The notes under the pieces were generated by a model. That model did no database searches. It was given only the letters and a program-made list of their open reading frames with translations, and was not told where the DNA came from. From Deltaproteobacteria bacterium (lineage in GTDB: Bacteria > Desulfobacterota > Desulfarculia > Adiutricales > Adiutricaceae): a stretch of 42,629 nt of DNA. A program made the position numbers and the translations under genes. Shown one piece after another: positions 1 through 42,629 of this stretch (position 1 is the first letter of the stretch; each line of letters begins with the position of its first letter). The stretch lies in assembly GCA_031281735.1 (NCBI GenBank), contig JAITEZ010000414.1, positions 1 to 42,629 on the forward strand. Direction: 5' to 3'.

Positions 1-190
1 CGTACGGGGGGGCGCGGGGAGGCCGGCCCCGCCGGTTGAATGGCCCGCGGGGATTATGCTAAAGATCTCGCGGTGACGGGGCGCCCGCGCCCCATACCCC
101 GTCCCTGCGGTGCCGCGGAGGGGAGACGCCCGTCCCCGCGCCCTGTCCGGCGGGAGCCCCCCTCGCCTCCCCCCCGAAAGGATCCCCTCG

Positions 191-1861
191 ATGAAATGCG
201 CCCTGATCCAGCTCAACCCCAAGGTGGGGGACATCCGGGGGAACTCCCGCAAGGCCCTCGAGGCCGTCAGGGAGGCGGCGGGGAGAGGGGCGGAGCTGGC
301 CCTCCTCCCCGAGCTGAGCCTCGTCGGCTACCCGCCCCGGGATCTCCTCCTGTACCCCGCCTTCGTCCGGGAGGCCGAGGCGGAGGCGGCCCGGCTGGCC
401 CGGGAGCTGGGGAGCCTGGACGTCACGGCGGTGGCGGGATCGGTCGGCTTCAACCGCGGCAGGGGGAGGGCCCTCCAGAACCTCGCCCTAGTCATGGAGG
501 GCGGGGCCGTGAGGCATGCCTACGCGAAGAGGCTGCTCCCCACCTACGACGTCTTCGACGAGGCCCGGTACTTCGAGCCGGGCGAGGGGCCGCTGGTCTT
601 CGAGAGGGGGGGGGTGCGCTTCGCGGTGACTATCTGCGAGGACGTCTGGAACGACGAGGCCTTCTGGGCCTCCCCCCTCTACCGCCTGGACCCGCTGGAG
701 GGGCACCCCCCCTTCGACACGCTCCTGAACCTCTCGGCCTCGCCATTCTCCATCGGCAAGCAGGCGCTCCGGGAGGGCATGCTCTCGGCGCTGGCGGCCA
801 GGCGGGGGGTTGGGACGCTCTACTGCAACCAGGCGGGGGCCAACGACGAGCTCATCTTCGACGGCAGGAGCTCCTGCTTCGGGCCCGACGGGAGGCTCCT
901 GGCCCGGGCCGGGGGCTTCGCCGAGGACATCCTGGTGGTGGATCTCGAGTCCCCCGGGGGGGGGTGCGTCAGCGAGGACGACTTCTCCCCCGAGTCCGAG
1001 ACCTGGCGGGCCCTGGGGCTGGGGGTCAGGGACTACTGCGTCAAGAACGGCATCGGCTCGGCGGTGCTGGGCCTCTCGGGGGGCATCGACTCGGCCCTCA
1101 CCGCCGCCATCGCGGCTTCGGCCCTGGGGCCCGAGAACGTGCACGGCCTGGTAATGCCCGGCCCCTACTCCTCGGGGCACTCGGTCGCGGACGCGGTGGA
1201 GCTCGCGGGAAACCTCCGGCTGGGCCGCCTGGACCGCGTCTCCATCGCCCCCGCCATGGAGGCCTTCGGGGCCTCCCTCGCGCCGGTCTTCGGGGATCTG
1301 CCGCCCGACGCGGCGGAGGAGAACCTCCAGGCCCGGATCCGGGGGACGCTCCTCATGGGGGTGGCCAACAAGTTCGGGAGGATGCTCCTCACCACCGGCA
1401 ACAAGAGCGAGATCTCCGTGGGATACTGCACCATCTACGGCGACATGTGCGGGGCGCTGGCGGTGATAGGCGACCTGTACAAGACGGAGGTCTTCCGCCT
1501 CGCGCGGTGGATCAACCGCGGGGGCGTCGTCATACCCGAGAACACCATCCGCAAGCCCCCCTCGGCGGAGCTCCGGCCCGGCCAGACCGACCAGGACAGC
1601 CTCCCGCCCTACGACGAGCTGGACGCCATCCTCGAGGAGCTGCTGGAGCGCCGCAGGAGCCCCGGCGAGCTCGTCTCCGAGGGGCGCTTCCCGGGGCCCG
1701 TCGTCTCGCGGGTGGCCGGGCTCGTGAAGTCCGCGGAGTTCAAGAGGCGGCAGGCCGCCCCCGTGCTCAGGATAACCTCCCAGGCCTTCGGGGTGGGCTG
1801 GCGGATGCCCATCGCCTGCCAGTCCGTCTTCGCGCCCGGGCGCGGGACGGGGGGGGGCTGA
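191..1861 (+). CDS. nadE: Glutamine-dependent NAD+ synthetase (nitrilase-type amidase domain + NAD synthase domain)
   Basis: Starts MKCALIQLNPKVGDIRGN; amidase motifs (ELSLVGYPPRDLL, ICEDVWND, LNLSASPF) followed by the synthase P-loop LGLSGGIDSALTAAIA and LLTTGNKSEISVGYCTIYGDMCGALAVIGDLYKT. Start chosen at the internal ATG. Confidence 0.95.
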   Translation: MKCALIQLNPKVGDIRGNSRKALEAVREAAGRGAELALLPELSLVGYPPRDLLLYPAFVREAEAEAARLARELGSLDVTAVAGSVGFNRGRGRALQNLALVMEGGAVRHAYAKRLLPTYDVFDEARYFEPGEGPLVFERGGVRFAVTICEDVWNDEAFWASPLYRLDPLEGHPPFDTLLNLSASPFSIGKQALREGMLSALAARRGVGTLYCNQAGANDELIFDGRSSCFGPDGRLLARAGGFAEDILVVDLESPGGGCVSEDDFSPESETWRALGLGVRDYCVKNGIGSAVLGLSGGIDSALTAAIAASALGPENVHGLVMPGPYSSGHSVADAVELAGNLRLGRLDRVSIAPAMEAFGASLAPVFGDLPPDAAEENLQARIRGTLLMGVANKFGRMLLTTGNKSEISVGYCTIYGDMCGALAVIGDLYKTEVFRLARWINRGGVVIPENTIRKPPSAELRPGQTDQDSLPPYDELDAILEELLERRRSPGELVSEGRFPGPVVSRVAGLVKSAEFKRRQAAPVLRITSQAFGVGWRMPIACQSVFAPGRGTGGG

Positions 1862-1928
1862 GCCCCCCCGCCCTGCCCAGCCCGCTATCAGCCCGCCCCG
1901 CCCCGGCGGCGGAAGGTGAGGAGCGCAC

Positions 1929-3152
1929 ATGTACTCCGTTCAGGATGGACGCTTCCTGCTGGCGGGGCTCTCCCCGTTCGAGATCGGCTGCGCCGAGACG
2001 GTGCTGAAGGGGCTGGGGACTATCGAGATCGTCCATGACGCGGCGGGGCTGCTCAGGGCGCTCGCTGGGGGCAGGCGCCCGTCCCTGATAGTGATGGACG
2101 TGGAAAGGCCCGCCCTCGAACCCGCCGCCACCCTCCGCAGGATCTGGGAGGATCCGCTGAACAGGGACATCCCCGTGATCCAGGCCGTCAGCGGGCCGGA
2201 CAGCGCGGTGGAGTCCCCGTGCGCGCCCCCGGCCTGGGCCTGCCTGCTGGACAAGCCGGTCCGCGGCAAGCCCCTGATCGAGAAGGGCTGGGTGCTCATG
2301 AAGCTCGCGGACTACCGGAGGGAGGCCCGCGAGAGGGGCGAGAGCCTGGAGGGCGCCCGCCGGGAGCTCGAGAGGGCGGCTCTCAGGAACGCGCGCCTCG
2401 AGGGGGAGGTCGCCCGCCTGGAGGCCGCGCTCTCCCGGCGCGGCGGCGGGGAAGGCGGGGACTCAGCGGGCGCCGGGGCCTGCGGGGCGGCGGCCGGCGG
2501 CGCGGACCGCATAGCCCGGCTCCAGGGCACCCTCCTCTCCGCGGTCACGAGCCTCGTTGAGTTCCGGGACGACGTGACGGGCGGGCATGTGACCCGCACC
2601 ATGCGCTGGCTCGAGATACTCCTGGAGGGCCTGGATGCGGAGGGCATCTACGCCCGGGAGACACGGGGCTGGGACCGCGAGACCCTCCTCCAGTCATCTA
2701 AGCTCCACGACGTGGGGAAGATAGCCATCAGCGACGCTATCCTCAAGAAGCCCGCCCGCCTCACCCCGGAGGAGTTCGAGGAGATGAAGGCCCACGCGGC
2801 CATCGGCGGGGAGATCATAGACTCCATCAGGGCGGGCCTGCCCGCGTCCGGCGCGGCCTTCATGGGCCACGCACGGCTCCTCGCCGTCGGGCACCACGAG
2901 AAATGGGACGGCACGGGCTACCCGGCCGGGCTCGCGGGAGAGGCGATCCCCCTCCAGGGGAGGCTCATGGCCGTCTCCGACGTATACGACGCGCTCGTGT
3001 CCAGGAGGCCCTACAAGGAGCCCATGAGCCACGCGGAGGCGTCCGGGATCATCGTCAGGGGGGCGGGCACCCACTTCGACCCCGCGATCGCCGGCGTGTT
3101 CTCCCGGCTCTCGGGGGAGTTCGCGGCGAGCCTCAGGCGGCTCACGGGGTGA
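1929..3152 (+). CDS. Response-regulator-like protein with N-terminal receiver-like domain, coiled coil and HD-GYP domain
   Basis: LHDVGKIAISDAILKKPARLTPEEFEEMKAHAAIGGEII and HHEKWDGTGYPAGLAGEAIPLQGRLMAVSDVYDALVSRRPYKEPMSH are HD-GYP hallmarks; the N-terminus is receiver-like with LIVMDVERP. Confidence 0.9.
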   Translation: MYSVQDGRFLLAGLSPFEIGCAETVLKGLGTIEIVHDAAGLLRALAGGRRPSLIVMDVERPALEPAATLRRIWEDPLNRDIPVIQAVSGPDSAVESPCAPPAWACLLDKPVRGKPLIEKGWVLMKLADYRREARERGESLEGARRELERAALRNARLEGEVARLEAALSRRGGGEGGDSAGAGACGAAAGGADRIARLQGTLLSAVTSLVEFRDDVTGGHVTRTMRWLEILLEGLDAEGIYARETRGWDRETLLQSSKLHDVGKIAISDAILKKPARLTPEEFEEMKAHAAIGGEIIDSIRAGLPASGAAFMGHARLLAVGHHEKWDGTGYPAGLAGEAIPLQGRLMAVSDVYDALVSRRPYKEPMSHAEASGIIVRGAGTHFDPAIAGVFSRLSGEFAASLRRLTG

Positions 3153-3300
3153 GGCGGAGCGAAGAGCCCCCCCGCCCCCAGCCCGAGGGCGGGCTCCAGG
3201 CGGGCCTCCGCGAGGCGTGACGCGGGGCGGTCAGCGTGTCTCGGGAAGGCGGGCGCCCCCCGCGGCGCCCCGGCTGGCGGCCGGGGCGCCGGGCGGGCCC

Positions 3301-4446
3301 CTACAGCCTGTAGACGGGCTCCCCCGCCGTGGCGCTCCCGCTGGAGGCGGCACTGTCCCCGTCCGAGAAGGGGATGCCGTCGAACTGCATGTCCACGATG
3401 TCGACCGGTTTGAGCTTCCCCTTGGGCAGGGCGCCGGTGTCCTCCAGATCCTCCAGCCAGGGGGCCGCCAGCTCGGGTGCCAGGCTGGGCACCTCGGCGT
3501 AGTAGTGGTTGGCGGAGACCGGGACGCCTATGGCCTCCTGGGTCCAGAGGCGCGCCTGCTCGGGGTTCTCGTTGATGAACCTCTGGCCGCGGATCATGGC
3601 GCGGGCGAAGGCCTTGACGGTCTCCGGGTTCCTGGCGATGAAGTCCTCGGTGAAGAAGTAGTAGGTGAGCCCCGCCGATTCTGGCGGCAGCCTGGCCTCC
3701 AGGGTGTCGGCCACCTTCCTCTGGCCCGCGTCGATCATGCCCTTGAAGAAGGGGGGGTGCACTCCGCCCACGTCGGTGAGGCCCTGGGACAGCGCCTGGA
3801 TGGCCTGCACGTCGGGCATGGTGACCCATTCTATCTTGTCGCGGGGGACACCGTGGGCGTCCAGGATCTTGTTGGCGAGGAAGTCGTTGCAGGAGTTGGA
3901 GTTGATGAGGGAGAACTTTATCCTGCCGGGAAGCGAGTTGAGGTCGGAGAAGCTGTGGACGCCGGGGTGCTTCTCGGGGTTCACGAACCACCACATGTGC
4001 CGGAACTCGGGGGGGAGATCCTCCGCGGGCTCGCGGCCGGCCCGGGCCACGCCCCTGATCTTCCCGCCGCCGTTGATCACCATGGCCGCGGCGTTGGGGT
4101 GGAGGCTCGTGACGTCGTTGGTGCCGTTCAGCAGGGACGGCACCTGCTGGGGGGCCTGGAGCTCGCCGGTGAAGACCAGCTCTATGCCCTCCTCGCGGAA
4201 GTAGCCGAGCTTGTCGGTGATGAGCCAGGGGGCGAGCGAGCAGTCGCGCCGCGTGAACGTCTTGACCACGCGGAGCGGCGGCCCGTCCCCCCGCGCCGTG
4301 CCGGCGGGCGGCGGCCCCGACGAGGCGAGAAGGGCGGCGGTGGGCGTGGCATCCCTGGTGCGGCCGCGGAAGGCCCCGAAGGCGATGACGGCGAGGGCGG
4401 CCGTCACGATGATTGCGGTCACCTTGGTCTTCTTGGTTGTGGCCAT
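3301..4446 (-). CDS. ABC transporter substrate-binding protein, NMT1/SsuA/TauA-like (nitrate/sulfonate/taurine type), membrane-anchored N-terminus
   Basis: N-terminal TM helix TAIIVTAALAVIAFGAF; LAPWLITDKLGYFREEGIELVFTGE and LLNGTNDVTSLHPNAAAMVINGGG are typical of the family. No permease or ATPase adjacent. Confidence 0.8.
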   Translation of the reverse strand: MATTKKTKVTAIIVTAALAVIAFGAFRGRTRDATPTAALLASSGPPPAGTARGDGPPLRVVKTFTRRDCSLAPWLITDKLGYFREEGIELVFTGELQAPQQVPSLLNGTNDVTSLHPNAAAMVINGGGKIRGVARAGREPAEDLPPEFRHMWWFVNPEKHPGVHSFSDLNSLPGRIKFSLINSNSCNDFLANKILDAHGVPRDKIEWVTMPDVQAIQALSQGLTDVGGVHPPFFKGMIDAGQRKVADTLEARLPPESAGLTYYFFTEDFIARNPETVKAFARAMIRGQRFINENPEQARLWTQEAIGVPVSANHYYAEVPSLAPELAAPWLEDLEDTGALPKGKLKPVDIVDMQFDGIPFSDGDSAASSGSATAGEPVYRL

Positions 4447-4608
4447 GCTGGCGTTTCTCCTTTGGTTGAGGATGGGGGGCGTGGCGGCCGGGCGGTCCGG
4501 CCGGATCCTGAGGCGAGGCGGGGACTGTCCGCCCTCGTGCGCGCAAGGGCGCCGGGGCCGCGCCGCGCATGTCGGCGGGGAGCGGTGATCTTTCCGGCCC
4601 GCCGCGGC

Positions 4609-4684
4609 TGCGCGGTCGCGGTTCGCGCGGAGGCGCGGTCGCCCTGCCGCGCGGAGGCGCGGTCGCGGTTCGCGCGGAGGCGCG
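4609..4684. repeat. Short tandem repeat, about 23-24 bp x 3, GC-rich
   Basis: tgcgcggtcgcggttcgcgcgga / ggcgcggtcgccctgccgcgcgga / ggcgcggtcgcggttcgcgcgga then partial ggcgcg. Confidence 0.85.
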
Positions 4685-5221
4685 CCCTCGGGGTGGCGAG
4701 GGCGCGGGGCCGCGCGGCCGCGTCATTCCCGCCGGGTTTCTTGCCGCCGGCGGCAATGATCCCGTGCCCTGGCGGCGGGCGCCCCGGCGCTAATCTGCAT
4801 GCGGGGGCCGACGCGCTTGACGCGCGCGCGTGCCGCGGGGGATGAGTGCCGCCTGGTCCCCGGGGCCGCCGCGCGGGGTGCGCGGCGCACGGGTTTGCAG
4901 GCGCGGCGCGCCACGGGGGCGGCGCCGTCGCCGGGCGGATCCCGCGCGCTTGTTGGAGGGATCACGCGCCTGGCGCGGCGGCGTCATTGGCTCTGGAGGC
5001 GGCGGGGTATCGCCGCTGTCTTCAGTCTGCGGTGCCGCTGGGGGGGCAGGCGCCGGGGGTCAGTCGCAGGGGCGACAGCGGCCGGTGGCCGCGCCGTCCC
5101 TGCCCGACGGGCCCCCTGCGGGGAGGGGCTTGCTGGTGGCGGGGAAGAGTGACATGCGGGGTTACACCCTCGAGGTGATCGCGGGGCGGATGGCCGGGAC
5201 GGCCGATACGGGGAGACAGGA

Positions 5222-5250
5222 AAGGCCGGGACGGCTGGCGTCCCGGCCTT
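5222..5250. terminator. Strong hairpin (12-bp perfect stem), possible terminator
   Basis: aaggccgggacg-gctgg-cgtcccggcctt; no neighbouring gene is assigned. Confidence 0.45.
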
Positions 5251-5398
5251 CAGCTTCCTGATCGGCTCCGGGGGGGGGGGAGTCCGCGCTTTCCCGGAAC
5301 TGGCCGGGACGGCGCCGGCGGGGCCTCCTGGAGCCCCACGCAGGAGAGATTAGCACGGGCGATCGCGGGATGCAACGTTTTCCGGGGTGAATCCGGGC

Positions 5399-5440
5399 GA
5401 TGTAAATATTTACCTTCAGATAATCCGGTAAACATTTATC
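5399..5440. promoter_or_regulatory. 42-bp nested dyad, operator-like
   Basis: gatGTAAATATTTACC-ttcagataat-ccGGTAAACATTTATC: the two arms are near inverted repeats of each other, and the left arm contains the perfect palindrome GTAAATATTTAC. Confidence 0.5.
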
Positions 5441-6649
5441 ATGCCGGCAATCAGTCCGTCACGCCGGGAGACCCGGCGGCCGCCGCGCGCTTCCGCGGGC
5501 GGACTGGGGCGCCGCCCGCGGGGAGGCGGACAGGGAGGCGCGCCGTCCCGCGCCCACCCGCCCCCCGCGCTCTGCAGGGCCCCGGCGGCGGGTCCTGCCG
5601 CTGCCGGGGCGGGCGCCGCGCGCGTCCCGTCCCGGATAAGGCCATGATTGCGCCATGGTTGCGTCCTGGCTGCGCAGGCGTCCCCGATTGCGGTGCCGGC
5701 TGTCACCGTACCGTCAATCCGGTTTTCTATTTGCAGTAATAACAACTGCTATGAGGGCCACAAGCATTCCTGCCCTGCAGGCGCCTGCCCTGTCCCTGAC
5801 GGCGGCAAGCCGCCGTGTCAATTGCAGTTGCCATAGCTGGATCCTGATCCGGCACGGGGCGGGTCATCCTCGCGGCTTGCCCCGGCGCGGCGTTTCCCGC
5901 CCCCGAGGTGTTCCGTGACCTCGGCCGGCTCATGCCTGGCACCGGCGGTCAGGCCGCGCGGCATTTTCCGCGGCGGCCCTGGAAAGTCCCGCCCATGCGG
6001 CCCGCCCCCCCCGGCGCGGGGCTGCCCATGCGGGACTTGGGCCTCGCCAGGGCTTCCGGGAGATCATCGGAGTCTCCCGGCGGGGTCAGCCATAAGGGGA
6101 TGGCGCCCGGGGCAGGGGAGCCGTCCCCGGCCATGACCTTGTCCCCGCCTCGCCTTCGGGGCGGCACCCGCCCGGTATCTGCCCGGGCGCGGGACAGCTC
6201 CCCCCCCAGCCCGCCGTGTGACGGGGCGCCCTGATCATATATCGATTCCTTTTTATCGTATGTCACGGCTCCTTTTCATGCCTGGCCTCCCGGCCCGCCG
6301 GGCCGGTGTCCGGCGCCGGCCAGCAGGGGGCTTGACGGCCCCTGGCCCGGGACGCGGGGGCGCCCGGCCCCCCGCCGGCGGCATGCCGCGTCCCGACCCG
6401 CCGCTTCCTCCGGGCGGGCCGCCCGCGCCCCGGAAACGCCGGGGCGCGGGGCGGCAGGCGGGCCCCGGCCATGCCCCCGGGCTCCGGGCGGGGTCTGGCG
6501 TAGGCGCGCCCGGGACGGGCGGCGGCGCGGAGGCGGGAGCCTTCCGCGGGCCTGGCGGCTGGGATCCCCCGGCCGACGCCCCGCTTCCGCGGGCAGGCAT
6601 GCCTTTCGCGGCCCCGGCGCGCGGAGGAGCCTCCCCGGGGGGGGCCCGC

Positions 6650-7219
6650 CTACCCCTCGTACTCGAGTATCGCGGCCGCCCGGGCCCCCCAGGCGCGGGT
6701 CTTCGTGACGGAGAACGAACCCGTGTCCAGGGACGGGAGGGCCTTCAGGGTGGCGGGGGCCATCTCCCAGACCAGCAGCGCCCCGGGCGCCGCCAGGCCC
6801 AGGCCGGGGGCCTCCCTCAGGAACTCCAGGGGCGCCTCCCTCTCCGCGTAGGGGGGATCGAGCAGCATCAGGTCGAAGGGCGCGTGGCGCCCCAGGGCCG
6901 GGAAGCCCTCTGGGAAGGAGAGTTCCGCCACGCTGACCGCGAAACCCTCCCCGAAGCGGGAGGCGTTCCTGCGGAGCGTCCTGAGCACCTCCGGGTCGCG
7001 GTCGCAGAGGAGCACCGAGGCGGCCCCGCGGCTGGCGGCCTCGAGCCCCATGGCGCCGCTCCCGGCGTAGAGATCGAGCGTCCTGGCGCCGGGGATCCTG
7101 CCGGCTATCATGGAGAAGAGCGCCTCCCGCACCATCGCCGCCGTGGGGCGCGCGGTCGCGGGGGGCGGGCTCTCGAGCTTCAGGCCCCTCTTCAACCCCG
7201 CTATGATGGACAGCGCCAT
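6650..7219 (-). CDS. rsmD: 16S rRNA (guanine(966)-N(2))-methyltransferase RsmD
   Basis: IIAGLKRGLKLESPP.ATARPTAAMVREALFSMI, LDLYAGSGAMGLEAASRGA, MLLDPPYAERE. Confidence 0.93.
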   Translation of the reverse strand: MALSIIAGLKRGLKLESPPPATARPTAAMVREALFSMIAGRIPGARTLDLYAGSGAMGLEAASRGAASVLLCDRDPEVLRTLRRNASRFGEGFAVSVAELSFPEGFPALGRHAPFDLMLLDPPYAEREAPLEFLREAPGLGLAAPGALLVWEMAPATLKALPSLDTGSFSVTKTRAWGARAAAILEYEG

Positions 7220-7267
7220 GAAGCCTCGCCTCCGGCGATCCGCGGCCCGGCGGGCCCCCCCGCCCGC

Positions 7268-8206
7268 CTACTGCTCCCAGTCCCAGAGGGCCCGGGCCGC
7301 GCCCAGGGCCGTCATGACCTCCCTGGGCAGGTCGAGGGCCAGGGGCAGGCACTTCCTGTCCCGGCCGGCGTAGAGGGCGAGCGTGGCCCCCTGGCGGCTG
7401 AGGAGGATGTCGCCGGGGCGCAGATCCCTGCCCGCCGGGCGGTTGCCGGGGAGCCGGTACCTCCCGGAGAGGCAGGCCCCGCGGTCCGCGAGCATGCCGT
7501 CGGCCTCGGCCCAGAAGGCCCTGGCGGCGCGGCCCGGCTCCGGGAAGATGTCCTTCGCCGCGAGCCTCTTGCCGGTGACGAGGCTGTAGTTCTCGAAGGA
7601 GTACGCCACCGTGCCGGGCTCGTGGCGGTTCCGGCGGAAGTTACCGATGAAGCGGTCCACCCGGAAGATCGAGAGGGTCCAGGACGCGGACTTGTGGATG
7701 TAGAAGCGGCTCTCCATGCTCACCGGCAGGCAGAGCCCCCCGCAACCCTCGAGGAGGTCGTTGCAGGAGAGCTTGAGGGCGCGGGTGCGCGCCTCCCGGA
7801 ACCTCCGGGCCGCCTCCTCGGCGAGTTCGGCGTCCAGGGCGGGGCTCCCGGTGTTCTCCGGGTACTCGAGGGAGATGAAGATCAGATCCGAGGGGCAGGC
7901 CGGGCTCGCGAGCTGGTGCTCCAGGATGTTGCGGCGGATGTACGGCGGCGCCTCGGAGAGGGGCTTCCCGTCGTCGGTGCAGGTGGAGCCCTCGCAGACA
8001 CCAGGCCAGCCGCCCAGCCATTCCGAGGAGATCCAGCCCCGGGCCGGGGAGGGGCCGGCGAGGGGGAGGGCCCACGCGAGCGCGAGCGCCCAGAGGAGGT
8101 CCCGCGCTCGCGGGGCCCGGCGGGCCCGGCGGGCCGGGGGGGCCGCCGCGCCCCCGCCGCCCGGCCCGCGTTCCGGCCCGGCGGGCCGTGGCCGGGCCGC
8201 GGGCAC
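7268..8206 (-). CDS. Hypothetical secreted protein (signal peptide; possible DUF3298/RsiV-like)
   Basis: Hydrophobic DLLWALALAWALPLAGPSPARG signal sequence; MESRFYIHKSASWTLSIFRVDRFIGN and SFENYSLVTGKRLAAKDIFPE resemble DUF3298-type sequence. Probable GTG start at 8206. Confidence 0.6.
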   Translation of the reverse strand: MPAARPRPAGPERGPGGGGAAAPPARRARRAPRARDLLWALALAWALPLAGPSPARGWISSEWLGGWPGVCEGSTCTDDGKPLSEAPPYIRRNILEHQLASPACPSDLIFISLEYPENTGSPALDAELAEEAARRFREARTRALKLSCNDLLEGCGGLCLPVSMESRFYIHKSASWTLSIFRVDRFIGNFRRNRHEPGTVAYSFENYSLVTGKRLAAKDIFPEPGRAARAFWAEADGMLADRGACLSGRYRLPGNRPAGRDLRPGDILLSRQGATLALYAGRDRKCLPLALDLPREVMTALGAARALWDWEQ

Positions 8207-8208
8207 TG

Positions 8209-9840
8209 TCAACTGCCTTCCCCCGTCCCCTCCCCTGGCGCCGGAGGGGGGGCCGCGGAGCCGTCCGCGCCCGGCGGGCGGCCTCCGGTGCCGCCGGCGC
8301 CCGCCACGCCCAGGGCCTGGCGGATCCCCAGGGCGATGCGGGGGGCGGCGGGCGAGAGGCTCGCCACGTAGGCCCTGCCCCGCTGGCCGGAGACGGCGGC
8401 AAGGGAGGGGTCCTGGACGAAGTGGGAGAGGACCGAGTGTATGCTCACGGGGAGGAGCATCTTGGCGGAGGCGCGCTCCATGAGGGCCCTCGCCTGCTCG
8501 TGGAAGCTCGCCATGTTGGAGCCGAAGAAGGAGGCGCGGCCCACCGCGGCGGGCTCCAGGGGGTTGTGCCCCTGGAGCCCGGAGACGAAGCTCCCGCCCA
8601 CGATGGCCAGATCGCACCTCTCGTAGAGGCGGAGAAGCGAGCCCACGGCCCCGAAGACGGCGAGATCGGGGAGTTCCGCCAGGGGGATCTCGGGGTCGGT
8701 GATGATTTCCGCCCCGAAGCCCTTCTTGCGGGCGAGGGCCAGCACCTCCCGCGCGCGGTTCGCGTGGCGGGGGACGATTATCATCTTGAAGGGGTTCCTG
8801 GGGAGGAGTGGCTTGGGAGGGGCGGCGGGATCGCCGGGGGCCTCGGGCGGGGCGGAGGCCCCCGTCCCCCCTGCGGGCCCGGCGTCAGCGGGGCCCTCCG
8901 CCGCCCCCGCCGGGGCAGGGCCCGGGCCGCCGGGGACCGCCTCCCTCCCGGCGGCATTCCCGCAAGCGGCATCCTCCGCGAAGTTCCTCCAGGCGTCGAT
9001 GGCCTCGGGCCCGATGGCGATGGCGTCGGAATCCGGCGGGAAGGGCAGGGGGTGATCCAGCGCCCGGCCCAGGAGGCATTTGAGAAGCTCGGAGAGGATT
9101 ATCTCCTCCTCGCCGGGGTGGGTGCTCCCCGCCACAAGGAGGAAGGGGGCCCTGCGGGCGATGGGGGGCGCGGGCGTATCCCGCCGGGCCCTGTCTATCA
9201 GCCCGTCGAACTTGGGGCTCCCCATCACCTCCACCCGGTCGGGGGTGACCCCCAGGGAGAGGAAGCGCTTGCGGTCGTCCTCGGAGATGACGAGGAGCCG
9301 CGCGAGGGAGTTCAGGGTCTGCCGGAAGAAGCTCCTGACCCAGCCGTAGCGGCGGGCCGTGCGCTCGGAGATGCGGCCCGCGGCCAGGACCACGGGCACG
9401 CGCCGCCGGGCGGCGGCGCGGATGAGCCCCGGCCAGATCTCGGTCTCGATCACCACCAGGGCGGACGGTTCGATGCGGTCGAGGCAGCGGCCGGAGGCGC
9501 CCCAGACGTCCAGGGGCGGAGCCATGAACTGCACGCCGTCCAGGCCGGCCAGGGATTTCTCGGCATGGGCCCGGCCGGCGGGGGTGCCCACCGACAGGAC
9601 GAAGCGCGAGTCAGGCTCCTGGGTGCGCCAGGCGCGGATGATGGCGCAGGCGCTCCCCGCCTCGCCCACGGAGGCGGCGTGGAGCCAGTAGGGCCTGCCG
9701 CCGCCGGCCGCGGGGTAGCCCAGCCGGTCGAGCCAGAAGCCGCCGCCCCTGCCCGAGAGCGAGGAGACGAAGAGGGCGGGCCCCGCCGCGATGCCGCCCA
9801 GGACCTGGTAGAGGCCGTGGAATAAGGCTAGTGGATCCAC
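8209..9840 (-). CDS. waaA: 3-deoxy-D-manno-octulosonic acid transferase (KDO transferase)
   Basis: YWLHAASVGEAGSACAIIRAWR, VVIETEIWPGLIRAAARRRVPVVLAAGRIS, FLLVAGSTHPGEEEIIL, GGSFVSGLQGHNPLEPAAVG. Confidence 0.92.
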   Translation of the reverse strand: MDPLALFHGLYQVLGGIAAGPALFVSSLSGRGGGFWLDRLGYPAAGGGRPYWLHAASVGEAGSACAIIRAWRTQEPDSRFVLSVGTPAGRAHAEKSLAGLDGVQFMAPPLDVWGASGRCLDRIEPSALVVIETEIWPGLIRAAARRRVPVVLAAGRISERTARRYGWVRSFFRQTLNSLARLLVISEDDRKRFLSLGVTPDRVEVMGSPKFDGLIDRARRDTPAPPIARRAPFLLVAGSTHPGEEEIILSELLKCLLGRALDHPLPFPPDSDAIAIGPEAIDAWRNFAEDAACGNAAGREAVPGGPGPAPAGAAEGPADAGPAGGTGASAPPEAPGDPAAPPKPLLPRNPFKMIIVPRHANRAREVLALARKKGFGAEIITDPEIPLAELPDLAVFGAVGSLLRLYERCDLAIVGGSFVSGLQGHNPLEPAAVGRASFFGSNMASFHEQARALMERASAKMLLPVSIHSVLSHFVQDPSLAAVSGQRGRAYVASLSPAAPRIALGIRQALGVAGAGGTGGRPPGADGSAAPPPAPGEGTGEGS

Positions 9841-10283
9841 TTGAGCACCGCCCCGCCGTCAGGGGCCCCGGGCCCCGCGCCGTCCCAGGGGCCCCGGTCG
9901 GCGGACATGTTGATCACGAGCGGCGGGAAGCCGCCCCGGCGGGTGGTCTCGGCCACGTATTCGCGCATGAAGGGGAATATCAGGCACGGGAAGGCCCGGT
10001 GGATGTAGAAGGGCCTCTCCTCCGGGGGCACGGGCCGGGACATGCTGAAGACGGCGCCGTATTCCACCTCCAGGCTGAAGGGCATGAGGGCGCCCTCCTC
10101 CGTCCGGAAGGCCTGGACGAAGCGCGCCGAGTCGCCCTGGGGCGAGAAGCCCCCGGTGTTGCGGATGGTGAGTGTGGCCGAGGCGATGCGGGAGCCGGGA
10201 TGGCCCTCCCAGGAGGGGTTGCGGCAGAAGCTGCACCTGAGGAGCTCCAGCCGCGTCATCTCGAAGGGCACGGGCTCGCTCAT
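9828..10283 (-). CDS. SecB-like protein-export chaperone family protein
   Basis: PFSLEVEYGAVFSM and FPCLIFPFMREYVAETTRRGGFPPLVI match the SecB core (FxVEVxxxGxF ... LFPYARExVsdLtxRGGFPPLxL). Overlaps the start of the RNase gene's stop by 4 bp. Confidence 0.75.
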   Translation of the reverse strand: MSEPVPFEMTRLELLRCSFCRNPSWEGHPGSRIASATLTIRNTGGFSPQGDSARFVQAFRTEEGALMPFSLEVEYGAVFSMSRPVPPEERPFYIHRAFPCLIFPFMREYVAETTRRGGFPPLVINMSADRGPWDGAGPGAPDGGAVLKWIH

Positions 10284-11971
10284 GCGCCGTCCCCCTTCGC
10301 GTCACGGGGCCCGGCGGGAGGCTCCGCCGCCGCGGGGGGGCGGGCGGGAGGGGGCGGGAAACCGGCGGGCCGGGGCGGGCCGGCCTCGATGGCGGCGGTC
10401 TCGGGGTGGAGGGTCGCGTCCGCCCTGACGGAGACGGGCATGCCGATCCGGCGCTCGAGATCCTCCAGGGCCGCGCGGCCCTCCCCCAGGAAATAGTCCC
10501 GGATGGAGGGGTGGATCCTGAGGGCCAGGGGCGCCCCCGGGCAGTCGGCGGCGGCGAGCTCCAGATCGCGCAGGGCCTGGTGGCAGACCGAGGTGCCGGA
10601 GAGCAGGTATCCCTGGCCCTGGCAGCGGCAGCAGGGCCCGCGCAGGAGGCTGTCGATGTTCTCGCGGTAGCGCTTGCGGGTCATCTCGATGATGCCCAGC
10701 TCGCTCATGGGGAGGATCTTGGCCACCCTGCGGTCGCGGCGCAGGGCCTCGCGGAGGGCGGCCGTCACGCGCTCGCGGCTCGCCTTGCGCTCCATGTCGA
10801 TGAAGTCTATGACGATGAGGCCGCCCGTGTTGCGGAGGCGCAGCTGGAAGGCTATCTCGCGCACGGCCTCCAGGTTGGTCTTGAGGATGGTCTCCTCCAG
10901 GCACCTCCTGCCCAGGTAGCGGCCGGTGTTCACGTCGATGACGGTGAGCGCCTCCGTAGAGTCGATCACTATGTAGCCGCCGCTCTTGAGCCAGACCTTG
11001 CGGGAGAGGGCCCGGGCCAGGTCCTGCTCCACGCTCCGGGCGTGGAAGAGGGGGGTGGGGTCGTCGTGGAGCTCCAGGGCCGGCGCTAGCTCCGGGGCGA
11101 AGGCCTCCAGGAACTCCCGGATGCGCCCGAGCTGCTGGTCGTCGTCCACGACGAGCCGCTCCGCGCTGCCGGTCAGGGTGTCGCGCACCGAGCGGAGCAC
11201 CAGATCCAGCTCCCTGTGGATGAGGGCGGGCGCGGCCCGCCCCTCGGCCTCCCGGAGGATCCGTTTCCAGAGGCGGATGAGGAAGTCAGCCTCGGACCGG
11301 ATCTCGGGGCCGGAGGCCCCTTCCGCGGCGGTGCGGGCTATGAGCCCCAGCCCGTCCCGAGCCGAGGCCTCCAGGAGCCCCCGCAGGCGCCCCCGCTCGG
11401 CCTCCGACTCTATGAGCCGCGAGACCCCCAGGTGGCTCCCCGAGGAAAGCAGGACGAGCCTCCTGCCGGGAAGCGAGACGAGGGTCGTGACCCGGGCGCC
11501 CTTCTGCCCCATGGGCTCCTTGGAGACCTGGACCAGGAGCTCCTGGCCCTCCGAGAGCAGTGTCTCGATGGGGGTCCGCGGCGCCTCGGCCGCCCCCGCC
11601 CCGTCTTCCAGTCCCTCGATCCCCTCGATGAGCCGCTCGAGGCCGTCCGCGTCGGGATCCCCGCCCTCGGCGCCGTCCGGACTGGCGTCCTCGCCCTCGA
11701 GCCCGGCGGGGCCGCCCAGGCTCCGAGAGAGGCCCCGGGCGCAGGGGGAGAGGTCGTCCACGTAGAGGAAGGCCGCCCGTTCCAGGCCTATGTCCACGAA
11801 GGCCGCCTGGAGCCCGGGGATGACCCGGGCCACCCGGCCCTTGTACACGGATCCCGAGAGCCCCCGGCCCTCGGTCGGCCTCTCGAGACGGAACTCCACC
11901 GTCTCGCCGTTCTCCAGGAGTGCGGTGCGGGTCTCGTAGGGCCGGTAGTTGATGAGAAGCTCCGAGGTCAT
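10280..11971 (-). CDS. Ribonuclease E/G family protein
   Basis: S1 region (GSVYKGRVARVIPGLQAAFVDIGLERAAFLYVDDL), LTVIDVNTGRYLGRRCLEETILKTNLEAVREIAFQLRLRNTGGLIVIDFIDM, MSELGIIEMTRKRYRENIDSLL, zinc-link CCRCQGQG. Confidence 0.93.
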   Translation of the reverse strand: MTSELLINYRPYETRTALLENGETVEFRLERPTEGRGLSGSVYKGRVARVIPGLQAAFVDIGLERAAFLYVDDLSPCARGLSRSLGGPAGLEGEDASPDGAEGGDPDADGLERLIEGIEGLEDGAGAAEAPRTPIETLLSEGQELLVQVSKEPMGQKGARVTTLVSLPGRRLVLLSSGSHLGVSRLIESEAERGRLRGLLEASARDGLGLIARTAAEGASGPEIRSEADFLIRLWKRILREAEGRAAPALIHRELDLVLRSVRDTLTGSAERLVVDDDQQLGRIREFLEAFAPELAPALELHDDPTPLFHARSVEQDLARALSRKVWLKSGGYIVIDSTEALTVIDVNTGRYLGRRCLEETILKTNLEAVREIAFQLRLRNTGGLIVIDFIDMERKASRERVTAALREALRRDRRVAKILPMSELGIIEMTRKRYRENIDSLLRGPCCRCQGQGYLLSGTSVCHQALRDLELAAADCPGAPLALRIHPSIRDYFLGEGRAALEDLERRIGMPVSVRADATLHPETAAIEAGPPRPAGFPPPPARPPAAAEPPAGPRDAKGDGA

Positions 11972-12020
11972 GGGCTCTTGCGGACGCGAGGCCAGAAAGC
12001 CCGAGAGGTACGCGCGGCGG

Positions 12021-15000
12021 TCACCCGGTCAGCGTCCTGAGCTTGGAGAGCTCCAGGGGCTGGGAGGGGTCGAGGCCCCACAGGGCCCGCGCGCACTCGA
12101 GCGGCCGGGGTCCGCCCGTCTCGCGGAAGGCGATGGCCAGTGCCAGCCTCTCAGGAGAAAGGGCGCGGGCCCCGAGCACCCATTCCCCGAGCGCGAAGGA
12201 TCTGACCCGTCCTTTCCCGTCAGTATAACTCAGTCGGGCCTCAGGGAAAAGGGGAGGGTCCCTGAACACGGGGCCTGCGGCCGACACGAGCCATTCGGTC
12301 CCCTTGAGGGAGGGGGCGGGGAAGGCGAGCGGGAGGCGCGAGACCTCCAGCATCCTCAACCCGGCGGGAAGCTCGAGCCGCTTCCAGACCGTCTCCGGGG
12401 GGAGGCTCTCGGTCAGGCTGAAGACCATCACCTCGTCCTGGCTGGGGACCCCCAGGGGGAGGGCCGACAGGAAGGAGAGCCTGGGCGAGGGGTGGAAGCC
12501 GCGGGAGAGGGCGAGCCTGAGCCCCCCCCTCCGGAAGGCCCGCTTGAAAAGCTCCACCAGCTCCAGGTGCCCCAGGAAGACCGGCCGGCCGGTCGTCTCG
12601 AAGCGGGCCGCGTACCGGAACTCAGGGGGCGCCTCCCGGGCCGGGGGGCCCTTGCGCCTCCTGGCCCTGGGAGGGGCCGGGGCGCCTCCCGTGGCGGGGG
12701 CCGGGGGGACGGCGGCGGGAGACAGGGGGCGCGGGGCGGCCTCCCCTCCCGGGGATCCCGGGCCGCCGGCCTGCCGGGGATGGCCCTCGCCCCGGTCCCG
12801 GCCGACGGCCTCCCGCGGCTCGCCGCCTGCGGCCGGCGGCTCCTGCGCCCCCTCCCGGGCGGCGCCCTCGCTGGCCGGGCCCTCGGGGGCTGCCTCCCGC
12901 GCCTGACCCCCGGGGGACGCCCCGCCGTGTCTCCCGTCGGCGGGCCAGTCTCCCGTGAGCTCCACCCTCGCCCCGTCCGAGCAGGCCCCGCAGCCGAGGC
13001 ATCCCGCGTCGCGGCAGTCCGGAGTGGGGATGCCGGCGTACGCCCTCTCGCGCTCCCGGAGCAGGAAGGCCTTGTCGACGCCGTAGAAGAGGTGATCCCA
13101 GGGGAGGGGCGCCTCCGGGTCGCGGGGGGAGCGGAAGAAGCCCTCGTCGAAGCCCTCCGCCGCCAGGGCCGCCTCCCAGAGGGAGAGGTCGAAGAGGTCG
13201 TTCCAGGCCTCGAAGCGGGCGCCCGCCCGGAAGACACGGAGAAGGGCGCGGCCCGCGCGGCGGTCGCCCCGTGCCAGCAGGCTCTCGGCGAACGAGGCGC
13301 CGGGGTCCGCGTGCTTGACCGCGATGCCGTCCCGGCGCGAGGAGGCCTTGACGAGATCGATGCGGGAGCGGATCTCGGCCGGCGTCGAGCCCGGCTCCCA
13401 CTGGAAGGGGGTGTGGGCCTTGGGAGTGAAGTGGGCCAGGCCGACGTTCAGCCTGGCGCGGGTGGTTCTCTTGATCCTCCGGGCGAGCGCTCCGATGGCC
13501 TCGAGATCCTCCCCCGTCTCCGTGGGGAGCCCGCACATGAAGTACAGCTTCAGGGTCCGCCAGCCCAGGGAGAAGGCCGTCCCGGCCGCCGTGAGCAGAT
13601 CCTCCTCCGAGAGATCCTTGTTGATGACGGAGCGCAGGCGGGCGGTCGCGGCCTCCGGGGCCACGGTGAAGCCCGTCTTGCGGGCCCGCTGGATCTGGAG
13701 CGCCAGCTCGCGGGAGACGGAGCGCACGCGCAGCGAGGGGAGCGACAGGGACACTCCCGTCCCCCCGAAGCGGTCCATGAAGGAGCGCACCGCCCCGTCT
13801 ATCCCGGTGTGGTCGCCTGCGGAGAGCGAGAGGAAGGCCGCCTCGTCGTGGCCGGTGGAGGAGAGGTTGGCGGAGACGAGATCCAGGATCTCTGCCTCCC
13901 CCCGCTCCCGCACCGGGCGGTAGATGTAGCCCGCCTGGCAGAAGCGGCAGCCCCTGGAGCAGCCCCGGGATATCTCGACCGCCACCCGGTCGTGGACGGG
14001 CCGGATGAAGGGGACTATCTGCATGCGCGGGAAGTAGAGCCCGGAGAGGGAGGGCGCCGCCGTCCGGCGCGGGCGGGGGAGCGCCGGATCCAGCGGCTCG
14101 ATCCCCGCGAACCCGCCGGGGGGGCGCCGCCCGTCCACGTAAAGGGGACGGAAGAGCGAGGGCACGTAGACGCCGGGCCGCGCGGCGAGCCCGCGCAGGA
14201 TCTCCCGGCGGGGGAGCCCCCCGGCCCGCATCGCGGACAGGGCCTCCAGGACCTCCACCAGCCCTGGCTCCGCGTCCCCCAGGAGGAAGAAGTCGAAGAA
14301 GTCCGCCAGGGGCTCGGGGTTGGCGCAGCCGGGGCCTCCCGCGCACACCAGGGGGTCGCCCTCGGCCCTCTCGGAGGCCAGGAGCGGCACGCGGCCGAGG
14401 TCCAGCATGGCGAGGATGTTCGTGTAGCCCAGCTCGTACTGGAGGGAGAAGCCGACGAGATCGAAGTGCGCGAGGGGCCTGCGGGACTCCAGGGACGTGA
14501 GGGGGAGCCCCCTCGCCCTGAGCGCCCGCTCCATGTCCGGCCAGGTGGCGTAGACCCTCTCCGCCGAGAGGCCCGGCACGGAGTTCACCAGGGAGTAGAG
14601 GATCTTGTGCCCCAGGTGCGAGTGGGCTATCTCGTAGACGTCCGGGAAGGCCAGGGCCGTCCGGAAGAGCCGCCCCCGCCCGTCCGGGATCTCGTTGGGC
14701 TCGGCCCCGATCTCCCCGCCCAGGTAGCGGCCGGGGCGCTGGACCTCCCTGAGGAGGGATGTGTCGAAGGCCGCGGGGCGGCCGGGGCAGGCGGGGCGGC
14801 ACGGCCGCCCCGCCCCGTCCGGGCCGCCGTCCCCGGGCGGGAGGCCGCCCGCAGGCGCGCGGTCGGAGGCGTCCGGATCGCGGAGGGCCTTCCGGCCGTC
14901 CCCGTCCAGGGGGTCTATGTCGCCGGTGTCGGCGTGGCCGGCGGCGGCTGGGCCGTTCCGGGGGCCGTTGCCGGCCACGTCGGGGCCGCATGTCCCCTCA

Positions 15001-15029
15001 GGGTCGTTGGCGCAAGGCATCTGAGGCAT
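12021..15029 (-). CDS. B12-binding-type radical SAM protein fused to a C-terminal DUF2344 domain (TIGR03960/TIGR03936-like)
   Basis: VEISRGCSRGCRFCQAGYIYRPVRER radical SAM motif; Cys cluster CRDAGCLGCGACSDG; Ala/Gly/Pro linker; C-terminal RYAARFETTGRPVFLGHLELVELFKRAFRRGGLRLALSRGFHPSPRLSF. Confidence 0.88.
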   Translation of the reverse strand: MPQMPCANDPEGTCGPDVAGNGPRNGPAAAGHADTGDIDPLDGDGRKALRDPDASDRAPAGGLPPGDGGPDGAGRPCRPACPGRPAAFDTSLLREVQRPGRYLGGEIGAEPNEIPDGRGRLFRTALAFPDVYEIAHSHLGHKILYSLVNSVPGLSAERVYATWPDMERALRARGLPLTSLESRRPLAHFDLVGFSLQYELGYTNILAMLDLGRVPLLASERAEGDPLVCAGGPGCANPEPLADFFDFFLLGDAEPGLVEVLEALSAMRAGGLPRREILRGLAARPGVYVPSLFRPLYVDGRRPPGGFAGIEPLDPALPRPRRTAAPSLSGLYFPRMQIVPFIRPVHDRVAVEISRGCSRGCRFCQAGYIYRPVRERGEAEILDLVSANLSSTGHDEAAFLSLSAGDHTGIDGAVRSFMDRFGGTGVSLSLPSLRVRSVSRELALQIQRARKTGFTVAPEAATARLRSVINKDLSEEDLLTAAGTAFSLGWRTLKLYFMCGLPTETGEDLEAIGALARRIKRTTRARLNVGLAHFTPKAHTPFQWEPGSTPAEIRSRIDLVKASSRRDGIAVKHADPGASFAESLLARGDRRAGRALLRVFRAGARFEAWNDLFDLSLWEAALAAEGFDEGFFRSPRDPEAPLPWDHLFYGVDKAFLLRERERAYAGIPTPDCRDAGCLGCGACSDGARVELTGDWPADGRHGGASPGGQAREAAPEGPASEGAAREGAQEPPAAGGEPREAVGRDRGEGHPRQAGGPGSPGGEAAPRPLSPAAVPPAPATGGAPAPPRARRRKGPPAREAPPEFRYAARFETTGRPVFLGHLELVELFKRAFRRGGLRLALSRGFHPSPRLSFLSALPLGVPSQDEVMVFSLTESLPPETVWKRLELPAGLRMLEVSRLPLAFPAPSLKGTEWLVSAAGPVFRDPPLFPEARLSYTDGKGRVRSFALGEWVLGARALSPERLALAIAFRETGGPRPLECARALWGLDPSQPLELSKLRTLTG

Positions 15030-15060
15030 CCGTTGGCGCCGGGGCGCGCCCCGGCGGCGG

Positions 15061-15825
15061 CTATCGCCCGGCGGGCCCCGGGCTCCGGCGCGCCGCGAGG
15101 GCGGCGGCTATCTCCTCCAGGACGAGGGAGGCGGCCTTCCGGGGATCCACCGCGTCACGTATGGGGCGTCCCACCACCAGGAGATCCGCCCCGTCGGCGA
15201 TGGCCCGGGCGGGTGTGCCCACCCGCGTCTGGTCGTCGGCGGCCACCCGCGCCCAGGCGGGGCGAATGCCGGGGACAACGATGAGGGCCGCGGGGCCCGC
15301 TAGCGCCCGCAAGGCGGCCGTCTCCTCCGGGGAGCAGACGAGACCGTGGCAGGAGGATTCGAGGGCGCGCCGCGCGAGGAGGGCGGCCAGGGCGCCCGGG
15401 GCCCGGCAGGCGGGGGCGAGTTCTGGGAGCGCGGCGGGATCGAGGCTGGTCAGCACCGTCACGGCGAGGACCCTGGCGGCGCCGGCGCTGGCCGCCGCGG
15501 CCCTGAGCATCTCGGGGCCGCCCTGGCCGTGGACCGTCACCAGCCCCGCGCCGAGCGCGGCCGCCCGGCGCATGGCCCCGGCCACGGTGGCGGGGATGTC
15601 GTGGAGCTTGAGATCCAGGAAGATCCCGCAGTCCGGGGCCAGGTCGCGCACGCGCCCGACCGCCTCGGGGCCCAGCGCCACGAAGAGCTCCAGGCCTATC
15701 TTGAACCAGCCCGCGCTTCCCGAGAGCAGCTCCGTCAGGCGGAGCGCCCGGTCCAGATCGGGCACGTCCAGCGGGAAGGCCAGGCGGCCGCGGGGGTCGT
15801 CCGGCGCGAAGGTGGGGAAGGTCAA
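15061..15825 (-). CDS. pyrF: Orotidine 5'-phosphate decarboxylase
   Basis: FPLDVPDLDRALRLTE, FKIGLELF, IFLDLKLHDIPATVAGAMRRAAALGAGLVTVHGQGG, VVGRPIRDAVDPRKAA. Confidence 0.92.
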   Translation of the reverse strand: MTFPTFAPDDPRGRLAFPLDVPDLDRALRLTELLSGSAGWFKIGLELFVALGPEAVGRVRDLAPDCGIFLDLKLHDIPATVAGAMRRAAALGAGLVTVHGQGGPEMLRAAAASAGAARVLAVTVLTSLDPAALPELAPACRAPGALAALLARRALESSCHGLVCSPEETAALRALAGPAALIVVPGIRPAWARVAADDQTRVGTPARAIADGADLLVVGRPIRDAVDPRKAASLVLEEIAAALAARRSPGPAGR

Positions 15826-15945
15826 GGGATGGCCTTTCCGGGCACCCGGCGGGCGGGGCCCTCGGAAGGGGAGGGCCTGCCTCGGCGCGGCCCGCCTCCG
15901 GGATCGGGCGGGGGGATCCGGCTGCCCTGGCGGCGGGAGGGCCTC

Positions 15946-16938
15946 TTACTCCTCGTCCAGCTCGTCCAGGAGGTCGGAGACGTCGGACATGTCCGTGCCA
16001 TCCACCGAGAGCCCCTCGTCGTCGTCAAGGGAGTCCAGGCCGTTCATGTCCGCGTCCCCGAACTCGGCCCCCCCGTCCGGGGCCTCCTCCAGGCTGTCCT
16101 GCGGCACCATGAAAGTCTCGGAGGCCTCCCTGGGCTTGGGACCCGACGGACGCGGGGCCGCCGCGAAGGGCTGGGCCTGGGGGGCCTCGCCTGCCCCCTC
16201 GTCGTCGATCACCTCCACGTCGAAGATGGTGTCGGGCTGGGGCTCGGGTTCCGGTGCCGCCCGGGGGGGCACGACGGTCGACCCCGGTGCCACAGCCACT
16301 TCCGCGTCCTCCAGAAGCTGGGAGACGTCCATCTGGCCGGTGTCGGTCGGCTGAAGGGAAGGCGGCACCATCTGCGGCGGCGGAGGCGGCGCCATCTGCG
16401 GGGGCGGAGGCGGCATCTGTGGTGGCGGAGGCGCCATCTGCGCGGGCGGCGGGGGAGGCATCTGCGCGGGCGGCGGCAGGGGCGGCGGCGGCGGCGCGGG
16501 GGGCCCCGGGGGTTCCGGGAAGGCGCCCAGGTTGCCCATGCCGAAGGCGGGGGCGGGCGGCGGCGGTCCCGGCGGCTCGGGGAAGGAGCCCATGCCGAAG
16601 GCGGGGGCGGGTTGCGCCCCCAGGCCGGGGGTGTAGGACGGGACCCCGTCCGCCTGGGGGGCGGGGAAGGAGTCCGGAGGCGGGCCGGCCTGGGGAAGGT
16701 CGGGGAAGCCCAGCGTCTCCGGGGGTTGCCCGAAACCGCCGGGGTCGGTGCCCGGGAAGCCCTCACTCCCGGAGGTTTCCGGGGGTGCCTCGCCCGAGAG
16801 TATCGCGAAGAAGTTGACGTTCCCCGGGACGGGTTCCGTCAGGAAGAGGAGCCGCCGCAACGGGTTCAGGTCCTTGCGGCACTTGGGGCAGTTGCTGTTG
16901 TGGTCGAAGCTGTTGTAGCCGCACTTGGGACAGAGCAT
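15946..16938 (-). CDS. Hypothetical protein: N-terminal double-Cys zinc ribbon, proline/methionine-rich repeat middle, acidic C-terminus
   Basis: MLCPKCGYNSFDHNSNCPKCRKDL; (PPPPxQM)n tract; DVSDLLDELDEE tail. Internal ATG chosen over the ORF start. Confidence 0.7.
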   Translation of the reverse strand: MLCPKCGYNSFDHNSNCPKCRKDLNPLRRLLFLTEPVPGNVNFFAILSGEAPPETSGSEGFPGTDPGGFGQPPETLGFPDLPQAGPPPDSFPAPQADGVPSYTPGLGAQPAPAFGMGSFPEPPGPPPPAPAFGMGNLGAFPEPPGPPAPPPPPLPPPAQMPPPPPAQMAPPPPQMPPPPPQMAPPPPPQMVPPSLQPTDTGQMDVSQLLEDAEVAVAPGSTVVPPRAAPEPEPQPDTIFDVEVIDDEGAGEAPQAQPFAAAPRPSGPKPREASETFMVPQDSLEEAPDGGAEFGDADMNGLDSLDDDEGLSVDGTDMSDVSDLLDELDEE

Positions 16939-17706
16939 GTGCGCCTCCGCGGGGCGTTCGGGCGGGAGCCCGTCTCCTGCCGTCGCTCCAGGATGACGGA
17001 GCCCCGCAGGCATCCGCGCGGGACGCCTTCCGGCGGGGACGCCTCCCCGGGGCCCTCCGCCGGGAGGCGCCGAGGTGGACCACCCCTCAGCGGGGAAGAC
17101 GTCACGGGACGGGCTCGGGTTCTCAGGCCGTTCGGGCGGCCCGGCGGCGCCGGTTTCGGCGGACGGGGCCCGGGCGGCGCGGACAGAGGATCCGCGCCTT
17201 CCGGCGGAACAAGGATTATAGCTCAGGAGACGATGAAAGGGAACAGCAGGCGGCGTTTCCGGACGCCCGGGGGCACGCGCCGATGCCGCGCCGCGCGCGC
17301 GGAACGCGCGGCGCCGGCCCGCGGCGCCGGAGCGGCGCGGACGTCACGGGCGGCCGGAGCTGCGGGAGGGGCCCCTCAGGCGGATCGCGTTCCTTGCGGA
17401 CGTGGTGCCATGGAGACTTGCGGGACGTCATCGCCGTCTTCAGGGGACATGGCGGGTCGATCTGCAGCACCCGCCTCCGCCCACCCTTGGCATGCAACGC
17501 GCGTGACGTTATGGCGCGGACGGCACCGGCGCAGTTGATCCCGGCAGCTCCGGCTCGGCTGGGATGGGAGTAGGGAGTGCGGGTATGGGAAACGAAAGTG
17601 GGGAGCTGAGGGATCCGGGGAGATCTTGCACGGGGCTTGGTGCGGACAGGAAGGCGGGCTTGCAGAGGGTAGGGGCGGGGGGAATGGCTGAGACAGGACA
17701 ATAAAA

Positions 17707-17748
17707 GGGCCGGATTGTGGAAAGCCAGGTTTTTCCACGCTCCGGCCC
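17707..17748 (-). terminator. Two-segment hairpin followed on the minus strand by TTTTATTG
   Basis: gggccgga..gtggaaa-loop-tttccac..tccggccc; the minus-strand 3' side reads TTTTATTG. Confidence 0.5.
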
Positions 17749-18673
17749 AGTCCCGGTGTAGCGGAAGAACGGAATCGTCCGGTTCAACAGGTGGGAGGCT
17801 GTATATGTAGTCAATCCCGTCCTTCAGCTGGAAGACATCTTACATAAACTGATTCTCAATTGCAATAGTTTTTTTAAAAAAAATACTTAATGATTTCAGT
17901 ATGTTATCCAAAAGCAGGCAGAGAAATCAAAACTAATTTTGGGAAAAACCGGGAAGAGAGGTTGCTCCACGTCCCGGCGGGTTGGCGGGAAACCGCCGGG
18001 CTGCCAAACGCCTTCCGGAAAACCTGAACCTCATCGCCTTCCCAGTGCCGCAAGGTGTTTCTCTGCCCTTGCCTTGCTCCCGTTGCCCGGGCCCTGGCTG
18101 ATCCTGTCGGCCACGGCACGGACGATGGCTTTCGGCCCGAGAGGGGGGGAGCCCGCCACGCGTCGGCCCGCCATCCGGGGCCGTCTCAATCCGGTCGCGG
18201 GGAGGGCTAGGGTAAACACTTCGGAGGTCTGGGAAGGCGAGGCCGGTGCCGGAGGAGGGCCTGGGCAGCACCTTCGCGCAGGTTACGCAGGATCCCTGCG
18301 GACGCAGAAAGCACCGGAAGCGTAGGGGGAACACCGGAAACGGAAGGAAAAATTACGCTGATGTAGGAAAACTCCTTAGCTTGAGGGTAAGGGAAGAAGT
18401 AGAGTATTGACAAAAATATCTGTTATTACAACATGTTGAAAGATGACTGTATCTTCCTCCCTATTGGCCTTGAAGTTGCTAACTAGTCTGCGTTACCGGA
18501 ACCAGGCCATCCACAGGCAGGAACAGCATCTGCCTCTGCCGCGCCAGCATCTGAAAATCCGCGACATCCCTCCTCTGCTTCCCCCGGCTCGAGACCCACC
18601 CGCCGTCCTGGCGGCGATTTTCCGGTTCCCGCTAAACAACCCCAAAGACGCGCGGCAGAATACCCTGATACTC

Positions 18674-18717
18674 AAAATGGGGAAAGACCGTCCACTAACG
18701 GCGCTTTCCCCATTTTT
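18674..18717. terminator. Bidirectional terminator-like inverted repeat
   Basis: AAAATGGGGAAAG-(accgtccactaacggcg)-CTTTCCCCATTTTT, 13-bp perfect outer stem with an inner ccgt/acgg stem. Confidence 0.6.
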
Positions 18718-19567
18718 GCATGAGGCGACCGGGGAGGATCCGGGGAACCGCCCCCCGGGGTTCCGCTTCGTTCTCGCGCGCTCCCGTGGAGGCAGGGACG
18801 GGGATCCCGGCGGCAGGTTACGGGAGCATCCGTCTGCAACGCGGGACGCGGGACAACCGCAGACGGGTAGGGCGCCTGTCTCCAGACTGGCGGCCCAGGC
18901 CAGCGGGCGTCCCCTGGCTCCATGCGGTTCACGGCCCGCCCCCCGTACCGGCATCGGGTTCCTTGTCCCTGGCTAGAGCGGGGCGTGATATGTGCTCCCT
19001 CAGCCCAGGCGGTCAGGACGGGGGATGCCGTGCCTGAAGGGTGCTTTCCCGATTTTCTCGCGAGGCTGTCCAGGAAAGGCGAGGGGATCGTCCTCCGGGA
19101 CCCGGGATGATCAGGGTTACAGGATGCTCAGGGATCAGGAATCATAACTCTTAGCGGGGGAGGAAGGACTATGGGTATCAAGGCGACAGGCTCCGTCTGC
19201 CTCCGTCCCGGCGGGCGTCTCCGGAGGCGTCCCGAGGAGGGTTTCGTGGGTAGCGACCCAAGCGGCGGTTGGCGGCAAGGTCGCTTACGCGTTGGCAGGG
19301 CGGGTCGGAGCCAACCTGGATGACGTGTAGGGGGCGGCCCGGTAGGGAGCGCGGAGTAAAAAATAACCGGTTGACCTAATGGAGTGTCAATTGTACTCGG
19401 TGGCGGGGCGGCGGCCGCAGGCAACGGGTCGTCCCTGCGGAGTGGAAGGCTCGCGGCGGGCGCCGGGCGGGGGTGGCGGCCTAGTGAGGGCGGGCAAGTC
19501 CGTGAGGCAAGGGTTCGGCCCGATCGGCCGAGGGATGGCCTGTGAAGACTGTCATGTTCCGGGAATA

Positions 19568-19596
19568 ATTGGCACGCCACGTGCTAAAGCATATAA
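19568..19596 (+). promoter_or_regulatory. Sigma70-type promoter TTGGCA-N17-TATAAT (also fits a sigma54 -24/-12 pattern TTGGCACG-N4-GTGCT)
   Basis: ttggcacgccacgtgctaaagcatataat: 5/6 match at -35, 17-nt spacer, 6/6 match at -10. Confidence 0.6.
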
Positions 19597-19601
19597 TCGC
19601 T

Positions 19602-19790
19602 GGAGCCAGGGATATAAACGGATCACACTGTTAAGCGACGCCCATTTCTCTTCCCCTGCCGTTCGCCCACCCATCATTCATCATGACTCACGCTCCCCCT
19701 GGCGGCAATCTTTAACCAGTTCCCACCCCCCATGGCGTCGTATAATTCAGGCGGGCTGAGGCCGAAAGGCCTCGCCCGCCTGAGTGTTTC
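19602..19790 (+). ncRNA. Candidate orphan small RNA
   Basis: Downstream of the promoter above; gccaggg(19604-19610)/ccctggc(19697-19703) closing helix; C-rich single-stranded tracts; ends at a 16-bp GAAA-capped hairpin (19747-19783). No convincing ORF. Confidence 0.35.
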
Positions 19791-20151
19791 GGGGGGGTAG
19801 CCGTTCCGGCGCGGGATTAGCGATGCGGAAGGGGGGGGCGGTGCTACGCCGTCCCGGCGGCGCGGCCGGTTTCCGCGCGGAAGCTATTTCCCCGCCGCGG
19901 GTTCGGTGAGATTGATCTCGGTTCCCGCCCGGGGATATGATTAAGACCCGTCCCCTGCTTGCCGCGACGGCGAGTCCGGGGTTACGGTAAATTCGCGGTT
20001 CATCCGCTGGCGGCCTGCGCAGGGTCTTCCGCGACCCGCCAGGGCGTCGCGTTCCTGGCGGGGAAGTCTAACCGGCGCATGCCCTGCCTGCGGGCCGTTC
20101 CGCGGCTTCGCGGCGCAGGGATCCGCAGGGCCTTCCGGAGGCAGCGTACCC

Positions 20152-20242
20152 CCCTCATTCCGTGAAGGCAAGGATTTGTGGCTCTCACTGGGAAGGCCAG
20201 GGGCTTGGCCCTCATTCCAGGAAGGCCAGGAGCTTGGCCTCC
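20152..20242. repeat. Three imperfect tandem repeats of about 28 bp overlapping the ribE stop codon
   Basis: Minus strand: gccaagctcctggccttcctggaatgagg / gccaagcccctggccttcccagtgaga / gccacaaatccttgccttcacggaatgagg. Confidence 0.75.
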
Positions 20243-20886
20243 GGTGGAGCCGCAGGCTCCGGGGCCGCGCCGTCCCCCGCCTGCCGGGAGGCTTCCGCCT
20301 CCCTGCCTGGGAGGAGGGCCTCCACGTAGCGGGCGACGAGATCGGCTTCCAGGTTCACCACGTCGCCGGGATGCAGGTCGCCCAGTGTGGTGGCGGTGAG
20401 GGTCTGGGGTATGACGTTGACGTCGAAGGCCCCGCTGCCCGCGGCGTTCACGGTGAGGCTCACCCCGTCCACGCAGACGGAGCCCTTGGGGATTATCAGC
20501 CGCGCTATCCCTGCGGGGGCCCGGAAGGAGAGGCGAACGCTCCTGCCGTCCCTGGCGGCGGAGAGGGTCTCCCCCAGGCCGTCGACATGCCCGGAGACCA
20601 GGTGCCCCCCCAGGCGGTCGGAGAGACGGAGGGCCCTTTCCAGATTCACGCGGCGGGCGGTCGCCAGGGTCGAGCGGGAAAGGGTCTCGGCGGATGCGAA
20701 GGCCTCGAAGGAGCCGCCGTCCAGGAGCCGGGTCACGGTGAGGCAGACGCCGGAGACACAGACGCTCTCTCCCAGGATCAGGGGGGACTCCCAGGCGAAG
20801 CCTGGGGCTAGCGTGAGAGTGGCGTCCGGGCCGGCCCTCCTGAGGGAGGCGATCCTGCCGGTCCCGTGGACGAGGCCGGTGAACAT
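20212..20886 (-). CDS. ribE: Riboflavin synthase, alpha subunit
   Basis: MFTGLVHGTGRIASL, LGESVCVSGVCLTVTRL, DRLGGHLVSGHVDGLGET, IPKGSVCVDGVSLTVN, GDVVNLEADLVARYVEALL. Confidence 0.93.
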   Translation of the reverse strand: MFTGLVHGTGRIASLRRAGPDATLTLAPGFAWESPLILGESVCVSGVCLTVTRLLDGGSFEAFASAETLSRSTLATARRVNLERALRLSDRLGGHLVSGHVDGLGETLSAARDGRSVRLSFRAPAGIARLIIPKGSVCVDGVSLTVNAAGSGAFDVNVIPQTLTATTLGDLHPGDVVNLEADLVARYVEALLPGREAEASRQAGDGAAPEPAAPPEAKLLAFLE

Positions 20887-21088
20887 GGCTATCCTTTCCG
20901 CCGGGGGCGGTCTGTCGAGGGGGGCGGGCGGGCAGGCGAGCGACCCCGCGCAGACGCCTTCCGCGACGGCCGCCGCCGCGGGGCCGGCCGCGCGCCCGTG
21001 CATCGCGGGAACCCTGGCCGGGCCGTCCCGTTCCGTCGGCAAGGCGGCCCGGGTGACGGGATGCCTGACGGCCCGGACGGCGGCCGTC

Positions 21089-22285
21089 CTAGCCCTCCTC
21101 TTCCAGGTGACCGGAGGGGCCGTCCTCAGGGAGGTCGAGGAAGCCGGGGGGCGGGGTGAAGGCCCCCTGGGGCCGGACGACGAAGTGGATGTCCGGGCCC
21201 TTGCGGGCGATGCGCAGGATTTCTGCCCCCCTGGCATCGGTGAGCTTCTCCACCCCCGCGCCCCCCAGCATGCTGGGGGCGTCCTGGCCGCCCAGGAACA
21301 TGGGGGCGATGAAGACGTGGACGAGGTCGGCCACCCCTTCGTCCAAAAGCGCCGAGGCGGCCAGGGTGGCCCCTGGCTCGATGAGGACGCTCTGGACCTC
21401 CAGCTCTCCCAGGGCCTCCAGGACCTTCCCCAGGGAGAGGCGGCCGCGCCCGTCCCAGGGGATGTGGATGACGCGCACGCCCGCTGCCGAGAGCTCGGCC
21501 ACGGCAGCGGGCGGCGCGTCCGGGGCGCAGAAGCTGACGGTGGGCCCCCCGTAGGAGGGATCGAAGAGCTTCAGGGAGGCGGGGAGCCTCAGGCCCGGAT
21601 CGAGCACGCAGCGCATGGGCTCGCGGTGCATCTTGCGGCGGCCCCAGGGCCGCGCGGAGAGTTCCGGGTCGTCCTTTGCGGCGGTGGCCCGGCCGATGAG
21701 GATGGCGTCAACCCCCGCGCGCAGGTGGTGGCTGTAGTTGCGGGCGACCTTGGAGCTGATCCAGCGGGAGTCGCCGGCGCGGGTGGCGATCTTGCCGTCC
21801 AGGCTAGCCGCGGTCTTGAGGATCACGAAAGGCCTGCGGGTGAACTGCCACTTGACGAAGAACTGGTTGAGGTCGTAGGCCTCGCGGGCCAGGAGGCCCC
21901 GGCGGGTCTCCACCCCGGCGTCCTCCAGAGCCTGGGCCCCCCCCCGCGCCTGCGGGTTGGGGTCGGGTATGGAGTAGTAGACCTTCTCGATGCCGGCGGC
22001 AACTATCAGGTCGGTGCAAGGCCCGGTGCGGCCGGTGTGTCGGCAGGGCTCGAGGTTGACGTAGAGCTCCGCCCCAACGGTCTGCCTTTTGCCGGCGGCC
22101 GCGAGGGCCGCCGCCTCGGCGTGGGGGAGCCCGGGGCCCGAATGCCAGCCGGTGGAGACGATTTTCCCCTTCCTGACGATCACCGCGCCCACCAGGGGAT
22201 TGGGCGAGACGAGGCCCCAGCCGCGCCTCGCGAGCCGCAGGGCCTCCTTCATGAAGGTTCTCTCTTTGTCTGTCCAATGGATCAT
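21089..22285 (-). CDS. ribD: Bifunctional diaminohydroxyphosphoribosylaminopyrimidine deaminase / 5-amino-6-(5-phosphoribosylamino)uracil reductase
   Basis: MKEALRLARRGWGLVSPNPLVGAVIV, HAEAAAL, NLEPCRHTGRTGPC, RPFVILKTAASLDGKIATRAGDSRWISS. Confidence 0.93.
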   Translation of the reverse strand: MIHWTDKERTFMKEALRLARRGWGLVSPNPLVGAVIVRKGKIVSTGWHSGPGLPHAEAAALAAAGKRQTVGAELYVNLEPCRHTGRTGPCTDLIVAAGIEKVYYSIPDPNPQARGGAQALEDAGVETRRGLLAREAYDLNQFFVKWQFTRRPFVILKTAASLDGKIATRAGDSRWISSKVARNYSHHLRAGVDAILIGRATAAKDDPELSARPWGRRKMHREPMRCVLDPGLRLPASLKLFDPSYGGPTVSFCAPDAPPAAVAELSAAGVRVIHIPWDGRGRLSLGKVLEALGELEVQSVLIEPGATLAASALLDEGVADLVHVFIAPMFLGGQDAPSMLGGAGVEKLTDARGAEILRIARKGPDIHFVVRPQGAFTPPPGFLDLPEDGPSGHLEEEG

Positions 22286-23727
22286 AACCCCCCCAGGGGC
22301 TCCGGGGAAGGCCCGGGGCCAGGTTTGCGCGCCGGCGTCGCGGGACTTGGTACGCTAAAGGTTCCCACAAACCCGGGAGCTTTTCAAGGGGCGGGGCCGT
22401 CCGCCGGACGCGCCCTTACGGCTCCCCGGCACCTGGAGGGACGCGGATCCCTGGCGCGGGAGGGGGGGGCGCGCCCGGGCGGCGCCGGCGTCTGGATACC
22501 CGCGTCCGGAGCGGTTTCAGGGGGGCAGGGCGATGCCGGGCTACGCTCGGAGGGCCCGGCGAGGGCCGCCGGGGAATCCGTCCCGGGCGGGGGGCCAGGG
22601 GTGCCCGCGCCGCTTCCGGGGAGGCGGGAAGGCAACCCCTTGGGCCTCAAGAGGACGGGCTGCACCGGAGGCCGGAGGGGTCGTATTGTGCTGCGAACGT
22701 GGGATTGCGGGGGGGCTTCACGGGCGAGGGGAAGGCAGCGGGCGGCGCACCAGGGTCCTGGCAGGGGCGGATGCTGGGGTTAGATGCTAGAATTAATTAA
22801 AAACCTCAAAAAAAATCGGAGGTTTTGTGAGAAGTTATAATTAATATTTTTATGCATATTAGGTATATATTACAAAAGCGCTTAGCGCTCCTCGCGGAGG
22901 GCTCGGAAACGCGGAACGCCTTTTCATGAAAGGGGAACAGAGACTGACGGGAATAAAATCTGCCAAGAGTGAGCTTTTGAGACTTTACGGTGACAATTTA
23001 TACAATAAGGGGGTGAGCCGGAAAAGATAGTTGCGCTATTTGGATAATTAGGTATAATTAGTGGCTAGGTAATCTTGATCTTAGCCGTTTGGCGCAATCA
23101 GGCATCCCGGCCCTCCTCGCGGGAGGGTCTCGAACCCTTCCCGCGAAGCCTGTTCCTCCCCTTGCAGGCAAGCCACGCCCTAGCGGGGCTTCCGGCCGGC
23201 CGGGGCGTCTTACAAACCGCCGGATAGGCACGCCCGCCCCCCCTGCCCGGGGAGGCGCGTGCGCCTCCCCGGGGCCCCCACCAGGCGGGCCCCGGCGGAC
23301 ACGGAGACCGGAGACGGCCTCCAGCGGGGTCCCGCCCGGACGCTGCCTCCGGGCATCGCCAGGCGCCCCGGCGGGGGACGCGTCACCGCGCGGCTGGCCG
23401 CGCACCGCCAGCCCCCCAGGGCCGCTATCCGGCGCCCGCAGGGCCCGCCGCCAGCGGCGTGCCGGGAGGCCTCGCCGCCGGGATCGCCTCGCCAGACGTC
23501 TCCCGCCAGACGGCCGGGTCCGGTCCCCCCGTCCCGGTCCGGCCTCCGGCGGGCGCAGGCCCTCCCCGGCGGCCGCGGCGGGAGTCCCTCCCGTCCGCCT
23601 GAAGGCGCGGCCGTCAGCCTCAGAATCCCTCACCTCCCGCCCCGGGGCCGGGCCCTGGCGGGGCAGCCGTCAACATGGCCGGGGCCGTGACGCCCTGGCG
23701 GACCTTACCCCATGAGGAGTGATTCCC

Positions 23728-24222
23728 ATGAAGTGCCCTTACTGCGGCAAGTTGGACAACAAGGTGCTCGATTCCAGACTCAGCCGTGAGAACGCCGCCA
23801 TCCGCAGGCGGAGGGTCTGCACCGCCTGCAACCACCGCTTCACCACCTACGAGAGGGTGGAGGAGCAGACCCCGATGCTCATCAAGAACGACGGCCGCCG
23901 CGAGGCGTACAACCGCGCCAAGCTGAAGAAGGGCATCATGATGGCCGCACAGAAGAGGCCCATCGCGGTCTCCACCATCGACGCCTTCATCGACGAGCTC
24001 GAGCGCAAGCTCCAGGAGGCCAACTACAAGGAGATCCCCACCCGCGAGATCGGCGAGAGGGTGGTGGATTTCCTGCGTAAGCTCGACCCGGTGGCCTACA
24101 TCCGCTTCGCCTCGGTCTACCGGAACTACACCCTCGAGGACTTCGAGCGCGAGCTCAAGGGCCTTAACCTGCTCTCCGGCGGGCACCGCCAGGAAACGAA
24201 CCACAGCCAGCTTAAGCAGTAG
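23728..24222 (+). CDS. nrdR: Transcriptional repressor NrdR
   Basis: MKCPYCGKLDNKVLDSRLSRENAAIRRRRVCTACNHRFTTYERVE zinc ribbon and ATP-cone. Confidence 0.95.
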   Translation: MKCPYCGKLDNKVLDSRLSRENAAIRRRRVCTACNHRFTTYERVEEQTPMLIKNDGRREAYNRAKLKKGIMMAAQKRPIAVSTIDAFIDELERKLQEANYKEIPTREIGERVVDFLRKLDPVAYIRFASVYRNYTLEDFERELKGLNLLSGGHRQETNHSQLKQ

Positions 24223-24274
24223 GAGGGGAGGCTGGGGGGGCGCGCAGCCCTCCCGCCCGCCCCGCGCAAGCGAG

Positions 24275-24301
24275 AAGGCCCCTCCCGGCGGAGGGGCTTT
24301 T
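24275..24301 (+). terminator. Rho-independent terminator after nrdR
   Basis: gcccctcc-cggc-ggaggggc followed by TTTT. Confidence 0.8.
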
Positions 24302-24649
24302 CATTGCGGGGGCGCCTTTTCGCCTGCCGGGGGAGGCAGGGTCGGACTCTCGGTACGCCTACCCATTCCTGCCCCCCCTCCTGTGGCAGGCCGCCGGCCC
24401 TCTCCCTCCGGCCGGGGGGTGACCGCCGTCCCGCCGGTCCGTCCCGCGGTGCCTCCCCGCGGCCCAGGGGCACGGCCGCGGTGAAAACCCGCTGGACTTT
24501 TCCGGGGGCGGCAGTTAATATGACAATCGTCCCGCAGGGCGATTCCCCGCACGGCGCGATTCCCCGCACGGCGGCCTCAGGGGTTATGACCGCAAGGATT
24601 CCCCGGTGCGCGGATCCGGCGGCGCCGTTGCGGCGGGCGCCCCGGCACG

Positions 24650-25906
24650 ATGGTTTACCCCGCCGCAGGCCCAAGGTCTGTATCCACCGTGTCCCCCGCC
24701 AACAAACTCGATCCGAAACTCAAGCCCGATGCTTCCGGCGTGGGATACGCCGCCGGGATGTCTGGCTTCGAAGAGCTCATGGAGGCCACCTACCAGACGG
24801 CCAAGCGCCTCCTGCCCTTCCTGGCCAAGCGCCGCATCCCGCTCACGCCCTACAACTACCGCCTCTTCTACGACTATTTCGCGGGGAATGACGACAGGCT
24901 CCGGGAGCGGCTGGACGAGATCCTGCGCAACAACACGGTCATGAGCCCCGAGCTTTCGGAGCGGCTCTACCACGAGTTCTACGACTTCATAGGTGACAGC
25001 GCGCGCAGGCTCACCCTGGTGGGCGAGAAGATTGGCAACATCAGCCAGGATCTGGAGGCCAACCTGGGCCGGACGCTGGACTCCACCGGCCGCTACGGGC
25101 AGATGCTCTCGGACACCGCCTCGCGCATGGCGGCGCCCGGCATCGCCGACGGCAGGATCAAGGAGCTCATGGAAGGGCTCATCAACGAGACCCGCGCCGC
25201 CATGAGCGACCAGTCGGACCTGGCGGGCCACATCGGCGAGGCCAACGGCATCATAGCCGCGCTCACCCGAGAGTTACGGGATCAGACGCGGCTCGCCTCG
25301 GTGGACGAGCTAACCCAGCTCTACAACCGCAGGTACCTCACGCTCCAGTTCGCGAGCCTCGTGGAGAAGGGAGGGGACGATCTGCTCCTGAGCATCGTCA
25401 TCTTCGATCTCGACCGCTTCAAGGCCGTGAACGACACCTACGGCCACAACATAGGCGACCGGGTGCTCCTGGTCTGCGCCAAGATCATCCAGAACCACGC
25501 GGCGCCCGGGGGGCATCTCGCCTGCCGCTACGGTGGCGAGGAGTTCGTGCTCATGTGCCCGGGGCTCCCCCTGGAGGGGGCGTGCGAGATAGGCGAGGCG
25601 GTTCGCCGCCAGGTGGAGGGCACCGCCATCCAGATCCGCGGGAACCTCCTGCCCGTCACCCTGAGCGGTGGCGTCGCCCAGTTCCGCCCCGGCGAGTCCT
25701 TCGAGTCCATGGTCGAGCGCGCCGACCGGGCCCTGTACCGCGCCAAGAGCGGGGGACGCAACCGGATCGTCCCCGAGGACGACCTGGCGGACGAGGCCGG
25801 GGACGTCGGATGCGTCGCCGCCTGCGACCTCCGTCGCCCGGCGGCGGCCGCCGGGTCGGCGGGCGGGCATCCAGGGACGGTCGGGGGAAAGGCCCCTCCC
25901 GCGTGA
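24650..25906 (+). CDS. GGDEF-domain diguanylate cyclase
   Basis: ASVDELTQLYNRRYLTLQF, IVIFDLDRFKAVNDTYGHNIGDRVL, CRYGGEEFVLMCPG. Confidence 0.9.
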   Translation: MVYPAAGPRSVSTVSPANKLDPKLKPDASGVGYAAGMSGFEELMEATYQTAKRLLPFLAKRRIPLTPYNYRLFYDYFAGNDDRLRERLDEILRNNTVMSPELSERLYHEFYDFIGDSARRLTLVGEKIGNISQDLEANLGRTLDSTGRYGQMLSDTASRMAAPGIADGRIKELMEGLINETRAAMSDQSDLAGHIGEANGIIAALTRELRDQTRLASVDELTQLYNRRYLTLQFASLVEKGGDDLLLSIVIFDLDRFKAVNDTYGHNIGDRVLLVCAKIIQNHAAPGGHLACRYGGEEFVLMCPGLPLEGACEIGEAVRRQVEGTAIQIRGNLLPVTLSGGVAQFRPGESFESMVERADRALYRAKSGGRNRIVPEDDLADEAGDVGCVAACDLRRPAAAAGSAGGHPGTVGGKAPPA

Positions 25907-26532
25907 TAATCGCCATAAACCCCGACTTCCCCCAGGGCAGGCTCCTGGAGCGCGTGGCGGGTATCCTGAGGGACGGCGGGCTCATCGCCTACCCCACGGA
26001 CACCCAGTACGGGATCGGTTGCGATCTGCGCAGGAAGAAGTCCATAGAGCGGCTCTACCGGCTCAAGCAGCGAAGCGTGAAGAGGCCCTTCACCTTCATC
26101 TGCGCCGACCTCAAGCACATCTCGGAGTACGCCAGGGTCTCGGACTTCGCCTACCGCACCATCCGCCGGATTCTCCCCGGGCCCTTCACGGTGGTGCTCC
26201 CCGGCACGCGCCTGGTCCCCCAGATCATGCTCTCGCGCCGCCACGAGTGCGGCCTGAGGGTTCCCGGCCACAACATACCCATCGGCATCGTGAAGTCCCT
26301 GGGAAGCCCCATCATCAGCACCTCGGCCTCGCTCCCCCGTCCGGGGGCCGACCCGGGGGACGAGGCCGACGCCCTCCCGGCGGCGACCGATCCCGCAGAG
26401 ATAGAGGAGCTCTTCAAGGGGAGCCTGGACGCCGTGGTGGACGGCGGGCCCGTGCCCGGCCGGGACTCCACCGTGCTTTCCCTCGTGGACGACGAGCCCG
26501 TGATCCTGCGGCAGGGGCTGGGGGTGTTCTGA
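25903..26532 (+). CDS. L-threonylcarbamoyladenylate synthase family protein (Sua5/YciO/YrdC)
   Basis: GGLIAYPTDTQYGIGCDL, KRPFTFICADLKHISEYA, ILPGPFTVVLPGTRLVP, SPIISTSASLP. GTG start overlapping the upstream stop (GTGA). Confidence 0.9.
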   Translation: MIIAINPDFPQGRLLERVAGILRDGGLIAYPTDTQYGIGCDLRRKKSIERLYRLKQRSVKRPFTFICADLKHISEYARVSDFAYRTIRRILPGPFTVVLPGTRLVPQIMLSRRHECGLRVPGHNIPIGIVKSLGSPIISTSASLPRPGADPGDEADALPAATDPAEIEELFKGSLDAVVDGGPVPGRDSTVLSLVDDEPVILRQGLGVF

Positions 26533-26561
26533 GGGGCGGACTCCCCGTGTCAGCGCCCGGC

Positions 26562-26591
26562 TTGACAACGCCGCGCCGATAGTCCTATCCT
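26562..26591 (+). promoter_or_regulatory. Putative sigma70 promoter upstream of metN
   Basis: TTGACA-N18-TATCCT. Confidence 0.5.
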
Positions 26592-26662
26592 CAAGTCAGG
26601 CGGCGCCGCTCGGGTGCCGCGTCCGGCGGGGACTCTCCCGCGTCGGCTGATCTGACCTCATG

Positions 26663-26717
26663 AAGGCCGAAAACCTGTTCCGGGAGCCCTTCCGGGGACC
26701 CTGGGGTTTTCGGTCTT
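26663..26717 (+). promoter_or_regulatory. Structured metN 5' leader hairpin (13-bp stem, one G-U)
   Basis: aaggccgaaaacc ... ggttttcggtctt within a roughly 250-nt leader. Confidence 0.45.
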
Positions 26718-26845
26718 GCCGTTTCTGGGGCGGGCGCCGCCGGGACGGCCGTGCCGGGCGGGCCGCGCGCCGGGGCGGTTGCCGCGGCGGCACTGGGATC
26801 CGCAGGCGGCCGCCGACCCCTGGGGGCCGGGCGGGGAGAGGGGCG

Positions 26846-27865
26846 ATGCCTCTTATCGAGATCAAGGGACTCCGCAAGATCTTCGGGAACGGCATGGGCG
26901 CCGTCGAGGCCCTGCGCGGGGTGGATCTCGAGGTGGCCGAGGGCGAGATCTTCGGGGTGGTGGGCCTCTCCGGGGCCGGCAAGAGCACCCTCGTGCGGTG
27001 CATAAACCTCCTGGAGCGACCGGACGCGGGCACGGTGTCCGTGGCGGGAAGGGACATGACCTCGCTCTCCGGCCGCGAGCTGCGGCTCGCGCGGCGCTCC
27101 ATGGGCATGATCTTCCAGTCCTTCAACCTCCTCTCGTCGCGCACGGCCGCGGGCAACGTCTCCTTCCCGCTGGAGGCCGCGGGCGCGGACCGCGTGGCCG
27201 TCCGGACGCGGGTGCAGGAACTCCTGGATCTCGTGGGGCTTTCCGACAAGGCCGGGAGCTACCCCTCCCAGCTCTCGGGAGGGCAGAAGCAGCGGGTGGG
27301 CATAGCCCGCGCGCTAGCCAACGATCCGCGGATACTCCTCTGCGACGAGGCCACCAGCGCCCTGGATCCCCAGACCACGGCGAGCATCCTCGCGCTCATC
27401 TCCGACATCCAGAGGCGGCTGGGGCTCACGGTCGTCATAATCACCCACGAGATGAAGGTCATAACCGAGATCTGCGACCGGGTGGCCGTGATGGAGGACG
27501 GCTCGGTGGTGGAGGAGGGGCCGGTGGCCGAGGTCTTCACGCGGCCGCGGCACCCCGTCACCCGGGGCTTCGTGGAGACGGTGCTCAAGAGCGAGTCCGG
27601 GCTTCTCGAGAGCGGCTACGCGCCCAAGGGGAGGCTCCTGCGGGTTCGCATGACCGGGGATGCCGTCCAGTCGCCGATCACCGGCGATGTGGCGCGGCTC
27701 TTCGGGGTCTCACCCGTCATCCTCCAGGCCCATGTGGACCGCATCAAGGAGACCCCCTTCGGGTCGCTTCTTCTGGATCTCCAGGGCCCTCCCGACAAGG
27801 TGGAGCAGGCCTCGGCCTGGCTCGCCGAGAGGAGCGGCACCATGCTGGTGGAGACCCTCAACTGA
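26846..27865 (+). CDS. metN: Methionine ABC transporter ATP-binding protein
   Basis: MPLIEIKGLRKIF, Walker A GLSGAGKSTLVRC, RSMGMIFQSFNLLSSRTAAGNVSFPLE, LSGGQKQRVGIARALANDPRILLCDEATSALDPQTT, C-terminal NIL-type domain. Confidence 0.93.
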   Translation: MPLIEIKGLRKIFGNGMGAVEALRGVDLEVAEGEIFGVVGLSGAGKSTLVRCINLLERPDAGTVSVAGRDMTSLSGRELRLARRSMGMIFQSFNLLSSRTAAGNVSFPLEAAGADRVAVRTRVQELLDLVGLSDKAGSYPSQLSGGQKQRVGIARALANDPRILLCDEATSALDPQTTASILALISDIQRRLGLTVVIITHEMKVITEICDRVAVMEDGSVVEEGPVAEVFTRPRHPVTRGFVETVLKSESGLLESGYAPKGRLLRVRMTGDAVQSPITGDVARLFGVSPVILQAHVDRIKETPFGSLLLDLQGPPDKVEQASAWLAERSGTMLVETLN

Positions 27866-28044
27866 GGGCGGCGGGGACGGCGGGCCGGGACGCCGGCCGG
27901 GACGCGCCTGCGGCGGTTCCCGCCGCCGCAGGACTCCAGGATCCCGCCGATCCCTGATCCCCGCTCCTTCCACTGGTCCCCGCTCCTTCCACTGGTCCCC
28001 TGATAAGGCTGACCTGAACCGCCGCCGCACGGAGCCACGCAGAC

Positions 28045-28704
28045 ATGCTCCTGACAGTCCAGCAACTCTTGATGCTCAAGAAGGCGTCCCTCGAGACCCT
28101 TTACATGGTCTCGGTCACTACGGCCTTCACGGTGCTCGCGGGCGTGCCGCTGGGCGTGCTGCTGGTGGTGGTGCGTCCCGGCCACATCCTGGAGAACCGC
28201 TGGGTCTACCGTATCGTCGGGCTGATAGTGAACGCCACCCGCTCGGTGCCCTTCCCCATCTTCATCGTCTTCGTGATCCCTCTCACGCGTCTCATCGTAG
28301 GCACGAGCATCGGCTCCACCGCGGTGATAGTCCCCCTGACGCTGGCGGCCTTCGTGCTCATGGCCAGGCTCACCGAGACCTGCCTGCTGGAGGTGCCTCA
28401 CGGGATCATCGAGGCGGCCCAGTCCATGGGGGCTTCCTCCTGGCGCATCATAACCCGCGTGCTCCTGCCCGAGGCCCTTCCCGGGCTCCTCATGGCCGTC
28501 ACCATCGCCATAGTGACCCTCATCAGCTATTCGGCGATGGCCGGCATGGTGGGGGGAGGGGGCCTGGGCGATCTGGCCATCCGTTACGGCTATCACCGCT
28601 ACCAGACCGACATCATGTGGGCGACGGTCCTGATCCTGGTCCTGGTGGTGCAGCTCGTGCAGCACGTGGGGGACAAGCTCGTCCTGAGGTTTTCGCGGAG
28701 GTGA
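28045..28704 (+). CDS. metI: Methionine ABC transporter permease
   Basis: TLYMVSVTTAFTVLAGVPLGVLLV, NATRSVPFPIFIVFVIPLTRLIVGTSIGSTAVIVPLTLAA, EAAQSMGASSWRIITRVLLPEALPGLLMAVTIAIVTLISYSAMAGMVGGGGLGDLAIRYGYHRY. Confidence 0.93.
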   Translation: MLLTVQQLLMLKKASLETLYMVSVTTAFTVLAGVPLGVLLVVVRPGHILENRWVYRIVGLIVNATRSVPFPIFIVFVIPLTRLIVGTSIGSTAVIVPLTLAAFVLMARLTETCLLEVPHGIIEAAQSMGASSWRIITRVLLPEALPGLLMAVTIAIVTLISYSAMAGMVGGGGLGDLAIRYGYHRYQTDIMWATVLILVLVVQLVQHVGDKLVLRFSRR

Positions 28705-28900
28705 GGGGCCCCGGCCCCGCCGGGGGCTCCCGCGCTGACCGCTGAGGCCGCCCCGCCCTGCCGGGCGGTCGCGGCCGGCCCCCCTCCGGGGAGGGCCCGC
28801 CGGAGAGGGACGCCCGGCCCCTGCGGGGAGGGAGTCCCGGAAGCCCGCGCACCCGATACCCCTTGCCGATCGTCAGGGACCGGAGGGGGGCGCCGGGGCC

Positions 28901-28942
28901 TCCTTCCGCCTTCCGCCTTCCGCCTTACGCCTTACGACTTCC
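28901..28942. repeat. Heptanucleotide microsatellite (CTTCCGC/CTTACGC)n
   Basis: tccttccgccttccgccttccgccttacgccttacgacttcc. Confidence 0.85.
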
Positions 28943-28960
28943 ATCCTCCGCCCCTCGCCG

Positions 28961-28998
28961 CCCGGAGCTGCCCCGGAGCTGCCCCGGAGCTGCCCCGG
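28961..28998. repeat. 11-bp tandem repeat (CCCCGGAGCTG)x3
   Basis: cccggagctgccccggagctgccccggagctgcccc. Confidence 0.9.
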
Positions 28999-29182
28999 GG
29001 CGGTCTCGTCCGTCACGCGCCCGGGCGAGGCGCGGGGGGGCGCCATGCGCCCCCGCCGCATGCTCGGGCCTGCGGCCCGGGAAACCCGCCCATGCCCGCC
29101 GCGAGGAAGCCCCTGGCGGCGGGGCCGCCCGGCGCCTGCCGCCAAGAGGCCGGCGCCGGTCAGAAACACAGGGAGAAACCCA

Positions 29183-30007
29183 ATGAGAAGCATCTTGTCT
29201 GCCCTCGCGTCCGCTGCCATGATCCTCGCCGCCCAGGCGGCCCTCGCCCAGGACAAGCCCCTCGTCGTGGGGACGGTCGCCGGCTCCGACGTGGACATCC
29301 TCAACAAGGCCGTCGAGGTGGCGGCCCGGGAAGGCCTCGCGGTGGAGATCCGGGAGTTCAGCGACTACGGCCAGCTGAACCCCGCGCTGGCCGCGGGGGA
29401 CATCGACCTCAACTCCTTCCAGCACATCCCCTACCTGGAGAGCTACCTCAAGGATCACCCCGACGGCCTGGTCTCCGTCGGGACCACCTACGTCTCCCCC
29501 ATAGGCTTCTTCTCCCGGCGGATTAAATCCCTGGACGAGCTCAAGAAGGGCGACACCGTGGTCATACCCAACGACCCCTCCAACGGCGGCAGGGCGCTCC
29601 TCCTCCTGCAGGCGGCGGGCAAGATCAAGGTCAAGCCCGAGGCCGGGATCACCCCCACGCCCTTCGACGTCGTGGAGAACCCCCTGGAGCTGAAGATCGT
29701 GGAGGTGGACGCGGCCCAGACCTACGCCTCCCTGGAGGACGCGGCCGCGGCGGCCATCAACAACAACTACGCCCAGGCGGCGCGCCTCAACCCCCTGAAG
29801 GACTCCATCTACCTGGAGGACAGCAACTCGCCGTACGTGAACGTCATCGTGGCCCGCGAGACGGAAAAGGACGACCCCAGGTTCCAGAGGTTCGTGAAGG
29901 CCTACCAGAGCGGGGAGGTGGCGGCCTTCATCCTCGAGAAGTTCGAGGGCGCGACCCTCCCGGCCTTCGAGTACGAGGGCGGCGCGACGGCCGCCAAGGG
30001 GAAATAG
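29183..30007 (+). CDS. metQ: Methionine ABC transporter substrate-binding protein (non-lipoprotein signal sequence)
   Basis: Signal MRSILSALASAAMILAAQAALAQ; LNPALAAGDIDLNSFQHIPYLESYLKDH, YVSPIGFFSRRIKSLDELKKGDTVVIPNDPSNGGRALLLLQAAG, INNNYAQAARLNP. Confidence 0.9.
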   Translation: MRSILSALASAAMILAAQAALAQDKPLVVGTVAGSDVDILNKAVEVAAREGLAVEIREFSDYGQLNPALAAGDIDLNSFQHIPYLESYLKDHPDGLVSVGTTYVSPIGFFSRRIKSLDELKKGDTVVIPNDPSNGGRALLLLQAAGKIKVKPEAGITPTPFDVVENPLELKIVEVDAAQTYASLEDAAAAAINNNYAQAARLNPLKDSIYLEDSNSPYVNVIVARETEKDDPRFQRFVKAYQSGEVAAFILEKFEGATLPAFEYEGGATAAKGK

Positions 30008-30093
30008 CCGCCCCCTGCCCCCGCCGGAACCGGAGGGCCGCCGTCCTTCCGTACGCGGCCGGGCGTCTGCGGCTGGCGTCCGCCCGCCCGGCC

Positions 30094-30130
30094 AAGAACC
30101 CCCCGGAGCCATTCCTTCCGGGGGGTTCTT
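30094..30130 (+). terminator. Strong hairpin terminator after metQ
   Basis: aagaaccccccgga-gccattcct-tccggggggttctt, 14-bp perfect stem. Confidence 0.7.
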
Positions 30131-30298
30131 GCGTCAGGAGGCGGCCAATCCCAGGGCCGGGCGGGTTCCGGGGGGACGTCCGCCGGGATCCCTCGCCGGG
30201 CAGGGGTGTCACTGGGATCGGTCAGGGACGGGGGAGGCCGCGCGGCTAGCGTCCCGTGGCCCGGCCGCCGGGAGGCGGTCGATCCTCCCGTGGATCCC

Positions 30299-30769
30299 AT
30301 GCGTTCCGGCGGGAAGTGTCCCGGGTTCCCGTCGCGGGCGGGGGCTTTGCCGGGGGTAGCCAGGGAAGGGGGGCAGGACGGCGGCGGGCCCGTGCCCCTC
30401 ATGCGTTCCGGCGGGACTGCCGACGGGTTTCCATGCCGGGAAAGGGCTTGCCGGGAAACGTTTTCCGGGGATCCGTCAGGGAAAGGGTTTGCGGGGATCC
30501 CTCACGGAAAGGGGGCATCGGAGGGTGACCGGTCACGGTCAGTGCCCGCGTTCTGCCGGGAGATCCGCCCGTGCCACTCGAGCGTCCCAGCGGTACGGCC
30601 ACCGCGCTTCCCAGCCAGACAAGGGTTTGCCGGGGCCCGGCAGGGGCGGGGAGGCAGGAGGGCGGCCCGGACTTGGGCCCGGGCATGGGGTGGCGTTCCG
30701 CCCGTGCGCATCAGGAGTTCCGGCGTGACGGCCAACGTGGTTCCCTGCCGCGCGGCGGCTAGCCGGGAT
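30299..30769. repeat. Degenerate dispersed repeat family (copies at about 30299, 30401, 30713) with a nested 26-bp tandem (30453-30504)
   Basis: atgcgttccggcggga...gggttccc.tgccggg..gggcttgccggga recurs; gggaaacgttttccggggatccgtca / gggaaagggtttgcggggatccctca. Confidence 0.6.
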
Positions 30770-31174
30770 CCCCAGCGGGAAGGGGAATGGGAGGGGAGGG
30801 ATGCCGGCCTGCGGCGGGATCGCGTCTCCCAGGACGGTAAACCCCCGAACCCCGTGGGAGCCGGAATGACGGCTGCCGGTTCTCCCCGCGGCACGGGTGG
30901 TTCCCGGCGGGGTTCGCCTAAGTCCACTGACGGGTGGGCGCCGAGGGCCGCTCATCCCCGGACGCGGGGGGGCGGAGGGACGGGCACCGTCAGCGCGGGC
31001 GGGTCTTCCAGGGGCCTGGTCGGCGCCGGGCGGGCGGCGCAGAAGGGAGGCCTGGACACGTGAGGTCGCCGGGGCAGGAGGGGCCGCCCCGTGGCGCGGG
31101 CGTGTGGGCCGGGCTTTCGGGAAGAACGGGTCCGGCGGGGGGGCCGGCGGCCCGGTAGCGGCCGCCCTGGCCCT

Positions 31175-32578
31175 TCAGTGTCTCCGTCCGCCGCCCGCGG
31201 CATGGCGTCGCTTCTTGCCGAATTTCGCGGGACGTTTGGGGGCGGGCTTGGCGGGGGTTCGCGGCTCCTCGGGAGGAGCCGGGATCCCGGGACCGGTTCC
31301 CGCGTCCGTTGCGGCTTCGCCAGGAGTCTCCCGGATAAGGCCATCCCCGGCCGCCTCGTTAACCTGCGCGGATCCAGGGTCGGCAGCCCTGAGGGGGGGG
31401 CTGCCGGGCTCGCCCCCCAGGCGGGAGCCGTGCGCGGAGGGGAGGGCGGGCGCAGATGAGGCCAGGGGGTTATCCCCGGATGCGGCCTCGTGACCGGCCC
31501 CGTGCGTGTCATCCGGCGCGTTTCCGGACACGGTCCCGCAGTCTGTCCCGAGGGCGGCGGCTCTGTCGGGCCCTGTCATGTCCCGGGACGCGGTTACGGA
31601 AACTTCCGAGCGGCCGGAACCGGGCGGAGCCTGGGGCACGGTTGCGGGCGCGGTCTCGCGGACGGCCTCGTACGGGGCCGGAGGCTCGGGTTCGGCGACG
31701 GGCTTGGGCCCGGCCTTGGGCCCGGGCTTGGGCCAGACCCTCTGGTCGGCTCTTGGGGAGATTGCGGATCCGGGCCTTCCGCCCGGCCTCCCGGCGGCGG
31801 GCGCGGCCTGGCTGGCCCGATGTTGCCCCACGACGCGCCCCGCCGGGGCGGGCCTGATGATGCGGGCGGGCTCGAAGTCATCCCCCTGGCCGTCACCGGC
31901 AGGATAGGCCTTGCCGGGGGCTCCGGCGCGGGGTTTGCGGGCCGGAACGCCGGGCCCCCTGGCGAGTTCCTGGCGGATCGGGAAGGGGGGGCCTTCGAAC
32001 CGGTATTTGGCCACCGGGGAGTGCTCGGCGCCACCCGGATCGAGACGGCTCTTGTAGAGCGTTAAAGCATCCACGGAGAAGGCGCCGAAGAGCTTGGCCT
32101 TGTTCTTGGTCACCAGCTGCACCAGCTCCTTGGATGGCTTATTCTTGAAGCGGGCCACCAGCATGGAGGGGCGGTAGAGCCTCTTGAGGGCGGGCGGCAC
32201 CCCCTCGATGCCATCCAGAGCCTGATCCACCGCGTCTTTCACGGCGGTCAATGGGGCGGCGTCCTCCACACGGCTGCACAGCAGGTAGACGCCCTTGGCG
32301 GGGTGGATGTAAAGGCCCTTGAGGGAGATGGCGAAGGGGCCGCAGGCGGAGACCGCCGCCAGGGCGGTTTTCACGACTGGAACGAGCTCCGGGATCACTT
32401 CGCCGATGAACCGGACGTTCACGTGAAGGTTGCGGAGCGGCAGTTCCTCGAGTTCCGGCGCCTTGCCCTCAAGCCAGATGTACTTGAACTGAACCCTTTG
32501 CGGCACGGGAAAGGCCGTGAAGAGCCTGGTTCTGGTGATTTTGGAGGGGGCGGGCTGGGTAGGGGTCAGCAGTTCCAT
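31175..32578 (-). CDS. ThpR/LigT-like 2H phosphoesterase (RNA 2',3'-cyclic phosphodiesterase family) with long low-complexity C-terminal extension
   Basis: TRLFTAFPVPQRVQFKYIWLEG, LRNLHVNVRFIGEVIPELVPVVKTALAAVSACGPFAISLKGLYIHP, RLYRPSMLVARFK, FGAFSVDALTLYKSRLDPGGAEHSPVAKYRFEG, then about 250 aa of Pro/Ala/Gly-rich sequence. Confidence 0.8.
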   Translation of the reverse strand: MELLTPTQPAPSKITRTRLFTAFPVPQRVQFKYIWLEGKAPELEELPLRNLHVNVRFIGEVIPELVPVVKTALAAVSACGPFAISLKGLYIHPAKGVYLLCSRVEDAAPLTAVKDAVDQALDGIEGVPPALKRLYRPSMLVARFKNKPSKELVQLVTKNKAKLFGAFSVDALTLYKSRLDPGGAEHSPVAKYRFEGPPFPIRQELARGPGVPARKPRAGAPGKAYPAGDGQGDDFEPARIIRPAPAGRVVGQHRASQAAPAAGRPGGRPGSAISPRADQRVWPKPGPKAGPKPVAEPEPPAPYEAVRETAPATVPQAPPGSGRSEVSVTASRDMTGPDRAAALGTDCGTVSGNAPDDTHGAGHEAASGDNPLASSAPALPSAHGSRLGGEPGSPPLRAADPGSAQVNEAAGDGLIRETPGEAATDAGTGPGIPAPPEEPRTPAKPAPKRPAKFGKKRRHAAGGGRRH

Positions 32579-32940
32579 GCGGTGGCCTGAAAGGGCGAAG
32601 GAGGCGCCACGGGAGGCGATGCGGCCCTCGCCGACGGGGTGGCGGAGACTGGCAGGGTTCCAAATGCGAAAATAGCACACTCCGCTACGCTTGTTAAGGA
32701 CGCCAGGGAATGGGGAAGAGAGAGTCATCCTGTCGCTAATGAGAGCGTCCCCGGCATCGGAGGGCCGCCTGCCCCCCTCCGGCAGCCGGGAGGGTGGCGG
32801 GGCTTAGCGATGGCCGGACCGTCTTCAGGGGCTGCTTCCGGGGGCTGGTCTTCGCTGAGCTTGGCACCTTGGGTGAGGCTGTTTCGTTCCAATGATCAGA
32901 AGGAGCTGTCCCTCTCCGGAAGAGCCGCCGGATAAGTCCA

Positions 32941-33600
32941 ACGAAGGTTTGGTTTTTACTGATATATATTATAAAGTATTATTAATATAATATTAATTAT
33001 AAAAAATATAATAACTAAATACAGTATCATTGATTAGGTCTTCCTCTATCGGAGATGGTCTTGAGATATCACGCGGCCCGTTCTTTCACGATTATTTAGC
33101 AGACGGCAAGCGTTTCGGTCAGCCTGGAAGCAGATGCAGACGACAATCTCTGCCAGGTGAAGAGGAACGGCCTTCTGTCTGGGGCTTCCTGGCCACCTCA
33201 GATCATTCGGGAGAAGAATGAGGAAATAGAAGGCAAAAATAGATGATGGCCTCGCAGAAAGCCTCTTTCCAAGACAGACGTTAGTTTAATATATATTATA
33301 ATATTTAAAATATATAATATAATTAATATTATATAGTCATACTTGGAAATGCTCAATGGCTGGGTCTCAGCGAAGGCATCAAGATATATATTCCTGTCTT
33401 TCCCTCCAGGAATCAAATGTCAGTAATAGGGTTAAATGTATCATCCAGCTTTCATTTCGACCTTGAGGGAGGGCTTGTCCAGCAAGAGAGGTGCATCTCA
33501 GCAAAAGAGAACTGTTTTAGTAAAGAAACAATATTAAAATAATTTATTTATGATATTTATATATAAAAATTATAGCTAATAGATCTTAGAAAGCCATAGT
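32941..33600. other. Cluster of three A+T islands in an otherwise GC-rich window
   Basis: About 32941-33025, 33281-33345 and 33515-33600 are almost entirely A/T. Confidence 0.85.
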
Positions 33601-34084
33601 ATGCTTGGATCGTTCGCATCCGCCACAGCAGGCCAGGAAAACTCTATCCAGCCAACTTGGCCAGAGCCCGGCGGGGTGCAACGACAGCATGTCAGAACAG
33701 GGTGCGAGCCGGGTACGGACGCTCTATTAGGAGATAGGATGATCGGTTTAAACCGCAAAATATGGCTTTAATTCAAGCCGTTGAGGAAACCGGGGAAGAG
33801 AGTCCGGCCGGCCGGCGTTCCCGGAGCCTGCGCCCTGCGATGGGCGCGGATGGCCCCTGATGGAGCCGGAAACTGCTTCAGAGCTAAAGCTGTTATTGTA
33901 ACTTGTTGTAATAACTGATTTTTATGCAGGATTATTGCATGATCAGGGTTTTTGGGAAGGAATCCTCTTTGACAATCCAGAGGATGATGTGTTACAAACC
34001 CATTTACGCTTTTCGGACGGCTTGGCCCCGGCCTCCTCCGAAAGACGTGCGCTACGGAGGGAGGGCCCAGCGCCCCTCCGATGC

Positions 34085-34161
34085 GGGGCTGTAGCTCAGT
34101 TTGGGAGAGCGCATGACTGGCAGTCATGAGGTCAGGGGTTCGATCCCCCTCAGCTCCACCA
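34085..34161 (+). tRNA. tRNA-Ala (GGC anticodon), CCA encoded
   Basis: ggggctg tagctcagtttgggagagc gcatga ctGGCag tcatg aggtcaggggttcgatccccct cagctcc acca; acceptor, anticodon and T arms all pair. Confidence 0.95.
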
Positions 34162-34187
34162 TTTCCCTGTCCGATCAAGTCCTAGAG

Positions 34188-34218
34188 AAGCCCGAAAGCT
34201 ATGAGTTTTCGGGCTTTT
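34188..34218 (+). terminator. Rho-independent terminator after tRNA-Ala
   Basis: aagcccgaaa-gctatgagt-tttcgggctt followed by a T run. Confidence 0.85.
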
Positions 34219-34273
34219 CCTTTGCGTGGGGAAGGCCGGGCGAGAGCCGGGTCAGCCGGCTAGTGCCTAGACT

Positions 34274-35440
34274 CTATTGAAATTGCGGGTAAAGTCTAAT
34301 AAGTTTTCTCCGTGCACCCTTGGACGTGAATTGCCACTTGTGCTTGTTAGCTGCAGCATTCTCCCACTTCTCCCAGGCTTTGGTCTGCTCAGTCGGATGC
34401 TCATGTGAAGCTATATCCTGTCTTTCAATCCGGTGTCAGCCAGGTTGCTGGTTTCTATTTCCGCCATAATCGGCCGCGAACCGCGCTTTGGCGCATGATG
34501 CCTCTCGAGGCATCGCGCAATGAGTCCAGCCATCTGCGCAGTAAAAGCACTGTACAACGAGCTTTTATTATGTGCGGTGATGATATCGCATGCCAATATT
34601 ATCTTATTATCATCAGGAAAATCCTCATTGCACAGTATATCGGCCTGATAAGCCCGGTACACCTTTGCCATGCGCATCAAGACGTCAGCTCCGCGCCACC
34701 CTTTAAGGGGAGCAAGAAACATGGATACCGCCGCGGATCCCTCGCGTGAGCACCCCGTATAGTATTTCCTGGGGGAACCGGGTATCGCGCCGACGGGCTT
34801 CCTGACCTCTCCAATCAGCTGCCTTGATGATTCATCCATGCAGATCAGCGCTCATGCCTCCGACGCGGGACGCTTGTTGACACCGAGGATGTCTTCCATG
34901 GCGGCGGCAGGTCGCGGTGATTCAGACGGAGGTATGCACCATTCCCTGCTTTGCCAGCGCTTTTAGGCATTTCTATTAGAGTCCGCCGAAAGGCTTCACG
35001 CGAGACATGTCTCCCGCCGAGAGTTTGGATTTTTCCACCAGTCCCCTGACCCGTCCCCCTTTGACGCCGTCTTCTGTCTGCCCGCAGGCAAGGACAATCA
35101 GGTTGGCTTCATCATCACCGTCGAGAAACGGTGGCCTGTGGCCTCTCGGCCCGTATCGCAGGGCGGTAACAATACCATACGTGACAAACCGTTTCCTCAG
35201 CTCTTCAATGACTCGGACAGACATGCCGGATCCGATTGCCACACCCATGTCAGCATGCCCCCTTTCATTGCATGGAATGGGAGCTTGAGCCCGTTTGCGT
35301 CTCTCAGCCGAATGCTTCCCTCTCTAGATGATGTCATCCGGCGCCTTGAGCTCATCATCATCAAGAGTGACTTAGTTTTTTATTGCCACAGCCACCTCCT
35401 GGCGGGCAGATTCAGCCCTGAGTTGGCTGATACAACCAGA
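34274..35440 (-). pseudogene. IS630-family transposase, frameshifted remnant
   Basis: Three frames give successive family segments: MSVRVIEELRKRFVTYGIVTAL...FLDGDDEANLIVLACGQ; REWCIPPSE...AAAMEDILGVNKRP; MDESSRQLIGEVRKPVGAIPGSPRKY...FLAPLKGWR...APKRGSRPIMAEIE; C-terminus ARRKLIRLYPQFQ*. Confidence 0.88.
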
Positions 35441-35639
35441 TCACCTGCCTAATAAGGCTAGTTATGGCTAAATATATTTTTTTTAAATTAAATCAAGGTT
35501 ATGCTTGAGGAAATATCGAGATGTTTTAACCTCCCTGTCTGGTGCTTTGGGATTAGATATAGATGCTATATGCATCACATGTTCACCAGCGTCTGGGTGC
35601 TAGGGTGCCCCGACATGATCCTGAAGCAGGCAGGCTATG

Positions 35640-36340
35640 CCATGAGATCCCTCCGCCTGGAGCTTCTGCGTGACCTGGCGCGCCGCACCCGCGTGCATGC
35701 CGGCGAGACAGGCCGCCTTTTCAGCGGCAGGCGCCTCTGCGCCGGTTTCCTCGGGACGGCGGGGGACGCGCGTCTGCGTCACCGGGTCGCGCTCCCTGGA
35801 GACCCGGCGCAAGGCGCAGGGTGACGGCAGGAAGGGCTTCATGAGCCGCGGCTTCCGCACGGCGTGCCGCAGCTTCGCCAAGGGCAACACGGGCGTGACA
35901 TTGCGGTTCCGCCTGGCGCAGCTCCGGAGGGATACCCGGCGCCGCGCGGACATTCTGGCGGACGGGGCGGTCCGCAGGCACGGCGGGGCCGGGGCGAGGC
36001 CGGCCCGGGAGATCGTCCACGGGTACGAACGGCTCCGTAAGCTCCCGGAGGGCGGGGACGGGGGGCCGGCTTCGCGGCTCCGGGCGAGGCCCGCCCGGCT
36101 CAGGGAGGGGCTGACGGGGCACGCCCCGGACGCCCCGCCGGATGCCAGGTTGCGATCGCCGCGAGGTTCAGGGACTGGGGCCGGCCCCGCTCCACGTTCC
36201 CGGACAACCCGGAAATCCCCCCGTGAACAACTGCGCCGGGATCGGGCCCTGGGGCGGCCCCGCCGACTCCGGGAAGACAAGCCACGGGACGCAGGGCGTA
36301 AGCATGATCTGGTGCCTTAGAGACCTTCTGGCCCTTCCAG
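35640..36340 (+). pseudogene. IS66-like transposase C-terminal remnant
   Basis: Frames give FRDWGRPRSTFPDNPEIPP* then NPPVNNCAGIGPWGGPADSGKTSHGTQG, matching the family pattern (LxDPxIPxDNNxAERALRPxVIxRKxSHGTxS). Confidence 0.45.
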
Positions 36341-37355
36341 TGGACGCTCCGCCTCAGTGGCACCGGCGCTGAGGCGGCTCACGGAGGCCCTGACGGCCGT
36401 AACCAGGGGGGCTCTGCCGTCCCTCGTGAACCCGGGACAGCCGGTCGCGGACGGGTCCGTCAGGACGGCGCGGGAGGAGTGCAGGCAGGGAAGGAAAGAG
36501 AGGCCGCCCTGACGGCAGGGAGGGGCAAGAAAGCCGCAGGAAGGCGGGAGGGGCCGGGAGGGGCCGCGCCCGGGACGCCGCCCAGCAGGGAGGGGCGGGG
36601 AGGGTGTCGGCCGGCAGGCCAGCCCGGGAAGGGCGGGCAGGCGGAGCCTATCCCCGGGCCCCTGGTTCCAGCCCCGGCGGGACGGGCCGGGGGAGTGGAG
36701 CCCCGGCTCCCATACCCGAGGTGTGGCGCGGGGGGTGTCTGCCCGGAAGCAGCTCCGGCGGGGTTATTTCGGGGGGGGGTGGCGTCAAGGATGCCCGTCC
36801 CTCCAGGAAGGGCCTGGACTACCCGGACCGCGAGCCCGCCGGGTGAGGCCGCATCCGCCGGGCGGCACCCCGGGATCCTGGCCCGGAAGGAGGTGCGGGA
36901 ACTCCGCGCCCCGGGCGGTGCCGCGGGTCAGGCCGCCGTCCCCCGGCGGTGGACGCGTCCGGAGACCGGCCCTGAGGCGCCGCTGGTCCCCTCAGGGCGC
37001 GTTGCCAGGGGTACGGCCGCCGCCCTTCCAGGGGCATCAGGTTCCGCCCGCAGGGATTTCGCGGCCCCCCCGGCACCGGGGCGGACGCTTCCTGCGGGAC
37101 GGCGGAGACGAGTCCCGCCCCTGCCTTGGACGGACACGGTCTTCCGGCAAGGGACAGGCCCTGCCGGACGCCGGGGGGAATCCCCGCCCACTGGGAGGCC
37201 GCGGCATGGCCTGGGCACGCGCCCACGGGCCAAGGCCACGGATCAGCGCCAGAGGCAGCCTTCATGCAAGGCGGCGTGCCTGGTGCCTTGAGACTTGATA
37301 AACGGCATCTGGCGCTGCCAGCGGCAATGATACAATCGAGCGTGAACACTTAAGA

Positions 37356-37401
37356 ATTAATCATTGCACTGGTAAGCAATTAAACATTGCACTGGTAAGC
37401 A
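37356..37401. repeat. 23-bp tandem direct repeat x2 (22/23 identical)
   Basis: ATTAATCATTGCACTGGTAAGCA / ATTAAACATTGCACTGGTAAGCA. Confidence 0.95.
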
Positions 37402-37454
37402 GCTGATGGATAATCACAGGACCGGCTTGCTCGAGGGACGTGAGGGTACGATGC

Positions 37455-37990
37455 GTTGACATCCTCCCCGCCCTAAAGGACGGGGATTCCCTCCGGATGC
37501 AGGGTCTTGCGACCCTGGTTCCCGAAGGCTGGTTCCTGCTTCCCTGCCCCCGGAGCCGTTCCCCGGGGGCTCCTGCGGGGGGCCCCGGGCGCCCCTCCCC
37601 CGCAGGCGAGGACGGCCCGCCCGGCCGCCAGGACGCTGAGGGCGCCGACATGATCGGCGCCGCCCCCGCATCCGCGTTCCGGGCACCGGAACCCTGCCCG
37701 GGAGGGCCCGTCCCCGGCGTCCGCGCGCCGGCGTTCCGGCACGTCCGGCCGACGCAGCGCGGATCGACCTTCGCGAGCCTCCCGCCCCGTCCCGCGGGCT
37801 TCCAGCCGGGCGTCGGGACGGAAGCGCCCCGGCCCGTTCCGGGATCGCCAGGGTGAGGCCGCCCCTGGCCGCCGCGTGGCGTCCGGGTTCCCCCGGCGTC
37901 CCCTGGCCGGGGCGGAAGCGGGGGAACCCCGCCAACCTCCGGAAGAGCCGGCCGGGCGCCTGGCACGGATCCCAGAGGGCCTGTCGCCGG
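37455..37990 (-). pseudogene. Decayed IS200/IS605-type tnpB 3' end with retained terminal hairpin
   Basis: Frames give EPGRHAAARGGLTLAIPERAG; GRGGRLAKVDPRCVGRTCRNAGARTPGTGPPGQ; GFRCPERGCGGGADHVGALSVLAAGRAVLACGG...KQEPAFGNQGRKTLHPEGIPVL*. Element end gacatCCTCCCCGCCCtaaaGGACGGGGattcc at 37458-37490. Confidence 0.75.
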
Positions 37991-38434
37991 GCGCCGGCGG
38001 ATGATTCCCCCGGCCGGGGAGGATCCGGATGACGGCGCCGGACGGTCGGGATCCTGCAGGGCCGGGCGTGATCCGGGAGCGGGGGATCCCGTTTTCCGGA
38101 CGGGACATCTGACTCCTCAGGGCACGGTTCCGGGCGACGGGTTCCGCTGCCTGAACCTGTGTCCCCTGCGGATTAGCATCGAGATCCGGTTGCCCGGCTC
38201 ACTCAGGCGGGGGTTTGGGGGATCGTGGGTGAACAGGAGGGATGGATTCCACAGCGGCAGTCTTTCCGTAGGCAAGCTGGCCGTTCACCTATCCTTTGTC
38301 TCAACACACAGAAGTAAATTATTTAAAATATAATACATAGATAATATAAATAATATTTATAATAACTTATATATATAAATAGGAAATATATCGAGACACG
38401 GAACCGTCCGGGATGTTGTTCCCGGAAGATCGCG

Positions 38435-39000
38435 CTATCCCTCACCGTCCTGAAGGAAGGGGCCTCCCGCGCGTCTCAGTGAAAGAAACGGCGGCCTTCC
38501 CGCCGCGGCGGCACGCGAACCGCCTCCCCGCGGCCCGTGAAGCCCGGCGGCAAGGCAGGCGAAGGCGTCCCCGGGCGGCATCGCCGCAGGCCCCGTCCCG
38601 CAAGGCCGGCGCCCCCCCGGGGGCGTTTGGCATCGGGTTCCCAACCGGCCCCACGCCGCAACGCTGCCTTTGTCCAGGATCGCCTGTCCGGCGTCCCGTC
38701 CGCTCCCGGCCCGCCTCTCCCGGCCCGCCGCTCCCGGCCAGCAAAGCCGCGGAAAGAACCCGCCCGCCGGTGAAAATCCTCCCGAAGCCGCCGGCCTGGA
38801 TGGCCTTGCCGGACCGGCAGAACCTTCCGTACCCGCCAAGACCGCCGGGATCCCATGGCTGCCTGGCCTATCCTGCCATGACCGCCATGGCCGCCGGGAC
38901 TGGACAGCAGGAGGACCACCGGGCGGGACGGCATCAGTCCGCGAAAAACGCGTCCCGCCTAGGCAGACGGCGTCTTCCCGATCATCCCGTCGCGACGGCC
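38435..39000 (-). pseudogene. Second decayed IS200/IS605-type tnpB 3' remnant
   Basis: QAILDKGSVAAWGRLGTRC; DAFACLAAGLHGPRG / GFTGRGEAVRVPPRREGRR; VSFTETRGRPLPSGR; end sequence ccctcaccgtcctgaaggaaggggcctcccgcg similar in layout to the first remnant's end. Confidence 0.55.
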
Positions 39001-39492
39001 CGCCACTCCCGCGAGTCCCTCCGCGTCCCGCGCCCCGTCCCGCGCCACCGCCCGGAGGGGCGCCCATGCCGGGCCGCCAGCCGGGGCCGCGCTTACCACG
39101 CCGGCGCCGGAAAGCCCGCGGCGCGGCGCGGGGGATTCAACATGCGTCCCCTTCCGCGCCCCCGTCTGGCCTCCCGCTGGAAGAAAACTCCCGCGCCGCG
39201 CGCTCCCCCTCCTGACGTGGCGGCAAGCTCCCGGCAGGGCCGCATGCGCCTTACCGGCCCGGAAAGACCCCGGCCCGGAAAAGCCTCAGTCCCGTAACCC
39301 CCCGGCCCGGAAGCCGCTGCCCCCGGCGGCGGCAGGGAGGGCGCGGAAACCGGGGGAGCGCCGTCTTCCGCGGGGGAGCCCGCCACCCGCCGAGGCGGGG
39401 GCCGGGAGCCCTCCGGGCGGCGCCCGGGGGACGGGGCCGCTTCCGGGAGGCCCCGAGGGGCGCCCGGCCCCGGGCCGGGGAAGGGGCCGGGG

Positions 39493-40659
39493 TCAGAACT
39501 TGAGGGAGGCTATCCTCTCGGCCGCCTCCTTCAGGCGGGGGACCTCCTGGACCAGGGCGAAGCGCACGTAGCCCTCCCCCGAGGGCCCGAAGCCGACGCC
39601 GGGGGTGGAGACGACGCCCGCGTCGTTCAGGAGCTTGGAGCAGAAGCCCTTGGAATCGAGGCCCCTGGGCACCCGGGCCCAGACGTAGAAGGTGTAGTCG
39701 GTATGGAGGTAGCCTATGCCCGCCCGGTCCAGGGCCCGGCAGAGGATCTCGCGGCGCTCGCCGTACAGCCTGCCCATGGCGGCCACGTCCGCGTGGTCGC
39801 TTTCCAGCGCCTTCATGGCGGCGAGCTGGACCGCCTGGAAGACGCCCGAGTCGACGTTGCTCTTGACGAGCCCCAGGCCCCTGATGAGGGTCTCGTTGCC
39901 CGCCGCCCAGCCGATCCGCCAGCCGGTCATGTTGAAGGTCTTGGAGAGGGAGTGGAACTCCACGGCCCTCGCCTTGGCGCCGGGCACCTCCAGGATGCTG
40001 GGGTGGGGCTTGGGCCGGGGAGTCACCTCGGAGTAGGCGGCGTCCGAGCAGGCGATGAGGTCCCACTTCTCCGCGAAGGCCAGGAGCTCGTAGTAGAACT
40101 CCAGGGACGCGGCCGCGCCGGTGGGGTTGTTGGGGTAGTTGACCCAGACGATCTTGGCCCTCGCCAGCTTCCCCTCGGGGACGGCCCGCAGATCGGGCAG
40201 GAAGCCGTTCCTCTCCAGGAGCGGCATGAAGACCGCCTCGCCCCCCGCGAAGAGGGTCCCGCTCCGGTAGACCGGGTAGGCGGGCTCCGGGCACAGCACC
40301 ACGTCGCCCGGGTTCACGAAGGCCAGGGGGAAGTTGGCGAGCCCCTCCTTGGAGCCGATGAGGGAGCAGACCTCGAGGTCCGGGACCAGGTCCACGCCGT
40401 GGCGGCGCCTGTACCACCGGGCGACCACCTCGCGGAAGGCGTTCATGCCGGAGTAGACGGGATACTGGTGGTTGGCCGGGTCGGCAGCGGCCTCGGCCAG
40501 GGCCCGCACCACGAAGGCGGGCGTGGGCCGGTCGGGATCCCCCACGCCCAGGTCGATGACGTCCACGCCGCGGGCCTTCACCTCGTCGCGGACCCGGTCG
40601 AGCTCCTTGAATAGGTAGGGTGGCAGGGCCTTGAGCCTGTCGGAGAATTCGATGCTCAT
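39493..40659 (-). CDS. dapL: LL-diaminopimelate aminotransferase-like class I/II aminotransferase
   Basis: RLKALPPYLFKELDRVRDEVKARGVDVIDLGVGDPDRPTP, QYPVYSGMNAFREVVARWYRRRHGVDL, VNYPNNPTGA, FHSLSKTFNMTGWRIGWAAGN. Confidence 0.87.
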   Translation of the reverse strand: MSIEFSDRLKALPPYLFKELDRVRDEVKARGVDVIDLGVGDPDRPTPAFVVRALAEAAADPANHQYPVYSGMNAFREVVARWYRRRHGVDLVPDLEVCSLIGSKEGLANFPLAFVNPGDVVLCPEPAYPVYRSGTLFAGGEAVFMPLLERNGFLPDLRAVPEGKLARAKIVWVNYPNNPTGAAASLEFYYELLAFAEKWDLIACSDAAYSEVTPRPKPHPSILEVPGAKARAVEFHSLSKTFNMTGWRIGWAAGNETLIRGLGLVKSNVDSGVFQAVQLAAMKALESDHADVAAMGRLYGERREILCRALDRAGIGYLHTDYTFYVWARVPRGLDSKGFCSKLLNDAGVVSTPGVGFGPSGEGYVRFALVQEVPRLKEAAERIASLKF

Positions 40660-40795
40660 AGCAGCTCCTTGGGCCGCTTCCGGGAGGATCCGGCGGCGAT
40701 GCGGCGGGGATCCGGCGCGCGGCAGCGGGTGAGGTGATGGGGCGTGGGGGGAGGAGGGCCGGCCGGGACACGCGGGGGGGCCTCCCCGGCGGGCG

Positions 40796-42445
40796 TCATT
40801 TCGCCCAGAGGGCGGCCGCCTGCTCGCGGAGCTTGAACTTCTGGATCTTCCCGCTCGCGGTGAGGGGGAACTCCTCGACCGTCTCCACGTAGCGGGGGAT
40901 CTTGTAGTTGGCGATGCGGTTCCGGAGGTACTTGCGGACCTCCCTGGCGTCCACGGGCGGCTCCCCTTCGTGGACGATGATGAAGACCCCCAGCTCCTCG
41001 CCGTGGAGGGTGGAGGGCACGGCCACCACCGCCACGTCCCTGACGCGGGGCATCCGGCGGATGGCCTCCTCCACCTCGCTGGGGTAGATGTTCTCGCCGG
41101 CGCGGATGATCATGTCCTTCCAGCGGCCGGTGATGACCAGGTAGTCGTCCTCGTCGAAGCGGCCCAGGTCGCCGGTGTAGACCCAGCCCTCCCTGTCCAT
41201 GATGGCGTCAGTGGCCTCGGGGAGGTTGTAATAGCCGCGCATGTTGACGTAGCCGCGGACGGCCACCTCGCCTATCTTCCCCCGGGGGACGGTCTGGCGC
41301 GTCTCGGGGTCCACTATCCGGAGCTCCACGCCGGGCATGGCCCGGCCCACGGTGGAGGTGCGCTTCTCCAGGGTGTCGCCGGAGGTGGTCTGCGAGACCA
41401 CCGGGGAGGTCTCGGTCATGCCGTAGCAGATGGTGATGTCCCGCATGTTCATGCGGTCGATGGTCTCCCGCATGGTCTTGATGGGGCAGGGGGAGCCGGC
41501 CATGATGCCGGTCCGGAGGCTCGTGAGGTCGAACTTGCCGAAGCTCTTCTGCTGCAGGAGCGTGATGAACATCGTGGGCACGCCGTAGAGGCCCGTGCAC
41601 CGCTCCTTCTCGACGTTCACCAGGATGTCCAGGGCGGAGTAGATGTCGAGTATGACCATGCAGGTGGCGTGGTTGAGGGCGGCCATGGCCCCCAGGACCA
41701 GCCCGAAGCAGTGGAAGAGGGGCACCGGGATGCAGACGCGGTCGTCCTTCGTGAGCCCCTGCCGGTACCCGATCCAGTAGCCGTTGGTGACGATGTTCTG
41801 ATGGGTGAGCATGACCCCCTTCGGGAACCCCGTGGTCCCGGAGGTGTACTGCATGTTCACCACGTCGTCCGGCCTCTGGGAGTCGGCTATCTCCCTGAGC
41901 TTCCCGGCCGGGAAGCCCTCCCCGCCCCTCAGAAGCTCGGCGTAGCTCCAGAAGCCCGGGGGCGTGCTGTCCTCGGGGCCCAGGAAGAAGGCCTTCTTGA
42001 GGAAGGGGAGCGCCTTCGACCTCATGCCGGTCCGGCCCCCCTCGGCTATCTCGGGGGCGATTTCGAGTATCGCGTCCACGTAGCTGAACCCCCTGAACCC
42101 GGGGATGCTGAAGACGTAGTGGCTCTCCGACTGGCTCAGGAGGTACTCGATCTCTGCGCGCCGGTAGTGGGTGTTCACGGTCACGAAAACGGCGCCGATC
42201 TTGGCGCAGGCGTAGCAGACCGTGAGCCACTCTGGCACGTTGGTGGCCCACATGGAGATCCGGTCCCCCGGCTCGACCCCCGCGGCGAGGAGCCCCCTCG
42301 CCAGGACATCGACCTCCTCGTTGAGCGAGGCCCAGGTGTAGCGTTTTCCCACTGCCGGATAGACCATGGCCTCGTAGTCCGGACACTCCCTGGCGTTGCG
42401 CTCCAGGACCTGGCCTATGGTCATGTTGACTAGATGTCCCTGCAT
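40796..42445 (-). CDS. AMP-dependent acyl-CoA synthetase/ligase (FadD-like)
   Basis: MQYTSGTTGFPKGVMLTHQNIVTNGYWIG, ICYGMTETSPVVSQTTSGDTLEKRTSTVGRAMPGVELRIVDPETRQTVPRGKIGEVAVRGYVNMRGYYN, GWVYTGDLGRFDEDDYLVITGRWKDMIIRAGENIYPSEVEEAI, LTASGKIQKFKLRE. Confidence 0.94.
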   Translation of the reverse strand: MQGHLVNMTIGQVLERNARECPDYEAMVYPAVGKRYTWASLNEEVDVLARGLLAAGVEPGDRISMWATNVPEWLTVCYACAKIGAVFVTVNTHYRRAEIEYLLSQSESHYVFSIPGFRGFSYVDAILEIAPEIAEGGRTGMRSKALPFLKKAFFLGPEDSTPPGFWSYAELLRGGEGFPAGKLREIADSQRPDDVVNMQYTSGTTGFPKGVMLTHQNIVTNGYWIGYRQGLTKDDRVCIPVPLFHCFGLVLGAMAALNHATCMVILDIYSALDILVNVEKERCTGLYGVPTMFITLLQQKSFGKFDLTSLRTGIMAGSPCPIKTMRETIDRMNMRDITICYGMTETSPVVSQTTSGDTLEKRTSTVGRAMPGVELRIVDPETRQTVPRGKIGEVAVRGYVNMRGYYNLPEATDAIMDREGWVYTGDLGRFDEDDYLVITGRWKDMIIRAGENIYPSEVEEAIRRMPRVRDVAVVAVPSTLHGEELGVFIIVHEGEPPVDAREVRKYLRNRIANYKIPRYVETVEEFPLTASGKIQKFKLREQAAALWAK

Positions 42446-42629
42446 AAATGCCGTTTTCTCTCTATAAGTCGGGCGGGGAGCAAGAGCCGCTGGACGGAAA
42501 GGCCGAAGGCCGGAGAGGCCGCGGGCCTGGTGGGACGGGAGCCGGGAAGGGGCGAGAGCCGGAGGACGGCAGGGCCGCCCCGCATGCCGGCGGAGGGCGG
42601 GCGGGACGCCCCACTGCTGGCAGCGGACG

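Follow-up and report, generated by a model that had tools for sequence, protein, structure and literature searches.

Does the long intergenic region beside ribE in a termite-gut bacterium contain an RNA gene and, if so, what drives its transcription and what may the RNA do? The window, that is, the whole stretch of DNA analyzed here, comprises 42,629 nt of contig JAITEZ010000414.1 (assembly GCA_031281735.1). The ncRNA gene is placed on the plus strand at 19596–19790, with the covariance model spanning 19599–19790, and its product is ~190 nt long. It is convergent with ribE, which encodes riboflavin synthase alpha (20212–20889, minus strand; Pfam Lum_binding, 2.2e-40). Upstream of ribE lies ribD (21089–22285, minus strand; Pfam RibD_C), and ribD-ribE is transcribed leftwards, ending at 20212. 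The other side of the RNA gene is occupied by a gene for a zinc-ribbon/proline-rich protein without Pfam match (15946–17013, minus strand), which is syntenic in distant genera. The region between the zinc-ribbon gene and ribE (17013–20212) is unusually long, with ~3.2 kb lacking a convincing gene, and the RNA occupies 0.2 kb of it.

A first-pass annotation of this DNA had proposed an orphan non-coding RNA gene of ~185 nt, pointing to promoter hexamers, a closing helix, C-rich tracts and a GAAA-capped hairpin. All of these motifs are found upon reading the sequence, some of them shifted by one base, and the C-tracts are present as it described them. The proposal is supported here, with a size of ~190 nt and conservation across a bacterial family. 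On the comparative evidence presented below, a structured RNA gene very probably exists at this locus. The RNA is previously undescribed and is a member of no Rfam family tested. The annotation had recognized no 6S, SRP, tmRNA or RNase P RNA and had proposed an Rfam search. In line with that reading, Rfam 15 at gathering and relaxed thresholds gives only a tRNA in the whole window and only chance matches at ten homologous loci, with no known-RNA match for the element. Moreover, the RNA folds 2.4 SD better than shuffled sequences, and no conserved small ORF was found among its homologs.

Distribution and synteny

The RNA is present in 24 genomes from nine genera of one family, all termite-gut ‘Deltaproteobacteria’ MAGs that we infer to be Adiutricaceae, within class Desulfarculia. 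This Desulfobacterota family was described from termite guts (PMC9137090), and it includes endosymbionts of flagellates living in the termite gut (PMC11257099, PMC9137090). When 60 related genomes were searched with a BLAST-type method, four of the five congeners proved to carry the element, with 73–86% identity over the aligned part. The fifth congener gives no ribE match either, so the corresponding contig is probably missing. A covariance model built from five sequences identifies full-length copies in 12 further family genomes (E down to 2.5e-24), and further members were found by inspection of ribE loci and with a second covariance model. Upstream sequence is available for 23 of the 24 copies, the one in G002 being cut by a contig end. 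In addition, a DNA pattern scan returned 39 matches, of which 11 are real and the rest chance. The real ones all belong to ‘Deltaproteobacteria’ MAGs of a single termite-gut isolate series (isolates Gx485, Roe453, Pcl387, Im510, and Nc350); ten were established by the covariance model, and one, cut off where the examined sequence ended, was later confirmed in G007. The Gx485 and Roe453 MAGs were obtained from Glyptotermes and Roisinitermes, both lower termites (PMC11707648).

A sample of 395 genomes spanning the phylum yielded no credible copy outside the family. The weak covariance-model matches in the class and phylum that were read were rejected, having no upstream sigma54 site and in several cases looking like coding sequence. 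Within the family, neither genus g6 (seven genomes, G010, G017, G022, G025, G028, G031, and G034, one of them in 3 contigs) nor G013 gave a credible copy, so the RNA is not indispensable. The four g6 members checked possess ribE, and the RNA has likely been lost or has strongly diverged in this genus. Inside the window, GCTCTAGCCAGGGACAAGGAACC at position 18979 on the minus strand resembles the RNA 5′ end and has no sigma54 site; the resemblance is probably due to chance. It was discarded as a second copy, the covariance model giving no score there.

At nearly every locus examined the RNA adjoins the convergent ribE, and the synteny of ribD-ribE and the zinc-ribbon gene is kept. Such constant closeness is what a cis-acting element would show, be it a leader, a riboswitch or a structure at the ribE 3′ end, with no independent RNA gene involved. 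We give this reading very little weight. The RNA comes with a promoter and a terminator-like hairpin of its own, and its distance from ribE ranges between tens of bases (G029) and ~5 kb (G023). Moreover, the RNA points at ribE from the opposite strand, so that no gene lies nearby downstream on its own strand.

Nearly every carrying genome has one full copy of the RNA, at the same locus. In G007 (contig C47, locus L112, minus strand), the main copy at 2439–2633 is accompanied ~0.9 kb away by a second copy at 1549–1733. This natural decayed duplicate has lost the −24 promoter element and part of helix P3; loss of the former is expected if the −24 element matters. The duplicate and the large hairpin could be taken to mean that what looks like an RNA gene is mobile or repetitive DNA, either a REP/BIME-like element or the remnant of a transposon. 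The single-copy synteny contradicts this explanation, as do the compensatory changes in the pseudoknot and a sigma54 site held at a near-fixed distance, and we attach virtually no probability to it.

A pseudoknot fold with compensatory changes

The fold is built from four helices. P1 pairs GCCAGGG near the 5′ end (19605–19611) with CCCTGGC (19697–19703), and the small hairpin P2 (CGG-ATCACA-CTG) occupies 19619–19630. The long-range helix P3 joins TTAAGCGACGCC (19631–19642) to GGCGTCGTATAA (19734–19745). The stem of hairpin P4 (19692–19706) surrounds the P1 3′ strand, which sits in its loop. Comparison of the homologs strongly supports a pseudoknot, in which P1, formed between the 5′ end and the P4 loop, crosses P3. 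The first-pass annotation had described P1 as a closing helix; its pairing is real, but the fold is a pseudoknot, and the long-range P3 had been missed.

P1 is unchanged within the genus and occurs outside it as the compensated variants GCCGGGG/CCCCGGC, GTCAGGG/CCCTGAC, and GTCGGGG/CCCCGAC. P3 is strongly variable, and all seven of its core pairs change on both sides. Summed over the homologs' own 5′ and 3′ strands, the P3 duplex energy is −252.5, compared with −156 ± 14.5 for permuted partners (0/5000), and the permutation test of P4 likewise gives 0/5000. The P4 stem has ~3 bp in the window's genus and 4–6 bp in most other genera, as in UUGCC-U-CCCUGGC-GGCAA and CACC-A-CCCCGAC-GGUG, where the loop is again the P1 3′ strand. 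Most other genera also have one more hairpin, placed between P4 and the C-rich linker.

Covariation, which the annotation had proposed to examine, was assessed in 20 sequences aligned with MAFFT. In the pseudoknot model 91.8% of the cells are paired, and 25 of the 32 pairs change on both sides, with 85 double-change cells. These values stand above both sets of controls, the shuffles giving 12 pairs and 21 cells (0/500 match) and the partner strand slid by 1–3 columns yielding no more than 14 pairs and 19 cells; the helices were picked after viewing the sequences, and the controls consist of shuffles and slides without a phylogenetic null. P1 and P4 could form together, with the 5′ tail docked in the hairpin loop, or they could alternate. 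An additional stem of an early alignment (stem c, TGCC/GGCA) was dropped, being broken by G004 and having its bases accounted for by P1 and P4. The fast-evolving g7 members L128 (G029), L127 (G023), and L126 (G026) have a P1 that is weak or contains many G-U pairs, yet they retain the sigma54 site and the terminator hairpin. These loci are useful for asking which helices are essential.

A sigma54-type promoter and a terminator-like hairpin

Two promoter-like sequences overlap upstream of the RNA. The annotation had put forward as its headline a near-consensus sigma70 promoter, and TTGGCA (19569–19574), a 17-nt spacer and TATAAT (19592–19597) are indeed present. It had mentioned a sigma54-type −24/−12 site only as a side remark, which turns out to be the better promoter call. 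The site, TTGGCACG-CCAC-GTGCT, extends from 19569 to 19585, with the −24 GG at 19571–19572 and the −12 GC at 19583–19584. In the window, TTGGCACG-N4-GTGC has the exact sigma54 spacing, and TTGGCACG-N4-(A/G)TGC is intact in the aligned congeners. A TGGC-type −24/−12 site occurs in all 23 copies with upstream sequence, ending 10–18 nt (mostly 13–16 nt) before the start of the RNA model; the chance of such a site at that position in shuffled upstream sequence is ~0.0009 per sequence. Counting from the −12 element at 19584, transcription is predicted to start at ~19596, just before a conserved GCU.

The opposite assignment, with transcription mainly from TTGGCA-N17-TATAAT and an accidental or secondary sigma54 site, appears very unlikely. 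Its appeal lies in an 11/12 consensus match in the window genome, where the 3.25-kb region holds two such sites against 0.5 expected. The TATAAT hexamer is confined to this genome, being replaced by unrelated sequence in every aligned relative. In addition, a start at ~19604 would lie inside the conserved 5′ end and remove the GCU just upstream of P1. Since TATAAT is restricted to the window genome and the −24/−12 site is shared by all copies, the RNA is most likely driven by a sigma54 promoter. Dual control by both sigma factors, as suggested by the annotation, finds no support beyond the window genome.

The gene for sigma54, rpoN, is found in 30 of 37 family genomes, including 12 of 12 good-quality ones, and went undetected in the MAG from which the window comes (86% complete). 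A search upstream of the RNA homologs revealed no shared activator motif: NifA and NtrC sites are not above chance, and no simple dyads were found. Upstream palindromes are in generic excess without preferred spacing, as judged against mononucleotide shuffles only. The nifH gene is widespread in the family, so that a link to nitrogen physiology can be tested; its distribution does not track the presence of the RNA.

The 3′ end of the RNA carries a terminator-like element (19747–19789), composed of the 16-bp GAAA-capped hairpin (19747–19783) and a weak U-tract (GTGTTT). The hairpin is present as annotated, and its stem covaries. The weakness of the T-run, also remarked on in the annotation, is real in the window, where the hairpin is followed by GUGUUU; the congeners have CUGUUUU, and G008, G015, G018, and G021 have canonical full U-tracts. 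Given these full U-tracts in several relatives, the 3′ hairpin most likely serves as an intrinsic terminator whose quality differs between genomes.

Possible function of the C-rich linkers

The first linker, between the P3 5′ strand and P4, contains TGCCG...GCCCACCC (19657–19672), a candidate target-pairing segment whose loose family consensus is YGCCG and then a tract containing CCC. The YGCCG columns are conserved in the family alignment, with GCC nearly invariant, and a U/C/A-CCC tract is present in 21 of 23 sequences. The mean predicted unpaired probability of this linker is 0.70, as against 0.53 for the whole RNA. The 3′ linker, between P4 and the P3 3′ strand, is also C-rich, with a mean predicted unpaired probability of 0.81. 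The C-rich segment AGTTCCCACCCC (19718–19729) is invariant within the genus, as is AGUUCCCACCCC. One of the three C-tracts overlaps the P1 3′ strand and is thus largely paired. According to these predictions, two mostly unpaired C-rich linkers are compatible with an anti-Shine-Dalgarno role. The C-rich linker differs between genera, so that no one fixed seed is evident. Across the genus, the 11-nt complement of the invariant segment was found only at the RNA locus itself and at one site in G001, and no shared site emerged, so any mRNA pairing must be shorter.

Judged from sequence, the RNA probably regulates other genes. As to how, we moderately favor a reading as a new family of pseudoknotted regulatory sRNAs that would depend on sigma54, end at an intrinsic terminator and act by mRNA pairing. 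In the proposed mechanism, RNA polymerase with sigma54, switched on by an enhancer-binding protein, would produce the ~190-nt transcript, in which the 5′ end pairs with the P4 loop to form P1, crossing P3. This scaffold would keep the two C-rich linkers single-stranded, and in target mRNAs the linkers would bind ribosome-binding sites that are rich in purines. Regulation would occur in trans and without Hfq, under whichever condition activates sigma54.

The same sigma54-dependent structured transcript might instead sequester a protein, as CsrB, CrcZ, and 6S RNA do, with the pseudoknot as scaffold and GCCG/CCC as recognition motif. The tightly conserved complex fold and the nearly invariant linker GCC agree with this possibility, as does the lack of an obvious shared mRNA complement. 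Moreover, no Hfq gene (PF17209) was found in any of 37 family genomes, the search detecting it in five control genomes, and no RF00013-type 6S RNA was found in the element or in 12 family genomes, the model detecting it in controls, E. coli and B. subtilis among them. By eye, however, the RNA has no repeated protein-binding motif, neither a CsrB-like GGA array nor CrcZ-like A-rich repeats, and the long bubble hairpin of 6S is missing, while single-stranded C-rich stretches are typical of antisense sRNAs. Protein sequestration is retained as a tentative alternative, on the unlikely side. More speculatively, the pseudoknot of 5′ tail and hairpin loop may itself be the active device, acting through protein binding or P1/P4 switching as a sigma54-induced global regulator in the termite gut, in bacteria apparently without Hfq or a recognizable 6S RNA; we regard this as rather improbable.

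The preferred reading, regulation by mRNA pairing, would, if true, mean that a sigma54-controlled sRNA regulates genes in bacteria lacking detectable Hfq, a tangible example of RNA-based control that dispenses with the customary chaperone. The locus adds a well-supported RNA family with a pseudoknot backed by compensatory changes, in a bacterial family known largely from MAGs. Its alignment and covariance model could seed an Rfam family.

Comparison with known systems

The RNA resembles 6S RNA (RF00013) in its length (~190 nt) and in being single copy per genome, and differs from it in giving no model match, lacking an extended bubble hairpin and having a sigma54 promoter. With Qrr1-5, GlmY/GlmZ, and CrcZ/CrcY of Gammaproteobacteria it shares the organization of a free-standing intergenic gene with a −24/−12 promoter and an intrinsic terminator, presumably under an enhancer-binding protein. 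These gammaproteobacterial sigma54-dependent sRNAs act with Hfq or Hfq/Crc, and GlmY acts with RapZ. In contrast to them, the present RNA is pseudoknotted and has no Rfam match, and no Hfq was found in its family. Predicted unpaired UCCC-type segments suited to Shine-Dalgarno pairing are a feature it has in common with the Rsa RNAs of Staphylococcus and LhrC of Listeria; the term ‘UCCC motif’ is used of sRNAs together with Shine-Dalgarno, for example in PMC4132741 and PMC9266662. Unlike the Rsa RNAs and LhrC, which belong to another phylum and have other promoters and folds, the present RNA holds its C-rich segments in the linkers of a pseudoknot.
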